Assembly (NCBI GenBank): GCA_021779535.1
Contig: JAJYAM010000005.1
Coordinates: 1-64,000, forward strand
DNA length: 64,000 nucleotides
Direction: 5' to 3'
Origin: Pseudomonadota bacterium
GTDB lineage: Bacteria; Pseudomonadota; Gammaproteobacteria; Steroidobacterales; Steroidobacteraceae
Shown here: in pieces, positions 1 through 64,000 of the stretch
Position numbering within the stretch: position 1 is the first letter of the stretch
Layout of the letters: each line of letters starts with the position of its first letter
Translations under genes and position numbers: made by a program
The notes under the pieces: generated by a model
The model's input: the letters and a program-made list of their open reading frames with translations, nothing else
Database searches by the model: none
Told to the model about the DNA's origin: nothing

Positions 1-1
1 C

Positions 2-1024
2 GGGCAGCTCGCCGCGGCGGCGCGGCTCGACGCGCTCGCGGCCGAGCTCGATCGTCCGCGCGCGCCCTGGCGGCTGCGGATCGCGCGCCGCCTCGGCCGC
101 GGCGCGGGACCTCGCGGCGTGTACTTGTGGGGCGGCGTCGGCCGCGGCAAGACGCGGCTGATGGACCTGTTCTACGACTCGCTCCGGGTCGTCGCGCGTG
201 AGCGGGTCCACTTCTACGTGCTGATGCGCTCGGTGCACGCGGAGCTGCGCGCGATCGGCGAGCGGACCACGCCGCTCGAGCTCGTCGCGGAGCGTCTCGC
301 GTCGCGCGCCCGCCTGCTGTGCCTCGACGAGTTCTTCGTGTCCGACATCGGCGATGCGATGCTGCTGACGGGCTTGCTCGACGGCCTGTTCCGCCGCGGC
401 GTCACCCTGGTCGCGACGTCCAACCAGCCACCCCGCGATCTGTACGAGGACGGGCTGCAACGCGCGCGATTCCTGCCCGCGATCGCGCGGCTGGAACAGA
501 ACCTGGACGTCGTCCACCTCGACGGCGCGATCGACTATCGCTTGGCGAGCTTCGCGGGGACCCGCACTTTTTTCGACGCCGCCGACACCGGCACCGGCAC
601 CGCGATGCGGAATCTGTTCCTCACGCTCGCGACCTCGGCGCCGAGCGGCGCGACCGCGATCGACGTCGGCGGCCGGCCGCTCGCCGCGCGCGACACGGCC
701 CAGGGAATCGCCTGGTTCGAGTTCGCCGCACTCTGCGAGACCGCGCGCGGCGCGAACGACTACCTCGAGCTCGCGCACCGGTACCACACGATTTTCCTCT
801 CCGGGGTGCCGGCCCTGACCGCGGAGCGCGAGGACGCCGCCCGGCGGTTCCTGACCCTGGTCGACGCGCTCTACGACCGCGGCGTGAACCTCGTGCTGTC
901 CGCGGCGGCCGCGCCGGACGCGCTCTACCGCGGCGAGCGGCTGCGATTCGACTTCGCGCGCGCGGCGAGCCGGTTGATCGAGATGCAGTCCGCGCAATAC
1001 CTCTCGAGCGCGCATCGGGCCTGA
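2..1024 (+). CDS. zapE: Cell division protein ZapE (AFG1-like ATPase), 5' end cut off
   Basis: C-terminal ~340 residues of an AFG1/ZapE-family P-loop ATPase, which in Proteobacteria acts at the division site and affects Z-ring stability. The reading frame is open from base 2, so the true start lies upstream of the window; the first in-frame GTG at 119 falls in the middle of the conserved block just before Walker A and is not the start. Visible motifs are Walker A (GGVGRGKTRLMD, about bases 131-166), Walker B (LLCLDEFFVSD, about 315-347) and the family ending with SAQYL near the C terminus. It is followed after 51 bases by the dehydrogenase operon on the same strand, with no obvious functional link. 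Confidence 0.88.
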   Translation, partial: GQLAAAARLDALAAELDRPRAPWRLRIARRLGRGAGPRGVYLWGGVGRGKTRLMDLFYDSLRVVARERVHFYVLMRSVHAELRAIGERTTPLELVAERLASRARLLCLDEFFVSDIGDAMLLTGLLDGLFRRGVTLVATSNQPPRDLYEDGLQRARFLPAIARLEQNLDVVHLDGAIDYRLASFAGTRTFFDAADTGTGTAMRNLFLTLATSAPSGATAIDVGGRPLAARDTAQGIAWFEFAALCETARGANDYLELAHRYHTIFLSGVPALTAEREDAARRFLTLVDALYDRGVNLVLSAAAAPDALYRGERLRFDFARAASRLIEMQSAQYLSSAHRA

Positions 1025-1075
1025 GCGCGGGCCCGGGCGCGAGCAACCCACGCGGCGCCCTGGCATAATTCGCCG

Positions 1076-2155
1076 ATGCGCACGGTCATCGAATTCCGGG
1101 TCGAGTACCTGCAGCGCCTCGATCCCGACGGCAACGCGGTCGGCGAGCTGCCGGCGTTCGCGCGGGATCCGGACGAAGTGCTGCGGATGTACCGCGCGAT
1201 GACGCTCGCGCGGGCGTTCGACGCGAAGGCGGTGAACCTGCAGCGCACCGGACAGCTCGGCACCTACGCGTCCTGCCTCGGTCACGAGGCGACGCACATC
1301 GGGATCGGCGCGGCGATGCGCGCCGAGGACGTGTTCGCGCCGGTGTACCGGGAGGTCGGCACGCAGCTGTGGCGCGGCGTCACGATGCGCGAGATCCTGC
1401 TGTACTGGGGCGGCGACGAGCGCGGCAACGACTTCTCCGGCCCCCGCGCGGACTTTCCGTGGTGCGTCCCGATCGCGACCCAGACGCTGCACGCGGCGGG
1501 CGCCGCGATGGCGTTCAAGATCCGGCGCGAGCCGCGTTGCGCGGTCGCGACCATCGGCGACGGCGGCACCTCGGAAGGGGCGTTCTACGAGGCCCTGAAC
1601 GTCGCGGGCGCGCGCGCGTTGCCGGTCGTGTTCGCCGTCGTGAACAACGGCTGGGCGATCTCGGTCCCGGTCGCCGCGCAGACGGCGGCCAGGACGCTCG
1701 CGCAGAAGGCGATCGCCGCCGGCATCCCCGGCCTGCAGGTCGACGGCAACGACGTGTTCGCGGTCCGGGAGGCGATGTCCGCGGCGCTCGAGCGCGCGCG
1801 CGGCGGCGGCGGTCCGACGCTCGTCGAGGCCCTGACCTACCGGCTGAGCGACCACACGACCGCGGACGACGCGAGCCGCTACCGCAGCGCGCGCGAGGTC
1901 GACGACGCGCGCGCGCTCGAGCCGCTGCTGCGCACCCGGCGCTTCCTCGAAAAGGCGGGTCGCTGGAACGCGGACCGCGAGCGCGAGCTCCTCGCGGAGT
2001 GCGCGCGGACGATCGACGCGGCCGTCGCGGACCACCTCGCGGCGCCGCGGCCGTCGACCGACGCGATGTTCGACCACTTGTTCGCGAATCTGCCCGAGCG
2101 GATCCGCGAGCAGCGCATCGCAGCACGCCGCCACGCCGGCACGGACGGGCACTGA
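1076..2155 (+). CDS. pdhA: 2-oxoacid (pyruvate-type) dehydrogenase E1 component, alpha subunit
   Basis: Thiamine-diphosphate-dependent decarboxylase alpha chain of an alpha2beta2 E1, the first step of oxidative decarboxylation of pyruvate or a branched-chain 2-oxoacid. The 359-residue length is normal. The ThDP/Mg motif runs from GDG (161-163) to NN (190-191), and the phosphorylation-loop-like YRLSDHTTADD block is at 255-265. The ATG at 1076 leaves a normal N terminus. The stop is one base before the start of the beta subunit, and E2 overlaps the beta gene, so the three form one operon. No lipoamide dehydrogenase (E3) gene is in the window. Substrate (pyruvate versus branched-chain) cannot be settled from sequence alone; the close spacing and E2 type resemble the Xanthomonas-type pdhABC set. 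Confidence 0.9.
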   Translation: MRTVIEFRVEYLQRLDPDGNAVGELPAFARDPDEVLRMYRAMTLARAFDAKAVNLQRTGQLGTYASCLGHEATHIGIGAAMRAEDVFAPVYREVGTQLWRGVTMREILLYWGGDERGNDFSGPRADFPWCVPIATQTLHAAGAAMAFKIRREPRCAVATIGDGGTSEGAFYEALNVAGARALPVVFAVVNNGWAISVPVAAQTAARTLAQKAIAAGIPGLQVDGNDVFAVREAMSAALERARGGGGPTLVEALTYRLSDHTTADDASRYRSAREVDDARALEPLLRTRRFLEKAGRWNADRERELLAECARTIDAAVADHLAAPRPSTDAMFDHLFANLPERIREQRIAARRHAGTDGH

Positions 2156-2156
2156 A

Positions 2157-3140
2157 TTGCCGAAAGTGACGATGGTCGAGGCCATCGCGATGGCGCATGG
2201 CTGGGAGATGCAGCACGATCCCGCGGTCGTCGTGATCGGCGAGGACGTCGGCGCGAACGGCGGCGTGTTCCGCGCGACCCAAGGGTTGCAGCAGCGCTTC
2301 GGCGCCGAGCGCGTGCAGGACACGCCGCTCGCCGAAGCGGCGATCGCCGGCATCGCGATCGGCATGGCCGCGCAGGGATTGAAGCCGATCGCGGAGATCC
2401 AGTTCATGGGTTTCCTGTATCCCGCGCTCGACCAGATCATCAACCACATGTCGCGGCTGCGTCACCGCACGCGCGGGCGCCTGACCTGCCCGATCGTGAT
2501 GCGGATGCCGCACGGCGGCGGGATCCACGCGCCCGAGCATCACTCCGAGAGCGTCGAGACCTTGTTGTGCCACGTCCCGGGGCTGCGCGTCGTGAGCCCC
2601 TCGTCGCCCGCGCGCGCCTACGGACTGCTGCTCGCGGCGATCCGGGATCCGGACCCGGTGATGTTCCTCGAGCCGACCCGGCTGTACCGCGCGTCGCGCC
2701 AGGAAGTCCCCGACGACGGCCGCGCGCTGCCGCTCGACCGGGCGTTCGTGCTGCGCGAAGGGGCCGACGTGACGATCGTCGCCTGGGGCGCGATGATCGC
2801 CGAGACCCTGCAGGCCTCGGCCGAGCTCGCCGACACCGGCGTCGACGCCGAGGTGATCGACCTGGCGACCTTGAGTCCGATCGACGCGACGACGATCCTC
2901 GACTCGGTCGCGAAGACCGGACGCCTGGTGATCGTCCAGGAAGCGGCGCGCAACGTCGGCGTCGGCGCCGAGATCGCCGCGATCGCCGCCGAGGACGGCT
3001 TGTTCGACCTGCTCGCACCGATCCGCCGCGTCACCGGCTACGATACGGTGATGCCGCTCCACCGGCTCGAACGGGAGTACATTCCGAGCGTCCGCCGGAT
3101 CGTCGACGCGGTCCGCGGCACGATGGCCGACCCGCGATGA
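2157..3140 (+). CDS. pdhB: 2-oxoacid (pyruvate-type) dehydrogenase E1 component, beta subunit
   Basis: Beta chain of the heterotetrameric E1; with the alpha chain it builds the ThDP site. The 327 residues show the family blocks GEDVGANGGVFRAT near the N terminus, PLAEAAIAGIAIGMA, and MRMPHGGGIHAPEHHSES, followed by the transketolase C-terminal domain. The TTG at 2157 is chosen because it gives the usual N terminus (x-KVTMVEAI); GTG 2166 or ATG 2172 would remove the first strand. The TTG start one base after the alpha stop and the ATGA overlap with E2 at 3137-3140 suggest translational coupling and fixed subunit ratio. Confidence 0.88.
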   Translation: MPKVTMVEAIAMAHGWEMQHDPAVVVIGEDVGANGGVFRATQGLQQRFGAERVQDTPLAEAAIAGIAIGMAAQGLKPIAEIQFMGFLYPALDQIINHMSRLRHRTRGRLTCPIVMRMPHGGGIHAPEHHSESVETLLCHVPGLRVVSPSSPARAYGLLLAAIRDPDPVMFLEPTRLYRASRQEVPDDGRALPLDRAFVLREGADVTIVAWGAMIAETLQASAELADTGVDAEVIDLATLSPIDATTILDSVAKTGRLVIVQEAARNVGVGAEIAAIAAEDGLFDLLAPIRRVTGYDTVMPLHRLEREYIPSVRRIVDAVRGTMADPR

Positions 3141-4234
3141 CGACCTTCCCGCTGCCGGATCTCGGCGAAGGGTTGAGCGAGGCCGAGATCGTCGCGTGGC
3201 ACGTGCAGCCCGGCGACCGCGTCGCCGCCGATCAACCGATGGTCTCGGTCGAGACGGCGAAGGCGGTCGTCGAGGTCCCGGCGCCGTTCGCGGGCACGGT
3301 GCTCGCGCTGCACGGCGCGCCGGGCGACGTGATCGCGACCGGCGCGCCGCTGATCGATTTCGACGACGGAACCGTCGTCGGCGTGATCCCGCGATCGAGC
3401 GTCGAACTGCCGCCGGAACCGGTCGCCGACGCCGGGCGGCACGACGGCCGGGGCGCGACCCGGCGCGCGCGCGCGGTGCCCGCCGCGAGAGCGCTCGCGC
3501 GACGCCTCGCGATCGACCTCGGGTCCGTCGCCGGGACCGGCCGGGCGGGCCTGATCACGATCGACGACGTGCTCGGCGCGGCGCCGCGGGCCGCCGATCC
3601 CGCGACCCAGCCCCTGCGCGGGCTGCGACGCGCGATGCGCGCCTCGATGACGCTCGCCCATGCGCAGGTCGCGCTCAGCACCGTCTGCGACGACGCCGAC
3701 CTCGGCGGCTGGGAACGGGCGGGCGGCTACACGCCGCGGCTGATCCGCGCGATCGCGGCGGCGGTCCGGGTGGAGCCGGCGCTGAACGCCTGGTTCGACC
3801 CCGAGCGCGATGCGCGCACCCTGCAACCGCGTCTCGACCTCGCGGTCGCGGTCGACACCGCGGACGGTCTGATCGTCCCGGTGATCCGCGACGCGGGCAC
3901 GCTCGACCCGGCGGCGCTGGCCGCCGCGCTCGCCGAACGCAAGGCCGCCGCGCACGCCCGCACGCTCGCACCGGAGGACCTGCGCGACGCGACGTTCACG
4001 CTGTCGAACTACGGCATGGTCGCCGGGCGCTACGCGGTCCCGCAGGTCGTGCCGCCGGCGGTCGGCATCCTCGGCGCCGGCATGGTGCGGGTCGAGCCGG
4101 TCGCGCTCGGCGAACGGATCGTCGCGCGGCGCCGGTTGCCGCTCTCGCTCAGCTTCGATCACCGCTGCGTGACCGGCGGTGAAGCATGCCGGTTCCTCGC
4201 CGCCGTGATCGCGGACCTGCAGGAACCCCGTTAG
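3137..4234 (+). CDS. pdhC: Dihydrolipoamide acyltransferase (E2) of the 2-oxoacid dehydrogenase complex
   Basis: E2 core enzyme moving the acyl group from lipoyl-lysine to CoA. 365 residues: one lipoyl domain (1-80) with the modified lysine K42 in ETAKA, a short linker, an E3-binding domain (about 111-146) and the catalytic acyltransferase domain (about 158-365). The catalytic His is H342 in SFDHR; the usual DHRxxDG motif reads DHRCVTGG, so the Asp is Thr here, a variant I believe also occurs in some gammaproteobacterial single-lipoyl E2 proteins. Start ATG at 3137 overlaps the E1beta stop by four bases. Only one lipoyl domain, as in the short E2 class, unlike the three-domain E. coli AceF. 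Confidence 0.88.
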   Translation: MTTFPLPDLGEGLSEAEIVAWHVQPGDRVAADQPMVSVETAKAVVEVPAPFAGTVLALHGAPGDVIATGAPLIDFDDGTVVGVIPRSSVELPPEPVADAGRHDGRGATRRARAVPAARALARRLAIDLGSVAGTGRAGLITIDDVLGAAPRAADPATQPLRGLRRAMRASMTLAHAQVALSTVCDDADLGGWERAGGYTPRLIRAIAAAVRVEPALNAWFDPERDARTLQPRLDLAVAVDTADGLIVPVIRDAGTLDPAALAAALAERKAAAHARTLAPEDLRDATFTLSNYGMVAGRYAVPQVVPPAVGILGAGMVRVEPVALGERIVARRRLPLSLSFDHRCVTGGEACRFLAAVIADLQEPR

Positions 4235-4270
4235 AGACGGTCGATCGTCGGCCGGAAGGAGATCGGTCCC

Positions 4271-7200
4271 ATGTCGTTGACGATGTCCGAGTCCCAGCAG
4301 CAGGCGATCGCGGCGATCGCCGCGACCGTGCGACGCAGCCCCGTCGCCGGCGTGCACGCCGCGTCGTACCTGCGCGCGTACTTCGCGAACGTCGATCCGC
4401 AGGATATCGCCGCCCGCGAGCCCGCGGAGCTCGCCGCGAGCGCGCTCGCGCACCTGAAGTTCGCGCGCACGCGACGCCGCGGGCGCGGCTCGGTCCGGGT
4501 GTTCAACCCGACCGTGCGCGAGCACGGATACGCCTCGCCCCATACGGTCGTCGAAATGGTCGGCGAGGACATGCCGTTCCTCGTCGACTCGATCGGCCTC
4601 GCGTTCCAGCGTCGCGGCCTCACGATGCACTTCCTCGCGCACCCGATCTTCGCGGTCGCGCGCGACTCGCGGGGGAACCTCACCGCGTTGCATCCGCGCA
4701 CCGCGCGCGAGGACGCGCGCGCGGCCCGCCTGGAGTCGTTCCAGCACATCGAGATCGACCGCATCGTCGACGCCGCCGCGCTCGCCGCGCTCGCCCGCGA
4801 GATCGAGCGCAACCTCGACGACGTGCGGCTCGCGTTCACCGACTGGCACAAGATGGAGGCGGCGGCGCGGGAGATCGCGCACGAGCTGCAGCACGGCCCG
4901 GTGCGCGGCGACGAGCGCGACGCCGAGGAGACCCGGACCCTGCTCGATTGGATGGTCGACCGGCACTTCACGTTCCTCGGCTATCGCGAATACCGGCTCG
5001 GCGGCGCCCCCGGCCGCGAGACCCTGGTTCCGGTCGAGGAGTCCGGCCTCGGGATCCTGCGGCGCGGGCACGCGCGCGGCGCGCAGGGTGCGCGGGCGCT
5101 GCCCGGCGACATCCGTCGCGAGAGCCGCCGCAGCGAGCTCGCGTTGGTCACCAAATCGAACACCCAGTCGACCGTGCATCGCGCCGGCTACCTCGACTAC
5201 GTCGGCGTGAAGCGGTTCGACCCGTCCGGACGGCTGCTCGGCGAGCGGCGGTTCCTCGGCCTGTGGACCTCGAGCGCGTACAACGCCAATCCGCGCGACA
5301 TTCCGCTGGTCCGCCACAAGTTCGCGCGCGTGGTCGCCGAGTTCGCGCTCGCCCCGGACAGCCACGACGGCAAGGCGCTGCAGCACATCCTCGAGGCCTT
5401 TCCGTGCGACGAGCTGTTCCAGGCGAGCGTCGCGGATCTCGTGCGCATCGCGAGCGGGATATTCGGCCTGCAGGAACGGCCGCGCGTGCGCCTGTTGATG
5501 CGCCGCGATCCGTTCCGCCGTTTCTACTCCTGCCTCGTGTTCGTGCCGCGCGAGAAGTACAACACGCAGGTCCGCCAGCGCATCGAGCGCGTGCTGCAGG
5601 AGGCGACCGAGGCGTTCCATCTCGACTCGCAGGTCGAGATCGCGCAGTCGAACCTCGCCCGCATCCACGTCGTCGCGCGCACGCAGCCGAGCGAGACGCA
5701 GCGCGTCGACGCGGCGGCGGTCGAGCGCGCGATCGAGGCGGCCGTGCGCTCCTGGGCCGACGGGTTCAAGTCCGCGTTGCTCGCGCGCCTGGACGAGGCG
5801 CACGCGCTCGAGTTGTTCGAGCGATACGCGCCGTCGTTTCCGGCGGCCTACACCGAGGACTTCGGCGGCGAGGTGGCCGCGAACGACGTGTCGTTCCTCG
5901 AAGCGATCGCGCGCGAGCCGGCGAAGCCGCAGCTCGACCTCTACCGCGCCGACCCGAAACGCAGGGACCGGGTGTTCCTGAAGATCTTCCGTGGCGGCGA
6001 CGCGATCCCGATCTCGGACCTGCTGCCGATGCTCGAGAACATGGGGCTGCGCGTGATCGCCGAGCGGCCCTACGGACTGGATTACCCGGACGGTCAGCAC
6101 GGCTGGATCCAGGACCTGGAGCTCGAGGTCCCGGCCTCCGTCCAAGCGCGCTTCGAGGCGCGCGCCGCGGAACTGAAGAACACGTTCACCGCGGTCCGGG
6201 CGGGCCGGATGGACAACGACGGCCTCAACCGCCTGACGCTGCACGCGGGCGTGCCGTGGCGGCTCGTCAACATGCTGCGCGCGTACTCCCGCTACCTGCT
6301 GCAGACCGGCCTCCCGTACAGCCAGGGCTACGTCGCGCAGGTGCTCACGCAGAATGCGGGCGCCACCCGGCTGCTCGCCGACCTGTTCGTCGCGCGCTTC
6401 GATCCGCAGATCCCGGCCGGGCCGCGCCGCGCGGCCGAGAAGCGCCTGAGCACCGCGCTCGGCACCGCGCTCGAGGCCGTCCGCCGGTCGGACGAGGACC
6501 GGATCCTGCGGGCGCTGTGGAACGCGATCGACGCCACCGTGCGCACGAACGCGTGGCAGCGCGACGCGGCCGGGGCCGAGAAGGAATACCTGTCCTTCAA
6601 GATCGCGAGCCAGCGGCTGCGGGAGCTCCCGCTGCCGAAGCCGCTGTGGGAGATCTTCGTGTATTCGACGCGGATGGAGGGCGTGCACCTGCGCATGGGA
6701 CGGGTCGCTCGCGGCGGCATCCGCTGGTCGGACCGTCTCGAGGATTTCCGCACGGAGATCCTCGGATTGATGAAGGCGCAGAACGTCAAGAACACGATGA
6801 TCGTGCCGGTCGGCGCGAAGGGCGGATTCGTCGCGAAGCGGCTCCCGGAGGGAGGGCGCGACGCGCAGCAGGCGGAGGTGGTCGCGTGCTACCGCACGTT
6901 GATCCGCGGCCTGCTCGACCTGACCGACAACATCGCCGGCGAGCGCATCGTGCCCCCGCGCCAGGTCGTCCGGCACGACGAAGACGACCCGTATCTGGTC
7001 GTCGCCGCGGACAAGGGCACCGCGACGTTCTCCGACATCGCGAACGAGATCTCCGCGAGTTACGGCTTCTGGCTCGGCGACGCGTTCGCGTCCGGCGGTT
7101 CCGCCGGTTACGACCACAAGAAGATGGCGATCACCGCGCGCGGCGCGTGGGAATGCGTGAAGCGGCACTTCCGCGAGATGGGCGTCGACATCCAGCGCCG

Positions 7201-9094
7201 CGAGTTCACCGTCGCCGGGATCGGCGACATGGCGGGCGACGTGTTCGGCAACGGCATGCTGCAGTCTCCGCACATCCGGCTGGTCGCGGCGTTCAACCAC
7301 CAGCACGTGTTCATCGATCCCGCCCCGGACGCGGCGCGCTCGTTCCGCGAGCGCGCCCGCTTGTTCAAGCTGCCGCGCTCGAGCTGGGAGGACTACTCGG
7401 CCGACGCGCTGTCGAAGGGCGGCGGGATCTATCTGCGCAACGCGAAGAGCATCCCGCTGTCGCGGGAGGCGCAAGCCCTGCTCGGGCTGCCGGCGCAGAC
7501 CACGCCGAACGAGGCGATCAAGGCGATCCTCGGGCTCGACGTCGACCTGCTGTGGAACGGCGGCGTCGGCACCTACGTGAAGGCGAGCCACGAGAGCCAC
7601 GCCGACGTCGGCGACCGGACCAACGACGCGGTTCGCATCGACGCGCGCGACCTGCGCTGCAAGGTCGTCGGCGAAGGCGGCAATCTCGGCCTGTCGCAGT
7701 CCGCGCGGATCGAGTACGCGCGCCGCGCCGGGCGCCTGAACACCGACTTCATCGACAATTCGGCCGGAGTGAACACCTCCGACGTCGAGGTCAACCTGAA
7801 GATCCTGCTGAACGGGGCGGTGCACGCGGGCGAGATCACCCGCGCCGCGCGCGACCGCCTGCTCGCGAAGATGACCGACGAGGTCGCCGCGCTGGTGCTG
7901 CGGAACAATTATCTGCAGAGCCTCGCGATCAGCGTGACCCAGGATCAGGCGAAGGAGCGCCTCGGCGAGGGCGCGTTCCTGCTGCGCGCGCTCGAGCGCG
8001 CCGGACAGCTGAACCGGGCGCTCGAGTCCCTGCCGAGCGACGAGGAGATCGCCGAGCGGCGCAAGTCGGGCGAGGGCTTGACGCGTCCCGAGATCGCGAT
8101 CGCGCTCTCCTACGGCAAGATCTGGCTCGACAAGGCGTTGATCGACTCCGACGTGCCGGAGGACGATTACCTCGCCGACGAGCTGGCGCGCTACTTCCCG
8201 GCGCCGGTGCGTTCGCGCTTCGCCGTGCGCATCAAGCGCCATCGGCTGCGCCGGGAGATCATCGCGACCGCGGTCACGAACGGGCTGATCAACCGCATGG
8301 GCCCGGTGTTCCCGGTGCGCGCGGTCGAGGACACCGGCGCGGATCCGGCCGCGGTCGCCCGCGCGTACACGATCGCGCGCGAGGTGTTCGGGATGCGCGA
8401 GACCTGGGTGCAGATCGAGGCGCTCGACAACCGCGTCGCCAGCCCGATCCAGTACGACGCGCTGGAACAGACGACGCGGATCCTGCGGCACATGACCTAC
8501 TGGCTGCTGATGCAGAAGCGCGGCGACCTCGGCGTGCGGCGCGGCGTGCGCCGCTACGCCGACGGCGTGCGGGAGCTGCTGCGCGAAGTCCACTCGACGC
8601 TCGGGGCCGGGGAGCGGGCGCGCTACGATGCGGCGCGGATGCGTCTCGCCGGCGAGCGCGTCCCGGATGCGCTCGCGGCACGGATCGCGGCGCTCGCGTC
8701 GCTCCATGGCGCATTCGACCTGGTCGAGGTGTCGGCGGCGGCCCGCGTGCCGGTCACCTTCGCGGCGCAGGCCTACTTCGCGCTCGGCGAACGCATCGGC
8801 CTCGCCTGGTTGAAGGAGCAGATCGACGCGCTGCCGACCGACGCGCACTGGCACGCGGTCGCGCGCGCGACGCTGCGCGATACGTCGTTCGCGCTGCAAC
8901 GGAAGATCACCGGCGCGGTGCTCGCGGGCCGCAAGGGCTCCGCCGCGGCGCGCGTCGAATCCTGGCTCGACGGGCGGCGCGCCGAGATCGCCAACCTCGA
9001 CGGGCTGCTCGCGGATCTGCGCTCGGGGGCGGGCGCGGACTTCGCGACCCTGTCCGTCGCCCTGCAGTCCGTGCGCCGCCTGGCCGGCGAGTGA
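4271..9094 (+). CDS. gdhB: NAD-specific glutamate dehydrogenase, large (~180 kDa) type
   Basis: Catabolic NAD-dependent glutamate dehydrogenase of the 180-kDa class, converting glutamate to 2-oxoglutarate and ammonia. 1607 residues, the normal family length (about 1600). The N-terminal third is the regulatory/ACT-like region (EDMPFLVDS near residue 100); the catalytic core begins near residue 810 with RGGIRWSDRLEDFRTE and continues with NVKNTMIVPVGAKGGF, then a nucleotide-binding domain and a helical C-terminal region. ATG 4271 has a strong ribosome binding site (GGAAGGAG, about 9 bases upstream). It starts 36 bases after E2 and may be transcribed with it, so pyruvate oxidation and glutamate entry into the TCA cycle may be co-expressed. 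Long open frames on the other strand are G+C-driven shadows. Confidence 0.95.
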   Translation: MSLTMSESQQQAIAAIAATVRRSPVAGVHAASYLRAYFANVDPQDIAAREPAELAASALAHLKFARTRRRGRGSVRVFNPTVREHGYASPHTVVEMVGEDMPFLVDSIGLAFQRRGLTMHFLAHPIFAVARDSRGNLTALHPRTAREDARAARLESFQHIEIDRIVDAAALAALAREIERNLDDVRLAFTDWHKMEAAAREIAHELQHGPVRGDERDAEETRTLLDWMVDRHFTFLGYREYRLGGAPGRETLVPVEESGLGILRRGHARGAQGARALPGDIRRESRRSELALVTKSNTQSTVHRAGYLDYVGVKRFDPSGRLLGERRFLGLWTSSAYNANPRDIPLVRHKFARVVAEFALAPDSHDGKALQHILEAFPCDELFQASVADLVRIASGIFGLQERPRVRLLMRRDPFRRFYSCLVFVPREKYNTQVRQRIERVLQEATEAFHLDSQVEIAQSNLARIHVVARTQPSETQRVDAAAVERAIEAAVRSWADGFKSALLARLDEAHALELFERYAPSFPAAYTEDFGGEVAANDVSFLEAIAREPAKPQLDLYRADPKRRDRVFLKIFRGGDAIPISDLLPMLENMGLRVIAERPYGLDYPDGQHGWIQDLELEVPASVQARFEARAAELKNTFTAVRAGRMDNDGLNRLTLHAGVPWRLVNMLRAYSRYLLQTGLPYSQGYVAQVLTQNAGATRLLADLFVARFDPQIPAGPRRAAEKRLSTALGTALEAVRRSDEDRILRALWNAIDATVRTNAWQRDAAGAEKEYLSFKIASQRLRELPLPKPLWEIFVYSTRMEGVHLRMGRVARGGIRWSDRLEDFRTEILGLMKAQNVKNTMIVPVGAKGGFVAKRLPEGGRDAQQAEVVACYRTLIRGLLDLTDNIAGERIVPPRQVVRHDEDDPYLVVAADKGTATFSDIANEISASYGFWLGDAFASGGSAGYDHKKMAITARGAWECVKRHFREMGVDIQRREFTVAGIGDMAGDVFGNGMLQSPHIRLVAAFNHQHVFIDPAPDAARSFRERARLFKLPRSSWEDYSADALSKGGGIYLRNAKSIPLSREAQALLGLPAQTTPNEAIKAILGLDVDLLWNGGVGTYVKASHESHADVGDRTNDAVRIDARDLRCKVVGEGGNLGLSQSARIEYARRAGRLNTDFIDNSAGVNTSDVEVNLKILLNGAVHAGEITRAARDRLLAKMTDEVAALVLRNNYLQSLAISVTQDQAKERLGEGAFLLRALERAGQLNRALESLPSDEEIAERRKSGEGLTRPEIAIALSYGKIWLDKALIDSDVPEDDYLADELARYFPAPVRSRFAVRIKRHRLRREIIATAVTNGLINRMGPVFPVRAVEDTGADPAAVARAYTIAREVFGMRETWVQIEALDNRVASPIQYDALEQTTRILRHMTYWLLMQKRGDLGVRRGVRRYADGVRELLREVHSTLGAGERARYDAARMRLAGERVPDALAARIAALASLHGAFDLVEVSAAARVPVTFAAQAYFALGERIGLAWLKEQIDALPTDAHWHAVARATLRDTSFALQRKITGAVLAGRKGSAAARVESWLDGRRAEIANLDGLLADLRSGAGADFATLSVALQSVRRLAGE

Positions 9095-9107
9095 GAGGGG
9101 AGCGATC

Positions 9108-9857
9108 ATGCCCGGAAAATTGATCCTCGTCCGTCACGGACAGAGCGTGTGGAACCTCGAGAACCGCTTCACCGGTTGGGTGGACGTCGATCTGAGCGAC
9201 CAGGGACGCGCCGAGGCCGAGCGGGTCGGCCGGGAACTGCTCGCCGAGCGCATCGAACCGCAGATCGCGCTCACGTCGGTGCTGAAGCGCGCGATCCGGA
9301 CGCTGTGGATCGCGCTCGACACGATGGATCGGATGTGGATCCCGGTCGAGAACAGCTGGCGGCTGAACGAGCGCCACTACGGCGCGCTGCAGGGGCTCGA
9401 CAAGGCGCAGACCGCGGCGCGCCACGGCGAAGCGCAGGTGAAGACCTGGCGCCGCAGTTACGACGTCCCGCCGCCGCCGCTGCCGGCGGGCGACCCCAGC
9501 CATCCCCGCTTCGACCCGCGCTATGCGGGCGTGGACCCGCGGGAGCTGCCCTCGGCCGAGTCGTTGAAGGACACCCTGGTCCGGGTGAACCCCGACTGGG
9601 GCGCGAGAATCGCGCCGCGGCTCGCGGCGGGCCAGAACGTGCTGGTCGTCGCGCACGGCAACTCGCTGCGCGCGCTCGTGAAGATGCTCGATCGGATGTC
9701 CGACGCCGAGATCGTCGAGTTCAACATCCCGACCGGGGTTCCGATCCTCTACGAATTCGACGCGAGCCTCGCGCCGACCGGGTGGCGCTTCCTCGGCGAC
9801 CCGGCGACGATCGCGGCCGCCCAGGAGGCGGTCAGCCGCCAGGGCCGCAAGCAATGA
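9108..9857 (+). CDS. gpmA: 2,3-bisphosphoglycerate-dependent phosphoglycerate mutase
   Basis: Glycolytic/gluconeogenic interconversion of 3- and 2-phosphoglycerate through a phosphohistidine. 249 residues, the usual dPGM size. LVRHGQSVWN at the N terminus carries the phosphorylated histidine; NRFTGWVDVDLS, the proton-donor region ERHYGALQGLDK and the second catalytic histidine in VVAHGNSLRAL are all intact. ATG 9108 is preceded by GAGAGGGGAG. It lies 13 bases after the glutamate dehydrogenase stop and is probably the last gene of that transcript; the next gene converges from the opposite strand after 6 bases. Confidence 0.95.
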   Translation: MPGKLILVRHGQSVWNLENRFTGWVDVDLSDQGRAEAERVGRELLAERIEPQIALTSVLKRAIRTLWIALDTMDRMWIPVENSWRLNERHYGALQGLDKAQTAARHGEAQVKTWRRSYDVPPPPLPAGDPSHPRFDPRYAGVDPRELPSAESLKDTLVRVNPDWGARIAPRLAAGQNVLVVAHGNSLRALVKMLDRMSDAEIVEFNIPTGVPILYEFDASLAPTGWRFLGDPATIAAAQEAVSRQGRKQ

Positions 9858-9863
9858 CCGGCG

Positions 9864-10181
9864 TCAGGTATCCGGGGCGATCGCGACCTTCAAGCCCTCG
9901 AGCGCCTCGGTGAAGTCGACCTGGCAGGACAGCCGCGAGACCTCCGGACGGTAGTCCGACAGCTCGGTCAACAGGTCCTGTTCGTCGCTCTGCTTCTTCG
10001 GCAGGCGGTCGACCCACGCGGGGTCGACGTAGACGTGGCAGCTCGCGCAGGAACACAGTCCCCCGCAGATCGCCGCGACGCCGTAATCCAGTTCCCGCAG
10101 GATCTCCATCAATTTCAAGCCCGGCTTCGCATCGACCACGTGCTCTTTGCCGTCCCGGTCCACCACCGTCATCCGCGTCAT
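9864..10181 (-). CDS. [2Fe-2S] ferredoxin, adrenodoxin/putidaredoxin type
   Basis: Small electron carrier of 105 residues. The cluster ligands follow the vertebrate-type pattern C-x5-C-x2-C (within CGGLCSCASCHVYV) plus the distant Cys in RLSCQV; an additional Cys sits inside the first loop. Acidic residues after the cluster loop fit a redox-partner surface. Such ferredoxins serve P450s, Rieske oxygenases or Fe-S assembly. No isc genes, P450 or ferredoxin reductase lie next to it, so the partner is unknown; the Rieske oxygenase at 46 kb lacks a reductase of its own and is one possible client. Start at 10181 is an ATG; an internal Met three codons on (10172) is possible. Confidence 0.88.
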   Translation of the reverse strand: MTRMTVVDRDGKEHVVDAKPGLKLMEILRELDYGVAAICGGLCSCASCHVYVDPAWVDRLPKKQSDEQDLLTELSDYRPEVSRLSCQVDFTEALEGLKVAIAPDT

Positions 10182-10234
10182 GCCTGAACCCCGTTGAATT
10201 CGCCCGCCGGCGGACGATACGGCCGCCGAACTCG

Positions 10235-11170
10235 CTATTTTGCCTCAACCGGCGCTCGTGCGGCAACGAGCGGCGATTCGAGCCGCGCGATCATCCGCCG
10301 CGCACGCGCACGCGCGTCCGCCGCCTCCGCGTCCCCGGCGCGCCGCAGGAACAGCTCGCTCCACAACACGCCGACGTAGTCGTAGAGCCAGCCGACCGCG
10401 GTGAAGCGCGCCCATTCGCGAGCGCTCGGCGCGCGACCCAGATAGCGTTCGAGCAGGACCGCGCGCGTCGCGTCCGTCCAGTCGTTCGCGCAGCTCCAGC
10501 CGACGACGTCCCAGAACGGATCGCCGACGTGCGCGTACTCCCAGTCGAGCGCGACCAGTCCGGCCGGCGTCTCGATGAGATTCAGCGCGTGCAGGTCGCT
10601 GTGGCACAGCGCCGCCGCGCCCTCGCCGGCCGGTTCGAGCACGCCCAACCGCACCCCGGCCGCGGCGCGCAGCGCGGCGCCGTCGTCGACGAGCGTCACC
10701 GGTCCGCCGAGCGCGCGTTCGTAATGGGCGATCCAGTCGGCGACGCCGATCCGACGGGCGGGCTGCGGCGGCGCGAGCGCGTGGATCGAGCGCATCAGCG
10801 CCGCGACCGCGGCGATGCGCCCGGGGTCGTCGACCGCGACCGCGTCCCAGCAACGCCCCTCGACCCAGCGTGACACGAGGATGCCGGCGGCCGGGTCGGA
10901 GCGTACGACCTCGGGGGCGAGGCCCGCCCCGCCCGCGACCGCGCGGACCGCGTGCTCCCACTGCGGGTCGAAGCCCTCGCCCCGCTCGTCCGTGGGTGCG
11001 AGCCTGAGCGCATACGCGCACCCGGCGCGCTCGGCGCGATAGGTGCGGCTCCCGAGCCCGGTGCCGATTCGTTGCAGCCGCACCGGCCCGCGGCCCGGGA
11101 TGCATTGCCGCGCGATCCGCTCTATCCCGGCGGGCGCCGCCGGCTTCACGCCGGCAGGCTCCGCCGCCAT
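10235..11170 (-). CDS. Aminoglycoside/choline-kinase-fold kinase, predicted thiamine kinase
   Basis: 311-residue small-molecule kinase of the APH/choline kinase fold. The catalytic loop is CHSDLHALNLIE (H-x-D-x4-N) and the metal-binding Asp is in ALDWEYAHVGDPFWD; the lobe order is normal. ThiK (YcfN) of enteric bacteria, which makes thiamine monophosphate, is in this fold. The function call rests mainly on position: third gene behind a TPP riboswitch, after a thiamine-binding-type protein and a PnuC-type transporter. ATG 11170 is chosen because it overlaps the end of the transporter gene by 25 bases and gives a normal N terminus; the frame stays open further upstream only as a shadow of the transporter. 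A choline or homoserine kinase is possible on fold alone. Confidence 0.75.
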   Translation of the reverse strand: MAAEPAGVKPAAPAGIERIARQCIPGRGPVRLQRIGTGLGSRTYRAERAGCAYALRLAPTDERGEGFDPQWEHAVRAVAGGAGLAPEVVRSDPAAGILVSRWVEGRCWDAVAVDDPGRIAAVAALMRSIHALAPPQPARRIGVADWIAHYERALGGPVTLVDDGAALRAAAGVRLGVLEPAGEGAAALCHSDLHALNLIETPAGLVALDWEYAHVGDPFWDVVGWSCANDWTDATRAVLLERYLGRAPSAREWARFTAVGWLYDYVGVLWSELFLRRAGDAEAADARARARRMIARLESPLVAARAPVEAK

Positions 11171-11742
11171 TCGCGGATGCCGAATCCGATCATCACCAGG
11201 TACACGCCGAACAACAGCATCGTCGGGTACAGCTCGCGGCGCCAGTACACGAAGATCGCGACCGAGTCGATCACGAACCACCAATGCCAGTTCTCGTAGA
11301 CCTTCACGGCGACCAGGTAGGTCGCGAACGCGCTCGACCAGGTCACCATCGAGTCGACGAACGGCCACGCGGCCGGCGTGTAGCGGCGCAGGAAATACGC
11401 GCTGCACAGCGCGCACACGACGACGCCGGCAAAGCCGAGCACGTGGCGCCCGATCGGCCAGCGCTGGACCCCGGCGTTCGCCTCGCTCGAGCGGCGCGAC
11501 CACTGCCACCACCCGTACACCGCGATCGCGGCGTAGAACACGTTGAGCACCGACTCCATGTAGAGCCGCGCGTGGAACATCACGATCACGTACAGCGCCG
11601 AGCTGGTAAAAGCGGCGATCCAGCAGCTGCGCCGCTGCCCGATCGCGAGCAGCAGATACAGGATCGCGAGCACCGCCGCGACGATCTCGATCCAGCTCGC
11701 GGTGTGCCAGGCCACCGCGAGCTGGGCAAGGACTTCACGCAT
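11146..11742 (-). CDS. pnuT: PnuC-family vitamin transporter, predicted thiamine uptake (PnuT)
   Basis: 198-residue integral membrane protein of the PnuC/NMN-transporter family, which carries unphosphorylated vitamins by facilitated diffusion and relies on a kinase to trap them. Seven or so hydrophobic helices; family blocks are EIVAAVLAILYLLLA with the following CWIAAFTSSALY, the YGWWQW block, and VYENWHWWFVIDSVAIFVYW. PnuC itself takes nicotinamide riboside, but family members behind TPP riboswitches (PnuT) take thiamine, so the riboswitch upstream makes thiamine the better call. It starts 3 bases after the small YkoF-like gene and overlaps the downstream kinase gene. Confidence 0.85.
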   Translation of the reverse strand: MREVLAQLAVAWHTASWIEIVAAVLAILYLLLAIGQRRSCWIAAFTSSALYVIVMFHARLYMESVLNVFYAAIAVYGWWQWSRRSSEANAGVQRWPIGRHVLGFAGVVVCALCSAYFLRRYTPAAWPFVDSMVTWSSAFATYLVAVKVYENWHWWFVIDSVAIFVYWRRELYPTMLLFGVYLVMIGFGIREWRRSLPA

Positions 11743-11745
11743 CGA

Positions 11746-12012
11746 TCAGGTCGCGGCGGGCGCCGCCGGCGCGGCGAGCTTCGGCAGCACCTTCATCACG
11801 AAGATGAGCTGCGGCCCATCGGCCGCGGCGCGCTCGAATTCCTCGGTGAGCACGGTCATGATGCGTCCGAGGTCGCCCCAGATCTGGGTGCTCAGGTCGT
11901 TGGTGACGACGCGCAGGTCCCGGTGGCGGTTCAATCGCTCGATGAACGCGAGGATTCGGGCGATGTAGTCCTCGCCGAGCGGATACAGGCTGATTTCGAC
12001 GGCTGCTTTCAT
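11746..12012 (-). CDS. YkoF/MTH1187-family thiamine-binding-type protein
   Basis: 88-residue single-domain protein of the thiamine-binding (YkoF/MTH1187/UPF0045-like) ferredoxin-fold family: it begins with EISLYPLGEDYIARI and has the TNDLSTQIWG block. YkoF-type proteins bind thiamine or its HMP half in the cytoplasm. ATG 12012 is preferred to an upstream in-frame GTG (12021) because AGGGAG, 8 bases upstream of the ATG, is the end of the TPP riboswitch and serves as its ribosome binding site. First gene of a three-gene operon with the transporter and the kinase. The C terminus is Ala/Pro-rich. Confidence 0.85.
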   Translation of the reverse strand: MKAAVEISLYPLGEDYIARILAFIERLNRHRDLRVVTNDLSTQIWGDLGRIMTVLTEEFERAAADGPQLIFVMKVLPKLAAPAAPAAT

Positions 12013-12020
12013 TTCGACCA

Positions 12021-12120
12021 CTCCCTACGCCGGTACTAGCCGGATCAGGTTCGACGGGTTCGCCCCGCAGGCCGACGTCGCGACCGCAGGTGCATCTCAG
12101 GCCTCTCGGCCACCCCTTGG
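12021..12120 (-). promoter_or_regulatory. TPP (THI-box) riboswitch controlling the thiamine salvage operon
   Basis: Read on the minus strand the segment has the conserved THI-box parts in order: GGGGTGGCC-GAGA-GGCC (P2), CTGAGATGC (J2/3), a longer variable P3 arm, GAACCTGATC, a P4 hairpin CCGG-CTAGTA-CCGG, and the closing GCGTAGGGAG. The final AGGGAG is also the ribosome binding site of the YkoF-like gene, eight bases before its ATG, so TPP binding most likely blocks translation initiation rather than causing termination; no U-run terminator follows. This is the clearest RNA element in the window. Confidence 0.95.
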
Positions 12121-12196
12121 GCGCGATCAGTGTAGCGGCGCGGCGGCGCCCATGCAAAACTCCCGGCGATCTCACCGGCGCCGGAGGAGGAATCGC

Positions 12197-13096
12197 GTGC
12201 GGATGTTCCATGTCGATGCGTTCACCCTGACCCCGTTCGGCGGGAATCCGGCGACGGTCGTGCTCGATGCCGACGGGCTCGACGACGCGCGAATGCAGGC
12301 GGTCGCGCGCGAGTTCGCCCACGCCGAATGCGCGTTCGTGCGCCCTCCGGGTTCACCGGACGAGGACGTCGCGATCCGCTTCTTCAGCACGCGCCAGGAG
12401 GCGCCCTTCGTCGGCCATGCGACCCTCGCGGCACACGCGGTGTTGCTCGCGACCGGCCGCCGCGCACTCGGAATCGCGCGGCAGCGCTGCGGGATCGGGA
12501 TCGTCGACGTCGACGTGCGCCGCGACGCGCGGACGAGCGACGCGGCGCCGCTGATCGAGTTTCGACGGGCCGCGCCCCGGCTCGAGGCACCGCTCCCGCT
12601 GAAGACGGCACTGCGGGTCGCCGAGACCCTGGGACTCCCGGGGGAGCGCCTGCACGAAGCGCTGCCGGCGCGCGCGTGCCGCGACGGCGGCGCGAGACTG
12701 CTGATCCCGCTCGCGGACGCGGACGCGCTCGAGCAACTCGCCCCGCGGACCGAACCGCTGCTCGCACTGGGGCGCGAGTTCGGGGTCGACGGGTTCTTCC
12801 CGTTCGCGTTCCGGCGCGGTCCCGACGGCGCGGTGACCGAGTCGCGCATGTTCTGTCCGGCGATCGGCATCCCCGAGGACCCGGTCAGCGGCAACGCGCA
12901 CGCGATGCTCGCGAGCTATCTCCTCGAGGCGGCGCTGCTGGATCCGGCCGATCGCGGTTTCGTCGGCCTGCAGGGCGCGCACCTCGGTCGCCCGGGGCGC
13001 GTCGAGGTCGGCTGGGATCTGCAGGGCGGCCGGCCGGCCGCGGTGCGCATCGGCGGGCACGCGGTGATCATCGGCGAGGGCACGCTCGCGGTGTGA
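12197..13096 (+). CDS. PhzF-family isomerase/epimerase-like protein
   Basis: 299-residue member of the phenazine biosynthesis PhzF fold, a duplicated diaminopimelate-epimerase-like structure. Seen: MFHVDAFTLTPFGGNPATVV at the N terminus, the conserved catalytic Glu in AHAECAFV, the FVGHATLAAHAV motif and EDPVSGNAHAML. GTG 12197 is chosen because GGAGGAGG lies six bases upstream; an earlier ATG (12152) would add an arginine-rich tail lacking any family match. Most PhzF-family proteins are not phenazine enzymes and their substrates are unknown; no phz genes are nearby. It stands alone between the riboswitch operon (divergent) and a strong convergent terminator. Confidence 0.88.
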   Translation: MRMFHVDAFTLTPFGGNPATVVLDADGLDDARMQAVAREFAHAECAFVRPPGSPDEDVAIRFFSTRQEAPFVGHATLAAHAVLLATGRRALGIARQRCGIGIVDVDVRRDARTSDAAPLIEFRRAAPRLEAPLPLKTALRVAETLGLPGERLHEALPARACRDGGARLLIPLADADALEQLAPRTEPLLALGREFGVDGFFPFAFRRGPDGAVTESRMFCPAIGIPEDPVSGNAHAMLASYLLEAALLDPADRGFVGLQGAHLGRPGRVEVGWDLQGGRPAAVRIGGHAVIIGEGTLAV

Positions 13097-13109
13097 GCGA
13101 CGCGCACCG

Positions 13110-13141
13110 GCGGTGGCGGGCGCGAGCGCGCCCGCCACCGC
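13110..13141. terminator. Bidirectional intrinsic hairpin between convergent genes
   Basis: Near-perfect inverted repeat of about 15 base pairs (GCGGTGGCGGGCGCG against its complement) with a tiny loop, placed between the stop of the PhzF gene and the stop of the convergent lipoprotein gene. No U-run follows on either side, so it may act as an RNA-stabilising 3' hairpin or assist Rho. Confidence 0.6.
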
Positions 13142-13152
13142 TGCGGTCGAGG

Positions 13153-13788
13153 TCAGTTCGTCGGCGCGGGAGCCGGGTTGTCGCCGGCGTCGCCCGCCTG
13201 CGGCAATTGGAACTTGATCGACTGGGCGAGGCTCTGCAACTTCGTCTGCACGTCCTTCACCGCGGACACGGCTTGGCCGAGGTGGCCGCCCGTGAAGTCG
13301 CTCTTCGCGGTGGCCCAGGCGGAGTTCACGTCGTCGAGGCTCTTTTTCGCGGCCGCGAGGTCGATCCCCTTGCGCAGGCGCGCGTTGTGGGAGAGTTCCT
13401 CGATCCGCTTCTGGATCGCGGCGACGTTGGCGGGCAGGTTCGCGGAAATCCGCGACCACTGCTCGTTCAGCTCGCCCATCACGACCATCTTCTTCTGCGC
13501 GGCGGCGGCCGCGAGCCCCTGCGCGGACGCGAGCACCGCGGGCGCGGCGGTGATCACCGAGCCGTAATCCTGCTGGGCGAATGCGGTCTTCAGGTTCGCG
13601 ACCTTGTCCTGCACGTCCTTCAACTGGTCCGGAACGTACTTCGCGGCCTCGGGCTGCGCGGCGGCGACGACCGCTTCGATCTTGGAAATCATCTGCTGCG
13701 CGGGCTGCATCTTGCTCGCGCACGCGGCGAGAGCGACGGCGGCGGTCGCGATCACCGCGTAGGCTCTCAATCGGTGGGTCCGGGTCAT
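13153..13788 (-). CDS. Putative outer-membrane lipoprotein with helical/coiled-coil body
   Basis: 211-residue secreted protein: N-terminal basic segment, hydrophobic stretch and lipobox LAAC, so the mature protein would start at the Cys (about residue 23) and be lipidated. The rest is Ala/Gln/Lys-rich and predicted helical with heptad-like spacing, ending in a Pro/Asn-rich tail. I recognise no catalytic domain. Start ATG 13788 is backed by a strong ribosome binding site (GGGGAGGAG, 7 bases upstream). Composition (more Lys, Gln, Ser) differs from its Arg-rich neighbours, as is usual for exported proteins. Function unknown; a periplasm-facing structural or envelope protein is likely. Confidence 0.75.
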   Translation of the reverse strand: MTRTHRLRAYAVIATAAVALAACASKMQPAQQMISKIEAVVAAAQPEAAKYVPDQLKDVQDKVANLKTAFAQQDYGSVITAAPAVLASAQGLAAAAAQKKMVVMGELNEQWSRISANLPANVAAIQKRIEELSHNARLRKGIDLAAAKKSLDDVNSAWATAKSDFTGGHLGQAVSAVKDVQTKLQSLAQSIKFQLPQAGDAGDNPAPAPTN

Positions 13789-13873
13789 TGGGTTAACTCC
13801 TCCCCGTGGGTGGTGTTCTTGGAATTCGCCCCTGGAAGATTACCGCGTTCGCACACCGCGGCGCCAGCGGAGC

Positions 13874-14608
13874 CTACCCGAGCTCCCGGCGGGCGATCCC
13901 GAGCCACTCGGCCTGCGCCCGCCGGTAGTGCGCCGGGGCGATCCGCGCCGCCTCCAGCAGGTCGCGGAATTCGCGCGCGGCCGCCTCGGCGCGGCCGAGG
14001 CGCTTCAGCAGCTGGCCGTACCTCAGCCGGGCCTCGGCGCCGGGGAAGACCGGCGCGACCCTTGCATATTCGCGCAAGGCTTCCTCGAGCGCGCCCCCGG
14101 CCTCGAGCGCACGGGCGTACAGCAGTTTCGCGTCGGCGGACCCGAACTCCGGATTGTGCCGCTCCAGGCGCTCGAGGCTCTCCCGGGCCGAGGCGTAATC
14201 CCCGGTCGCGAAGCTCGCGCGTGCGAGTTCGAGGAGCAGCGTCGGGTCGTGCTCGAACACGCCGACGAGTCCGCCGCGGCAAACCTCGATCGCCTCGGCG
14301 TAGCGGCCCCGCCGGGTCAGTTCCTCGGCGAGCCGGCGGCGCGCATCGACGTTGCCGGCGACCTCCACCTCGGTTCGCGCCTTGCGCAGCGGACGATCCG
14401 GGTCGACCCAGCGCCCGAGTCCGCGGCCCGCGCGCCGCGCGGTGCGGCCGCCGGCGAGGTCCGGCAGGACCTCGACCACGAGGTAGGCGAGCGACCCGGC
14501 GAACGGCAGCAGCCCGATCGCGAGGATCCACAGCGTGTTCCGGCCGGTTCTCAGCACGTGCACGATCAGCGCGACCTGGATCAGCAGCGACAGGACGATC
14601 AACGACAC
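13874..14608 (-). CDS. Membrane-anchored TPR protein with PLDc_N-like N terminus
   Basis: 244 residues. The first ~50 form two hydrophobic helices resembling the phospholipase D/nuclease N-terminal membrane domain (LLIQVALIVHVLRTG, then TLWILAIGLLPFAGSLAYLV). After a basic linker come about four tetratricopeptide-like helical pairs (RRRLAEELTRRGRYAEAIEV, then LLLELARASFATGDYASARE and others), suggesting a cytoplasmic protein-binding scaffold. GTG 14608 is used because it begins the hydrophobic segment; it overlaps the 3' end of the ABC ATPase gene by 10 bases, so the two are co-transcribed and probably coupled. Role unknown. Confidence 0.7.
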   Translation of the reverse strand: MSLIVLSLLIQVALIVHVLRTGRNTLWILAIGLLPFAGSLAYLVVEVLPDLAGGRTARRAGRGLGRWVDPDRPLRKARTEVEVAGNVDARRRLAEELTRRGRYAEAIEVCRGGLVGVFEHDPTLLLELARASFATGDYASARESLERLERHNPEFGSADAKLLYARALEAGGALEEALREYARVAPVFPGAEARLRYGQLLKRLGRAEAAAREFRDLLEAARIAPAHYRRAQAEWLGIARRELG

Positions 14609-16182
14609 TTCGGGTTCCCCGGCTTCGGACGAGACGCCGCGCGTGGTCGCATTGTATGCGTGACACGGACACGCCGCGACTCGAGCACGAGGCACCCCGC
14701 GACCGCCACCGGCAGGTCCTCGAGGTGATGCACGGCGACCACCAGGGTCGTGCCGGTGCGCGCGAGCCGCGCGAGACCCCGGTTCACCGCCGCGCGTTGC
14801 CGCGGGTCGAGGCCGGTCAGCGGCTCGTCGAGCAGCAGCAGCCGCGGCGCGTGCGCGACCGCCCGCGCGATCAGCGCCCGGCGCAGTTGACCGTACGAGA
14901 GCTCGCGGGGCCTGCGCCGCGCGGCCGCCGCGAGCCCGAACAGCCGCAGCGTCGCCCGCGCGCGCGCGAACTCGGCCGCGGCGAGCGGCTCGGCGATCCC
15001 GATGCTCGCACGCGCACCGCTCGCGACCAGCGTCGCGAGGTCGACGTCCGCGTCGTAGCCGGCTTGCAGGTCGGCCGACACGTAGCCGGCCGTGCGCTTC
15101 CAGGCGTCGATCGGCGCGCCCGGCGGGCAACCGGCACGCTCGACGCGGCCGCCGAGCGCGGGCGCGAGATCGCCGTACAGCAGCTTCAGGAAGCTGCTCT
15201 TCCCGGCACCGTTCGCGCCGACGACGGCCCAGTGCTCGCCGGCCCGCAGGGTCCAGTTCACCGCGCGCAGCACGCGGCGATACTCGACGTACAGGTCGAC
15301 GTCGCGCAGCTCGACGAGCGGCGGGTCGGCCGCCGCGGCGGCGCCGCGCGCCGCACCGGTGCGAACGGGCGCTCGGGCGGCGCGGTCGAGTGCGCGCCGG
15401 TGCCGGTGCTCGAGCGGCCCGGCCGCGACCAGGCGGCCCGCCCGCAACCACAGCCCCTCGGTGGTGCCCGCCGGCAGGTCCGCCGCACGGTGCGCGGCCA
15501 CGACCCAGGCTTGCCCGCGCGCCCGGGCACGCGCGAGCAGGCGGTCGGCGCGCTCGCGAAACGCCGCATCCAGCCCGTTGTAGAACTCGTCGAGCAACAG
15601 CCAGTCGGGTTCGCCGATCAGCGCGCGCGCGAGCAGCGCGATCCGTTTCTGCCCGTACGACAACGACAGGAACCGGTGACCGAGCAGCGCCGCGATGCCC
15701 GCGCGCCGCGCGACGCGCGCGATCCGCCGCCGCTGCGTCGCGGTCGGCGGCGTGAGCGGCAGATCGGTGCCGTGCAGCCCGGTCGCGAGCAGCTCGCCGA
15801 CCCGCGGGTTCCAGCCGTAGCGCGCGTAGCGATCCTGGCGCTCCGCGCCGAGGTAGGCGATCCGCGCCTTCGCCTCGCGGACCTCGAGCGGCCGGCCGTC
15901 GCGCAGGTAGCGCAGCGTCTCGCGTCCGGTCGGCGTCGGCCAGACGTCGCCCGCGAGGAGCTTCAGGAACTGCGTCTTGCCGGCGCCGTTCGCGCCGATC
16001 AACGCGTATCGCCGGCCGGCGGGCAACCGCGCCGTCAGGTCGCGCAGCACCCAGCGGTTCGCGCGGCGGACGCCGACCGAGCCGAGCTCGATCGTGATTC
16101 CGCGACTCCCGTCACGCTCGCGCGCCGCCGCGCCCGCGGCGACGGTTGCGCGCCGTGATCGAGTCGTTACACTGACGCTCAT
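14599..16182 (-). CDS. Tandem ABC ATPase, ModF/PhrA-like
   Basis: 527-residue soluble protein with two ABC nucleotide-binding domains. Domain 1: Walker A GANGAGKTQ, signature LSYGQKR, Walker B WLLLDEF. Domain 2: Walker A GANGAGKSS, signature LSYGQLRR, Walker B LLLLDEPLTGLD. No membrane segments. Closest recognised architecture is ModF (PhrA), a double ATPase linked to molybdenum metabolism in enterics but of unclear function; no mod genes are nearby. The only reasonable start, ATG 16182, overlaps the ATG of the divergent gene at 16181 (shared CATG), and no ribosome binding site is visible. Coupled with the TPR gene downstream. Confidence 0.82.
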   Translation of the reverse strand: MSVSVTTRSRRATVAAGAAARERDGSRGITIELGSVGVRRANRWVLRDLTARLPAGRRYALIGANGAGKTQFLKLLAGDVWPTPTGRETLRYLRDGRPLEVREAKARIAYLGAERQDRYARYGWNPRVGELLATGLHGTDLPLTPPTATQRRRIARVARRAGIAALLGHRFLSLSYGQKRIALLARALIGEPDWLLLDEFYNGLDAAFRERADRLLARARARGQAWVVAAHRAADLPAGTTEGLWLRAGRLVAAGPLEHRHRRALDRAARAPVRTGAARGAAAAADPPLVELRDVDLYVEYRRVLRAVNWTLRAGEHWAVVGANGAGKSSFLKLLYGDLAPALGGRVERAGCPPGAPIDAWKRTAGYVSADLQAGYDADVDLATLVASGARASIGIAEPLAAAEFARARATLRLFGLAAAARRRPRELSYGQLRRALIARAVAHAPRLLLLDEPLTGLDPRQRAAVNRGLARLARTGTTLVVAVHHLEDLPVAVAGCLVLESRRVRVTHTMRPRAASRPKPGNPKCR

Positions 16183-16720
16183 GTCGGATCGATCACGCCC
16201 GCGGCGCTTGGGTGAAACGGGGTTCTGGGGCGACTTCGCGCGGCCGGACGTCGAGCAGTCGCGCCGTTTCCTCGCCGAGTCGCTGTCGTTGCTGCTCGCC
16301 GATCTGCTGCGCTCCGTGCTCGCGGACGCGAGCCCCGCGATGCCGGCGGACGAAGCCACGGTCGATCGCTTCCGGCAGCTCGCCGGCGCGCCGGCCGCGA
16401 CCGCGGTGAGCCGGCCCACCGGGCTCGGCGTCACCCGGGCCGCGCTCGCGAAGCGCTGCGTCGACTGGCTGAAGTCGATCCTCCTCGACGCGCCGGCCGT
16501 GCAGGCGACCCCCGCGATGCGCGAGTTCATCGACGCGCTCGCGTTGTTCCCGGCGCTGTTCGATGGCGAACCCTCGGCGCGATCGCGCCGCGCGCGGTTG
16601 ACCTGGCTGCTCACGCACGATCGGCGGCTCGACGCGAGCACCCGCGAGGCGGCGACCGCGCTGATCGAGGCCTGCGAGCATCTCGGCGCGCTCCTCTGGC
16701 CCGACGCCGAGACCGCCTGA
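16181..16720 (+). CDS. Conserved-looking hypothetical protein, divergent from the ABC gene
   Basis: 179-residue protein that I do not recognise. It is Ala/Arg/Leu-rich, probably all-helical, with no signal peptide, membrane helix, Cys cluster or catalytic motif; notable segments are GETGFWGDFARPDVEQSRRF near the start and WLLTHDRRLDAS near the end. Codon bias matches the neighbours, and the frame fits tightly between the divergent ABC gene and the convergent frmA gene, which argues it is real. The ATG at 16181 shares bases with the ABC gene's ATG; a TTG at 16208 is an alternative. No Shine-Dalgarno is seen, so leaderless translation is possible. Confidence 0.55.
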   Translation: MSDRSRPRRLGETGFWGDFARPDVEQSRRFLAESLSLLLADLLRSVLADASPAMPADEATVDRFRQLAGAPAATAVSRPTGLGVTRAALAKRCVDWLKSILLDAPAVQATPAMREFIDALALFPALFDGEPSARSRRARLTWLLTHDRRLDASTREAATALIEACEHLGALLWPDAETA

Positions 16721-16739
16721 GCCGGTCCGCCGCCGCCCG

Positions 16740-17849
16740 TCAGTAGACGACGACGCTGCGGATCGATTCGCCGGCGTGCATCAAGTCGAACGCCCGGTTG
16801 ATGTCCGCGAGCGGCAGCTGGTGGGTGATCAGGTCGTCGATGTTGAGCTTGCCGTCCATGTACCAATCGACGATCTTCGGCACGTCGGTGCGGCCGCGCG
16901 CACCGCCGAACGCGGTGCCCTTCCACACGCGGCCCGTGACGAGCTGGAACGGCCGCGTGTGGATCTCCTGGCCGGCGCCGGCGACCCCGATGATCACCGA
17001 GACACCCCAGCCGCGGTGGCAGCATTCGAGCGCCTGCCGCATCAGCTCGACGTTGCCGACGCATTCGAAGCTGTAGTCCGCGCCGCCGTCGGTCAGCTCG
17101 ACGAGGTGCGCGACGAGGTCCTTGCCGGTCTCCTTCGGGTTCACGAAGTGCGTCATGCCGAACTTCTCGGCGAGCGCCTTGCGCCGTGGATTCAAGTCGA
17201 CCCCGATGATCTTGTTCGCGCCGGCCAGACGCGCGCCCTGGATCACGTTCAGCCCGATCCCGCCGAGACCGAACACGACGACGTTCGCGCCGGGTTCGAC
17301 CTTTGCGGTGTTGATCACCGCGCCGACGCCGGTCGTGACGCCGCAGCCGATGTAGCACACCTTGTCGAACGGGGCGTCCTCGCGGATCTTCGCGACCGCG
17401 ATTTCCGGCAGTACCGTGTAATTCGAGAACGTGGAGCAGCCCATGTAGTGATGGATCATGTCCTTGCCGATCGAGAATCGGCTGGTCCCGTCCGGCATCA
17501 CGCCCTTGCCCTGGGTCGCCCGGATCGCGGTGCACAGGTTCGTCTTGCGCGACAGGCAGGACTTGCACTGGCGGCATTCGGGCGTGTACAGCGGGATCAC
17601 GTGATCGCCCTTTTTCACCGACGTCACGCCGGGGCCGACGTCGACGACGATGCCGGCGCCCTCGTGGCCGAGGATCGCGGGGAACAACCCCTCGGGATCG
17701 GCGCCGGAGCGCGTGAACTCGTCGGTATGACAAATGCCGGTCGCCTTGATCTCGACCAGCACCTCGCCGGCTTTCGGACCGTCGAGATCGACGGTGATCA
17801 CTTCGAGCGGCTTGCCCGCGGCATGGGCCACGGCGGCTTTGGTCTTCAT
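16740..17849 (-). CDS. frmA: S-(hydroxymethyl)glutathione dehydrogenase / class III alcohol dehydrogenase
   Basis: Zinc- and NAD-dependent oxidation of S-hydroxymethylglutathione in formaldehyde detoxification; also S-nitrosoglutathione reduction. 369 residues, standard. Catalytic zinc ligands C40, H62 and C169 (with E63) are present, structural zinc is held by C92, C95, C98 and C106 (ECRQCKSC...C), the NAD fold has GLGGIG, and the class III anion-pocket Arg is R124 in PDGTSRF. No S-formylglutathione hydrolase gene (frmB/fghA) and no FrmR repressor lie alongside. The demethylation operon at 46-52 kb would release formaldehyde, for which this enzyme is a plausible sink. Confidence 0.95.
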
Positions 17850-17936
17850 GAGGGGTCCTCGTGGATGGGCTGCCGCTACCCTAAAACAACCGCCGGCGAC
17901 ATGGAAGCCGCCGCCCGCGCCGGCGTCCGCCCCAAC

Positions 17937-17970
17937 GAAAAACGCCCCGGCAGCGGAGCTGCCAGGGCGT
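17937..17970 (-). terminator. Rho-independent terminator of the Lys/His-rich gene
   Basis: On the minus strand an ACGCCC/GGGCGT plus GGCAGC/GCTGCC stem (one C-A mismatch, 3-base loop) is followed directly by a T-run (GTTTTTCG). It lies about 60 bases downstream of the stop of the Lys/His-rich gene, facing the right way to end that transcript before frmA. Confidence 0.85.
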
Positions 17971-18025
17971 CGAGTATCCGTCGAACCGCCGCGTCACGGT
18001 AACGCGCGCGGCGTCGATGTCGACG

Positions 18026-18298
18026 TTACTTCGTCTCCGGCTTCTTCTCGACCTTCTTGGCAGCCTTCTTGGCGGCCTTCTTCATCATCTTCTTGTGATG
18101 CCACTTCTTGTGGTGCATCGCCTTCTTCGTCATCTTGTGATGCTTGACGTGATGAACGGCGTGCTTCATTTCCTTCTTGGGCGCAGTCGCGGCCGGAGCG
18201 GTGCCCTGGGCCGAGGCGAGCGGCGCGATCGCCAGCGAGCCGGCGGCCAACCCCATCGCCATCACTGCGCTCAACAACATGCTTGTGGACTTCTTCAT
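18026..18298 (-). CDS. Small secreted Lys/His-rich basic protein
   Basis: 90 residues: an N-terminal Sec signal peptide (MKKSTSMLLSAVMAMGLAAG then a likely ASA-Q cleavage near residue 31) followed by a mature part made almost only of Lys, His, Ala and Met, with repeated HHK, KKAM and KKAAKK units. It resembles acid-shock (Asr-like) or histone-H1-like basic proteins in composition only; no homology is claimed. The His/Met content could bind metals. It has a ribosome binding site (GGAG, 7 bases from ATG), its own terminator and stands alone, so it is probably independently expressed. Confidence 0.75.
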   Translation of the reverse strand: MKKSTSMLLSAVMAMGLAAGSLAIAPLASAQGTAPAATAPKKEMKHAVHHVKHHKMTKKAMHHKKWHHKKMMKKAAKKAAKKVEKKPETK

Positions 18299-18431
18299 CT
18301 TCAGCTCCAGAGTGTTTGTTGGAAAACCAGGGCCGAGAATACGCGGTCCGCGTCCGGATCCGCGGATATGAAGATCATTTCACCTGTGCGTCAGGATTCA
18401 CCCGCCCCCTGCCCGGAATATTAAGAGAAGT

Positions 18432-18935
18432 TCACGTTGCCCTTTTTCCTCGGCGTCTTGGGTTCTTTCTCACGGTCGCGGCGCGCAACTGCCGCACCAG
18501 GTACGCGACGATCGCGACGTTGAGCACGGTGACGACCGCCTTGCCGAAACCCGGCGCCGCCACGAGCCGCCACACCTCGAACGGGATCAACGATCCGGTG
18601 ATCACGATCGTGAGCCATTCCGCCCAGCGGCGCCGCATCCACAGCCCGGTCCCTTCGACCGCGAACACGGCCGCATACGCGAGCGTGACCCAGCCGAGCG
18701 CCTGGACGCGCGCGGCACTGAGGCCGCTGAACCACGCGAGCAGCGAGACGACCGCCTTGTGCTCGGGGCCCGACCGCAGCGTCGCTGCCCAGCCGAACAG
18801 CCTCGCGAGCACCGACGCGTCGCGCAGCTTCAGCTCCCCGTACGCCGCGGCGAGCAGCAGCGCGACTTTCAGGATCTTGTAGACCGCGATCGCACGCAGG
18901 AAGCCGAAGCGCGGGGCCGTGGGAGGAGGTTTCAT
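18432..18935 (-). CDS. DUF2127-family membrane protein
   Basis: 167 residues with four predicted membrane helices: FLRAIAVYKILKVALLLAAA at the start, ALGWVTLAYAAVFAVEGTGL, the RRWAEWLTIVITGSLIPFEV segment and a last helix near residue 140. This is the DUF2127 pattern, including the conserved WAEWLT-type loop. The C terminus is strongly basic. It starts 12 bases after the ATPase gene stop and is therefore the last gene of the ABC operon, although the family has no established transport role. Confidence 0.8.
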   Translation of the reverse strand: MKPPPTAPRFGFLRAIAVYKILKVALLLAAAYGELKLRDASVLARLFGWAATLRSGPEHKAVVSLLAWFSGLSAARVQALGWVTLAYAAVFAVEGTGLWMRRRWAEWLTIVITGSLIPFEVWRLVAAPGFGKAVVTVLNVAIVAYLVRQLRAATVRKNPRRRGKRAT

Positions 18936-18947
18936 CGGGCGCCGCGT

Positions 18948-20255
18948 TCAGGCCGGATTCTCGAGATTGAACACCGCGTGCGCATCGTCGTACGCGAACG
19001 CCTCGGCGTAGCGCCCCCAGTGCACGACCGCCCGCAGCGTTTCCTCGGCGTCCGATTCGCTCATGAAGTCTTCGAGCTCGTCGATGAACCGGCTCTTGCG
19101 GGCCGAGTGCGATGCCCGTTCGTCGAGCACGCGCCGGATGTGGCCCGCGAGCGGCACATAGGCGAGCAAGTGACGCCGGTACACGCGCTTGCGCTCGTCG
19201 ATGTCCGAATGCGCGAACGCGATCCCGTCCGGCGTGAGCTTCAGGTCGCCCCCCTCGAGCTCCGCGAACCGCATCATCTGCAGCGTCTCGGCGACCGGGA
19301 ACAGCTCGTCGATCTCCATCTGCAGATCGGAGGCGATCTTCGGCAGGTCGGCGGTCCCGTTGAACGGCGGTGCGGCGACCGCTTCGATCAGGCCCGCCTG
19401 GGAGTTCGAAGAGACCGGCGGCAACACGCTGCCGATCCCGAGTCCGGGGAAGCGCTCCTGCCGGCCGGGCGCCGCGGTCGCCTCGGGGCGCGCGGTCATC
19501 GCGACGTAGATCCGCTCGACGAGCTCGCGGAAGCCCGGGTCGAGGCGGTTGCGCGGCTGCGTCAACCCGACCCGGATCTCGGACAGGATCCGCCCCGGAT
19601 TGCTGCCGAACACCAGGATCCGATCGCACATCAGCACCGCTTCCTCGATGTTGTGCGTGACCAGGACGACCCCTTTGATCGGCATGCGCCCCTCGGACCA
19701 CAGATCCAGGAAGTCGGTGCGCAGCGTCTCCGCGGTCAGCACGTCGAGCGCGGAGAACGGCTCGTCCATCAACAGGATGTTCGGGTGCACGACCAGCGCG
19801 CGCGCGAATCCGACCCGCTGGCGCATCCCGCCCGAGAGCTCGCGGGGATACGCGGACTCGAACCCGTCGAGCCCGATCAGGTCGATCGCGGCCAGGGACC
19901 GCTGACGGATCTCGGCCTTCGGCAAGCGCTGCGCCTCGAGGCCGAGGGCGACGTTCTCGAACACGGTGAGCCACGGGAACAGCGCGAAGCTCTGGAAGAC
20001 CATCGCGATCCCCGGCGGCGGACCGTAGATCGGCCGGCCGAGGTACACGAGGTCTCCCGCGGTCGGCTCGGTCAGCCCGGCGATCAGGCGCAACAACGTC
20101 GATTTACCGGATCCGGAGCGGCCCAGCAGGCCGACGATCTCGCCCTCGTCGACCTCGAGGTTCATCCCGTCGAGCACGAGGAGTTCGCCCCCGTCCGGCT
20201 TCGGGAACGCCTTGCGAACGCCGGTGCACGTCAGCAGCCGCGGTGTGCCGTTCAT
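18948..20255 (-). CDS. Nitrate/sulfonate/taurine-type ABC ATPase with C-terminal AAA-associated domain
   Basis: 435 residues. The first ~250 are a TauB/SsuB/NrtD-type ATPase: Walker A GRSGSGKST, Q-loop FQSFALFPW, signature LSGGMRQRVGFARA, Walker B ILLMDEPFSALD and the switch His in VTHNIEEAVLM. After a linker, residues ~300-430 form a second domain of the type found on certain nitrate/sulfonate-like ATPases (AAA-associated C-terminal domain), which probably senses a ligand or regulates. It follows the fused permease gene by 12 bases. No periplasmic binding protein gene is in or beside the operon. Confidence 0.87.
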   Translation of the reverse strand: MNGTPRLLTCTGVRKAFPKPDGGELLVLDGMNLEVDEGEIVGLLGRSGSGKSTLLRLIAGLTEPTAGDLVYLGRPIYGPPPGIAMVFQSFALFPWLTVFENVALGLEAQRLPKAEIRQRSLAAIDLIGLDGFESAYPRELSGGMRQRVGFARALVVHPNILLMDEPFSALDVLTAETLRTDFLDLWSEGRMPIKGVVLVTHNIEEAVLMCDRILVFGSNPGRILSEIRVGLTQPRNRLDPGFRELVERIYVAMTARPEATAAPGRQERFPGLGIGSVLPPVSSNSQAGLIEAVAAPPFNGTADLPKIASDLQMEIDELFPVAETLQMMRFAELEGGDLKLTPDGIAFAHSDIDERKRVYRRHLLAYVPLAGHIRRVLDERASHSARKSRFIDELEDFMSESDAEETLRAVVHWGRYAEAFAYDDAHAVFNLENPA

Positions 20256-20267
20256 CTCGTACGGCCT

Positions 20268-22025
20268 TCAGCTCAGCCGAAACCGGCGTTCGGCGTAGTA
20301 GTACAACGGTCGCCAGAACAGCCGGTTGAGAGCGACCACGAACAAGCTCATCACTGCGACGCCGAGCACGATCCGGTTGAAACGCCCCGCGGCGGTCGCG
20401 GTCGCGATGTACGAACCGAGGCCCCGTGCCTCGATCTGCGTGTGACCCCAGTTCACGAACTCGGCGACTTGCGCGGCGTTCCACGATCCGCCCGACGCGG
20501 TGATCGCCCCGGTCACGTAGTACGGCAGCACCCCCGGCAGCGCCACCTTGCGCCACCAGAGCCAGCCGCTGACGCCGAGATTCGCGGAGACCTGCCGCAG
20601 CTCCGTCGGCAGCGCCGCGGCGCCGGCGATCACGTTGAAGAGGATATACCACTGCGTGCCGAGGATCATCAGCGGACTCAGCCAGATGTCGGGCCGCAGG
20701 CGCCATACGACGATCGCGTAGATCACGACCGGGAACAGCAGGTTCGCCGGGAACGCGGCCATGAACTGCGCGATCGGCTGCACGATCTCCGCGACCCGGG
20801 GCCGCAGTCCGACCCAGACCCCGATCGGCACCCAGACGACGCTCGCGAGCACGATCAGCACGAACACCCGGGTCATCGTCAGCACCGCGAGCCCGACGAC
20901 GTGGACGAACTCGGCGAGGTCGGTGTGCGCGACCAGGTCGGTCGCGATCCGCCAGACGCCGATCGTGACCAGCGCCGCGACGATCCCGACCCAGATCCGG
21001 TCCTGGCTGCGGCGGCGGCGCACCGGGGCCGCGTCCGGCGGCCGCGGATCCTCCCGCCGCACCGCCCGGCTGGTCCACAGCACCGTCGCGTGGAACGCGA
21101 GCTTCGCGGCCTGGATCAGCCGCGACCGGCGCATCATCGTGAGCGCCCAGGAGTGCGGCTCGTGCGCGCCGGGTTCCTGCTCGACGCGAAAGCGGTCGAC
21201 CCACGCGACCAGCGGGCGGAACATCAGTTGATCGTACGCGAGGATCACCAGGAACATCGTCACGATCGCCCAGCCGATCGCGGCCAGATCGCGGCGCTCG
21301 ATCGCGAGCGCGATGTACGACCCGACGCCCGGCAGGGTCACGCTGGTACGCCCGACGCTGATCGACTCCGAGGCGACGACGAAGAACCAGCCCCCGGACA
21401 TCGACATCATCATGTTCCAGATGAGCGCCGGCAGCCCGAACGGAACCTCGAGCTGCCAGAATCGCATCCACGGCGACAGCCGGAACGACTCCGCCGCCTC
21501 GATGAGCTCGGTCGGCACGGTGCGCAGCGACTGGTAGAAGCTGAACGCCATGTTCCACGCCTGGCTCGTGAAGATCAGGAAGATCGACGCGAACTCCGCG
21601 CCGAGCACCCGCCCGGGCGCGAGCGACATGAAGAACACGTAGGTCACCGACAGGAAGCCGAAGATCGGGACCGACTGCAGGATGTCGAGGATCGGCACGA
21701 GGAGCTTCCCGGCGCGCTCGCTCTTCGCGGCCCAGGTCGCGTAGGTCAGCGTGAACGCGAGCGACGCGATCATCGCGAGCAGCATCCGCAGCGTCGTCCG
21801 CGCGGCGTACTCCGGCAGGTGGCCCGGGTTCAGCGACATCGGCGACACCGCGAGCTGCGACAGCGGCACGAACATGCCCCGCGCCGCGTTGCCGAGGAAC
21901 GCGATCAGGCCGAGCACCACCGCGAACGCGGCGAGGTCCCAGCGCGAGGCGATCTCGCGCAGGAAACCGAATGACTCGAGCCGGCCGGCGACCGGCGCTT
22001 CGTCGTCTGGGATGGAGTCGCTCAT
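20268..22025 (-). CDS. Fused two-domain ABC permease (NitT/TauT type)
   Basis: 585-residue inner-membrane protein carrying two binding-protein-dependent permease domains in one chain. Each half has the cytoplasmic EAA-like loop: ELIEAAESFRLSPWMRFWQLEVP in the first half, and in the second a block around TELRQVSANLGVSGWLWWRK with the following VALPGVLP. About 12 membrane helices, so the pair of domains normally made by a homodimer is covalently joined. ATG 22025 (MSDSIPDDEAP) is preferred; an in-frame ATG at 22085 would add 20 residues lacking family features. Substrate unknown. Confidence 0.83.
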   Translation of the reverse strand: MSDSIPDDEAPVAGRLESFGFLREIASRWDLAAFAVVLGLIAFLGNAARGMFVPLSQLAVSPMSLNPGHLPEYAARTTLRMLLAMIASLAFTLTYATWAAKSERAGKLLVPILDILQSVPIFGFLSVTYVFFMSLAPGRVLGAEFASIFLIFTSQAWNMAFSFYQSLRTVPTELIEAAESFRLSPWMRFWQLEVPFGLPALIWNMMMSMSGGWFFVVASESISVGRTSVTLPGVGSYIALAIERRDLAAIGWAIVTMFLVILAYDQLMFRPLVAWVDRFRVEQEPGAHEPHSWALTMMRRSRLIQAAKLAFHATVLWTSRAVRREDPRPPDAAPVRRRRSQDRIWVGIVAALVTIGVWRIATDLVAHTDLAEFVHVVGLAVLTMTRVFVLIVLASVVWVPIGVWVGLRPRVAEIVQPIAQFMAAFPANLLFPVVIYAIVVWRLRPDIWLSPLMILGTQWYILFNVIAGAAALPTELRQVSANLGVSGWLWWRKVALPGVLPYYVTGAITASGGSWNAAQVAEFVNWGHTQIEARGLGSYIATATAAGRFNRIVLGVAVMSLFVVALNRLFWRPLYYYAERRFRLS

Positions 22026-22078
22026 CGCGGCGTCGACCGGTGTTGACCGTCTGCGTGCGCCATTTTCGCAAGACAAGC

Positions 22079-22105
22079 GGCGCATAAGCTAGTATTGTTT
22101 GCGCC
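22079..22105. promoter_or_regulatory. Inverted repeat in the divergent ABC/MFS intergenic region
   Basis: GGCGCA and TGCGCC form a perfect 6-bp inverted repeat with a 15-base A+T-richer spacer that includes TAGTAT, a possible -10 element for the MFS gene. It lies between two divergently transcribed transport genes and could be an operator; no regulator gene is adjacent. Confidence 0.35.
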
Positions 22106-22155
22106 TTCAGCCGGACGCGGACCCGCGGCGGCGCCGACACCGACGACTCCCGACG

Positions 22156-23376
22156 ATGACCGAAGGCCTCGCGACCCAACCCACGACGGCCGCGCCCGCG
22201 GACGCGACGCGCTTCAAGATCCTCGGCGCGATCAGCTTCTCGCACTTCCTCAACGACATGATCCAGTCGTTGATCGTCGCGATCTACCCGCTGCTGAAGG
22301 GCTCGTTCCAGTTGAGCTTCGTGCAGATCGGCCTGATCACGTTCACCTATCAGCTGTGCGCGTCGCTGCTGCAGCCGCTGGTCGGCGCCTACACGGACCG
22401 CCATCCGCAGGCGCATTCGCTCAGCTTCGGGATGAGCCTCACGCTGATCGGGATGGTCACGCTCGCGTTCGCGCCGGACTATGCGACGGTGTTGCTCGCC
22501 GCGGCGCTGATCGGCTGCGGCTCGGCGATATTCCATCCGGAATCCTCGCGCATCGCGCGGCTCGCCTCCGGCGGGCGGCATGGCCTCGCGCAATCGATCT
22601 TCCAGGTCGGCGGCAACACCGGGAGCGCGACCGGACCGTTGCTCGCGGCCTGGATCATCCTGCCGCACGGTCGTTCGAGCGTCGCCTGGTTCGCGGCCGC
22701 GGCGCTGCTCGCGGTCCTGGTGCTGTGGAACGTCGGCGCGTGGTATCACCGGGCGCATCTCGCCGCGCCGGCCGGCGACGCGAGGCCTCGGCCGGCGGCG
22801 AGCCCGGTGCCGCGCGCGACCGTCGTGCGCACGCTCGCGATCCTGATGGTGCTGCTGTTCTCGAAGTACTTCTACCTCGCGAGCATCGGCAGCTATTACG
22901 TGTTCTACCTGATGGCGAAGTTCCGCCTGTCGATGGCCCACGCGCAGATCTGCCTGTTCGTGTTCCTGTTCGCGGTCGCGCTCGGCACGATGTTCGGCGG
23001 GCCGGTCGGCGACCGGATCGGGCGCAAGCGGGTGATCTGGGCCTCGATTCTCGGGATCGCGCCGTTCACGCTCGCGCTCCCGTACGTCGGCCTCGGTTGG
23101 ACGATCGGCTTGAGCTTCCTGGTCGGCCTGATCCTCGCGTCCGCGTTCTCGGCGATCCTCGTGTATGCGCAGGAGCTGCTGCCCGGCAAGGTCGGCACGG
23201 TGTCGGGGCTGTTCTTCGGCCTCGCGTTCGGCTTCGGCGGCATCGGCGCGGCGGTGCTCGGTGCGCTCGCGGACTGGCGCGGGATCGAGTTCGTCTATCG
23301 GATCTGCGCGTTCCTGCCGTTACTCGGCGCGACCGCGGCCTTCCTGCCGGACATCGAGCGCGGCCGACGCGTCTAG
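22156..23376 (+). CDS. MFS exporter, fosmidomycin-resistance (Fsr) type
   Basis: 406-residue major facilitator with 12 predicted helices. Family marks: FSHFLNDMIQSLIVAIYPLLK near the start (20 residues of the Fsr signature), TDRHPQAHSLSFGMSLTLIGM, GSAIFHPESSRIARLAS with the helix-5 FQVGGNTGSATGPLL, and GDRIGRKRVIWAS at the domain junction. Fsr exports fosmidomycin in E. coli; the natural substrate is unclear. ATG 22156 starts the conserved region; the upstream frame is Arg-rich noise. Its last 57 bases overlap the 3' end of the convergent hyfI-like gene. Confidence 0.87.
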   Translation: MTEGLATQPTTAAPADATRFKILGAISFSHFLNDMIQSLIVAIYPLLKGSFQLSFVQIGLITFTYQLCASLLQPLVGAYTDRHPQAHSLSFGMSLTLIGMVTLAFAPDYATVLLAAALIGCGSAIFHPESSRIARLASGGRHGLAQSIFQVGGNTGSATGPLLAAWIILPHGRSSVAWFAAAALLAVLVLWNVGAWYHRAHLAAPAGDARPRPAASPVPRATVVRTLAILMVLLFSKYFYLASIGSYYVFYLMAKFRLSMAHAQICLFVFLFAVALGTMFGGPVGDRIGRKRVIWASILGIAPFTLALPYVGLGWTIGLSFLVGLILASAFSAILVYAQELLPGKVGTVSGLFFGLAFGFGGIGAAVLGALADWRGIEFVYRICAFLPLLGATAAFLPDIERGRRV

Positions 23377-23868
23377 TGCGGCGAGGATCCCGGCGAGCAG
23401 CCGGTTGGGGCTCGGCGGGCAACCGGGGACGACGACGTCGACCGGGATCACGTTCGCGACCGCGCCGAGGCTCGGACCGCCGCAGCCGAACACCCCTCCG
23501 TCACGACCGCAATCCCCGACCGCGACGACGAGCTTCGGGTCGGGCGTCGCCTCGTAGACGCGCAGCAGCGGATCGCGCATCGCGACGGTCACCGGCCCGC
23601 TGACGAGCAGCAGATCCGCATGGCGCGGGCTCGCGACGAAATGCACGCCGAGACCTTCGATGTTGTAGATCGGATTGGTGAGCGCATGCACCTCGAGCTC
23701 GCAGCCGTTGCACGATCCGGCGTCGACCATGCGCACCGCGAGCGCCCGCCCCAGGATCCCGAGGATCCGCCGCTCCAGCGTCGCGCGGATCCGCAGCGCG
23801 TGATCCGGCGCCGGCAGGGGCTCGGTCACGATGCCGGTCCGTCGGATCTGGCGTAACGTCTTCAGCAC
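23320..23868 (-). CDS. hyfI: Hydrogenase-4/NuoB-like small (Fe-S) subunit of an Ehr complex
   Basis: 182 residues, homologous to HyfI/HycG and NuoB, the subunit holding the [4Fe-4S] cluster next to the active or quinone site. Cluster cysteines are kept: C53 and C56 (SCNGCELEV), C120 (GDCG) and C150 (PGCPPSP), plus an extra C129. The GTG start (23868) has a good ribosome binding site (AAGGAGGG). Last gene of the six-gene operon, 24 bases after the large-subunit gene; its 3' end runs 57 bases into the convergent MFS gene. Because the partner large subunit lacks Ni-Fe ligands, this is named by homology only and no hydrogenase activity is implied. Confidence 0.87.
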   Translation of the reverse strand: MLKTLRQIRRTGIVTEPLPAPDHALRIRATLERRILGILGRALAVRMVDAGSCNGCELEVHALTNPIYNIEGLGVHFVASPRHADLLLVSGPVTVAMRDPLLRVYEATPDPKLVVAVGDCGRDGGVFGCGGPSLGAVANVIPVDVVVPGCPPSPNRLLAGILAALDASAALDVRQEGRGRAE

Positions 23869-23892
23869 CCGGGGCCCTCCTTCGCGGCGCGC

Positions 23893-25377
23893 CTAGAGGT
23901 CGTGGCCGCTGTACGACAAGTTGAACGACTTGTTGATCAGCGGAAAGTCCGGAACGATGTTGTCGATCACCGCATGCTCGAGCGCCGGCCAGTTCTGCCA
24001 GGACGGATCGTGCGGATGGCAGCGGCGGATGCGGCCTCCGGCCGCGGTCGCGAGCGCGACCAGGACCGGGCCGCGCCAACCCTCGACCGCGCCGACCCCG
24101 AACGCGGCCGACGCCGGCGCGACGATCGGCACCCGCGAATCGCCCACCGGCAATCCCGCGAGGATCCGCCGCCCGAGCCGGCAGGACTCCAGCAATTCGT
24201 CGAAGCGCACCGCGACCCGCGCGGCCACGTCCCCGGAGAGCGCGCCGCAGATCGCCGGGCGCAGTTCCTCGTAGGGCGGGTACCGAAGGTCTTTGCGCAG
24301 ATCCTGGACCTGGCCGCTCGCGCGGCCGGCGAGACCGGTGAGCCCGAGGCGCGCCGCGAGGTCCGGCGCGATCGCACCGGTGCCGGTGAAGCGGTCGCGC
24401 ACCCCGGCGTGCTCCTCGTAGATCCCGCGCAGCACGAGGCTCTCGGCGGTGACGTCGGCGAGGCATCGATCGAGCGCGGCGGCGGCGGCGGTCGGCAACT
24501 CGCGCGCGACCCCGCCCGGCACCACCCAGTCCATCGGATATCGCTGGCCCAGGGCGGACTCGGTCGCCCGGAGCACCTGCTCCTTGAGGCGGGAGAACTG
24601 CGTGAGCCCGAACGCGAAGCCGGCGTCGTTGCCGAGCGCGCCGAGGTCGCCGAGATGATTGGCGATGCGTTCGAGCTCGAGCGCGAGCGCGCGCAGCCAC
24701 TGCGCGCGGCGCGGGATCCGCGCGCGCCATTGCGATTCCAGCGCGATGCAATACGCCCAGGAATACGCGACCGCCGAGTCGCCCGAGACCCGCGCGGCGA
24801 GCCGGGACCCGTCGAGCGCGCCGAGCTCGAGAAAGCGCCGCTCGATGCCCTTGTGCGCGTAGCCGAGGCGCGCTTCGAGCCGCAGCACCTTCTCGCCGAC
24901 GACCGAGAAGCGGAAGTGACCCGGCTCGATGATCCCGGCGTGAACCGGTCCGACCGGGATCTCGTGCACGCCGTCGCCTTCGACGCGGACGAACTCGTAG
25001 GCTTCCCCCGGCGGATGCCGCAGCCAGGGCCGCTGATCCGGATCGCTCGATCGAAGCCCGTAAAGATCGCGGATCGCACGCTGCATCCGCCCGGCGAACG
25101 GGTAGATGCCCTGCAGCCCGGGGTACGGCTCGCCCGCGGCGTCCGGCGCATCGCACCGCAACTCGCCGACCCACAGACCGGCCGCGGTCTGGTACGCGGC
25201 GAACACCGCCGGATCGCCCGCGCTCGCGTCCTGGCCCCAGAGCGCGAGCAATCGCCCGCCGGACGCGGCCACGTCCTCCGCGAGGCGCCGCCAATCCTCC
25301 GCGCCGACGCGCAGCCGGCGGACCGCGGCATCGTCCGCGATCGGCTCGGAGGCCGCGAGCCAGGTCTTCAGGGGCAT
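23893..25377 (-). CDS. hyfG: Hydrogenase-4/NuoCD-like large subunit lacking all Ni-Fe cysteines
   Basis: 494 residues: a NuoC-like 30-kDa domain (1-~125) fused to a NuoD/HycE-like domain (~135-494; GVHEIPVGPVHAGIIEPGHF, then LGYAHKGIER at 171-180). In true hydrogenases Ni-Fe is bound by RICGxC near the middle and DPCxxC at the C terminus. Here the first motif reads RVSGDS (196-201, both Cys are Ser) and the end reads NKSFNLSYSGHDL (482-494) with no Cys. So it cannot build a Ni-Fe site; this is the mark of energy-converting-hydrogenase-related (Ehr) complexes. The catalytic pocket may bind a quinone-like or other redox molecule. Start ATG 25377, one base after the hyfF stop region. Confidence 0.88.
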   Translation of the reverse strand: MPLKTWLAASEPIADDAAVRRLRVGAEDWRRLAEDVAASGGRLLALWGQDASAGDPAVFAAYQTAAGLWVGELRCDAPDAAGEPYPGLQGIYPFAGRMQRAIRDLYGLRSSDPDQRPWLRHPPGEAYEFVRVEGDGVHEIPVGPVHAGIIEPGHFRFSVVGEKVLRLEARLGYAHKGIERRFLELGALDGSRLAARVSGDSAVAYSWAYCIALESQWRARIPRRAQWLRALALELERIANHLGDLGALGNDAGFAFGLTQFSRLKEQVLRATESALGQRYPMDWVVPGGVARELPTAAAAALDRCLADVTAESLVLRGIYEEHAGVRDRFTGTGAIAPDLAARLGLTGLAGRASGQVQDLRKDLRYPPYEELRPAICGALSGDVAARVAVRFDELLESCRLGRRILAGLPVGDSRVPIVAPASAAFGVGAVEGWRGPVLVALATAAGGRIRRCHPHDPSWQNWPALEHAVIDNIVPDFPLINKSFNLSYSGHDL

Positions 25378-25378
25378 G

Positions 25379-26839
25379 TCATCCGCCCCCGCCGATCAGC
25401 CGCGCCGCCGCGCCGTACCAGGTCGCGAGGAACGGCGGGATGAACAAGCCGAGCATCAACACCAGGCCCAGATGGACGAATACCGGCAGCAGCGCCGGCG
25501 AGTGCGGCAGCCGCCGCAGCGTCGTGTCGCCGAACACCATCGACTGGACGCGCGAGAAGATCGCCGCGAACGCGACCGCGAAACTCAGCAGCAGGATCGG
25601 CGTCGCCCAGGGATGATCGCGCATCGCCGTCGTCAGGATCAGGAACTCGCTCGCGAACACCCCGAACGGCGGCACGCCGAGGATCGCGAGCGCGCCGATC
25701 ATCAGCCCCCAGCCGACCGTCGGGCTCACGGTCGCGAGGCCCCGGATGCGCTCGATCGACTGCGAACCGGATTTCTGCGCCGCATGGCCGGCCGCGAAGA
25801 AGATCGCGGATTTGGTCAGCGAGTGCACGGTCATGTGCAGCAGCGCCGCGAAGTTCGCGACCGGCCCTCCCATGCCGAACGCGAACGCGACGAGCCCCAT
25901 GTGCTCGATCGAGGAGAACGCGAACAGTCGCTTGATGTCCCGCTGGCGCCACAGCGAAAACGACGCGACCGTGACCGAGACCAGGCCGAAGCCCATCAAC
26001 ATCCGTCCCGGCCAGGCCGAGTGCAACGAGCCTTCGACCAGCACCTTGCAGCGCACGACCGCGTAGATCGCGACGTTGAGCAGCAGCCCGGAGAGCACCG
26101 CCGAGATCGGCGTCGGACCCTCCGCGTGGGCGTCGGGCAGCCAGTTGTGCAGCGGCACCAGCCCGGTCTTCGTGCCGTAACCGACCAGCAGGAACACGAA
26201 CGCGATGCTGAGCACCCGCGGCTCGAGCTCACCCTTGACCGCGTCGAGATGGGTCCACAGCAGCGCCCCGACGCCCTGCGCGCCGAGCACCCGCTCCGCG
26301 GCGATGTACAGCAGGATCGTGCCGAACAGCGCCTGCGCGATGCCGACGCCGCACAGGATGAAGTACTTCCAGCCCGCCTCGAGGGCCGCCGGGGTGCGGT
26401 ACAAGGCCACCAGCAGCACCGTCGACAGGGTCGCCGCCTCCATCGCGACCCACATCAGGCCGAGGTTGTTCGTCGTGAGCGCGAGCAGCATCGTGCCGAT
26501 GAACAGCTGATACATCGCGTGATACAGGCGCAGGCCCCCGGGCGTCACCCGGTGGTCCTCCGCCTCGATGCGCATGTAGGGCCGCGAGAACAGCGAGGTC
26601 GTCAGGCCGACGAACGCGGTCAGGGCCACCAGGAACGCGTTGAACGGGTCGATGAAGAACTGGTCGTTCGCGAACGTCGCGTCGCCGCCGGTCGCGACGT
26701 GCCACGCGAGCGCGCACGCGGCCGCGAACGTCGCCAGGCTGAACGCCGCGTTCACCTCCGGCGCGCGCCGCCCGGCGCCGATCCACGCGAGCACGAACGC
26801 CCCCGCCAACGGGGTCACGAGCAGCGCGAGCAGGTCCAT
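25379..26839 (-). CDS. hyfF: HyfF/NuoN-M-like antiporter-type membrane subunit
   Basis: 486-residue polytopic protein (about 14 helices) of the Mrp/NuoL-M-N proton- or cation-translocating family. Visible: AMEAATLSTVLLVALYRTPAA, then LVGYGTKTGLVPLHNWLPDAH (the lysine-bearing half-channel helix), and HMTVHSLTKSAIFFAAGHAA with the second conserved Lys. HyfF is the second antiporter-like subunit of hydrogenase-4. The stop overlaps the large-subunit region by no more than a base and the start abuts hyfE, so expression is tightly coupled. Role: ion pumping in the membrane arm. Confidence 0.88.
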   Translation of the reverse strand: MDLLALLVTPLAGAFVLAWIGAGRRAPEVNAAFSLATFAAACALAWHVATGGDATFANDQFFIDPFNAFLVALTAFVGLTTSLFSRPYMRIEAEDHRVTPGGLRLYHAMYQLFIGTMLLALTTNNLGLMWVAMEAATLSTVLLVALYRTPAALEAGWKYFILCGVGIAQALFGTILLYIAAERVLGAQGVGALLWTHLDAVKGELEPRVLSIAFVFLLVGYGTKTGLVPLHNWLPDAHAEGPTPISAVLSGLLLNVAIYAVVRCKVLVEGSLHSAWPGRMLMGFGLVSVTVASFSLWRQRDIKRLFAFSSIEHMGLVAFAFGMGGPVANFAALLHMTVHSLTKSAIFFAAGHAAQKSGSQSIERIRGLATVSPTVGWGLMIGALAILGVPPFGVFASEFLILTTAMRDHPWATPILLLSFAVAFAAIFSRVQSMVFGDTTLRRLPHSPALLPVFVHLGLVLMLGLFIPPFLATWYGAAARLIGGGG

Positions 26840-27508
26840 TCAGCGGCCTCCCTGGTGGGATTCGAGCCGGTCGAGATCGAGGCTGTCGAACTGCTCGCGG
26901 ATCTGGAAGAAGAACACGCCGAGCACCAGCATCGCGACCAGCACGTCGAGCGCGACGCCGAGCTCGACGACCATCGGCATCCCGTACGTCGCGCTCATCG
27001 CGCCGAAGAACAGCCCGTTCTCCATCGACAGGAACCCGATGACCTGCGACATCGCCTTGCGGCGCGTGATCATCGTGAGGAACGCGAGCAGGATCACCGC
27101 GACCGCGATCCCGATCGCGCTGCGCGTCGCGGTGCTCGCGAGCGCGGAGATCGGCTGCGCGAGCCCGAACGAGAACACGACGATCAGCACGCCGACGAGC
27201 ATCGTGCCCGGGATGTTCAGCAACGGATCCGTGTCCCAGTAGACGCCGAGCCGCCGGATCATCCGCCGCAGCAGCCACGGCAGCGCGAGCACCTTGACCG
27301 AGAGCGTGAGCGCGGCCGACAGCAGCAGGTTGTCGTCGCCGGTGCGCCACGCGAGCAGCAAGGTCGCGGCGCACAGCACGCCCCCCTGCAGCGCGAACAG
27401 CTCGACCAGCGTGGCGATGCGCCGCTGCGCGAGCATCGCGAACGACAGCAGCAGCAGCAGCGCCGCGAGCGAATCGAGCAGCTGCATCACGAACGGTGTC
27501 TGACCCAT
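26840..27508 (-). CDS. hyfE: HyfE-like membrane subunit (NuoK-like)
   Basis: 222 residues, about six helices, matching HyfE of hydrogenase-4, whose C-terminal half is NuoK-like (GFLSMENGLFFGAMSATYGM has the conserved Glu in a membrane helix). N-terminal helices (QLLDSLAALLLLLSFAMLAQ) are typical of HyfE. Ends in QFDSLDLDRLESHQ as is common in the family. Sits between hyfC (4-base gap) and hyfF (abutting). Confidence 0.86.
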   Translation of the reverse strand: MGQTPFVMQLLDSLAALLLLLSFAMLAQRRIATLVELFALQGGVLCAATLLLAWRTGDDNLLLSAALTLSVKVLALPWLLRRMIRRLGVYWDTDPLLNIPGTMLVGVLIVVFSFGLAQPISALASTATRSAIGIAVAVILLAFLTMITRRKAMSQVIGFLSMENGLFFGAMSATYGMPMVVELGVALDVLVAMLVLGVFFFQIREQFDSLDLDRLESHQGGR

Positions 27509-27512
27509 GGAT

Positions 27513-28463
27513 TCAGGCTCCGAGCAGCAGGTGCACGAGCATGCCGAGCACCGCGAACAGGAATGCCGCCGCGAGGAACTCGGGCGCGCGGAACACCCGC
27601 AGCTTCGCCGACGCGGTCTCGATCAGCGCGAGCGCCGCGCCGGCGACCACCAGCTTCGCGGCGAGCGCGGGGATCGCCGCGGCGAGCGCGAACGGTCCCT
27701 CGGCGCCGGTCGCGGTGCCCCAGGGCACGAACAGCGCGAAGCCGATGCACGCGTAGTTCATCAGCTTCAGCGCGGACGCGAACTCCATCAGCGCGAGGTG
27801 CCGCGCGGAGTACTCGAGCAGCATCGCCTCGTGGATCATCGTCAGCTCGAGATGGGTCGACGGGTTGTCGATCGGCAGGCGGCCGTTCTCGGCGAGCAGC
27901 ACCATCGTGAACGCGACGCCGGTGAACGCGAGGCTCGGCGACAGCGTGATCGGGCCGGTCGCGAGGCGCTCCGCGATCGCCGGCAGCGCGGTCGTCGACG
28001 AGGTCAGCGCGGCGACGAAGATCACCATCAGGAGCGCCGGCTCCGCCAGGAATCCGACCATCATCTCCCGGCGCGCGCCGAGCGTTCCGAACGGCGTGCC
28101 GACGTCCATCGCGGCGAGCGCGAGGAACATGCGCGCGGTCGCGAACAGGCCGACCAGCGCGATCGCATCGGCCGCGGGGCTGAACGGCAGGCGCGTCCCC
28201 ATCGACGGGATCACCGCCGCCGCGGCCAGCATCGTCGCGAACACCACGTAGGGCGCGACCCGGAACAGCGGCGACGCGTTCGTCGCGATCACCGCATCCT
28301 TGTGGAAGAGCTTGCGGATGCCGCGGTAGGACTGCCACAGCGGCGGCGCCCGCCGGTTCTGCAGCCACGCCCGGCATTGGCTCACCCAGCCCTGGAACAG
28401 CGGCGCGACCGCGAGCGCCGCGACCACCTCGAGGACCTGCGTCAACCAGTCGATCGGTCTCAT
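27513..28463 (-). CDS. hyfC: HyfC/HycD/NuoH-like membrane subunit
   Basis: 316-residue NuoH-like protein linking the hydrophilic and membrane arms. Conserved segments are QSYRGIRKLFHKDAVI after the first helix, the GRLPIDNPSTHLELTMIHEA block with the following MLLEYSA (the charged loop typical of HyfC and HycD), and about eight helices. Start ATG 28463 overlaps the hyfB stop (ATGA). In complex I this subunit lines the quinone chamber together with NuoB and NuoD. Confidence 0.88.
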   Translation of the reverse strand: MRPIDWLTQVLEVVAALAVAPLFQGWVSQCRAWLQNRRAPPLWQSYRGIRKLFHKDAVIATNASPLFRVAPYVVFATMLAAAAVIPSMGTRLPFSPAADAIALVGLFATARMFLALAAMDVGTPFGTLGARREMMVGFLAEPALLMVIFVAALTSSTTALPAIAERLATGPITLSPSLAFTGVAFTMVLLAENGRLPIDNPSTHLELTMIHEAMLLEYSARHLALMEFASALKLMNYACIGFALFVPWGTATGAEGPFALAAAIPALAAKLVVAGAALALIETASAKLRVFRAPEFLAAAFLFAVLGMLVHLLLGA

Positions 28464-30466
28464 AACACCAGCGCGAGCAGCAGGCACAGGGTCGCGAGCG
28501 CGTACAGCAGGTAGGTCGAGATCCGGCCCCGCTGGAACACCGCGCAGACCTCGGCGCCGCGGTCGACCCAGCCGGCGAGCGGCTCGTACAGCGCGCGCCA
28601 GATCCGGTCGCCGATCTCGACCGAGTAGCGCGGCGCGGTGTCGAACGGCGTCGGCAGGCTGCGCCGCATCGCGAACCACGGGGTGAACAGGTGGCGGATC
28701 GGCTGCCCGAAGCCCTCGGCGGTGTCCTGCGTCCGCCCGGTCAACGCGTCCCCGCCGCAGGTCCACGGCGGTGCGCGCCGCACCGGCCGGCGATAGGTCA
28801 GGCGGACCGCGAACACGGTGAGCAGGACGCCCGCGATCACCGTCCCCGCGAAGATCGGCGGCGCGTACGAGATCGACCGCGGGCCGAGCGGCGCGAGCAT
28901 CCACCACGACCCGCCGCCCGCCGGCAACGCGCCGACGCCGAGGCTGCTCGCGACCTGGCCGAGCGCCGGCACGATCGTCGCGGGCAGCAAGCCGAGCGCG
29001 ACGCAGCCGAGCGCGAGCCAGGCCAGCCCCGCGCGTTCCATCCGCCCGGCGTCGTGGGCGGTGGCGAGCGTGGACTCGCGCGGCTGGCCGAGGAACACGA
29101 CGCCGTAGAATTTCACCATCACGTAGCCGGCGAGCGCCGCGACCAGCGCGACCAGGCCGGCGCCGAGCGGCAACAGCATGTCGACGAACGGGTACGGCAC
29201 CTCGTGCGCGTGCAGGAAGGCTTGCAGCAGCAGCCACTCGGAGACGAAGCCGTTCAGCGGCGGCAGCCCCGCGATCGCGAGCACGCCGACGAGGGTGAGC
29301 CAGGCGACCCAGGGCATCCGGTGGATCAGGCCGCCGAGCCGGCCGAGGTTCCGCTCGCCGGTCGAGTGGAGCACCGAACCGGTCCCGAGGAACAGCAGGC
29401 TCTTCATGAACGCGTGGTTCAGCGCGTGGTAGAGGACCGCGATCAACGCGAGCGCCGCGACGGCCGGCATCGCGGCGCCATGGAACACCATCGCGAGACC
29501 GATGCCGGTGAACAGGATGCCGACGTTCTCGATCGACGAGTACGCGAGCAGGCGCTTCATGTCGGTCTGGGCCGCCGCGAACACGATGCCGTAGAGCGCG
29601 CTGAACAGCCCCAATGCGACCGGCACGAGCCCCCACCATCCCGGCAGCCCGTGCAACAGGTCGAACGCGACCCGGAGCATCCCGTAGATCGCGATCTTCA
29701 GCATCACGCCGCTCATCAGCGCCGATACCGGCGAGGGCGCGGCGGGATGGGCCTCGGGCAACCAGACGTGCAGCGGTACGAGCCCGGCCTTCGCGCCGAA
29801 CCCCGCGAGCGCGAGCAGGAACGCGGCCGCGGCCCAGCCGGCGGAGAGGTGCGCGGCGCGCATCGCGTCGAACGTGAACCGCCAGCTGCCGCCCTGCAGC
29901 ACGCCGAAGCACAGCAGGATCGCGAGCGCGCCGAGGTGCGCCATCAGCAGGTACAGGAAGCCGGCGCGGCGGATCTCGCCGATCCGGTGCTGCGAGGTGA
30001 CCAGGAAGTACGACGACAAGGCCATCGTCTCCCACGCGACCATGAACGCGTACGCATCGTCGGCGAGCAGCACGAATCCCATGCTCGCGAGGAACAGGTG
30101 GTATTCGAAGCACAGCAGGCCCGGCGCGGTGCCTTGTCCGACGCGAAAGTATCCGGCGCCGAACAGCGAGATGCCGGCGCTCGCGGCGCCGAGCAGCACC
30201 AGGAACGTCGCCGACAGCGCGTCGAGCCGCAGGTGCATCGGCAGCGCCGGCAGGCCGATCACGAGTTCCATCCGCTCGGGCGGCTGCGCGAGATGGGCCG
30301 CGGCGATCGCCGCGATCGCGACGCCGCAGACCGCGCCGAGCGGGAACAGCGTCCGGCCGGCGATCTTCAGGCTCGCGGGCCGCACCAGGCCGACCGCGCC
30401 GATCGCGATCCAGGCGCACAACAGCGCGAGGATCTGCGCGAGCGGGGTTCCCAAGGCGGCGGTCAC
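28460..30466 (-). CDS. hyfB: HyfB/NuoL-like antiporter-type membrane subunit
   Basis: 668 residues, about 16 helices, the large antiporter-like subunit that begins Hyf-type operons. Marks: the FMVAWETMALSSYFLVTSQH segment, GAKAGLVPLHVWLPEAHPAA (proton-channel Lys), HALNHAFMKSLLFLGTGSVL and PPLNGFVSEWLL. GTG 30466 is chosen because it places the first hydrophobic helix at the normal distance; an in-frame ATG at 30520 exists but lies on the likely promoter (TATAAT, 30519-30526) and has no ribosome binding site. First gene of the Ehr operon; order is B-C-E-F-G-I, with no hyfA, hyfD or hyfH. Confidence 0.85.
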   Translation of the reverse strand: MTAALGTPLAQILALLCAWIAIGAVGLVRPASLKIAGRTLFPLGAVCGVAIAAIAAAHLAQPPERMELVIGLPALPMHLRLDALSATFLVLLGAASAGISLFGAGYFRVGQGTAPGLLCFEYHLFLASMGFVLLADDAYAFMVAWETMALSSYFLVTSQHRIGEIRRAGFLYLLMAHLGALAILLCFGVLQGGSWRFTFDAMRAAHLSAGWAAAAFLLALAGFGAKAGLVPLHVWLPEAHPAAPSPVSALMSGVMLKIAIYGMLRVAFDLLHGLPGWWGLVPVALGLFSALYGIVFAAAQTDMKRLLAYSSIENVGILFTGIGLAMVFHGAAMPAVAALALIAVLYHALNHAFMKSLLFLGTGSVLHSTGERNLGRLGGLIHRMPWVAWLTLVGVLAIAGLPPLNGFVSEWLLLQAFLHAHEVPYPFVDMLLPLGAGLVALVAALAGYVMVKFYGVVFLGQPRESTLATAHDAGRMERAGLAWLALGCVALGLLPATIVPALGQVASSLGVGALPAGGGSWWMLAPLGPRSISYAPPIFAGTVIAGVLLTVFAVRLTYRRPVRRAPPWTCGGDALTGRTQDTAEGFGQPIRHLFTPWFAMRRSLPTPFDTAPRYSVEIGDRIWRALYEPLAGWVDRGAEVCAVFQRGRISTYLLYALATLCLLLALVL

Positions 30467-30502
30467 GGCGGCGATGTCGGGGGATCGGGGGTCGGGGTGT
30501 GC

Positions 30503-30531
30503 ATTGGATTCGCATCGCATTATAATCCAAT
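30503..30531. promoter_or_regulatory. Inverted repeat over a symmetrical TATAAT element between hyfB and the RHH gene
   Basis: ATTGGATT (30503-30510) and AATCCAAT (30524-30531) are a perfect 8-bp inverted repeat, 13 bases apart, in an A+T-rich island unlike the rest of the region. ATTATAAT (30519-30526) reads as a TATAAT -10 box on both strands. A plus-strand start point about seven bases later would fall near 30533, leaving the RHH gene (GTG 30537) almost leaderless; the minus-strand version sits about 50 bases before hyfB. No good -35 is seen on either side, which would suit a regulated promoter. Confidence 0.5.
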
Positions 30532-30536
30532 TCCAC

Positions 30537-30776
30537 GTGACCCAGGAAACTCGCACCGCCCGATTGACCGTGCTGATCGACCCGCGCAAGAAGGCCGTGT
30601 TCGAGCGGCTCTGCGCGGCGGAGGACGCGGTGCCCTCGCAGGTGGTGCGCCGGCTGCTGCGCCGCTACATCGAGGAGCACCTCGGCAGGCCCTGGTCGCC
30701 TGAGGACGTGCCGTTGCCGAAGCGCAAGCCCCCGCGGCGAGCCGGCTCGAAACCCCGCCCGACCCGTGCCCGTTGA
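30537..30776 (+). CDS. Ribbon-helix-helix (CopG/Arc-like) DNA-binding protein
   Basis: 79-residue protein: ARLTVLIDPRKKAVFERLCA (ribbon plus helix A) and AVPSQVVRRLLRRYIEEHL (helix B) give the RHH pattern; the C-terminal ~30 residues are a Pro/Lys/Arg-rich basic tail. GTG 30537 starts directly after the inverted repeat and promoter-like element shared with the divergent Ehr operon, so it is a candidate autoregulator and Ehr regulator. Longer starts upstream in this frame are antisense to hyfB and lack family similarity. Could also be an antitoxin-type RHH protein, but no toxin gene follows; the next gene is a cytochrome b561. Confidence 0.7.
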   Translation: MTQETRTARLTVLIDPRKKAVFERLCAAEDAVPSQVVRRLLRRYIEEHLGRPWSPEDVPLPKRKPPRRAGSKPRPTRAR

Positions 30777-30790
30777 AGAGGAACCGCTCG

Positions 30791-31309
30791 ATGCTCCCGA
30801 AGAATGCGCGGTATTCGAACACGATGATCGCGATCCACTGGCTCACCGCGGTGCTGGTCCTCGTCGCCTATCTGGTCAGCGAGGGCGGCCGGCGCGTGCG
30901 CGTCGACCCGCCGGTGCTGCATTTCGCCTGCGGGTTCGCGGTGCTCGTGCTGGTGTTCGCGCGCCTGTTCGCGCGGGCCGCCGGCGGCGTCCCTGCCCCG
31001 CCCGGCTCGGTCGGGCCCACGCTCGCGCGCGCGGCGAAGCTCGGTCACGCGGTCCTGTATCTGCTGCTGGTCGCGGTCCCGTTGACCGGCTGGTACGCCG
31101 CCTCGCGGCTCGGCGTGCCGATCGACCTGTGGGGCTTGCGCATCCCGGCGATCGCGGCGGCGGTCAAGGGACGCATCGGGGCGATCGGCGAGATCCACCA
31201 GATCGGCGGCAACGCGATCCTGATCCTCGCGGGCCTGCACGCGGCGGCCGGCCTGTGGCATCAGTTCGCGCGGCGCGATCACACGCTCGAGCGGATGAGC
31301 CCCTTTTGA
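30791..31309 (+). CDS. Cytochrome b561 family protein
   Basis: 172-residue four-helix membrane cytochrome b, binding two b hemes and passing electrons between the quinone pool and periplasmic acceptors. Heme-ligand histidines are seen in MIAIHWLTAVL, KLGHAVLYLLL and GEIHQIGGNAI/GLHAAAG at the expected helix positions. ATG 30791 has AGAGGAA six bases upstream; an earlier TTG (30773) overlaps the RHH stop and is less likely. Follows the RHH gene by 14 bases and so may be co-regulated with the redox complex across the promoter. Ends before a strong convergent terminator. Confidence 0.88.
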   Translation: MLPKNARYSNTMIAIHWLTAVLVLVAYLVSEGGRRVRVDPPVLHFACGFAVLVLVFARLFARAAGGVPAPPGSVGPTLARAAKLGHAVLYLLLVAVPLTGWYAASRLGVPIDLWGLRIPAIAAAVKGRIGAIGEIHQIGGNAILILAGLHAAAGLWHQFARRDHTLERMSPF

Positions 31310-31313
31310 AAGA

Positions 31314-31344
31314 GGACCGGGCGCCTGGCTGCGGCGCCCGGTCC
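31314..31344. terminator. Perfect 12-bp convergent hairpin terminator
   Basis: GGACCGGGCGCC and its exact complement flank a 7-base loop, between the stop codons of the cytochrome b561 gene and the convergent DUF4382 lipoprotein gene. Short C-rather than U-tracts follow, so termination efficiency is uncertain, but position and perfection argue for a shared 3' hairpin. Confidence 0.7.
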
Positions 31345-31355
31345 CCCGCCGGCGG

Positions 31356-33299
31356 CTAGTGGAAGTGCACCACCATCCGGCTCACGCTCATCGTGCCGGT
31401 CGAGGCGTCGAAGCCGCCGTCCGCGCTGATGCTCGACACCGTCGCGCTGCCGTTCAACGCCTGGGTCAGCGCGGTCACGAAGTCGTTGAACGTCGCATAC
31501 GAGGTTTCCTGCTCCGTATCGGCGTTCTCGGTCACGATCAGGTACACCGGGCTCGCGGCGCTCAGGTCGGGCGTCACGGTGATTCCCGAGGTGAGCGACG
31601 AGACCGCGACGTTCATGGGTCCGATCGACAGCTCGAACTCGTCGGCGGCGGCGAGGACGCCCGGCGCGATCGACAGTTGCGCGTTGGTGAGCGTCGCGAA
31701 CGGCGTGGTCTGGCCCGGATCCGGCCACTCGACGTGCAATTGCGCCGCGGTGTTCACGAAGTCGACGATCGTCACCGCATCGAAGTCCGGCGGTGCGGCG
31801 CCGAACGGCGCGACCATGCCGACGAAACCGACCGGTGCGCCGGCGGACAGGCCGCCGGTCGACAGCGCCTGCGGGATCGCGACCGTATAGGCGCTCGCGA
31901 CCGCATCCGGCGAGCCGGACGCGCCCGTGCCGGCGAAGTTGAAGGTCGCCGGATCCTGCCCGTCGATCGCCTGCAGCGCGAGCGTCGCAACCCCGTTGCT
32001 CACCGCGCCGGACAGCGTGCCGACGATTCGGGTCGGCAGCAACACCGCGGTGCCTGAGGTCGCGTCGAGCGTCGTATTGCCGGCCGTGTCCGTCGACAGC
32101 GTGCCGGAGAGCTCGATGCGCTGGCCGACCGAGATGTCCTGGGACGTGAGCGCGCCGTTCTGGCCGAGCGCGGAGACGCTCGTTCCGGCGCCGATCGTCG
32201 CGGTCAGCTGACGCACGTAGTGCACGTCTTCGCCGTCCTGCGCGGACATCGTGTCGCCGTTCGCGATCGTGAGCGTATCGCCGGTGCGCGACAGCACCGA
32301 GCCCTGGACCCCGTCCCCGCCGGTGCCCACGACGCTCGTTCCGGCGAGCACGTTGGTCGCGGTGAAGGTCATCGTGGCCTGGTCGAGCGTGCCGAACGCG
32401 GCGGTCATCGTGCCCGCCGGCAACGTCGCGAGCTGCGCGAGGCCGGCGGCACCGACGGCGTTCACGCCGTTGATCGTGAAGTTCGTCGACGCGGTGGTCG
32501 TGACCGTGGTTTGCCCGCTGTCGGTGCCGTCGCCGTCCTCGAACGGATGCACGTTGATCAGGTAGGTGCCGGCACCCGCGTTCACGCTGACGAGGCCGCC
32601 GCGGACCCGGATCTGCTTCGTCGGGTCGGGCACCAGGCTGCCGGTGAGCACCGGATTCACCGTGACGGTCGTCGGACTCGTCGGCGACGGCGTGATCGCG
32701 TTGGACGCGGCCAGGTTGAAGTCGAGCGCGAGGTTCGCGACCGTGCCCTGAGTGACCACGAGGGGCTGGCTCGACGGCAGCGCCAGGTTCAAGGTCATCG
32801 TCGAATTCGGCGCGACCAGCGGCTGCGAGGTCTGCCCGTCGATGATCTGGTCCGGCGCGATCGTCACGCCGCCGCTGCCGTTGTCGACGACGATCGTCGC
32901 GCCGGAATAATCCAGCGTGATCGACGCGGACACGTAGTCGCCCTCCGGGATTTGCGCCGCGCTGACGATCTCCGAGAGGTTCACGAGCTGCGCGAAATCG
33001 ACCGTCGTCTTCACCGGCAGCGTCTGCACGACGGTGCCGTCCGACCGCGTCAGCTGCAGCGAGTCGACGGTGACGATGTAACTCAGGAAATCGCCCGGTG
33101 CGTCGGTCAAGGTCACCAGCGCGCCGCCGCAGGCGCTGGTGCACGCGGTCGGGCTCGCGACGCCGCCGGGCGCCGTGCCGCCGATACCGCCGCCGCCGCC
33201 GCACGCGGTGAGCGCCGCGGCGCCGAGCGCGATCACGCCGAGGCGAAGCCGGCGTGCCGCCAGCGTGCGCCACCCGCGAATCCAGTTGATCGAATGCAT
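31356..33299 (-). CDS. Large DUF4382-type lipoprotein
   Basis: 647 residues. Signal peptide ends in lipobox LTAC followed by a Gly-rich tether (GGGGGIGG), so it is an outer-membrane lipoprotein. The N-terminal domain (about 60-240; GALVTLTDAPGDFLSYIVTV, SLQLTRSDGT, SEIVSAAQIPEGDYVSASI) is of the DUF4382 type; the rest is Thr/Ser/Gly-rich beta repeats (DUF5666-like, each with a variant of RGxVxxxxG...TFxxN/GT). Low Lys/Arg and high Thr/Asn differ sharply from cytoplasmic neighbours, as expected for a surface protein. ATG 33299 has GAGGAG eight bases upstream. Function unknown. Confidence 0.78.
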   Translation of the reverse strand: MHSINWIRGWRTLAARRLRLGVIALGAAALTACGGGGGIGGTAPGGVASPTACTSACGGALVTLTDAPGDFLSYIVTVDSLQLTRSDGTVVQTLPVKTTVDFAQLVNLSEIVSAAQIPEGDYVSASITLDYSGATIVVDNGSGGVTIAPDQIIDGQTSQPLVAPNSTMTLNLALPSSQPLVVTQGTVANLALDFNLAASNAITPSPTSPTTVTVNPVLTGSLVPDPTKQIRVRGGLVSVNAGAGTYLINVHPFEDGDGTDSGQTTVTTTASTNFTINGVNAVGAAGLAQLATLPAGTMTAAFGTLDQATMTFTATNVLAGTSVVGTGGDGVQGSVLSRTGDTLTIANGDTMSAQDGEDVHYVRQLTATIGAGTSVSALGQNGALTSQDISVGQRIELSGTLSTDTAGNTTLDATSGTAVLLPTRIVGTLSGAVSNGVATLALQAIDGQDPATFNFAGTGASGSPDAVASAYTVAIPQALSTGGLSAGAPVGFVGMVAPFGAAPPDFDAVTIVDFVNTAAQLHVEWPDPGQTTPFATLTNAQLSIAPGVLAAADEFELSIGPMNVAVSSLTSGITVTPDLSAASPVYLIVTENADTEQETSYATFNDFVTALTQALNGSATVSSISADGGFDASTGTMSVSRMVVHFH

Positions 33300-33510
33300 G
33301 CTGAGATCTCCTCGTGAGGAACCGTCGCCGCGGCGGCGCGTCGCTCCGTCGAGCGGACGTCCGCGGGGTCCGAGGCACCATTCTGCGAACGCGCGGCACG
33401 CGCACCAATTGTCGGTGCGGGCCGACAGAAAACTTGTGCAAAATGGCGCAAGGTTCGCGCCGCGCTTGACATAACGCGGCGCCCGCGCGGGAGGGGACGG
33501 GCCGGTCAGG

Positions 33511-34506
33511 TCAGGGCAGCGCGGGACGCGGCGCGGTGCCCCGATGAATCGCCCAGTCCATCGCGCGGGTGATCCAGCCGCCGCCGAGGCTCGCGGCGCC
33601 GATGCCGCGCAGATCGTATTCACCGCCGCCCAGGATCGCGTCCGCGGCGCGCTGCCCGCTCTGCACGGCCGGCCCGATCCCTTCGCACAGATCGCGCGTC
33701 GCGAGTCCCGCCGCGTCGCCGACGAGGAACGCGTTGCCCCGCCGCGCCGCCTCGGTGCGGGCACGCAGGTAATAGCTGTACCCGGTCGGCTCGTCGGGCA
33801 CGCGCACGCCGAGCTGGTGGTCGAGCTTCTCGGCGAACCGCCGCCAGTGCTGCCGCAGGTCCTCGTCCCGTTCCTTGAGACGCAACGCGATCGCGCCGAT
33901 CCCGACGTTCAACCAGCCGCGGTCCTTCGGCACGTACCAGCTGTAACCCGGCAGGCCGTGCTCGAAGAACCAGAGGCGGCAGTCCGGATCCCGCCATTCG
34001 TACGGGAACTCGATCTCCAGCGTCGCGGTCTGCAGTGCGCGCTCGCGGGGCGCGAGCTCGCGGAACAGCGCGCGGTGCACCGGGCAACGGGTGCCTGCGG
34101 CGCCGATCAGGAACCGGCAGCGGAATTCGCCGTCGATCTCGAAGCCGTCCCCGTCCGCCCGCACGTCCCTGACCGCGTGGTGCAGCACTTCGACGCCGGA
34201 GCGCTCCAGCAGCCACGCGTCGAACTCGACCCGCCGGATCGAATGCTGCAGGCACGGCACCGGCAGGTGCACGCCCTTCAAGTACCAATGCAGGCGCCGG
34301 AAGCTCAGGAAGCGATGCGGGTACGCGCCGACGTCGATCCCGAGATCCGCGACGACCTGCGGGGTGATCCAGCCCGCGCACAGCTTGTGCCGCGGGAAGC
34401 GCTCGCGATCGAGCAGCAGCACGTCGGCACCCGCCGCGACCAGGCGCGCGGCCGCGGACGATCCCGCGGGGCCGCCTCCGACGATGATGGTCTCGGCGCT
34501 GCGCAT
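33511..34506 (-). CDS. Geranylgeranyl-reductase-like FAD oxidoreductase
   Basis: 331-residue flavoprotein of the geranylgeranyl reductase/PHBH-like superfamily: GGGPAGSSAAARL (FAD Rossmann) at the N terminus, LLLDRERFPRHKLCAGWIT with the family-typical KxCxG motif, FLVGDAAGLATRDLCEGIG (second FAD motif) and a substrate domain of antiparallel strands (LPGYSWYVPKDRGWLNVGIG). Such enzymes reduce isoprenoid or acyl double bonds, or are of unknown role. It starts 7 bases after the cyclopropane synthase gene, pointing to a role on membrane lipid chains. Confidence 0.8.
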   Translation of the reverse strand: MRSAETIIVGGGPAGSSAAARLVAAGADVLLLDRERFPRHKLCAGWITPQVVADLGIDVGAYPHRFLSFRRLHWYLKGVHLPVPCLQHSIRRVEFDAWLLERSGVEVLHHAVRDVRADGDGFEIDGEFRCRFLIGAAGTRCPVHRALFRELAPRERALQTATLEIEFPYEWRDPDCRLWFFEHGLPGYSWYVPKDRGWLNVGIGAIALRLKERDEDLRQHWRRFAEKLDHQLGVRVPDEPTGYSYYLRARTEAARRGNAFLVGDAAGLATRDLCEGIGPAVQSGQRAADAILGGGEYDLRGIGAASLGGGWITRAMDWAIHRGTAPRPALP

Positions 34507-34513
34507 CGATGCC

Positions 34514-35743
34514 CTAGCGGGCGTAGAGGTACTCGCGCGTGAGCGGGACGTCGTTGTTCTCGCGACCGGTGAATATCACCTGGAAGAGCTGCAGCACGCC
34601 GGACTCGAACGCCGCGACCGACCCCGCGAGATACAGCCGCCAGGTGCGGACCAGCCGCTCGTCGAACATCTCCCGGACCCGGTCGGCCGAGGCATCGTAC
34701 CGGCGCAACCAGTGTCGCAGCGTCAGCGCGTAGTGCAGGCGGAGGTTCTCCACGTCCAGCACCGAGAGGTCCGTGGTCTCGAACAGCTGCATCATCTGGC
34801 CGATCGACGGCGGGTAGGCGCCCGGGAAGATGCGTTTCTCGATCCACGGATGGAGCGATCCCGGCCGGTTGCGGCCGATCGAGTGGATCAGGCCGCGGCC
34901 GCTCGCGCCGATCGACCCGCGCGCGACGCGGCCGAGGGCCGCGTAGTTCTCGACGCCGACGTGCTCGAGCATCCCGACCGAGACGAACGCGTCGTAGCGC
35001 CCGCGGATGTTGCGATAGTCGTCTTCGACGAACTCGACGCGTCCGTCGAGTCCGAGCTCGCGGGCACGCCGGCGCGCGAACGCGATCTGTTCCTTGGAGA
35101 TGTTGAACGCCCTGACCTTCGCGCCGTAGCGGCCCGCGATGTGCAGCGCGAGCCCGCCCCAGCCGCAGCCCGCCTCGACGACCGAGTCGCCCGCCGAAAG
35201 CCGCAATTTCCGGCACACGTGGTCCATCTTCGCGACCTGCGCCTCGTCGAGACCGGCATCCGTGCGCGGGAAGTACGCGCAGGTGTACGCCATCGTCTCG
35301 CCGAGCCACAGCGCGTAGAAGTCGTTGCCGAGATCGTAGTGATGGTGGATGTTGTCGCGCGAGCCCTCGAGCGTGTTGCGCCGTGGCCGGCGCACCCACC
35401 CGGCGATCCGCTGCGGGATCGGCTCCTCGCGCGCGAGGCCGCCGCGATAGACCACGTTCATCAGCTCGATCAGGTCGCCGTCGATCTCGATCCGGCCTTC
35501 GCTGTACGCGTCGCCGAATCGGACCTGCGGGTCGGCGAGCAGCCCGGCGAGCGTCGCGCGATCGGCGATCCGCACGGTCGCGACCGCCGGGCCCGGCCGC
35601 GCCTCGACGCGTTCACCGGTCCACCCGAACAGGAAGTCGAGCGGCGGCTCGCCGATCCCCGCGAGCAGACGCCGCAACAGCCTCGCTTCCAATGACTCCC
35701 GGCCGTTCGCGCGCGAACCGACCGGCTGTGGAGCCGCGTTCAT
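34514..35743 (-). CDS. cfa: Cyclopropane-fatty-acyl-phospholipid synthase family methyltransferase
   Basis: SAM-dependent methylene transfer to cis double bonds of membrane phospholipid chains. 409 residues: an N-terminal lipid-binding domain and a C-terminal methyltransferase fold with GCGWGG (192-197). Residues that hold the catalytic bicarbonate in E. coli Cfa appear conserved: C155 (YTCAYF), E260 (GMLEHVG), H287 (LIHSIG) and Y338 (LHYAL). That supports true cyclopropanation, though related enzymes add plain methyl groups. ATG 35743 has GGGGAGGG seven bases before. Middle gene of a desaturase-cfa-flavoprotein set on one strand. Confidence 0.9.
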   Translation of the reverse strand: MNAAPQPVGSRANGRESLEARLLRRLLAGIGEPPLDFLFGWTGERVEARPGPAVATVRIADRATLAGLLADPQVRFGDAYSEGRIEIDGDLIELMNVVYRGGLAREEPIPQRIAGWVRRPRRNTLEGSRDNIHHHYDLGNDFYALWLGETMAYTCAYFPRTDAGLDEAQVAKMDHVCRKLRLSAGDSVVEAGCGWGGLALHIAGRYGAKVRAFNISKEQIAFARRRARELGLDGRVEFVEDDYRNIRGRYDAFVSVGMLEHVGVENYAALGRVARGSIGASGRGLIHSIGRNRPGSLHPWIEKRIFPGAYPPSIGQMMQLFETTDLSVLDVENLRLHYALTLRHWLRRYDASADRVREMFDERLVRTWRLYLAGSVAAFESGVLQLFQVIFTGRENNDVPLTREYLYAR

Positions 35744-35811
35744 CCTCCGACCCTCCCCGAATCCGCGTCCCTACGATCCCGCGCGTGCGCCGCGGGCCGG
35801 TCACCCGGCCG

Positions 35812-36948
35812 TCAGTCGAGTTGCGCCTGGAGCACCCGCATGCGGCGCCGCTGGAAGCGCAGTTCGTACTCCAGTTCGCGCAGGCGCAGTTGCAGCGTCG
35901 AGCGTTCCCAGCGCTCGGCGACCGCGCGCCTCGCATTCGCGAGCTGCTCCCGCACGTCCGTCCACGTCGACACGATCCTGCAGAACGCTTCGTATTCTTC
36001 GGCGACCCGTCGCCGCAAATTCTCGATCTGCGCACGGCCCGGGTTGCGCGCGAGCTGGCGCTCGGTGATGCGGAACTGCGCGTCGAGGATCGCGCGCTGG
36101 ATCTTGAACCACGGCACGCGCTTCAGCCCGTACGCGAGCCCGAGGCCCTGCATCGCGCGGATGAACCACTTCGACGGGTCCCACTGCCACAGGTGCACGC
36201 CGTTGCGGTAGTCATGCGCGAACATGTGATGGAAGTTGTGATACCCCTCGCCGTAGGTCAGGAACGCGAGCACGAAATTGTCGCGCGCGGTGTTCTCCTC
36301 GGTGTACGGCTGCGAGCCCCACATGTGCGCGAGCGAGTTGATGAAGAACGTGAAGTGGTGGCTCACGACCAGGCGCAGCACGCCGACGAGCAGCAGCATG
36401 CCGGCGACGTCGCCGCTCCACCAGCCGATCAGCAGCGGGACGCCGACGTTCATCGCGATCGCGATCGTGAGATAGTGACGTTGCTGCCACATCACCAGCG
36501 GGTCGCGCTGCAGGTCCCGGACCGTGTTCAGGTCCGTGTCGCCGCTCGGGTAGTTGCGCAACATCCAGCCGATGTGCGAGAACCAGAAGCCGCGGCGCGC
36601 GCAGTACGGGTCCCGATCGGGATCGTCGATGAAGCGATGGTGCGTGCGGTGGTCCGCGCTCCACTTGAGCGCGCTGTTCTGCAACGCCATCGCCCCGAGC
36701 AGCAGATACACGAGCCGCAGGACCGGCCGCGCCTCGTAGGTCGAATGCGCGAACAGCCGATGGTAGCCGCAGGTGATCGCGAGTTCGTTCACGCTCAGGA
36801 ACGCCGCGAACCAGACCCACTCCGAGGCACGGTAGCCGTGCGCGAATCCGTACCATGGCACCAGCACGACGGCCGCCGCCGTCGTCGCCGCGAACATCGC
36901 CACCGTCACCCAGTTGACCGGGGCGGCGGGCGTTCGTGTTGCACTCAT
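35812..36948 (-). CDS. desA: Membrane delta-9-type fatty acyl desaturase with C-terminal helical tail
   Basis: 378-residue O2-dependent di-iron desaturase. Three histidine boxes: HRLFAH (63-68), HRTHH (100-104) and HNFHH (237-241), with four predicted membrane helices. The last ~100 residues form a charged, probably coiled-coil tail, as in several proteobacterial DesA-like enzymes. ATG 36948 is chosen over 36981 because GGAGGAG lies seven bases upstream. It supplies cis double bonds that the downstream cyclopropane synthase (68 bases on) could modify. Needs an electron donor, which is not encoded next to it; the 9.9-kb ferredoxin is a distant candidate. Confidence 0.9.
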   Translation of the reverse strand: MSATRTPAAPVNWVTVAMFAATTAAAVVLVPWYGFAHGYRASEWVWFAAFLSVNELAITCGYHRLFAHSTYEARPVLRLVYLLLGAMALQNSALKWSADHRTHHRFIDDPDRDPYCARRGFWFSHIGWMLRNYPSGDTDLNTVRDLQRDPLVMWQQRHYLTIAIAMNVGVPLLIGWWSGDVAGMLLLVGVLRLVVSHHFTFFINSLAHMWGSQPYTEENTARDNFVLAFLTYGEGYHNFHHMFAHDYRNGVHLWQWDPSKWFIRAMQGLGLAYGLKRVPWFKIQRAILDAQFRITERQLARNPGRAQIENLRRRVAEEYEAFCRIVSTWTDVREQLANARRAVAERWERSTLQLRLRELEYELRFQRRRMRVLQAQLD

Positions 36949-37097
36949 CGAGTCACTCCTCCGCGAGGGGGCCGCGGACACTGCATTGGGTGTTCACCCG
37001 GACCGGACGTCCGGTCGGCGTTCTCGGCTCCGCAGCGTTCCGATGGCGACCGGAGCGATGCGGGTCGTCCGGTTCTCGGGGTTGCGCGCCGACCTCG

Positions 37098-39044
37098 TTA
37101 GTGTAACGGCAGCGGCGCCGGGGCGGAAGGGATCGCGTCCAGCAGCCCGTCGAACTCGCGCAGCAGCACGTCGATATCGACGGGTTTCGGCAGGATCCGG
37201 TCGGCGACCGCCCGCGCCTTGCCGATTTGCCGGTCCGAGATGTCGCCGGTCAACACGATCGTCGGCGGTTTGCGGCCGAGCGCCTCGGCGAGCTCGCCGA
37301 CGACCTGATCGCCGGTCTGCCCTTGCTGCAGATGGAAGTCGCACAGGATCAGATCCGGCCGCACGCCCTCCTCGACGCGCCGCAACGCCTCGGCGCGGGA
37401 CGCGGCGTGCACGACCGTGTAGCCCTCGAGCGAGAGCAGCAGGCCCATCGAGCGGGCGACCCCGACGTCGTCCTCCACGTGCAGGATCGTGCCTCGACGG
37501 CTCCTCGACCCGCCCGGCGCCACCGGCGGCGGCCCGCCCGGCGCCCAGGCATCCGGCGACGCCGGGGCCGGTTCCGGGGCGGCCTCGAGCGCCGCACCGC
37601 GCGCCAGGATGACCGTGAACGTCGATCCCCGGCCGACCTCGGACTCGATCCGCATTTCATGGTCGAGCAGATGACACAGGCTCTGCACGATCGACAGGCC
37701 GAGACCGACCCCGCGGCGCTGATCGAGCCCGGTCGCATCCACCCGGTAGAACGCATCGAAGATCCGCGGCAGGTGCTCGGGCTCGATCCCGACGCCGGTG
37801 TCGATCACGTCGATCGCGAGCCGTGCGCCGTCGCGGCGCACCCGCAAGCGCACCGCGCCGCGCTGGGTGTACTTGATCGCGTTGGCCAGCAGGTTCCGCA
37901 GGATCACCGGCAGGAGCGTGGGGTCGCTGTGCACGACCTCCGCACTGTCCTCGATGGTGAGCTCGAGGCCGCGGCCCGACGCGGCGAGGGCGAAGTCCGC
38001 ACGCAAGCGGTGCAGCATCTCGGTGAGCCCGAAGTCGCGCTGCACCGGGACGATCACCCCCTGCTCGAGCCGGTTCACGTCCATCAGCGCGGCGAGCGTG
38101 TCGTCGAGGTACCGCACCGCCTCCTCGAGCAGCGCGAGCGAGGGCTGCAGCGGACCGCCCGCGAGCGAACGGGACAGCACCGTGTGCAGGCTCCAGATCG
38201 TCTGCAGCGGCTGGCGCAGGTCATGGCTCGCGGACGCGAGGAACCGCGATTTGAATTCGTTCGCCTGCACCGCGGTGTTGCGCGCGGTCTCGAGCTCGGC
38301 CTCCAGGCGCTTGTGCTCCGTGACGTCGCGGCCGGCGGACTGGATCTCATGGAGGCGCCCGTCGCCGTCGAACAGCGCGCGATTGACGAGCTGCACCCAG
38401 CGGATCTCGCCGTCCGGGCGCGGGAACCGGCATTCGACGGTGATGATCGGGTTCGCCGGCGTGAGCCGCGCGTTCTGCGCCCGGACCTCGGCGGCGTCCT
38501 CGTCGAGCAGGTAGCGCGACCAGAAGGTGCCGAGGATCTCGTCGCGCGTCTTGCCGATCGTTCGGCAGAACGCGCCGTTGACGAACACCAGCGCGCCGTC
38601 GGGGCTGTAGCGCTGGATCAGGTCGGTCATGTCCTCGATCACCGCGAGATAGCGCAGCTCGCTTTCATGCGCTTTGGCGGCGGCGACGCGCGAGCGGCCC
38701 GCATAGACGTGCATCCGCCAGACGACCCAGACGATCCCGAGCGCGGTCGCGAAGAAGATCGCGGCCGCGGCGGCCGCATCGCGGTCGAAGGCGAGGCTCG
38801 GGGACGGCAGCAGCAGCAGGAAGTACGCGGCGAGGGCGCTCGCGACCGATACCGCGACGCCGGCGCCGGCGCCGCAGAAAACCGCGGCGACGGTGAGCGC
38901 GGGATAGAAGGTGACGAAGGTCCAGCCGGGCGCCCGCGGCATGATCGCGAGGCGCAGGCCGATTGCGATGCAAAATATCGCCGCCGCGAGCAGATAGCGC
39001 TTCGCGACGGACCAACGCTCGCTGATCCTTGCGACCGGTGACAT
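37098..39044 (-). CDS. Hybrid sensor histidine kinase (DUF4118-like membrane domain, PAS, HK, REC)
   Basis: 648 residues: ~110-residue membrane domain with three to four helices resembling the KdpD-type DUF4118 module (WTFVTFYPALTVAAVFCGAG), one PAS domain (about 130-255; DLIQRYSPDGALVFVNGAF), H-box FLASASHDLRQPLQT, N-box LRNLLANAIKYT, G1 DTGVGI, G2 GVGLGLSIV, then a Pro/Gly-rich linker and a C-terminal receiver with acceptor Asp in ILCDFHL. HK part closely resembles the kinase at 53-54.7 kb, so the two are paralogues. No response-regulator gene is adjacent; output is unknown. Confidence 0.88.
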   Translation of the reverse strand: MSPVARISERWSVAKRYLLAAAIFCIAIGLRLAIMPRAPGWTFVTFYPALTVAAVFCGAGAGVAVSVASALAAYFLLLLPSPSLAFDRDAAAAAAIFFATALGIVWVVWRMHVYAGRSRVAAAKAHESELRYLAVIEDMTDLIQRYSPDGALVFVNGAFCRTIGKTRDEILGTFWSRYLLDEDAAEVRAQNARLTPANPIITVECRFPRPDGEIRWVQLVNRALFDGDGRLHEIQSAGRDVTEHKRLEAELETARNTAVQANEFKSRFLASASHDLRQPLQTIWSLHTVLSRSLAGGPLQPSLALLEEAVRYLDDTLAALMDVNRLEQGVIVPVQRDFGLTEMLHRLRADFALAASGRGLELTIEDSAEVVHSDPTLLPVILRNLLANAIKYTQRGAVRLRVRRDGARLAIDVIDTGVGIEPEHLPRIFDAFYRVDATGLDQRRGVGLGLSIVQSLCHLLDHEMRIESEVGRGSTFTVILARGAALEAAPEPAPASPDAWAPGGPPPVAPGGSRSRRGTILHVEDDVGVARSMGLLLSLEGYTVVHAASRAEALRRVEEGVRPDLILCDFHLQQGQTGDQVVGELAEALGRKPPTIVLTGDISDRQIGKARAVADRILPKPVDIDVLLREFDGLLDAIPSAPAPLPLH

Positions 39045-39327
39045 GCAGGCAGGCTCCCTCGACGCAATCCGCGCCGGCGTGCCGTGGGCCAGTCTGCGGC
39101 CGTGGCCCCACAGCGAATATACGGGTTTTCACGCTTGACGCGCGGGGGAATCCACAGGATCGGCGCGATCGGATCCGCGCGGCGGCGGGCTCGGCCACGG
39201 AACATTCCGCTAGACCGCTAGCGACAACTCCGCATGGCGTCGCCGGGGCGCCGCTCGCAGACTGTGCGCCGAAGGATCGAGCCGGGGGCCAGGGATGGCC
39301 CGTCCCAACGTGAAGGAGCGCGCGCCC

Positions 39328-39978
39328 ATGAAATCCGACAACGACATCCGTCGCGACGTACAGAGCGAACTGCAATGGGACCCCAGCGTCGATGATCGCA
39401 ACATCGGCGTGATCGTCAAGGACGGCGTGGTCACGTTGACCGGCGAGGTCCCGCAATTCTCCGACCGCTGGAACGCCGAGGACATCGCGAAGCGCGTCGG
39501 CGGCGTGCGCGCGATCGCGAACGAGCTGCAGGTGCGGATCCCGGTCGCCGGCGCCCGCAACGACACCGAGATCGCGGAGGCGGCGGCCAACGCGCTGCGC
39601 TGGCACGTCGCGACCGTCGCGGCCGAGATCAAGCCGGTCGTGAACGACGGGTGGATCACGCTGACCGGCCAGGTGAACTGGGGATTCCAGCGGGTCGCCG
39701 CCGAGAACGCGATGCGCAGCCTGATCGGCGTCAAAGGCGTGACCAACAACGTCCGGGTGCTGTCGGCGGTCAAGCCGGCGGACGTGAAGGGCAAGATCGA
39801 GGATGCGTTCAAGCGGCATGCGTTGCTCGACGCGAAGGACATCGCGGTCGAAGTGCACGACTCGACGGTCACGCTCGTCGGCCGCGTGCACACCTGGCAG
39901 GAGCGCGAGGACGCGGCGCGCGCCGCCTGGGCCGCGCCGGGCGTCGTCGACGTGGAGAATCGCCTGACGATTCATTGA
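39328..39978 (+). CDS. Triple BON-domain protein (OsmY-like, no signal peptide)
   Basis: 216 residues holding three consecutive BON domains, each with the [12 protein letters not shown]-type strand (about residues 20-70, 78-146 and 150-216: [45 protein letters not shown]). ATG 39328 is preferred because AAGGAG stands nine bases upstream; a longer frame from 39295 lacks support. OsmY-like proteins are periplasmic, yet no signal peptide is visible here, so this one is probably cytoplasmic. It is monocistronic, with 283 bases of intergenic DNA before it that carry CGCTAG repeats but no promoter I can define. Confidence 0.85.
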
Positions 39979-40048
39979 GTCGGGCGAAGGGCGCGGCGGC
40001 GGCGGCCGGTGGATGGGTCGCCGCCGCCGCAGCGCGCGGCTGGCGGGA

Positions 40049-40516
40049 CTACAGCGGCGCGAGCCCGGGCAGCGCCGCGACGACGGACGGCGCCGGCACG
40101 TAGCCGCGAACGAACGCGTCGGGCCAGCGCGCCGGCCGGCCGCTGGTCAACGCGATGCAGGCGTATTCGATCCCGGCGCGTGCGAGCGTCGCGCCGCCCG
40201 CGCGCCGGACCTGGAACCGGCGCCCGATGCGCAGCGGCCCCGTCCCGGGCACGAGCCAGGTCGCGACCTCGATCCGATCCCCGCGCAACGCCGGACGGCG
40301 GTAGGCGATCACGCTGCGCACCACGGCCATGCCGCGGTCGAGCGCGAGACACGCGCCGATCGGCAGGCCGAGTTGCGCGGAGTGGTCCCACGCGCAGCGG
40401 TCGAACCAGGTCATGTAGACCGCGTTGTTCACGTGCTGGTACTCGTCGATGTCCGCGTCGGCGACGCCGAAAGACACGACGTGCGGACCCGGCAGGTCCC
40501 ACGACTCAGCGTTCAT
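40049..40516 (-). CDS. 4-hydroxybenzoyl-CoA-thioesterase-fold (YbgC/FatA-like) thioesterase
   Basis: 155-residue hot-dog-fold acyl thioesterase: DIDEYQHVNNAVYMTWFDRC has the family Asp/His-Asn active-site pattern (D-x-N variant QHVNN), followed by the second-strand RPALRGDRIEVATWLV. Likely hydrolyses acyl-CoA or acyl-ACP. Last gene of a minus-strand group with the flavodoxin-like protein (24 bases) and the Asp-box protein; the functional link is not clear. Confidence 0.82.
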   Translation of the reverse strand: MNAESWDLPGPHVVSFGVADADIDEYQHVNNAVYMTWFDRCAWDHSAQLGLPIGACLALDRGMAVVRSVIAYRRPALRGDRIEVATWLVPGTGPLRIGRRFQVRRAGGATLARAGIEYACIALTSGRPARWPDAFVRGYVPAPSVVAALPGLAPL

Positions 40517-40540
40517 CCCGCATCCCCGCCCGCCGTCCCA

Positions 40541-41035
40541 TCAGAAGATCCCGAGCGCGATGCCGCTCGCGAGCGTCGCGCCGAGCTCGGCGCAGCGCTC
40601 GCGGTCCGGGTCGCCGATCCGCTTCGCGCTCAGGATCCGTTCCGGCGTCTGCGCGGATGTGCAGACGATCAACGGTCCGGCGACCGCCTTCAACCGCCAG
40701 CCGGTCGCGATCCGCTCGATCTGCCGTGCGGCGTTGTGCCCGTCGCTGCCGGCGCAGACCATCGCGGCGTAGGGACGGCCGACGATCCGGTCGAGGACCG
40801 CGTAGTAGGTCCGGTCGAAGAAGCACTTCACGACGCCGCTGATCGCCGCGAGGTTCTCCGGCGTCGCGAACAGGTAGCCATCGGCGCGCAGCAGATCCTC
40901 CGCGCCCGCCTGGTCGGCGTGCCGCACGCACACCTCGACCGCGGCCTCGGCCGCGGCCGCGCCGCGTGCCGCGGCCTCGACCATTTGCGAGGTCCCGCCG
41001 GTGTCGCTGTGATAGACGATCAGTATCGAGCGCAT
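40541..41035 (-). CDS. Flavodoxin-fold FMN oxidoreductase (WrbA/NADPH reductase-like)
   Basis: 164 residues with the flavodoxin phosphate-binding loop near the N terminus (ILIVYHSDTGGTSQMVEAAA) and the second FMN loop YLFATPENLAAISGVVKCFF, with DRTYY after it. Probably binds FMN and acts as NAD(P)H:quinone or flavin reductase. ATG 41035 opens the first strand; the frame further upstream is antisense-like noise. Sits 19 bases after the Asp-box gene on the same strand. Confidence 0.83.
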   Translation of the reverse strand: MRSILIVYHSDTGGTSQMVEAAARGAAAAEAAVEVCVRHADQAGAEDLLRADGYLFATPENLAAISGVVKCFFDRTYYAVLDRIVGRPYAAMVCAGSDGHNAARQIERIATGWRLKAVAGPLIVCTSAQTPERILSAKRIGDPDRERCAELGATLASGIALGIF

Positions 41036-41054
41036 GCCGGCGCCGATCGGCCGC

Positions 41055-44000
41055 TCATCGGCCGGCGCGGCCGTGACCATCGGCCGCGGCCGCCGCGCCG
41101 AGCAGTTCGCGCGCAGCCTGCACCGCGTTCGTCGCGATCGGCGCGAGCCGTCGCCAGCCGGCGAGCGCGTCGGGACTCGGCGCCGCATCGGCACCGTCGA
41201 CCGCGACGAACAGATGCGCGAGCGCGACCTCCGCGAATTGCAAGCTGGCGACCGACGAGGGTGGATACCCGTAGTCGTCGTACGGGTTCGGCAGCGGCAC
41301 GGCGCCGGCGAGCGCGTCGATCTTCCGGATCAGCGCGTCGATTCCGGGCCTTTCGGCGGCCGTCGCGCGCGCGCGTGCGGCGAGCAGCGCGAGCCGCGAC
41401 GCCGCCAGTCGCGATCGCGAGCGGGCCACTTCGCCCCGCAAGCGGTCGATCGCGGTGGCGAGCGCGAACTGCCGGCGATACGCCGCGGCATCGACCGACA
41501 CGCGTGGGTCCGGCACGATCCGGAACGATCGCGTGAGGCGTTGCCCGTCGACGCGGAGCACCGCGGTGTAGCGGCCCGGGGACGCCCATACCGCGTCCTT
41601 CCGGCCGAGTCCGGCCGGCGCCGGCCACGTGAAATCCCAGACCAGCCGGTGCGCACCCGGCGCCGCCGACACCTGCGCGCGAGGCCGCGCCCATTCGGGC
41701 GCGTAGTCGATCGACGCCGGATCCGCCGCGCGCGGCGCATCGGCGCTCGACCAGCGCCTCACCAGCGCACCGGATGCGTCGCGGATCGCCAGCGTGACCG
41801 GCGTGGTCGGCCGTCGATTCAGCGCGTAGTCGATGTACGCGCCATCCGGCGGATTCTCCGCCTTCGGCTCCTCGTCGGGCATCGGCGTGCCGATGAAATC
41901 CGGCATCCGGAACCGGACCGCGTCCGCCGGCGCGAACAACCAGGCCTCGGCGGCCGTGACCGCCGGCGTCAATTGCCGGAGCGGCGTCGCGTCGTCGAGG
42001 ATCCAGAAGCCCCGGCCGTGGGTCGCGATCACGAGATCGTCGCCGTGCACGTCGATGTCGCGGACCGACGTGACCGGCATGTCGAGCCGCAGGCTCTGCC
42101 AGTGGTCGCCGTCGTCGAAGGACACGTAGACGCCGCTCTCGGTCCCGGCGTACAGCAGCCCCGCGTGCCGGTCGTCCTCGCGCACGACGTTCACGAAGTC
42201 GTCCGGCGGAATCCCGGCGACGATCCGCGTCCAGGTCTTGCCCCCGTCGTGCGTCCGATAGACGTACGGCCGATCGTCGTCCAGGCGATGCCGGTCGACC
42301 GCGACGTAGGCGGTGCGGCGGTCGAAATGCGACGCGTCGATCGACGCGATCTTCGACCATGCGGTCACGCCCGGCGGCGTGACGTTGCGCCAATGCGCGC
42401 CGTCGTCGTCGCTGCGCCACAGCCAGCCGTCGTCGGTGCCCGCCCAGATCTGCGCGGCGTCCACGCGCGACGGCGCGACGCTGTAGATCACGCCGCGTCG
42501 CGGGCCGCGCCCGAGGTTGTCGGCGAGCGTCGGCGGATCGAGATTCGGCGGGACGGCCGGATCCGGCCGGGTGAGATCGGGACTGATCCGCGTCCAGTGC
42601 AGACCGCCGTCGCGGGTCTCGTAGAGCCGCTGATTCGCGAAGTACAGCCGCCGCGGATCCTTCGGCGAGAACACGAGCGGCAGGGTCCAGGTCGCCCGGT
42701 CGATTCCCGGATGGGCGAGCGTGGGATCCACGGATCGGGTCTGGCCGGTGCGCCTGTCCAGGCGGTCCACGTGCCCGCCGTACACGAGGTCCGGGTCGCG
42801 CGGGTCCGGCGCGATCATGCCGTTCTCGCCGCCCGGGACGATCTCCCGGAACTCCGGCATCGCGATCCCGTCGCTCGAGATCGTCCGGCTCGGCAGCATC
42901 ACCGCGCCCGAGTCCTGCTGCGCGCCGAACACGTCGTACGGGAACGCGTCGTCGGTCGCGACGTGATAGATCTGCGCGGTCGGCTGGTTGTACCAGGAAC
43001 TCCAGGTCTTGCCGCCGTTCAAGGTGATCACGACGCCCTGGTCGGACGCGAGGATTCGCCGGCGCGGCGCGCCCGGATCGATCCATAGTTGGTGGAAGTC
43101 GTCGCCGGTCGGATCGCCCTTCTCCGGCAGGAATACCCGGCCGCCGTCGTCGGAGCGCAATACGATCGTGTTCATCACCCAGACGCGGTCCGCGTTCGTC
43201 GGGTCGACCGTGACGCCGCCGAAATACCAGCCGCGTTGCCAGATCCGCGGATCGGCGCTCTCGCGGGCCCAGTGCGCGCCGCCGTCGTCGGAGCGGTACA
43301 GGCCTCCGTCGGCCGCATCGACGAGCGCGTAGACGCGCCGGGGATCGGCCGGCGACGTCGCGATGCCGATGCGGCCGGTGCGCGCCGGCAGGCCGTCGCG
43401 GAGACGGCGCCAATGCGCGCCGGCGTCGTCGGACACGAACAATCCGCCGCCGGGACCGCTCGACGGCGGGTACACGTTCCACGGCGGCCGCCGGGTCTGC
43501 CAGAGTGCCGCATAGACGACCCGGGAATCGCCCGGCTCGAACGCCAGGTCGACCGCGCCGGTGTCGGGTCCCCGGTACAGCACCTTGCGCCAGGTCGCGC
43601 CGCCGTCGATCGACTTGAACACGCCCCGTTCGGCGTTCGGACCATAAGGATGGCCGAGCGCCGCGACGTACACGACGTTCGCGTCGTGCGGATCGACGAG
43701 GATCGCGGCGATCTGCCGGGTGTCGTCGAGGCCGAGGTGCGTCCAGGTGCGGCCGCCGTCGGTCGACTTGTACACGCCGTCGCCCTGCACGATGTCGGAC
43801 CGCATGTCCGCCTCGCCGGTGCCGACGTAGATCACGCGGGGGTCGGACGGCGCGACCGCGATCGCCCCGATCGACGCGGCGGGCTCCCGATCGAAGATCG
43901 GCCGCCAGGTCCGCCCGGCGTCGCCGGTCTCCCAGACGCCGCCGTCGACCGCGCCGAAATACCAGCGCAGCGGATCGCCGGGCACGCCGGTCGCGGCGAG

Positions 44001-44147
44001 CGCGCGGCCGCCGCGAAACGGCCCGATCGAGCGCCAGCGCAATCCGCCGAACAGTGCCGGCGGAAATCCGGCCGCGTGCGCGGCGGCCGACACGCAGACG
44101 CACAGCAGGATCGACCCAGCCCAAGACCGACGGATGGACAGCGGCAT
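41055..44147 (-). CDS. Large secreted Asp-box (sortilin/VPS10-like) beta-propeller protein
   Basis: 1030 residues with a Sec signal peptide (IRRSWAGSILLCVCVSAAAH, then AAG). The body has at least nine Asp-box repeats of the SxDxGxTW type (STDGGRTWTHL, SIDGGATWRKV, SDDAGAHWRRL, SDDGGAHWARE, TRDGGLHWTRI, SDDDGAHWRNV, THDGGKTWTRI, SFDDGDHWQSL), typical of two stacked propellers in sialidase/sortilin-like proteins. The C-terminal ~250 residues form a beta-sandwich-like then helical region (FRIVPDPRVSVDAAAYRRQF). Often annotated as glycosyl hydrolase, but I see no sialidase RIP motif or catalytic triad. Divergent from the POT peptide symporter (71 bases), so a role in peptide or glycopeptide handling is possible. 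Confidence 0.85.
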   Translation of the reverse strand: MPLSIRRSWAGSILLCVCVSAAAHAAGFPPALFGGLRWRSIGPFRGGRALAATGVPGDPLRWYFGAVDGGVWETGDAGRTWRPIFDREPAASIGAIAVAPSDPRVIYVGTGEADMRSDIVQGDGVYKSTDGGRTWTHLGLDDTRQIAAILVDPHDANVVYVAALGHPYGPNAERGVFKSIDGGATWRKVLYRGPDTGAVDLAFEPGDSRVVYAALWQTRRPPWNVYPPSSGPGGGLFVSDDAGAHWRRLRDGLPARTGRIGIATSPADPRRVYALVDAADGGLYRSDDGGAHWARESADPRIWQRGWYFGGVTVDPTNADRVWVMNTIVLRSDDGGRVFLPEKGDPTGDDFHQLWIDPGAPRRRILASDQGVVITLNGGKTWSSWYNQPTAQIYHVATDDAFPYDVFGAQQDSGAVMLPSRTISSDGIAMPEFREIVPGGENGMIAPDPRDPDLVYGGHVDRLDRRTGQTRSVDPTLAHPGIDRATWTLPLVFSPKDPRRLYFANQRLYETRDGGLHWTRISPDLTRPDPAVPPNLDPPTLADNLGRGPRRGVIYSVAPSRVDAAQIWAGTDDGWLWRSDDDGAHWRNVTPPGVTAWSKIASIDASHFDRRTAYVAVDRHRLDDDRPYVYRTHDGGKTWTRIVAGIPPDDFVNVVREDDRHAGLLYAGTESGVYVSFDDGDHWQSLRLDMPVTSVRDIDVHGDDLVIATHGRGFWILDDATPLRQLTPAVTAAEAWLFAPADAVRFRMPDFIGTPMPDEEPKAENPPDGAYIDYALNRRPTTPVTLAIRDASGALVRRWSSADAPRAADPASIDYAPEWARPRAQVSAAPGAHRLVWDFTWPAPAGLGRKDAVWASPGRYTAVLRVDGQRLTRSFRIVPDPRVSVDAAAYRRQFALATAIDRLRGEVARSRSRLAASRLALLAARARATAAERPGIDALIRKIDALAGAVPLPNPYDDYGYPPSSVASLQFAEVALAHLFVAVDGADAAPSPDALAGWRRLAPIATNAVQAARELLGAAAAADGHGRAGR

Positions 44148-44218
44148 CGCGGCTCCGGATGTCACGGCGCAAAAATCGGGTAACCTTGCGGCCATTATGC
44201 GTTGAAACGGTGGTCACG

Positions 44219-45976
44219 ATGCAAACGCCCGCTCCGCCCGCGACTCAAACGAGATCCTTCGCCGTCGTCTACCTGATCGAGATGTGGGAGCGATTCGGCT
44301 TCTACGGGATGCAGGCGCTGATCGTGTACTACATGGTGCAGCGACTCGGCTTCCCGGACGACCGGGCGAACCTCGTGTGGAGCGCGGCCGCCGCGCTGAT
44401 CTACGTCGCGCCGGCGGTCGGCGGCTGGGTCGGTGACCGGTACCTCGGGACCCGGCGCACGATGCTGGTCGGCGCCGTGGTGCTCGCGCTCGGGTATGCG
44501 TTGATGTCCATACCAAGCGAGGCCACCTGGACGCTGTTCGGAGCGCTCGGCGTGATCGTCGTCGGCAACGGGCTGTTCAAGCCGAACGCGGCGAACCTCG
44601 TCCGCAAGATCTACGAAGGCGACGACGCCAAGATCGACAGCGCGTTCACGATGTACTACATGGCGGTCAACGTCGGTTCGACCGTGTCGATGCTGCTGAC
44701 GCCGTGGATCAAGGACGAGGTGAACCGCACCTACGGCCACAATCTCGGCTGGCACGCCGCGTTCGCGGTTTGCTTCATCGGGCTCGGCATCGGCTTGACG
44801 AACTTCTTCCTGATGCGCAAGGCGATGCAGCACATCGGTTCCGAGCCCGACGCCGCGCCGGCGGTGCCGGGCCGGCTCGCGGCGGTGCTCGCGGGCGCGG
44901 TGCTCTGCGTCGCGCTCTCGGCGGTGGTGCTGCAGTACGAATCGGTCGCGCGGGTGTTCGTCTACGCCGCCGGCGCGGTGTTGCTCGGGATCTTCGTCCA
45001 TCTGATCTCGAACAGCCGCCGCCACGAGCGCGCCGGCCTGGTCGCGGCGCTCGTGCTCGTCGTGCAGACCATCTTCTTCTTCATCTTCTATCAGCAGATG
45101 TCGACGTCGCTCGCGCTGTTCGCGTTGCGCAACGTGGACTGGCACCAGGCCCTGTTCGGGGTCAGGCTGTGGACGTGGACGCCGGCGCAGTACCAGGCGC
45201 TGAATCCGATCTGGATCATGCTGTTGAGCCCGGTGCTCGCGTGGGCCTATGCGCGCGCCGGCGCGCGCGGCAAGGACCTGTCGATCGCGGCCAAGTTCGC
45301 GCTCGGGTTCTCGGTCGTCGCGATCGGTTTCTTCATCTACGGCATCGCCGGGCGCAGCGCCGTGAACGGCATGACCTCGTCCTGGTACATGATCTGGGGC
45401 TACGGCTTCTATTCGCTCGGCGAGCTGCTCGTGAGCGGGCTCGGGCTCGCGATGATCGCGCGCTACATCCCGGAACGCATGGGCGGCTTCATGATGGGCG
45501 CGTATTTCGTCGCGACCGGCATATCGCAGTACCTCGGCGGCGTCGTCGCGAACTTCGCGAGCCTGCCGAGCCGCGTGGCCGAGATCGTGAAGGCGGTCCC
45601 GGTCCGCGGCGCGGGTTGGGTGAGCATGCACTACCCGCAAGCGCTCGCGCTGAAGCTCGACGATTTCCGCGGATGGGTCGGCGCGCTGCCCGTGGACGAC
45701 GCGTCGCAGCTCGCGAGGACGCTCGCGGCCGCGCACGCCGCGCCGTTCGCGGCGCTCCCGGCCGCGACCCAGCAGCGGCTGGTCGAGTTCAGCGACGCGC
45801 TGCACGTCGCGACCCTGCCGGTCTACACCCGCCTGTTCAACGAGCTCGGCTACGCCGCGATCGTTTGCACGCTGATCGCCGCCGCGGCGGTGCCGACCAT
45901 GAAGCGGCTGTCGGCGACCCACGCCGGCGCGCAGCCGCCGGTCGGGCCCCCGGACGCCGTCGACGAAGGACGCTGA
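44219..45976 (+). CDS. POT-family proton-coupled peptide symporter
   Basis: 585-residue di-/tripeptide:H+ symporter. EMWERFGFYGMQALIVYYM holds the proton-coupling ExxER motif; PTR2 signatures are NGLFKPNAANLVRKIYEGDD and FTMYYMAVNVGSTVSMLL. About 14 helices. Compared with the usual ~500 residues it carries a ~90-residue soluble insertion before the final helix (SLPSRVAEIVKAVPVRGAGW to about ATLPVYTRLFNELGY). ATG 44219 is chosen; GTG 44210 is also in frame. Shares a 71-base divergent promoter region with the Asp-box protein. Confidence 0.9.
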   Translation: MQTPAPPATQTRSFAVVYLIEMWERFGFYGMQALIVYYMVQRLGFPDDRANLVWSAAAALIYVAPAVGGWVGDRYLGTRRTMLVGAVVLALGYALMSIPSEATWTLFGALGVIVVGNGLFKPNAANLVRKIYEGDDAKIDSAFTMYYMAVNVGSTVSMLLTPWIKDEVNRTYGHNLGWHAAFAVCFIGLGIGLTNFFLMRKAMQHIGSEPDAAPAVPGRLAAVLAGAVLCVALSAVVLQYESVARVFVYAAGAVLLGIFVHLISNSRRHERAGLVAALVLVVQTIFFFIFYQQMSTSLALFALRNVDWHQALFGVRLWTWTPAQYQALNPIWIMLLSPVLAWAYARAGARGKDLSIAAKFALGFSVVAIGFFIYGIAGRSAVNGMTSSWYMIWGYGFYSLGELLVSGLGLAMIARYIPERMGGFMMGAYFVATGISQYLGGVVANFASLPSRVAEIVKAVPVRGAGWVSMHYPQALALKLDDFRGWVGALPVDDASQLARTLAAAHAAPFAALPAATQQRLVEFSDALHVATLPVYTRLFNELGYAAIVCTLIAAAAVPTMKRLSATHAGAQPPVGPPDAVDEGR

Positions 45977-45989
45977 GTCGGCGCGCGGT

Positions 45990-46020
45990 CGTTCGGCGCG
46001 GCCTCAGGCCGCGCCGAACG
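45990..46020. terminator. Perfect 14-bp hairpin whose loop is the Rieske stop codon
   Basis: Left arm 45990-46003 and right arm 46007-46020 are exact reverse complements (CGTTCGGCGCGGCC and its partner); the 3-base loop 46004-46006 is the TGA stop (read on the minus strand) of the Rieske gene. It lies between convergent POT and Rieske genes and can serve both as a 3' hairpin. Short, not followed by a clear U-run. Confidence 0.65.
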
Positions 46021-47251
46021 CGTCGAGCTCGCCGAGCTCGCGCCGATACCACTCCTGGAAGGTCGCGACCCGGCGCTCGTGCTCCGAGTAGCGGCCCGGC
46101 CGGTAGCGGCTCGATCGGATGCCCGCCTGATTGTTCTCGGTGATCTCCTTGTCCTGCCGCGTCGTCCGGTCCCATCCCCAGATCATCTTCGGCACGTCCA
46201 CGTCCGCCGCCTTGCCGTCGACGAGCCAGGTGAGATCGACGTCGGTCTGCATCGGCCCGCGCGGCGTGAACTGGAACAGCACCGCGAAGTCGTTGGTCGC
46301 GACCAGATGGGTGAACGGGCTGAACGACGCGTACATCCGGCCCTGGTCGCCGCCGAGGCGCTTGCCCATCAGGCAGGCGGCGAAGCGGCCATCCTCGGTC
46401 TCGGTCTCGTAGCCCGGCCGGATCGGACGCTGCAGCAGCAATCGCAGGTGCGAGGACTCCGGCCCGTCGTCGATCGTTCCGATCGGGCGCCCGAGCGCGG
46501 CCGCGCGCCGTTCCCAGGCCTCGAGCTGCGGACGATACGCGTCCACCGCCTGCGCCGGGCCCGAGCTCGGGCCCGCGCCGAACGCGATCAACGCGTCCGC
46601 CGGGTGCATCGAGCAGAACTCGGGATGCGACGGCGTGCAGTGGTAGCATTCGACGAAGTTCTCGACGACCAGCTTCCAGTTCGCGGTCGTCGGATAGGAC
46701 GCCCGATGCGCGATCCTCGCGTCCGCGAAGCCGTGGAAATCGAGGTACGGGTCCATCGCGCCGAAGCTCGCATCGAAATCGACGGGCTCGTGCTCGCTCA
46801 GGTTCACGAACACGAAGCCGTGGAACACCCGGACGTGGCAGCGATGCAATCCGTGGTCGGCCTTCGAGAAATCGGCCGGCATCAGCCGCGCGGCGAGCAA
46901 CGCGCCGTCGAGGCCGTACGACCACGCATGGTACGGACAGGTGAGGCGCTGCACGTGGCCGGCGGCTTCGGTGCAGATCAACGAGCCGCGATGCCGGCAC
47001 ACGTTGTAGAACGCGTTGATCGATCCCGCGTCGCCACGCACGACGATGATCGACTCCGGTCCGACCCGGAACAGGAAGTAGTCGCCCTTGCGGCGCAGCG
47101 AGTCGACGTGCCCCGCGGCGATCCACTTGCGGTTCACGATGCGCGCGAGATCGCGCTGGTACGCGTCCTCGGCACAGTAGTACTCGCGCTCCAGGCTGAA
47201 GAGCGCCGGGGCGGGGGCCCGCTCCGCGGCGCTCGTGCTCGACGTCGTCAC
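46004..47251 (-). CDS. Rieske non-heme iron oxygenase, glycine-betaine/quaternary-amine type (alpha subunit)
   Basis: 415 residues, GbcA/stachydrine-demethylase-like. Rieske [2Fe-2S] ligands C85, H87, C105 and H108 (CRHRGS...CPYHAW); mononuclear iron in ENFVECYHCTPSHPEF (H204, H209). These enzymes remove N-methyl groups from betaines as formaldehyde, using a separate reductase. GTG 47251 has GGAGGA six bases upstream and lies 19 bases after the first flavoprotein stop. Together with two DMGDH-like enzymes the likely pathway is betaine to dimethylglycine to sarcosine to glycine, but proline betaine or carnitine are alternatives. No reductase (GbcB) gene is in the window. Confidence 0.85.
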   Translation of the reverse strand: MTTSSTSAAERAPAPALFSLEREYYCAEDAYQRDLARIVNRKWIAAGHVDSLRRKGDYFLFRVGPESIIVVRGDAGSINAFYNVCRHRGSLICTEAAGHVQRLTCPYHAWSYGLDGALLAARLMPADFSKADHGLHRCHVRVFHGFVFVNLSEHEPVDFDASFGAMDPYLDFHGFADARIAHRASYPTTANWKLVVENFVECYHCTPSHPEFCSMHPADALIAFGAGPSSGPAQAVDAYRPQLEAWERRAAALGRPIGTIDDGPESSHLRLLLQRPIRPGYETETEDGRFAACLMGKRLGGDQGRMYASFSPFTHLVATNDFAVLFQFTPRGPMQTDVDLTWLVDGKAADVDVPKMIWGWDRTTRQDKEITENNQAGIRSSRYRPGRYSEHERRVATFQEWYRRELGELDAFGAA

Positions 47252-47270
47252 TCGATGTCCTCCACCGGGC

Positions 47271-49718
47271 TCAGGCCCGGATCCGCTGATTCCGCGGGTC
47301 GTACAGGGGTTGCAGCGACGCGGTCGTCGCGTAGCGCCGGCCGGCGATCTCGATCTCATGGTCGCGCGCGCCGATCGCGTCGAACGGCGCGCCGTCGGGC
47401 AGGCTGACGTAGCCGAGGCCGACCGCGGCGCCGAGCGAATGCGCGAACATTCCCGAGCGCACGTGCCCGACCAGCGCGTCCGCGCGCCATATCGGCTCGT
47501 TGTGGTACAGCAGCGGCTCCGGCGAATCGAGCTTGAACTGCACGAGCCGGCGGCGGACGCCGGCGCTGCGCTGCTCGAGCAGCGCGTCCCGGCCGATGAA
47601 GCCGCCCGGCTTGTCGAACTTCACCGCGAAACCGAGGCCCGCCTCGAGCGGCGTCTCCTCGTCGGTGATGTCGTGGCCCCAATGCCGGTAGGCCTTCTCG
47701 ATGCGCAGCGAGTTCAGCGCGTGGTAGCCCGCGTGCACGAGGCCGAATGCGGCGCCCGCGCCGGTCAGCTCCTCGTAGACACCGGTCATGAACTCGGTCG
47801 GGACGTAGAGCTCCCAGCCGAGCTCGCCGACGTAGGTGATCCGGGTCGCGCGAACCAGCGCGTAGCCGAGCTCGATCGTGCGGCTGGTCGCGAACGGGAA
47901 CGCCGCGTTCCCGAGGTCGTCCGGCGTCAGGGACTGCAGGAACTCGCGCGACCGCGGACCCATCACCGAGATCACCCCGAAACCGGACGTCACGTTGGTG
48001 AGCACGCAGTTCGCCCCGGGCTCGATGTGCCGCCGGAGCCAGTCGAAGTCGCGCGTCTCGGTCTCGGCCCCGCCGACGATCATGAACGCGTCGTGCGCGA
48101 GCCGGGTGATCGTCAGGTCCGCCTCGATGCCGCCGCGCTCGTTGAGCCACTGCGTGTACACGACCCGGCCGGGCGCGACGTCGACGTCGTTCGCCGAGAC
48201 CCGGTTCAGCACCCGCACCGCGTCGGCCCCTTCCAGCCGGAATTTCGCGAACGAGGACTGGTCGAACAGCCCGACCGCGGAGCGCACCGCGAGGTGCTCG
48301 CGGGCGCTGTGCTCGAACCAGTTCTGGCGGCCGTAGCTGTATTCGTACCGGGGTTCGGTGCCCGGCGGCGCGTACCAGTTCGCACGCTCCCACCCGAACG
48401 CCTCGCCGAAGCACGCGCCCGCGGCGGCGAGCCGGTCGTGCAGCGCCGAGCGGCGCACCCCGCGCGCGGTCTCGTACTGCCGGAACGGCCAGTGGGTCGC
48501 GTACAGCAGCCCGAGGCTCTCGCGAACCCGGGCGCGCAGGTACTTGCGGTTCGCCTGGAACGGCAGGTTCCGCCGGACGTCGACCTCCCACAGGTCGACC
48601 GGCGGATGGCCGTCGCGTATCCACTCGGCGACGACCTTGCCGACGCCGCCCGCGGACTGCAGGCCGATCGAGTTCATGCCGGCGGCGACGAAACAATTCG
48701 CGAGCTCCGGCGATTCGCCGAGGTGGTAGCGCACGTCCGGCGTGAAGCTCTCCGGCCCGCAGAAGAACTTCTGCAGCCCGGCGCCCTCGAGCGCCGGGAT
48801 GCGGCGCATCGCGTCGACCAGCACCGGCTCGAAATGCGCGAAGTCGCCGGCGATCTCGCCGAACTCGAAGTCCTCCGGGATCCCGTCCATCCCCCAGGGG
48901 CGCGCCTGCGGCTCGAACGCGCCGACGAGGAGCTTGCCCGCGTCCTGCTTGAAATAGCTGCAATGGTCGTAGTCCCGCAGCACCGGCAGATCGGGGTGCA
49001 GCCCCGCGACGTCCTTGAACAGCGCGTAGTAGTGCTCGCAGGCCTGCAGCGGCACGGTCACGCCGATGCTCGCGGCGAGATCGCGGGTCCACAGTCCGCC
49101 GCAGAGCACGACGGTCTGCGCATCGATGCGCCCCGCCTCCGTCTCGACGCCGGTCACCCGCCGGCCGTCGTGGTGGATCCGGGTGACCTTGACGTTCTGG
49201 TGGATCGCGACGCCCCTGTTACGCGCGCCCTTCGCGAGCGCCTGGGTGATGTCGACCGCGTTCGCGTAGCCGTCGCTCGGGATGTGGATGCCGCCGATCA
49301 CGTCGGAGAGCTCCGCGATCGGGTAGAGCGCGCGGATCTCGTCGCGGCCGACGACGTCGACGCGCAGCCCGAACACCTTCGCCATCGAGGCGTTGCGCCG
49401 CAATTCCTCCATGCGCGCAGCGGTCGTCGCGAGCGAGATCGATCCGCACTGCCGGTAGCCGGTCGCCTGGCCGGTCTCGGCCTCGAGACCGCGGTACAGT
49501 TCCGACGTGTAGCGCGCGAGCTGCGTCATGTTGATCGACTGGCGCAGCTGCCCGACGAGGCCCGCGGCGTGCCAGGTGGTACCGCTGGTGAGCTGCTTTC
49601 GCTCGAGCAGCACGACGTCGCTCCAGCCGAGCTTGCCGAGGTGGTAGGCGATCGAGCAGCCGATCACCCCGCCGCCGACGATCACGACGCGCGCGCGCGC
49701 GGGAAGTTCGTTCGCCAT
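47271..49718 (-). CDS. Dimethylglycine/sarcosine dehydrogenase-type FAD enzyme with GcvT domain (copy 1)
   Basis: 815 residues: FAD-binding oxidoreductase domain (GGGVIG, 15-20; TSGTTWHAAG with H50, the position that carries covalent FAD in mammalian DMGDH/SARDH), a middle FAO domain, then a GcvT-like folate-binding domain (about 430-720; VISVMGPRSREFLQSLTPDDL, YVGELGWELYVPTEF) and its C-terminal cap. Demethylates N-methylated glycines, passing the methyl to tetrahydrofolate. Lies between the Rieske gene and the second copy (3-base gap to it). About 30-40 % like its neighbour by eye, so an old duplication with probably different substrates. Confidence 0.87.
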   Translation of the reverse strand: MANELPARARVVIVGGGVIGCSIAYHLGKLGWSDVVLLERKQLTSGTTWHAAGLVGQLRQSINMTQLARYTSELYRGLEAETGQATGYRQCGSISLATTAARMEELRRNASMAKVFGLRVDVVGRDEIRALYPIAELSDVIGGIHIPSDGYANAVDITQALAKGARNRGVAIHQNVKVTRIHHDGRRVTGVETEAGRIDAQTVVLCGGLWTRDLAASIGVTVPLQACEHYYALFKDVAGLHPDLPVLRDYDHCSYFKQDAGKLLVGAFEPQARPWGMDGIPEDFEFGEIAGDFAHFEPVLVDAMRRIPALEGAGLQKFFCGPESFTPDVRYHLGESPELANCFVAAGMNSIGLQSAGGVGKVVAEWIRDGHPPVDLWEVDVRRNLPFQANRKYLRARVRESLGLLYATHWPFRQYETARGVRRSALHDRLAAAGACFGEAFGWERANWYAPPGTEPRYEYSYGRQNWFEHSAREHLAVRSAVGLFDQSSFAKFRLEGADAVRVLNRVSANDVDVAPGRVVYTQWLNERGGIEADLTITRLAHDAFMIVGGAETETRDFDWLRRHIEPGANCVLTNVTSGFGVISVMGPRSREFLQSLTPDDLGNAAFPFATSRTIELGYALVRATRITYVGELGWELYVPTEFMTGVYEELTGAGAAFGLVHAGYHALNSLRIEKAYRHWGHDITDEETPLEAGLGFAVKFDKPGGFIGRDALLEQRSAGVRRRLVQFKLDSPEPLLYHNEPIWRADALVGHVRSGMFAHSLGAAVGLGYVSLPDGAPFDAIGARDHEIEIAGRRYATTASLQPLYDPRNQRIRA

Positions 49719-49721
49719 CGT

Positions 49722-52139
49722 TCAGACCCTCATCCGCGCGTTGTCGGGATCGAACGCCGGACGCTCGAGCACGACCGCCGGCCGCCGCTCGCCCTGCAGC
49801 AGCAGCTCGAAGCGCGTCCCGGGCGCCGCGAACCGCGGGTCGACGCACGCGAACGCCAGGCTCTTCGCGACGCGGTGCCCGTAGCCGCCCGACGTCGTCA
49901 GGCCGATGCAGCGGTCGTCGAGCAACACCGGTTCGGCGCCGCGCGCGTCGGTGTCGCGCGCATCGACCTCGAGGTAGACGATCCGCAGCGGCCGCGGCGC
50001 GGCGTCGCGGGTCGCCGCCTTGCCGACGAAGTCCTCCTTGCCGAAGTCGATGAAGCGCGCCATGTCGGCCTCGAGCAGGTTGAGTTCGTTGGTGAGCTCG
50101 GTGCTCCAGGCCTTGTAGCCCTTCTCGATCCGCATCGTGTTGACCGCGTACAGGCCGTAGTCGGCGATGCCCGTCCGCTGGCCCGCGTCCCAGAGCGCGT
50201 CGTAGATCGTCGTGATCGAATCCATCGGCGCGTGCAGCTCCCAGCCGAGCTCGCCGACGTAACTGACCCGCAGCGCGCGCACCGGCCGGCCGGCGACCGC
50301 GATCTCGCGCGCCGACAGCCAGCGGAAGCCGGCGTTCGACAGGTCCGCGTCGGTGAGCGCCGCGAGCAGTTCCCGCGAACGCGGTCCGGACAGCACGAGA
50401 ACGCCGTAGTCGGCGGTCACGTTCGTGACCGCGACGCGCTCGCCGGGCCGCAGGCTCTGGTTCAGCAGGTCGAGATCGCGCAACTCCGCGGCCGCGGCCG
50501 ACAGCGCGTAGAAGCGGTCGTCCGCGAGACGGCTCACGGTCATCTCGCCGGCGATCCGTCCGCCGCGCGACAGCGGATGCACGAGCGCGATGCCGCCCGG
50601 CTTGCGCGGCATCCGGTTCGCGCACACCCGGTTCAGGAACGCCTCGGCGTCCGGGCCGGTGACCTCGAACTTCGCGAAACCGCTGAGGTCGAGCACCCCG
50701 ACGCGCTCGTGCACGGCCGCGACCTCGGCGCCGACGACGTCGAACACGTTGTTGCGCGCGTAGCCCGGCTGCTCCACGCGGCCGTCGAGCGAGAACCACT
50801 TCGGCCGCTCCCAGCCGAAGGTCTCGGTGTAGACGCAGCCGTGGCTCGCGAGCTTCGCGTACAGGGGGCTGACCTTGCGCGGCCGGCCGTCCGGCTCCTC
50901 CTCCCCGGGGAGGCGCGTCGTGAAGGTCGTGCGATAGTCGAGGAACACCTTCGCGCGCACGTAGGCTGCGTCCGCGAACCCGCCGAAGCGGCGCGGATCG
51001 AACTCGGTCATGTTGATCTCGGCGTCGCCGTGCACCATCCACTGCGCGAGATACTTGCCGCAGCCGCCGCCCTGCGCGATCCCGAACGAGGTGCCGCAGC
51101 AGTCCCAGAAATTCGGCAGTCCGGCGACCGGCCCGAGCAGCGGGGCGCCGTCGGGGGTGTGCGGGATCGCCCCGTTGATCACCCGGCGGATCCCGGCGTC
51201 GCCGAAGATCGGCATCCGCTCGATCGCGCGCTCGAGCCACGGTCCGATCCGGTCGAGGTCGTCCGGGAACAGCTCGTTCGAGGCCTCCCAGGCCGGATGG
51301 CCCTGCGGCGCCCACGCCTCGCGCAGATCGCTGTGCTCGTACACGCCGATCAGCCCGGATTTCTGTTCCTGCCGGAAGTAGCCGGACGCGTAGGAATCGC
51401 GCATCACCGGGATCTCGACGCCGCGCTCCGCGAACGCCTTGATCGGATGGGTCACGACGTAGTGGTGCTGCATGTTCGTGATCGGCGCGTCGGCCCCGAC
51501 CATCTCGGCGACCTGCCGCGCGTAACAGCCGGCGGCGTTGACGACGACCTCCGCGACGATCGGCCCGTGCTCGGTCGCGACCTCCCACTCCCCGCTCGCG
51601 CGCCGGGTGATCCCGGTGACCCGGTTGTGGCGCAGGACCGTGACGCCGAGGTCACGCGCGCCTTTCGCGAGCGCGTTGCAGAGTCCGGCGGGGTCGCCGT
51701 GGCCGTCGTCCTGGGTCCACGCCGCCGCGATCACCCCGTCGGTCGTGAGGTACGGATTCAGGCGTTTGATCTCGTCGATCCCGACGATCTCCATCCGGAA
51801 GCCGATGTTGCGCGCATACCCGAGCACCCGCTCGAGCCACGCGAGTTCGGCGGCATTGTTCGCGAGCCGCAGCCCGCCGCTGCCGTGCCAGCTCACGTAC
51901 TGCCCGGTCAACGCCTCGAGGCGCGGATAGAGCTGGTTGCTGTACGCGTGGATCTTCGCGAGGTTGTAGCTGCCGGTGATGCTCGGACACTGGCCCGCGG
52001 CGTGCCAGGTGGAGCCGGACGTCAACTCGTGCTTCTCGACGATCACGACGTCGGTCGAACCTTCGAGCGCGAGGTGATAGGCGAGGCTGGCACCCATGAT
52101 GCCGCCGCCGACGATGACGGTCTGTGCGTGTGTTTTCAT
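49722..52139 (-). CDS. Dimethylglycine/sarcosine dehydrogenase-type FAD enzyme with GcvT domain (copy 2)
   Basis: 805 residues, same architecture as copy 1: VIVGGGIMGASLAYHLALEG at the N terminus, SGSTWHAAGQ with H46 as the covalent-FAD position, FAO middle domain, then GcvT (YGVLVLSGPRSRELLAALTD, YVGELGWELHAPMDS) and C-terminal barrel. First gene of the operon, ATG 52139, divergent from the LysR gene. A genuine DMGDH keeps SGSTWHAAG exactly as here, so copy 2 is the better dimethylglycine dehydrogenase candidate and copy 1 may be the sarcosine enzyme; that split is inference. Confidence 0.87.
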   Translation of the reverse strand: MKTHAQTVIVGGGIMGASLAYHLALEGSTDVVIVEKHELTSGSTWHAAGQCPSITGSYNLAKIHAYSNQLYPRLEALTGQYVSWHGSGGLRLANNAAELAWLERVLGYARNIGFRMEIVGIDEIKRLNPYLTTDGVIAAAWTQDDGHGDPAGLCNALAKGARDLGVTVLRHNRVTGITRRASGEWEVATEHGPIVAEVVVNAAGCYARQVAEMVGADAPITNMQHHYVVTHPIKAFAERGVEIPVMRDSYASGYFRQEQKSGLIGVYEHSDLREAWAPQGHPAWEASNELFPDDLDRIGPWLERAIERMPIFGDAGIRRVINGAIPHTPDGAPLLGPVAGLPNFWDCCGTSFGIAQGGGCGKYLAQWMVHGDAEINMTEFDPRRFGGFADAAYVRAKVFLDYRTTFTTRLPGEEEPDGRPRKVSPLYAKLASHGCVYTETFGWERPKWFSLDGRVEQPGYARNNVFDVVGAEVAAVHERVGVLDLSGFAKFEVTGPDAEAFLNRVCANRMPRKPGGIALVHPLSRGGRIAGEMTVSRLADDRFYALSAAAAELRDLDLLNQSLRPGERVAVTNVTADYGVLVLSGPRSRELLAALTDADLSNAGFRWLSAREIAVAGRPVRALRVSYVGELGWELHAPMDSITTIYDALWDAGQRTGIADYGLYAVNTMRIEKGYKAWSTELTNELNLLEADMARFIDFGKEDFVGKAATRDAAPRPLRIVYLEVDARDTDARGAEPVLLDDRCIGLTTSGGYGHRVAKSLAFACVDPRFAAPGTRFELLLQGERRPAVVLERPAFDPDNARMRV

Positions 52140-52248
52140 GCGATGAGACGGGCTCCCGGGAGCGGTTGACGACGATAAATTGAGCCTTGCTCGACAGACA
52201 AACGAATATTTTGATACCTTAGACCCGGTTTTTTTCGGGCGCTCCCCC
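52140..52248. promoter_or_regulatory. Divergent operator/promoter region of the demethylation operon
   Basis: Unusually A+T-rich 109 bases between the flavoprotein and LysR starts. TTGAGC-CTT-GCTCGA (52180-52194) is a near-perfect dyad of the size a LysR dimer binds; ATATTTTGATACC follows. On the minus strand TTGTCT then 17 bases to TTATCG could be a promoter for the operon. Read as coding sequence it would be an atypical N-terminal extension of the LysR protein, which is why the regulator is started at 52249. Confidence 0.55.
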
Positions 52249-53163
52249 TTGAATCGGACCAAACCGCTGGTCGGCCTGCCGACCTTGACGTGGCTGCGCG
52301 CGTTCGAGGCCGCCGCGCGTACCTCGAGTTTCAGCGCCGCCGCGACCGAGCTGAATCTCACCTCCGGCGCGATCAGCTACCAGATCCGCGCGCTCGAGCG
52401 TCACCTCGGGTTCGCGCTGTTCGAGCGGCTCCCGCGCGGGGTGCGCCTGACGCCGATGGGGGTCGCGTACCTGCCGCCGGTGCGCAAGGCGTTCGAGGAG
52501 CTCGCGGACTCGACGCTCGGCCTGTTCGGCGGCGACGCGCGGGCCCAGATCACCGTGCACGCGCCGGTGAGCCTCGCCGCATTGTGGCTCGCCCCCCACT
52601 TGCCGTCGTTCGCCGCGGCGCATCCCGCGATCGACGTGCGGCTGTGCTCCGTGGTCTGGGACAACGCCGCGCCCGACGAGTCCACCGACCTCGAGATACG
52701 CTATGGCGACGGCCGCTGGCTCGGTTATCGCGCGGAGCGCTTCCTGAACCAGGGAATCCTCGCGGTCTGCAGCCCGAAGCTGCGGCGCGGCGCGGCCGAC
52801 GAGGCCGCCTCGGCCGCGCTCCTCGCGCGCCATCCGATTCACATCATGGGCTACGAGGATCACTGGCTGAGCGCGCGCCGCGAGCTGGGGCTCCGCGACG
52901 CCGAGACGCATCGCGGACCGACCGTGGACACCTCGGTCGCCGCGCTCGAACTCGCCGCGAACGGCATGGGTTGCGCGCTCGCGCACCGGATCTTCGCGGC
53001 GCCGTACCTGCGTGCCGGCCGGCTGGTCACGGTCATCGACCGGGAATTCCGCGACCGCCGCTCGTATTTCGTCGTCGTGCCCGAGCGGCCGCGCCGGGTA
53101 CGCCGCGAAGTCGAGTCGTTCCGTGACTGGTTGCTCGAGCTCGCCGCCGCCGAGATCGCCTGA
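52249..53163 (+). CDS. LysR-family regulator, GcvA-like
   Basis: 304 residues. N-terminal winged helix-turn-helix: LTWLRAFEAAARTSSFSAAA, then ELNLTSGAISYQIRALERHL (typical of GcvA-type members), LFERLPRGVRLTPMG; C-terminal periplasmic-binding-like effector domain. Divergent from the demethylation operon and likely its regulator, responding to a methylated amine or glycine derivative. TTG 52249 gives the usual distance to the HTH; a TTG at 52180 in the same frame would start inside the dyad and add atypical sequence. No clear Shine-Dalgarno is present, so the start is uncertain by some codons. Confidence 0.83.
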   Translation: MNRTKPLVGLPTLTWLRAFEAAARTSSFSAAATELNLTSGAISYQIRALERHLGFALFERLPRGVRLTPMGVAYLPPVRKAFEELADSTLGLFGGDARAQITVHAPVSLAALWLAPHLPSFAAAHPAIDVRLCSVVWDNAAPDESTDLEIRYGDGRWLGYRAERFLNQGILAVCSPKLRRGAADEAASAALLARHPIHIMGYEDHWLSARRELGLRDAETHRGPTVDTSVAALELAANGMGCALAHRIFAAPYLRAGRLVTVIDREFRDRRSYFVVVPERPRRVRREVESFRDWLLELAAAEIA

Positions 53164-53176
53164 GCCGCGGCGCGCC

Positions 53177-54715
53177 TCATCCGCCGGTACCGTTCGCGGC
53201 GACCGGGGATTCGCCGAGCTCGGCGATCGCGGCGGTCAGCGCGCCGGTGTCCACCGGCTTGCCCAGGAACCGGCAGGAGGGGATCGGCGCCTTGACGACC
53301 CGGAGCAGCGAGTCGAGATCGCCGCTCAGCAGGATCGCGGGCATCTCCCAGCCGAGCATTTCGCGCAAGCGGCGCAACAAATCGATCCCGGTCATTTCGG
53401 TGCCGAGCCGGTAATCGGCGAGCAGCAGGTCGCCCGCGCGCAGCTGCGGCGCGAGCGCGAGCGCTTCGCCGGGAGAGGCGGCGCACATCACCGAATAGCC
53501 CGCGACCGTCAAGTACAGCTCGGTCGCCGCCCGTACCGACGCATTGTCCTCGACCAGCACCAGGCGGCCGGGCGCGGCGAACCCGGCGATCGGCGCGGCG
53601 GCGGCGTTCGGGTGGTCCGAGCGCAGCGCCTGGCGCGGTATCCGCACCGCGACGCGCGTCCCCTCGCCGACGGTCGAACGCACGGTCACCGGATAGCCGA
53701 GGATCCGGGACACCTCTCGGACGATCGCGAGCCCGAGCCCGACGCCGAGGCGCGGTGCTCCCGCCCGATCGACCTGATAGTACTCGTCGAAGATGCGCTC
53801 GAGCTTGTCGGCCGGGATTCCGATCCCGGTGTCCTCGACGCCGATCTCGAGGTACTCCGGATCGAGCCGCGCCGTGACCCGGACGACGCCCCGCTCGGTG
53901 TATTTCAGCGCGTTGCCGATCAGGTTCTGCAACAACTGGGTGAACAGCAGCCGGTCCGTCGCCAGCATCGCACCCGGCTCGGCGACCTCGAGCCGCAGTC
54001 CCCTCGCGGTCGCGACGGAATCGAATTCGCGCCGCAGGTCGGCGAACACCGAGGCGAGCGGCACGTCGTCGAGCTGCGGCTGGATCGCGCCCGACTCGAG
54101 ACGGCTCACGTCGAGGAGTCCGTCGAGGAGCCGGGTCGCGGCCTCGATCGCGAGTTCCTCGCGTTGCAACAGATCCTCGATGTCCGGACAACCGGACGCG
54201 AGCCGGCGCATCGCGGCGTTCAGCAGCCGGATCGTTTGCATCGGTTGGCGCAGATCGTGGCTCGCGGTCGCGAGGAACCGGCTCTTCGCCGAGTTCGCGC
54301 GCTCGGCCTCCGCGCGTGCGACGACCAGCGCGTCGCGAATCGCCCGGCGTTCGGTCGCATCGCGGATCGCGGCCGCGACGTACTGCTCGCCTTGCCATTC
54401 GAACGGCGCCAGACGGATCCCCGCCGGGAACTCCGAGCCGTCCGCCCGGCGCGCATACAGATCGGCGACCCGGCTGCCCATCTCCCGGCTGTGGGGGGAT
54501 CGGTGGAACTCGGCGAGGAGGGTCGCGTGGCGCGCGCGGAACCGTTCCGGCAACAGCACGTCGAGCGGTTGCCCGATCAAGCCGTCGGGTGAATGGCCGA
54601 ACACCACGCGCACCGTCTCGTTCGCGAATCGGATCAGTCCGCGCGCATCCACGGCGACCAGCGCATCCGGGCTGAAATGCAACAGCTGTTGTGACAGCGC
54701 GGCTACGTCACTCAT
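53177..54715 (-). CDS. Cytoplasmic PAS-containing hybrid histidine kinase
   Basis: 512 residues: PAS domain (about 8-125; LLHFSPDALVAVDARGLIRF), H-box FLATASHDLRQPMQTI, N-box LQNLIGNALKYT, G1 DTGIGI, G2 GVGLGLAIV, then a receiver domain (about 390-505) with acceptor Asp in LLLADYRL and the conserved Lys in FLGKPVD. No membrane helix, so it senses an internal signal. Paralogue of the kinase at 37-39 kb. ATG 54715; weak ribosome binding site. Divergent from the sensor-less kinase/FixJ-like pair across 280 bases, with which it could form a phosphorelay. Confidence 0.87.
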   Translation of the reverse strand: MSDVAALSQQLLHFSPDALVAVDARGLIRFANETVRVVFGHSPDGLIGQPLDVLLPERFRARHATLLAEFHRSPHSREMGSRVADLYARRADGSEFPAGIRLAPFEWQGEQYVAAAIRDATERRAIRDALVVARAEAERANSAKSRFLATASHDLRQPMQTIRLLNAAMRRLASGCPDIEDLLQREELAIEAATRLLDGLLDVSRLESGAIQPQLDDVPLASVFADLRREFDSVATARGLRLEVAEPGAMLATDRLLFTQLLQNLIGNALKYTERGVVRVTARLDPEYLEIGVEDTGIGIPADKLERIFDEYYQVDRAGAPRLGVGLGLAIVREVSRILGYPVTVRSTVGEGTRVAVRIPRQALRSDHPNAAAAPIAGFAAPGRLVLVEDNASVRAATELYLTVAGYSVMCAASPGEALALAPQLRAGDLLLADYRLGTEMTGIDLLRRLREMLGWEMPAILLSGDLDSLLRVVKAPIPSCRFLGKPVDTGALTAAIAELGESPVAANGTGG

Positions 54716-54995
54716 GGGCTCATCGCGTCCGCTGCACGGCCGCCGGGCTTGGGCCCGGATTTCTGGGCCATGCGGGCAGTCTACCCGATCTGCCGCCCGC
54801 CCGGGGCTCCTAAGGGCGAGGCGCAGCCGGATGCGGGGAAGCCGCGACTGCGTCTTGCCGGGGTTTTCGGCACTCTGGGATCCGGTGGTTGGCTGAAAGT
54901 GAACGCTAGAATCGATCCGAGGGGTGCGGGCGCCGAAATGCCCGGACCTCCAGACTTGCATTGGTCGGCCGCATGGGCCGGCACAGGGTGGAGCG

Positions 54996-55748
54996 ATGAA
55001 CCATAAATCGGCCGCGGCGGAGCCGGGCGCGATCCTCAATCAGTTGATGGAGATCGCGAGGATCTCGGCGCTCGCCGAAATGGCGAGCGGGATCGCGCAT
55101 GAGCTCAATCAGCCGCTCGGGGCGATCGCGACCTTTGCGCAGGCCGGCGAGCGGATGCTGAACCGCCCCGACCCGCTGCTGGCGCCCGCGCTCGACGTGT
55201 TCCGGCAGATCAGCCAGGAAGCGCTCGGTGCCGGCGAAGGAATCCGGCGGATCCGCAGCCTCTTCGAGTACGAGCCGACCACGCGCGAGACCTGCCGGAT
55301 GCCGGACGTGATCGAGGAATTGCGGCCGGTGCTCGAGATGCTCGCGCTGCGCGCGCACGGCGCGCTCGAGATCACCGCGACCCAAGCCGGCCTGCCCGAA
55401 GTGCCGATCGACCGCCTGAAGGTTCAGCACGTGCTGTTCGCGCTGGTTCAGAACGCGTTCGATGCGTCGGTCGAACGGGCCGCCGAGGCGCAGCCGCGGG
55501 TGCGGATCGCGGTGAGCGGCGACCGCTACGCGGTCGAGACCAGCGTGTTCGACAGCGGCGCCGGCATCACCCCGCAGATCCGGGAACAGCTGTTCCGCCC
55601 GTTCTTCACGACCAAGGCGCGCGGCACGGGCCTCGGTCTCGCGTCGAGCCGCGCGATCATCGAGGCGCACGAAGGTACGATAGGATTCGAGCTGCAGCCG
55701 CAGAGCGGGAGCCGGTTCTGGTTCCGCCTGCCGGCCGCGGCCAACTGA
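54996..55748 (+). CDS. FixL/NtrB-like histidine kinase without a sensor domain
   Basis: 250 residues made only of the catalytic core: H-box SGIAHELNQPLGAI (H35), N-box FALVQNAFDAS, G1 VFDSGAGI, and the FFTTKARGTGLGLASSRAII block. Only ~28 residues precede the H-box, so there is no PAS, GAF or membrane sensor. It must be activated by a partner protein. ATG 54996 has GGTGGAG upstream. Twelve bases before the FixJ-like regulator, clearly one operon. A closely similar but decayed copy lies at 61.4 kb. The 280-base leader region contains a CCGGGC-TTG-GGCCCGG hairpin and a TTGGCT...TAGAAT pair with too short a spacer to call a promoter. Confidence 0.87.
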   Translation: MNHKSAAAEPGAILNQLMEIARISALAEMASGIAHELNQPLGAIATFAQAGERMLNRPDPLLAPALDVFRQISQEALGAGEGIRRIRSLFEYEPTTRETCRMPDVIEELRPVLEMLALRAHGALEITATQAGLPEVPIDRLKVQHVLFALVQNAFDASVERAAEAQPRVRIAVSGDRYAVETSVFDSGAGITPQIREQLFRPFFTTKARGTGLGLASSRAIIEAHEGTIGFELQPQSGSRFWFRLPAAAN

Positions 55749-55760
55749 CAAGGAGTCGGG

Positions 55761-56390
55761 ATGACGAAACCCAGCGAGCCGCACAACGCGAAGGGCACGA
55801 TCTACGTGGTCGACGACGACGACGGCATGCGGCGCGCGCTGACGCTGCTGCTCGGCACGGTCGGCTTCGACACGCGCGCCTACGCCCGCCCGAGCGAGTT
55901 CCTCGCGAACCTGAAACCCGATGAACCCGGCTGTCTCGTGCTCGACATCCGCATGCCCGAGATGAGCGGTTTGGAGCTGCAGCAGCAGCTGAACCAGACC
56001 GGCTGCATGCTGCCGGTGATCTTCATCACCGGCCACGGGGACGTGCCGATGGCGGTGCAGGCGATGAAGGCCGGCGCGTTCGAGTTCATCCAGAAGCCGT
56101 TCCGCGAACAGGACCTGCTCGACAAGGTCAACCACGCGTTGCGCCACGACGCGGAGAACCGGCAGGACCTCGCGCGCCGCGCGGAGGTGCTCAAGCGCCT
56201 GGAGACCCTGACGCCGCGGGAGCGTCAGGTCATGGATCTGGTGGTCGAGGGCGGCGCGAACAAGGTGATCGCGATCGACCTCGGATTGAGCGAGCGAACG
56301 GTCGAGATCCACCGCGCGAAGGTCATGGAGAAGATGGGCGCGCGTTCGGTCGCGCACCTGGTCAAGCTCCACATGATGATCGCCGAGTGA
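55761..56390 (+). CDS. FixJ/NarL-type response regulator
   Basis: 209 residues: receiver domain (1-~125; VVDDDDGMRRAL, acceptor Asp in VLDIRMPEMSG, ITGHGDVPMAVQAMKAGA, Lys in FIQKPF) and LuxR-type HTH (LTPRERQVMDLVVEGGANKV, then LSERTVEIHRAKVMEKMG). This is the FixJ subfamily pattern. Ribosome binding site AAGGAG six bases before ATG 55761. Cognate of the upstream sensor-less kinase. Family members control micro-oxic or dicarboxylate genes; the hemN gene and CcoQ-like microprotein just downstream make oxygen response plausible, but no FixK/FNR-type box was seen. Confidence 0.9.
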   Translation: MTKPSEPHNAKGTIYVVDDDDGMRRALTLLLGTVGFDTRAYARPSEFLANLKPDEPGCLVLDIRMPEMSGLELQQQLNQTGCMLPVIFITGHGDVPMAVQAMKAGAFEFIQKPFREQDLLDKVNHALRHDAENRQDLARRAEVLKRLETLTPRERQVMDLVVEGGANKVIAIDLGLSERTVEIHRAKVMEKMGARSVAHLVKLHMMIAE

Positions 56391-56435
56391 TCCCGGCGCC
56401 CGCGCGGTCCCCGGCGGGCCGCGCGCACCGGCGCC

Positions 56436-56525
56436 TCAGCGCGCCTTGCCGGCCCGGCTCGTGGCGTAGACGACGAAACCCACCATCAGCGCGAGCGTGA
56501 TCGCTCCCCGTACCATCTCGATCAT
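56436..56525 (-). CDS. 29-residue single-helix membrane microprotein (CcoQ-like)
   Basis: Tiny gene: MIEMVRGAITLALMVGFVVY followed by ATSRAGKAR. One membrane helix with a basic tail gives an N-out/C-in orientation. The V-R-G-x-x-T-x-x-L-M-x-x-F pattern resembles CcoQ, a small subunit of cbb3 oxidases, but is shorter (29 versus ~50 residues). The start is well supported: GGAGGAA eight bases upstream of ATG 56525. No ccoN/O/P genes are in the window; hemN, which often accompanies cco genes, starts 175 bases away on the other strand. Identification is tentative. Confidence 0.5.
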   Translation of the reverse strand: MIEMVRGAITLALMVGFVVYATSRAGKAR

Positions 56526-56699
56526 GTCCGACGTTCCTCCGCGGGATACCCGGCGACCCCGCGAATCGTAGACGACCCGGCCGCCCCGGGCCCATACGGG
56601 GCGCACCGGAGTCCGGTACGTGGTCTCCCGCAGACGCGCCGGACCGGCGGCCGTACAATACCCGGGTATCCGCGGGGTTCCTCTCGGGAGGCGGCCGGA

Positions 56700-58091
56700 A
56701 TGACGACCGACGTGCTGTTCGACGACGACTTGATGCGACGTTACGATCGCGAGGGCCCCCGTTACACCTCGTATCCGACCGCGGTCCAATTTCACGACCG
56801 TATCGGGCTGCCCGCCTATCGCGAGGCCGCCGAGACCAGCCCGGGCGCGCTCGCGAAGGCGCCGCTGTCCCTGTACGTGCACATTCCCTTCTGTCAAAGC
56901 CCTTGTTTCTATTGCGGCTGCAACAAGATCGTGACCCGCCAGATGGACCAGGCGGACGCCTACCTCGAACGGCTCGCGCGCGAGATCGAGCTCCGCAGCG
57001 GCTATTTCGACCGGACGCGCGAAGTCGAGCAGTTGCACTTCGGCGGGGGCACGCCGACGTTCCTGGACCAGGATCGGCTCGCGTCGGTGCTGGACGCGAT
57101 CGACCGCCACTTTCGTTTGACGCGGTCGCCGACCCGCGACTACTCGATCGAGATCGATCCACGCACGGTCGACCCGCGGCGTCTCGAAGCCCTGGTCGAT
57201 CTCGGCTTCAACCGCATGAGTCTCGGCGTCCAGGACTACGACCCCGAGGTGCAGCGCGCGATCAACCGTTTCCAGCCGATCGACGTCGTCACGCGGCTGG
57301 TCGACACCGCGCGCGGGCTCGGGCTGCAGTCGCTGAACTTCGACCTGATCTACGGCCTGCCGAAACAGACTCCGCGGACCTTCGCGGCGACCCTCGCCGC
57401 GGTCGTCGCGCAGCGGCCCGACCGGCTCGCGGTGTACGGCTACGCGCACATGCCGACGACCTTCAAGGCGCAACGCAGGATCGTCGTGGAGGACCTGCCC
57501 GGACCGCCGATGCGGCTCGAGCTGCTGAAGCTCGCGATCGACACGCTGACCGCCGCCGGATACCGGTACATCGGCATGGATCATTTCGCGTTGCCCGAGG
57601 ACTCGCTCGCGCGCGCGCACGCGAACGGCACGATGCATCGCACCTTCCAGGGGTACACCACGCACGCGAGTCGTGATCTCGTGAGCCTCGGGGTCAGCGC
57701 GATCGGCCAGGTCGGCCGGCTGTACGTGCAGAACCACAAGACGATGTCGCAGTACTCGGCGATGCTCGACGAAGGACGCCTGCCGTTGCAGCGCGGCGTC
57801 TCGATGACCGACGACGACGTCCTGAGACGCGACGTGATCCATCGGATCATGTGCGACAACGCGATCGAGGTCGACGCGGTCGAGCGGCGCTTCGGGATCG
57901 ACTTCGCCGCCTATTTCGCCGACGAGCTCGATCGGCTCGAAACCCTGGTGCGCGACGGCCTGGTCGAGCGCGCCGGCCGCCGGATCACGCTGACCTCGCG
58001 CGGCCGCCTGCTGATGCGCAACGTCGCGATGGTGTTCGACGCGTACAAGAACGCCGGCGCGGGCGCGCCGCGCCTGTCGCGGGTGATCTGA
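56700..58091 (+). CDS. hemN: Oxygen-independent coproporphyrinogen III oxidase
   Basis: 463-residue radical SAM enzyme of anaerobic heme synthesis, decarboxylating coproporphyrinogen III to protoporphyrinogen IX. The radical SAM cluster is CQSPCFYCGC (C65, C69, C72, plus C74), HFGGGTPTFL and the N-terminal trip-wire segment YTSYPTA identify true HemN rather than HemW; the C-terminal HemN domain is present. ATG 56700 has GGGAGG eight bases upstream; TACAAT (56654-56659) may be the -10. No FNR-type site seen. Fits micro-oxic growth with the FixJ-like system upstream. Confidence 0.94.
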   Translation: MTTDVLFDDDLMRRYDREGPRYTSYPTAVQFHDRIGLPAYREAAETSPGALAKAPLSLYVHIPFCQSPCFYCGCNKIVTRQMDQADAYLERLAREIELRSGYFDRTREVEQLHFGGGTPTFLDQDRLASVLDAIDRHFRLTRSPTRDYSIEIDPRTVDPRRLEALVDLGFNRMSLGVQDYDPEVQRAINRFQPIDVVTRLVDTARGLGLQSLNFDLIYGLPKQTPRTFAATLAAVVAQRPDRLAVYGYAHMPTTFKAQRRIVVEDLPGPPMRLELLKLAIDTLTAAGYRYIGMDHFALPEDSLARAHANGTMHRTFQGYTTHASRDLVSLGVSAIGQVGRLYVQNHKTMSQYSAMLDEGRLPLQRGVSMTDDDVLRRDVIHRIMCDNAIEVDAVERRFGIDFAAYFADELDRLETLVRDGLVERAGRRITLTSRGRLLMRNVAMVFDAYKNAGAGAPRLSRVI

Positions 58092-58112
58092 GGGCCGGCG
58101 CTTCGCGCGGGC

Positions 58113-59612
58113 TCAGTCGACCCAGCCGAGCGATCGATCCACGGCCTTCTTCCAGCCCGCGGTCAGGGCCGCCCGGCGCACGCCGGTCATCGCCGGCGCG
58201 AACCGCCTCTCGACCGTGAGTTCCGCCGCGAGATCCGCGCCGCTGCGCCAGTAGCCGACCGCGAGCCCCGCGGCGAACGCGGCCCCGAGCGCGGTCGTCT
58301 CGACGGTCTTCGGCCGCAGCACGTCGATGCCGAGGATGTCCGCCTGGAACTGCATCAGCGTTTCGTTCACCGCCATGCCGCCGTCGACCTTGAGCTCGGC
58401 GATCGCGGTGCCCGCGTCGCTGCGCATCGCCTCGAGCACGTCGCGCGTCTGGTACGCGGTCGCCTCGAGCGCCGCGCGCGCAAGGTGCCCGCGGTTCGCA
58501 TAACGGGTCAGCCCGGCGATCACGCCGCGGGCGTCCGGCCGCCAATACGGGGCGTACAGCCCGGAGAATGCCGGCACGAAATACACGCCGCCGTTGTCCT
58601 CGACCTCGCGCGCGAGCGCCTCGACGTCGGCGCTGCGCTCGATCAGCCCGAGGTTGTCGCGCAGCCATTGCACGAGCGCGCCCGCGATCGCGACCGAGCC
58701 CTCGAGCGCGTAATGCGGCGCATCCCGGCCGAACCGGTAGGCGACCGTGGTGATCAGGCCGGCGCGCGAACGCACCGGCTGCGTGCCGGTGTTCGTCAAC
58801 AGGAAGCAACCGGTCCCGTAGGTGTTCTTGGTCGCACCGGGCTCGAAACAGGCCTGCCCGACCAGCGCGGCCTGCTGGTCCCCGAGGATCCCGGCGAGCG
58901 GAACCCCGGCGAGCGGCCCGCCGCTCACCACCCCGTACGACTCGCTGGAGGAGACGATCCGCGGCAGCGCCGCGCGCGGCACGCCGAACGTGCGCAGCAA
59001 CTCCTCGTCCCAGTCCAGGGTCGCGAGGTTCATCAACTGCGTACGGCTCGCGTTGGTGACGTCGCTCACGTGCACGCCGCCGCGCGGCCCGCCCGTCAAG
59101 TGCCACGCCAGCCAGGCGTCGATGGTGCCGACCAGGGCGTCGCCGGCCTGCGCCGCGGCGCGCGCGCCGTCGACTTCGGCGAACAGCCACTCGAGCTTCG
59201 GCGCGCTGAAATAGCTCGCGAGCGGCAGGCCGGTCTTCTCGCGGAACCGGTCGTGGCCGCCGTCGGCCGCATGGCGCGCGACCAGGGCGTCGGCGCGCGT
59301 GTCCTGCCAGACGAGCGCGTTGTGCAGCGGCCGGCCGCTGTGGCGGTCCCAGACGAGCACCGTCTCGCGTTGGTTCGTGATCCCGACCGCGCCGAGATCC
59401 GCCGCGCGCAGTCCCGCGCGCGACAACGCCTCGGCCGCGACCTGCCGGGTGTTGTCGAGGATCTCGACCGGATCGTGCTCCACCCAGCCCGGCCGCGGAA
59501 AGATCTGCGCATGCTCGCGCTGCGCCGAGGCCACGGGGTTGCCGCCGCGATCGAACACGATGAACCGGGTGCTCGTGGTCCCCTGGTCGATCGACGCGAC
59601 GTACTGAGGCAT
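58113..59612 (-). CDS. glpK: Glycerol kinase
   Basis: 499-residue FGGY kinase making sn-glycerol 3-phosphate. [14 protein letters not shown] at the N terminus, the glycerol-binding WQDTR block, [14 protein letters not shown] and [19 protein letters not shown] near the C terminus are all intact. ATG 59612 ([11 protein letters not shown]). No glpF, glpD or glpR next to it. Divergent from the next gene across 175 bases, and convergent with hemN with 21 bases between stops. Confidence 0.94.
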
Positions 59613-59787
59613 GGGAGCGGGTTCCTCGTCGAGGCCGGTCCGGCGGCGCCCCGATGATCGCACACGCGGCGAGCCCCCGGGATATCCCCGTAGCGATCCG
59701 CGCCTGCTCCCGATGGCCGCCGACCGCGCGCCGGCTTAAGGTGCGGGCACGGGCTCGGGGACGATCACTCGCGGAGGACCGACGGCG

Positions 59788-61353
59788 ATGCGGGCGAACA
59801 GCGGCACCGATACCGCCGGCGAACCGCCGCCCTCGTGGCGGGTCGCGCAATTGCTCGATCCGGCCGCGTACGCGCATCCGGTCGCGGCACCGCGGGTGAT
59901 CGAGACCCACATCTCGCTGGTCGTGCTGACCGGTGAGTTCGCGTACAAGATCAAGAAACCGGTGCGGCTCGAGTTCCTCGACGCGAGCACGCTCGAGCGA
60001 CGGCATTTCCTCTGCGAGGAGGAGCGGCGCTTGAACGCCCGCCTCGCTCCCGAACTCTACCTGGAGGTCGTGCCGATCGTGCGCGCGGCGCAGGGGCTGC
60101 GTGTCGGCGGCACCGGCATCGCGGTCGAGTACGCGGTGAAGATGCGCCAGTTCGACGGAACCCAGGAGCTCGGTGCATTGCTCGAGCGTGACGCGGTCGA
60201 CGCCGCCGAGATCGCCGGCCTCGGCCGCCGCGTCGCACGCTTTCATGCGAACGCGCCGGTCGATCTCGGCCGTCCGGACGGGTTGAACACCGAGAGGATG
60301 CGGGCCGCGGTCCTCGGCAATCTCGCGACGCTCCTCGCCCACGTCGGCGAGGCGGGAACCGCGCCCGAGCTCGGCCGGCTGATCGACTGGACGCACGACC
60401 GGCTCGAACGCGATGCGCAGCGCTTCCAGGACCGCGAGGCGGCCGGGTTCGTGCGCGAGTGCCACGGCGACCTGCACGCGCGCAACATCGTGCGTTGGGC
60501 GGGCGGCCTGGTTCCGTTCGACTGCCTGGAATTCGACCCGGCGCTGCGCTGGATCGACGTGATGAGCGACGCCGCGTTCCTGGTGATGGACCTCGTCGGA
60601 CGCTCGCGTGGCGACCTCGCGGCGGTTTTCCTCGACGCCTACCTCGGCGAGTCCGGCGACTACGCCGGCGTCGCATCGCTGCCGTTCTACGCGGTGTATC
60701 GCGCGCTGGTCCGCGCGATGGTCGATACGCTCGCCGCCGAGACCCAGGCCGGCGGACGCCGGTCGTTCACCGACCGCGCGCGCGCGCGGATCCGAACCGC
60801 CGCCGGCTTCGCCACGCCGCGGCCGGCGGTGCTCGTCGCGATGCACGGACCGTCGGGATCCGGGAAGTCCTGGCTGAGCGAACGGCTCGTCGCGACGCTC
60901 GGCGCGGTTCGAATCCGCTCCGACGTCGAACGCAAGCGGCTCGCCGGCGGATCGTCCGCCGCCCACGATCCGCGCGCGGACGCGCTCACCTACGAACGGC
61001 TGATCGCGTGCGCCGGCGCCTGCCTGGCGGGCGGGGTGCCGGCGATCGTCGATGCGGCCAGCTTGCGCCGTGTCGATCGGGACCGCTACCGCGCGCTCGC
61101 CGCCGCGGCCCGGGTGCCGTTGGTCATCCTGTCCTGCCGGGCCGACCGGCCGGTGTTGATGGAGCGGATCGCCGCCCGCCGGCGCCGCGGCACCGATCCG
61201 TCGGACGCGGATCTCGACGTGCTGGGCGCGCAGCTCGCGACGCTGGAGCCGTTCGGCGACGACGAGCGCGCCGGCGTGGTCGAAGTCGCGACCACGGATC
61301 CCGGCGCCCTCGAGCGCTCGGCGGAGGCGATCGCCCGGATCCGCTCTAGGTAG
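59788..61353 (+). CDS. Fusion of APH-like kinase and P-loop ATPase (COG2187-COG0645)
   Basis: 521 residues. The N-terminal ~340 have an aminoglycoside-phosphotransferase-like fold (CHGDLHARNIV catalytic loop; FDCLEFDPALRWIDVMSDAA metal site). The C-terminal ~170 are a zeta-toxin/gluconate-kinase-like P-loop domain (Walker A GPSGSGKSWLS, then RIRSDVERKRLAG). This two-domain protein is widespread in proteobacteria, often near universal-stress and low-oxygen genes, with no known substrate. ATG 59788 has GGAGGA nine bases upstream. Followed by the decayed kinase gene (45 bases). Confidence 0.87.
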   Translation: MRANSGTDTAGEPPPSWRVAQLLDPAAYAHPVAAPRVIETHISLVVLTGEFAYKIKKPVRLEFLDASTLERRHFLCEEERRLNARLAPELYLEVVPIVRAAQGLRVGGTGIAVEYAVKMRQFDGTQELGALLERDAVDAAEIAGLGRRVARFHANAPVDLGRPDGLNTERMRAAVLGNLATLLAHVGEAGTAPELGRLIDWTHDRLERDAQRFQDREAAGFVRECHGDLHARNIVRWAGGLVPFDCLEFDPALRWIDVMSDAAFLVMDLVGRSRGDLAAVFLDAYLGESGDYAGVASLPFYAVYRALVRAMVDTLAAETQAGGRRSFTDRARARIRTAAGFATPRPAVLVAMHGPSGSGKSWLSERLVATLGAVRIRSDVERKRLAGGSSAAHDPRADALTYERLIACAGACLAGGVPAIVDAASLRRVDRDRYRALAAAARVPLVILSCRADRPVLMERIAARRRRGTDPSDADLDVLGAQLATLEPFGDDERAGVVEVATTDPGALERSAEAIARIRSR

Positions 61354-61398
61354 AATCCACTGCTGCGGGACGCCGGGCGCCGCGCGACGATTTCAACC

Positions 61399-62151
61399 AT
61401 GAAACGAGAGCGCGCCGCACGGGATCTGGCCGCCGCCGGAACGGCGCGCGCGGGTCACCCGGTCGCGGAAGTCGCGCGCAGCGTGGAGCTCGAGGAACTC
61501 GCGGCGTGGCTCGCGCACCACGTGAACCAGCCGCTCGGCGCGGTGGCCGCGTTCGCGCAGGCCGGCTGCCGGATGCTCTCCGGTGCGAGCCCGCCGGTCG
61601 AGCAGGCGGCCGCGATATTTCGCGAGATCGCCCGCCTCGCGCTCGAGGCGGGCGCGGACGTCGGCCGGATTCGCGCCCGCTACACGGCCGAGGTCGTGCC
61701 GGCGAGGCGCCACCGGATCGAGGAGTTGATCGAGGCGATCGACACGCCATTGCGCGGGATCGCGGCCGGATACCACGGGCGCCTCGAGATCGACGTCGGA
61801 CCCGGCCTCCCCGAGATTCGCGTCGACGCACCCCGCATTCAATACGTGGTGATGAGCCTGGTGCGCAGCGGCTTCGCGGCCGCCGATCCTCGCGGCGGCA
61901 CGCCGCACGTGCGCGTGGAATCCCGCGCGGAGGCCGGCGGCGTGCTCACGAGCGTGATCGACGACGGCACGCATCCCCCGGTGGCGGATCAAGACGCGTT
62001 CGAGCCGTCGCTCGCGGCCCCGGCGCCCGCGTTCGGCCTGAGCCTCGCGGCGAGCCGCTCGATCATCGAGGCGCATCGCGGGACGATCGGCTTCGAGAAG
62101 CTGCGCGCGGGCGGCCGGACCTGGTTCCGGTTGCCGGCCGCGGACGCGTAG
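61399..62151 (+). CDS. Decayed paralogue of the sensor-less histidine kinase (pseudokinase)
   Basis: 250 residues, the same length and layout as the kinase at 54996-55748, and clearly related (HVNQPLGAVAAFAQAG, SIIEAHRGTIGFE). Catalytic features are lost in place: the H-box His is kept (H40) but the next Glu is His; the N-box reads RSGFAAAD with no Asn; the G1 box DSGAGI reads DDGTHP; the G2 glycines GTGLGL read AFGLSL. It cannot bind ATP normally. The reading frame is intact and uses normal codons, so it is more likely a selected non-catalytic adaptor than a fresh pseudogene. Confidence 0.8.
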   Translation: MKRERAARDLAAAGTARAGHPVAEVARSVELEELAAWLAHHVNQPLGAVAAFAQAGCRMLSGASPPVEQAAAIFREIARLALEAGADVGRIRARYTAEVVPARRHRIEELIEAIDTPLRGIAAGYHGRLEIDVGPGLPEIRVDAPRIQYVVMSLVRSGFAAADPRGGTPHVRVESRAEAGGVLTSVIDDGTHPPVADQDAFEPSLAAPAPAFGLSLAASRSIIEAHRGTIGFEKLRAGGRTWFRLPAADA

Positions 62152-62174
62152 CGGCCCGGCGGCGCCCGGCGGGA

Positions 62175-64000
62175 TCAGGGCGGCGCCCGCCGGAACCAGA
62201 GCGCCTTCAATCCCTCGAGCAGCACGAACACGACGACGCCGACCGCGACGCCGATCGCGGCGGCGCGCCAACCGAGCGTCGCGAAGTGGAACAGGCCGGC
62301 GGCCGGCTTCCAGCCGACCGCGACCGCGAGCAACACGATCACCGCGCCGAACAGCACCCACAGGGATCGGTTCGGCCGGGCCACGGCGCCGCGCAGCGTC
62401 GCGCCGAAGCTGCGATTCACCAGGATCAAGGACAGGTTCGCGACGACCAGCGAGACGAACACGATCGCGCGCAGCCGCTCGGCCGCGACGCCGATGCGCG
62501 CGCCGATCACCAGCAGCGCGGCGAGCAGCAGGAACGACACCGTGCCCTGGGCGACCGCCCAGAGCACGCGCCGCGGCCGCAGCAGCGGCTCGCGCGGGTC
62601 CCGCGGCGGCCGGCGCATCACGTCCTCCTCTTCCGGTTCCGCTTCGAACACCAGCGAGCAGGCCGGATCGATGATCATCTCGAGGAATGCGATGTGGATC
62701 GGCGACAGCACGAGCGGCAGGCCGAGGAGCAACGGCGTGAGCGCGAGTCCCGCGATCGGAATGTGCACCGCGACGATGTACTCGATCGCCTTCACCAGGT
62801 TGTCGTAGATCCTGCGACCGAGCCGGATCGTCTGCACGATCGAGCCGAAATCGTCGTCCAGCAGCACGATCGACGAGGCTTCGCGAGCCACGTCGGTGCC
62901 GCGGCCGCCCATCGCGATCCCGATGTGCGCCGCCTTGATCGCCGGGGCGTCGTTCACGCCGTCGCCGGTCATCGCGACGACCTCCCCCGCCGTCTTCAGG
63001 CTCTGCACGATGCGCAGCTTGTCCGCCGGACGGATCCTCGCGAACACGCTGGTCTGCCCGACCAGCGTCGCGAGCCGCGCATCGTCGGCGGCATCGAGCT
63101 GATCGGCCGTCAGCACGTGCGTCGTGTCGATTCCCGCCTCGCGCGCGATCGCGGACGCGGTCGCCGGGTAGTCGCCGGTGATCATCAGGACCCGGATCCC
63201 CGCCGAGCGGCACTCGGCGACCGCGGCCGGCACATTGGCGCGCAGCGGATCGGCGAATCCGAGGAGGCCGGCGTACTCGAACGCGAATCCCCGCGGCGAG
63301 TCGGGCAGCGCGCCGGCGCCGCGGGTCGGGTCGAGCGCCGCTTCGGCGACCGCGAGCACGCGGATGCCGGATTCGCCGAGCGCGTCGACCGCCGCACCGA
63401 GCGCGCGGGCGCGATCCCCGGTCAGCCGGCACAGCGACGCGATCGCCTCGACCGCGCCTTTCGCGTGCACGGTGAGCCGGCCGCCGTCGCCGCGCAGCAC
63501 GTTCGCGACCGCGAACAGGTCCGGACGCAGCCCATAGGCGCGCACCTGACCGGACGCGGGAGGCACGGTCTCGCCCGCCTCGCGCGCGAGCGCGTGCACC
63601 GCGACGTCCATCGGATCGACCGGCTCGCGCGGGGTCGCGCGCAGCGCGGCGCGCAAGGTGCGGCGCACCGGTTCCGGCGGCGGGACCGGATCGCCCGCGC
63701 GCCAGCCCGCCTCCGGCGCGACGATCGCGGCGACGCTCATGCGGTTCTGCGTCAAGGTACCGGTCTTGTCGGTGCACAGCACCGTCGTCGCGCCGAGCGT
63801 CTCGATCGCGGCGGCGCGCCGCGTGAGCACCCGCGCGCGCGAGATCCGCCAGGCGCCCATCGCCATGAATACCGCGATCACCAGCGGGAATTCCTCCGGC
63901 AGCAGCGACATGCCGATCGCGATGCCGGCGAGCAGCGCGTTCAACCACGACCCGCGCAACGATCCGAACAGCACGACGACCAGGCCGCCCGCGATCGCGC
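62175..64000 (-). CDS. Cation-transporting P-type ATPase, 5' end cut off
   Basis: About 608 residues of a P2-type (calcium/magnesium-like) ATPase, running off the window at 64000. Seen: the SLLPEEFPLVIAVFMAMGAW helix (PEEFP variant of the ion-site PEGLP), DKTGTLTQNRM with the phosphorylated Asp, MTGDGVNDAPAI hinge, DVAREAS and the C-terminal membrane helices. N-terminal actuator domain and first helices are outside. The reading frame stays open to base 64000, so the GTG at 63974 is not the start. Final residues of the protein are basic (FRRAPP). Confidence 0.92.
   Translation of the reverse strand, partial: AIAGGLVVVLFGSLRGSWLNALLAGIAIGMSLLPEEFPLVIAVFMAMGAWRISRARVLTRRAAAIETLGATTVLCTDKTGTLTQNRMSVAAIVAPEAGWRAGDPVPPPEPVRRTLRAALRATPREPVDPMDVAVHALAREAGETVPPASGQVRAYGLRPDLFAVANVLRGDGGRLTVHAKGAVEAIASLCRLTGDRARALGAAVDALGESGIRVLAVAEAALDPTRGAGALPDSPRGFAFEYAGLLGFADPLRANVPAAVAECRSAGIRVLMITGDYPATASAIAREAGIDTTHVLTADQLDAADDARLATLVGQTSVFARIRPADKLRIVQSLKTAGEVVAMTGDGVNDAPAIKAAHIGIAMGGRGTDVAREASSIVLLDDDFGSIVQTIRLGRRIYDNLVKAIEYIVAVHIPIAGLALTPLLLGLPLVLSPIHIAFLEMIIDPACSLVFEAEPEEEDVMRRPPRDPREPLLRPRRVLWAVAQGTVSFLLLAALLVIGARIGVAAERLRAIVFVSLVVANLSLILVNRSFGATLRGAVARPNRSLWVLFGAVIVLLAVAVGWKPAAGLFHFATLGWRAAAIGVAVGVVVFVLLEGLKALWFRRAPP

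Follow-up and report, generated by a model that had tools for sequence, protein, structure and literature searches.

This locus raises the question of whether three genes placed directly behind a TPP riboswitch serve the uptake and trapping of thiamine, and how their expression is controlled. The first-pass annotation had proposed a thiamine salvage operon of the bind-import-phosphorylate type behind a canonical THI-box. Within the window, i.e., the whole 64-kb stretch of DNA analysed here, the TPP riboswitch was the sole Rfam match at the gathering threshold. Its match to RF00059 exceeded the gathering score of 54.3 bits and spanned the full model (1-105), in agreement with the claimed THI-box; binding of TPP and an effect on expression are predicted from its sequence. 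The following features were located:

12004..12127, minus strand: TPP riboswitch aptamer (THI element), full length (RF00059, 63.1 bits, E 5e-10)
12021..12025, minus strand: Shine-Dalgarno-like GGGAG within the aptamer 3' strand, 8 nt before the YkoF ATG (from the sequence)
11746..12012, minus strand: single-domain YkoF-like protein with a thiamine-binding fold, 88 aa, ATG start (Pfam Ykof, AlphaFold2 model)
11146..11742, minus strand: PnuC-family permease, predicted PnuT-type thiamine transporter, 198 aa (PF04973)
10235..11149, minus strand: kinase of the choline/thiamine-kinase fold, predicted thiamine kinase, 304 aa, GTG start (PF01636)

On the minus strand the riboswitch is followed by the YkoF-like gene without a gap. 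Three nucleotides separate the YkoF stop from the PnuC start, and the kinase start shares 4 nt (GTGA) with the PnuC stop, which makes co-translation of the operon genes very likely. At the same junctions of the nearest relatives, the genes overlap by 4 to 20 nt or lie 0 to 23 nt apart, with starts picked by script. GTG 11149 was read from the sequence as the best kinase start. For the YkoF-like protein, a GTG start at 12021 was rejected because it overlaps the GGGAG itself, and ATG 12012 with its 8-nt distance was preferred. All three proteins gave Pfam matches, in line with their earlier assignment as YkoF-like, PnuC-type and APH-fold, and the PnuC coordinates were identical to those given before (11146-11742). 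The range originally assigned to the operon (10235-12120) covers all three genes and falls short only by the initial 7 nt of the aptamer. To describe it as complete goes too far for this locus by itself, as the outer-membrane receptor and thiL described below lie on other contigs.

Some 50 nt beyond the end of the kinase gene follows a 2Fe-2S ferredoxin-like gene of the same orientation (window 9864-10181, minus strand), which may be co-transcribed with the operon. Thirteen of the 14 nearest relatives, and locus L024, have this gene at the same place; the contig of the 14th relative (L009) ends inside the kinase. A PhzF-family isomerase gene (window 12197-13096, plus strand) is divergent from the operon and adjoins it in 13 of the 14 nearest relatives.

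With 31.9 bits the YkoF-like protein exceeded the cut-off of the Pfam family Ykof (PF07615, 21 bits), and with 21.7 bits it stayed just under that of Thiamine_BP (24.9 bits). Among 67 aligned members, 52 matched Thiamine_BP and 46 matched Ykof at E 0.001. Its AlphaFold2 model (pLDDT 90.9) was nearest in fold to the structures of MJ1052, SP2199 and TM0486, and also matched B. subtilis YkoF (1s7h, 1s99 and the thiamin complex 1sbr). TM-scores by query of these model matches were 0.66-0.76, and comparison of the model with 1vk8 gave Z 12.2 and an rmsd of 2.9 over 86 residues. The 1s7h chain of B. subtilis YkoF has 200 residues, two stretches of which aligned to the YkoF-like protein; at 88 aa, the latter has one domain and no tandem two-domain arrangement. 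It is probably a cytoplasmic thiamine binder with a role in buffering or hand-over.

The permease matched PF04973 with 152.1 bits over profile positions 1-175, which places it in the PnuC family by fold and length, and was the only match to this family in the genome. It passed the nicotinamide-riboside PnuC model TIGR01528 (75.2 bits, cut-off 42.45), but far below the 248.8 bits of E. coli PnuC. As this cut-off is passed, automatic annotation would mislabel the permease. Its surroundings are those of PnuT, i.e., TPP-riboswitch control and linkage to a receptor and a kinase, and from this context we infer that it transports thiamine. The kinase belongs to the APH family (PF01636, 47.4 bits). 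On the ThiK equivalog TIGR02721 it reached 62.7 bits (cut-off 299.45), and on the GntI model it scored higher, with 96.9 bits, and failed that cut-off (357) as well; E. coli ThiK, used as control, gave 338.1 and 33.2 bits, respectively. Equivalence to ThiK by family model was therefore rejected, and the curated family models single out neither kinase nor permease as thiamine-specific. All 68 aligned kinases matched both the GntI and the ThiK model at E 0.001, and H183, D185, N190, D202, W203 and E204 were invariant in 68/68. Both catalytic motifs typical of the APH/choline-kinase superfamily, HxDxxxxN and DWE, are present, and the solved structures nearest to the kinase model (pLDDT 91.9) were choline/ethanolamine kinases.

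The substrate was approached through the thiamine pathway of the window genome (2.93 Mb, 98.97% complete, 0.09% contaminated). Family searches gave no match in this genome for ThiC, ThiG, ThiE and thiamine pyrophosphokinase (TPK), and every pathway family search gave matches in control genomes. TPK (TIGR01378) had no match in any of the 22 genomes searched. ThiP matches stayed below the cut-off in all 22 (best in the window genome 42.7 versus 395.1 bits) and were taken as other ABC permeases. ThiL was found with 316.7 bits (cut-off 184.15) on another contig, next to a gene whose features suggest nusB. Across the window genome and its 14 nearest relatives, ThiC was absent from 14 of 15; only G013 possesses it, and G013 alone has ThiG and ThiE over the cut-off, with sub-cut-off matches for ThiG in G007 and for ThiE in G012. 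ThiL exceeded the cut-off in 13 of these 15 genomes, with weak matches only in G002 and G011. By its gene content the organism, a gammaproteobacterium, appears unable to make thiamine, i.e., to be a thiamine auxotroph. With ThiL present and TPK absent, thiamine must first become the monophosphate, so that a thiamine kinase is needed. Adding the absence of thiC, thiG and thiE and of any thiP over the cut-off, thiamine would have to be imported and then phosphorylated once before ThiL. The operon kinase was the only candidate seen for making thiamine monophosphate, and in this context it is predicted to be a thiamine kinase with thiamine monophosphate as its product.

A search of the genome collection for relatives of the permease yielded 142 loci; the best 80 were kept and their gene order scored by tblastn. 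A TPP riboswitch over the Rfam threshold, upstream and on the same strand, was found in 65 of these best 80 of 142 loci (by batch 12/15, 12/15, 14/15, 12/14, 11/15 and 4/6). The order riboswitch-receptor-YkoF-transporter-kinase was observed in 44 of the 80, and riboswitch-YkoF-transporter-kinase with the receptor missing in 11. All partners but a detected riboswitch were present in 5 loci. Three loci had riboswitch, receptor and YkoF with the kinase undetected, one had just the riboswitch and the receptor, and one just YkoF and the kinase; the kinase was the sole partner in 2 loci and YkoF in another 2. None of the partners was found in 5 of the best 80 (L036, L070 and L081-L083). Some absences are contig ends (L016, L024, L042 and L044, the last stopping about 550 bases past the permease), and the kinase tally by tblastn misses L059, L068 and L077, where a diverged kinase-like ORF was seen by eye after the permease. 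Other riboswitches in the loci were unrelated (cobalamin in L049, c-di-GMP in L071).

In 6 of the best 80 of 142 loci (L037, L039, L049, L052, L056 and L087), riboswitch, receptor, permease and kinase were present and YkoF was undetected; YkoF thus seems dispensable in some lineages. The permease homologues without any partner include those of Pseudoalteromonas (L070, L081, L082 and L083), which may be nicotinamide-riboside or other PnuC-type transporters.

The outer-membrane step was found elsewhere in the genome. The window genome contains two TPP riboswitches, and the second (67.6 bits), on a different contig, lies directly before a TonB-dependent receptor of 716 aa (Plug domain 47.7 bits) that is 34-44% identical to the receptors within joined operons. 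A receptor homologue directly followed the non-operon riboswitch in the window genome and all 14 nearest relatives (15/15; in G003 the contig stops shortly after the start of the gene). Besides the window genome, 12 of the 14 relatives have the operon riboswitch, which in the genome of L016 is located on another contig beside a partial permease. Of the close relatives, L012 has neither riboswitch nor YkoF, with the permease as first gene (region L012:4860-5040), and L019 has YkoF with no riboswitch detected before it (region L019:4630-4800). In the clade of the window one unit is split in two, with a TPP riboswitch on each half. Since in L024 the receptor adjoins YkoF and the downstream ferredoxin and phosphoglycerate-mutase-like neighbours are common with the window, the joined operon at the chromosomal site of the window was probably ancestral.

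Taken together, we consider it highly probable that the locus is a TPP-repressed thiamine-salvage operon of a thiamine auxotroph. Bind-import-phosphorylate salvage of thiamine, as proposed at first, remains the best reading, with ThiC, ThiG, ThiE and TPK absent, ThiL present, the riboswitch in 65 of the best 80 of 142 loci and the receptor in most of them. When TPP is scarce, the aptamer would be unliganded, the Shine-Dalgarno sequence in its 3' strand free and YkoF translated, and the overlapping transporter and kinase would follow by translational coupling. The TonB-dependent receptor, from the second locus with its own TPP riboswitch, would carry thiamine across the outer membrane, and the PnuC-family permease would let it cross the inner membrane, presumably by facilitated diffusion. 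The kinase would trap thiamine by conversion to thiamine monophosphate, from which the chromosomal ThiL would make TPP, and TPP would close the switch.

Two other readings of the substrate were weighed against thiamine. An ordinary nicotinamide-riboside PnuC and a choline/ethanolamine-type kinase could be chance neighbours of a TPP riboswitch, a grouping that would fit the TIGR01528 result of the permease and the choline/ethanolamine kinases nearest in structure to the kinase. However, the same grouping with a TPP riboswitch and a receptor is seen again in most of the best 80 of 142 loci, far beyond chance, and with TPK not found in the window genome a thiamine kinase is needed. Moreover, the NadR-family search found no user of nicotinamide riboside in the window genome: its best match (28.5 bits, cut-off 27) reads as a thymidylate kinase, judged from its sequence, its neighbours and the features of that family, whereas the relative G003 gave a clear match of 117.5 bits. 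A chance grouping is therefore very improbable. It is just as improbable that a precursor or a breakdown product of thiamine, e.g., HMP, is what the operon salvages and the YkoF protein binds in place of thiamine. B. subtilis YkoF is indeed termed a thiamin/HMP-binding protein in the title of Devedjiev 2004, as it stands in the reference list of PMC9026889, but in a genome with neither ThiE nor ThiG the pyrimidine alone cannot yield thiamine phosphate.

For thiamine salvage by this operon, the mode of control also allows two readings. The first-pass annotation had let the riboswitch end in the ribosome binding site of the first gene and called control probably translational, and both points gained support. 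Each of the 12 operon leaders shown (that of the window plus 11 from relatives) has GGGAG in the aptamer 3' strand and the start codon 8-17 nt later; in the receptor leaders (10 shown of 15 known) the start lies within about 7 nt, often inside the P1 region. No terminator-like site was found on the minus strand between 9700 and 12500, the single site in this region belonging to the plus strand and being discounted. When folded freely, the leader pairs much of the Shine-Dalgarno region; as such folding is ligand-blind, it was not used as evidence. With the Shine-Dalgarno sequence inside the aptamer and no minus-strand terminator found, control is likely translational, the aptamer itself directly occluding the ribosome-binding site. 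Salvage as proposed could instead be combined with transcriptional control, Rho-dependent or other, the Shine-Dalgarno overlap being incidental. Predicted riboswitch modes are often wrong, and a P. aeruginosa thiC switch, predicted translational, was transcriptional when tested (PMC12632268). Yet no terminator-like site was found on the minus strand between 9700 and 12500, and a start 8-17 nt past GGGAG in 12/12 operon leaders leaves no room for a separate platform, so that we regard transcriptional control as unlikely.

Beyond translational control of thiamine salvage, one could tentatively imagine an import-and-trap complex in which the YkoF-like carrier takes thiamine from the permease to the co-translated kinase, the latter representing a separate thiamine-kinase lineage missed by the curated models. 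We consider this possible, though doubtful. Neither a complex of a YkoF-like carrier with PnuC-family permeases nor the gene order of the window was found described in the literature searched. We regard the system as a good representative of an established type, not as a new type. Beyond the first reading, the analysis points to auxotrophy, brings in the argument from ThiL and TPK, shows that the arrangement is widely conserved and places the outer-membrane half at a second locus; it also cautions that two of the three genes would be mislabelled if curated models were used alone. A full, testable route of vitamin B1 acquisition is thereby proposed for a lineage whose 14 nearest relatives are metagenome assemblies only. 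With standard models the permease would be annotated as a nicotinamide-riboside transporter and the kinase overlooked, which could give a wrong picture of B1 dependence in related genomes.

Compared to known systems, a YkoF-fold thiamine-binding domain is common to the window protein and B. subtilis YkoF, with one domain in the former and two in the latter. The partner in the window is a PnuC-family permease, whereas B. subtilis ykoEDC of the ykoFEDC operon encodes an ECF-type transporter. The kinase and E. coli ThiK belong to the same superfamily with the HxDxxxxN and DWEYA motifs, as read from the sequences, but differ in their TIGR02721 scores (62.7 versus 338.1 bits) and in their place, since thiK sits between lpoB and nagZ outside any transport operon. 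For the window kinase we propose the same ThiK-then-ThiL route that is described for E. coli (PMC4112796). TonB-dependent transporters have been predicted for thiamin by co-localisation with PnuT, an assignment from context (PMC2771747). There the receptor is next to pnuT and the passages seen describe neither YkoF nor kinase, whereas the window operon has both and its receptor is on another contig.

The closest parallel is OMthi with pnuT-tnr3 of B. thetaiotaomicron (PMC5613172). The slot of the kinase is taken there by Tnr3, termed a thiamine pyrophosphorylase; the operon of the window contains no Bacteroidetes-type pyrophosphokinase, and its kinase has the APH (choline/thiamine-kinase) fold, with a separate ThiL and TPK not found in the genome. 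A mention of a YkoF protein was not found in that paper, while one is present here, and B. thetaiotaomicron makes thiamine, which the window organism seems not to do. Common to both are a TonB-dependent receptor under TPP-riboswitch control, a PnuT permease and a kinase. Common as well is the history of the operon, since in gut Bacteroidetes it is, by the same source, single in most relatives and split in others with TPP riboswitches retained or duplicated. The one operon split in two of the window, with a TPP riboswitch on each half, parallels this arrangement and offers a useful case for the copying of a regulator at operon breakup.

Follow-up and report, generated by a model that had tools for sequence, protein, structure and literature searches.

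Studies of natural histidine pseudokinases are few, and the examples cited below are sensor proteins of larger size; DivL lacks the phospho-acceptor His as well. The ChrS pseudokinase of Corynebacterium glutamicum is a sensor kinase that arose by a frameshift in laboratory evolution, and heterodimers of ChrS and HrrS have been proposed, with the DHp domain being needed (PMC9491836). ChpT, Spo0B and PhyT are thought to derive from histidine kinases (PMC3433190, PMC5898713). Kinases of the HisKA type need the acidic residue at +1, beside the phospho-acceptor His, for the kinase reaction and not for the phosphatase reaction, while the reverse holds for the residue at +4 (PMC3510030). The window analyzed here, a stretch of 64,000 nucleotides, comes from a genome of the family Steroidobacteraceae, Gammaproteobacteria (G000 in a genus sample of 23 genomes), and carries on its forward strand a gene (61399-62151) for a protein of 250 amino acids, composed of a DHp hairpin and a degenerate HATPase_c domain. 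Judged by its sequence and those of its relatives, this protein is a histidine pseudokinase that arose locally and has been maintained by selection.

The reading frame is intact from ATG to TAG. An open frame alone is little proof in DNA with a GC content of 70.8%, in which the antisense strand has long ORFs too; we take this one to be no chance ORF because its HATPase_c domain scores above the Pfam cut-off (31.0 bits, cut-off 26.4), orthologues are present in other species, and omega is about 0.2. The HisKA match is weak (13.9 bits, under the cut-off of 26.9). A Pfam scan to E=1 returned these two domains only, with no sequence family of the ChpT, Spo0B or PhyT type and no PAS domain in the 250 residues, and the NCBIfam FixL model (cut-off 850 bits) scored 64 bits, aligned over the kinase part only. 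An intact, sensor-less, FixL-like kinase is encoded on the same strand at 54996-55748 and is the proposed parent and partner of the pseudokinase; it scores 78.7 bits for HATPase_c and 26.8 bits for HisKA. The two proteins are 41% identical over 234 aligned residues (E=3e-50), bearing out the paralogy proposed in an earlier, sequence-only reading of this DNA, and the similar motifs which that reading quoted, HVNQPLGAVAAFAQAG and IIEAHRGTIGFE, are found in the protein.

Comparison with the paralogue locates the losses. In the H-box and helix alpha1 (residues 39-60, 61513-61578), AHELNQPL of the paralogue reads AHHVNQPL in the pseudokinase; the phospho-acceptor His40 (codon 61516-61518) is retained, as had been claimed, together with Gln44, and the catalytic Glu41 is gone. 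In the N-box region (residues 148-163, 61840-61887), LVQNAFDAS is changed to LVRSGFAAA, with Ser157 in place of the Asn. The region of the G1 box, F-box, ATP lid and G2 box (residues 183-217, 61945-62049) is degenerate throughout: DSGAG has become DDGTH, with the Asp and first Gly retained; FRPFFTTK has become FEPSLAAP, with loss of the Lys; and GTGLGLA has become AFGLSLA, where the middle Gly alone is retained and the third is lost. The earlier reading was right that the N-box Asn is replaced; its statement that the G1 and G2 glycines are all replaced goes too far, since one survives in each box. The loss of the acidic residue beside the His (HE to HH) and of the F-box with its Lys had gone unremarked. 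The surviving Asp188, Gly190 and Gly213, along with a HATPase_c score above the cut-off, would be expected if the protein had kept weak kinase activity or some nucleotide binding. We consider this highly improbable, as the N-box Asn, the F-box Lys and Glu41 are all gone and the three remaining residues are not conserved in orthologues (SLSLS in G006; the Asp missing in G002).

An AlphaFold2 model of the pseudokinase (mean pLDDT 77.4, pTM 0.69) shows the DHp domain as a long hairpin, together with a domain of the Bergerat type. The ATP lid (residues 196-212) is modeled with low confidence, residues 196-199 and 201-212 having pLDDT <50, and is without a helix at the position where ChpT has an extended one. 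Among solved structures, chimeric kinases of the FixL type come closest (Z about 22). The VIA-align matches listed comprise FixL-type kinases, CckA, DivL and RetS; ChpT and Spo0B are not among the matches listed, which excludes nothing.

The genes around the pseudokinase offer it several possible partners. Immediately downstream of the active kinase lies a FixJ-like response regulator (55761-56390, forward strand; NCBIfam FixJ 249.7 bits, cut-off 255), the proposed target, and divergent from that kinase is a PAS-HisKA-HATPase_c-REC hybrid kinase of the NahK/ErcS type (53177-54715, reverse strand). The module of hybrid kinase, FixL-like kinase and FixJ-like regulator (53177-56390) is conserved throughout the genus, and further genera of the family have it as well. 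Directly upstream of the pseudokinase is an AAA_33-type gene (59788-61353, forward strand), which served as a synteny marker. In G000, G006 and G019, the pseudokinase is syntenic with the kinase, the regulator, hemN, glpK and the AAA_33 gene, and in the three loci whose assembly is unbroken, no more than about 6 kb separates it from the local kinase. A search of a plasmid collection returned FixL-like kinases only, all at <60% identity. The FNR/FixK-type box TTGAYN4RTCAA occurs three times in the window against 1.2 expected, which is no excess, and not at all upstream of the pseudokinase.

With a receiver-bearing hybrid kinase encoded beside the active kinase as a possible donor, the pseudokinase might be a phosphotransferase in the manner of ChpT, Spo0B or PhyT, carrying phosphate from a receiver domain, such as that of the hybrid kinase, through His40 to the FixJ-like regulator. 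A soluble DHp domain that keeps its His next to a degenerate CA domain has the required layout, and kinases have turned into phosphotransferases in this way (PMC3433190, PMC5898713). However, the hybrid kinase, active kinase and regulator co-occur in relatives without the pseudokinase, the regulator has its own intact kinase adjoining it, and the acidic +1 residue is gone, so we regard such a relay as unlikely.

Orthologues of the pseudokinase occupy the same place, downstream of the AAA_33 gene, in five other species of the genus. Their identities to the window protein are 79% (G006), 74% (G019), 45-47% (G005) and 39% (G002), and that of G022, of which only the 5′ half is present at a contig end, is about 79%. 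The recurrence of the gene at one place in independent MAGs rules against an artefact of a single assembly. The remaining AAA_33 loci retrieved from the genus hold no trace of the pseudokinase. We also rejected an apparent fusion in G009 (C168, about 2047-3069), where an MreC-like protein runs in frame into the last 45 residues of a pseudokinase. That contig is probably chimeric or foreign: it matches the window with 95% identity in the pseudokinase tail and 89% in the P-type ATPase, whereas the kinase of G009 itself is just 74% identical, and the join falls within a CCGGCGCCCGCG repeat.

In a rooted tree, the pseudokinases form a single clade (100/100) inside the radiation of FixL-like kinases of the genus, which as a whole is set apart from other kinases (100/100). 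All carriers fall in a kinase clade of eight species; a duplication at its base is not rejected (p-AU 0.46), and neither is a placement of the pseudokinases outside all active kinases (p-AU likewise 0.46). All five full-length copies lack the Gln-Asn of the N-box, the F-box Lys and the third Gly of G2, and share Ser215 (G->S), while Glu41 is lost in four; in 12 columns the pseudokinases are fixed for a residue differing from the active consensus. Because the N-box, F-box and G2 losses are shared by every full-length copy, inactivation of the ATP site most simply appears to predate the split of the species. Since then, the pseudokinases have diverged to as little as 39% identity with their frames intact.

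Two elements upstream of the gene are also shared between species. CTAGGTAGAAT (61346-61356, forward strand) resembles a promoter -10 element and overlaps the stop codon of the AAA_33 gene; it is identical in G000, G006, G019, G022 and G013, and reads CTAGGTAGAAc in G002. Its role as a -10 element is inferred. The 10-mer CTAGGTAGAA is found at one site only elsewhere in the genome (G000:C108:120213); there, too, it overlaps the stop codon of one gene shortly ahead of the start of the next, and we take the two genes to be recG (upstream) and ubiC (downstream). Just before the start codon of the pseudokinase, the leader 12-mer GCGCGACGATTT (61382-61393, forward strand) is placed alike in G006 and G019, and also in G005, a distant orthologue that shares 17 identical bases in all. 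We rejected it as a specific regulatory site, as each genome has a few further copies. No clear Shine-Dalgarno sequence is seen ahead of the start.

In G013 (C233, minus strand, about 1479 to 1197), hardly anything separates the promoter-like element and leader from the last ~70 codons, a deletion having removed the DHp domain and one half of the CA domain. This remnant shows that the pseudokinase is dispensable in the G013 lineage. Such a remnant is what one would see if the gene were a functionless, decaying duplicate whose frame is not yet lost elsewhere. Selection was measured by pairwise codon maximum likelihood using our own script (GY94-type, F3x4), and because of saturation no use was made of pairs that include G005 or G002. 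The pseudokinase pairs among G000, G006 and G019 gave omega values of 0.195, 0.185 and 0.200 (2dlnL 49-58 versus omega = 1). For the same species, the active kinase gave 0.04-0.08 and the AAA_33 neighbor 0.10-0.16, so that the pseudokinase evolves at 2-4 times the omega of the active kinase, and its G1-F-G2 segment (29 codons) has an omega of 0.27-0.94, not clearly different from 1. In the frame controls, the sense frame was free of stops and had the lowest or joint lowest omega; the wobble-aligned antisense frame mirrored the low omega but contained stop codons, and was rejected as a gene. The faster evolution and the relaxed nucleotide-site segment speak for decay, as does the G013 remnant. 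Against it stand the low omega following ancestral inactivation, the intact frames down to 39% identity, and the conservation of helix alpha1 and the promoter-like element; we rejected a neutral pseudogene on the omega values and frame controls, and hold decay to be quite improbable.

Helix alpha1 around His40 is the best conserved part of the protein, and significantly so: 14 of its 22 columns are invariant in the five orthologues compared to 47 of 228 elsewhere (Fisher p=4.6e-5). His40 itself is kept in all five sequences, although its retention alone is not significant. The dN/dS comparison across relatives that the sequence-only reading had called for was run, and with values of 0.18-0.20 rather than near 1, reached after inactivation, and with alpha1 as the most conserved part, its proposal of selection for a non-kinase role gains support.

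What alpha1 might contact can be considered by analogy with the specificity positions of HK853, taken from its verified sequence and its named rewiring mutants; alpha2 was left out, as the alignment is uncertain there. At H+8 and H+15 the pseudokinase is the same as the active kinase. At H+11 every pseudokinase has Ala, where active kinases mostly have Thr. An interface re-tuned away from the local pair toward another regulator or kinase elsewhere in the genome, which has 31 receiver-domain matches, would be in keeping with the 12 pseudokinase-fixed columns, including the Thr to Ala change at H+11, a position used in rewiring HK853. Yet alpha1 is otherwise nearly identical to that of the local kinase, Ala at H+11 is also present in some active kinases, and the three fully assembled loci keep the gene near that kinase. 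A distant target seems to us rather improbable.

Most likely, the pseudokinase would act through its DHp domain on the neighboring FixL-like kinase and FixJ-like regulator; phosphatase, heterodimer, decoy and ChpT-like phosphotransfer modes would look alike in the sequence. We propose, with belief and doubt about evenly balanced, that the soluble FixL-like kinase was duplicated, that the ATP site of the copy was lost in the shared ancestor of a clade within the genus, and that the copy was then retained for its DHp domain. Through alpha1 and the four-helix bundle, the protein may dock on the FixJ-like regulator, heterodimerize with the active kinase, or both, and would thereby alter the level of phosphorylated regulator. 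The +1 residue is lost in four of the five pseudokinases, and all five retain Gln at +4, the residue that the active family has there. This pattern fits a kinase-minus protein that may still dock or pair better than it fits random decay, and is no proof of a phosphatase. Because the kinase-specific Glu is lost while the His and the +4 residue are retained, a negative modulator (a phosphatase, a phosphate sink or an inactive heterodimer) may fit somewhat better than an activator. It is possible, though doubtful, that the FixL/FixJ-like system has here evolved a dedicated kinase-minus partner, specialized by the ancestral loss of its ATP site and, in most of the species, of the kinase-specific Glu, that dephosphorylates the regulator or relays phosphate by way of the His and the +4 Gln; the phosphatases tested have Thr or Asn at +4, whereas the pseudokinase has Gln. 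That Gln, the G013 remnant and an omega faster than that of the active kinase count against the proposed duplication and DHp-mediated role.

Among known systems, the nearest in sequence is the FixL kinase domain itself. The pseudokinase shares with it, and with the paralogue at 54996-55748, the fold, the HxxNQPL H-box and the size of the kinase core, and its best NCBIfam and structure matches are FixL-type; unlike FixL, it is without a PAS/haem sensor, an ATP site and the catalytic Glu. Like ChrS beside HrrS, it is a (here predicted) kinase-dead paralogue of an intact kinase, but a natural, old, soluble and sensor-less one (PMC9491836). With ChpT, Spo0B and PhyT it has in common a His-bearing DHp domain and a CA domain that, in the pseudokinase, is predicted to be unable to use ATP, while those belong to different sequence families and the neighboring system here exists in relatives without the pseudokinase (PMC3433190, PMC5898713). 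RocA, the partner of CovS (PMC7028121), and DivL are likewise kinase-dead homologues that modulate another histidine kinase, but they are membrane-bound or sensor-bearing and their partners are unrelated. Placed among these, the pseudokinase and its orthologues are, from what their sequences indicate, a small new family of an already known kind, histidine pseudokinases, with an origin that is unusually legible. It is a minimal soluble pseudokinase beside the intact kinase proposed as its parent, and its sister species trace a path from duplication through ancestral loss of the ATP site and long maintenance to one secondary deletion. It would make a compact test case for the role of a kinase dimerization domain without catalysis.
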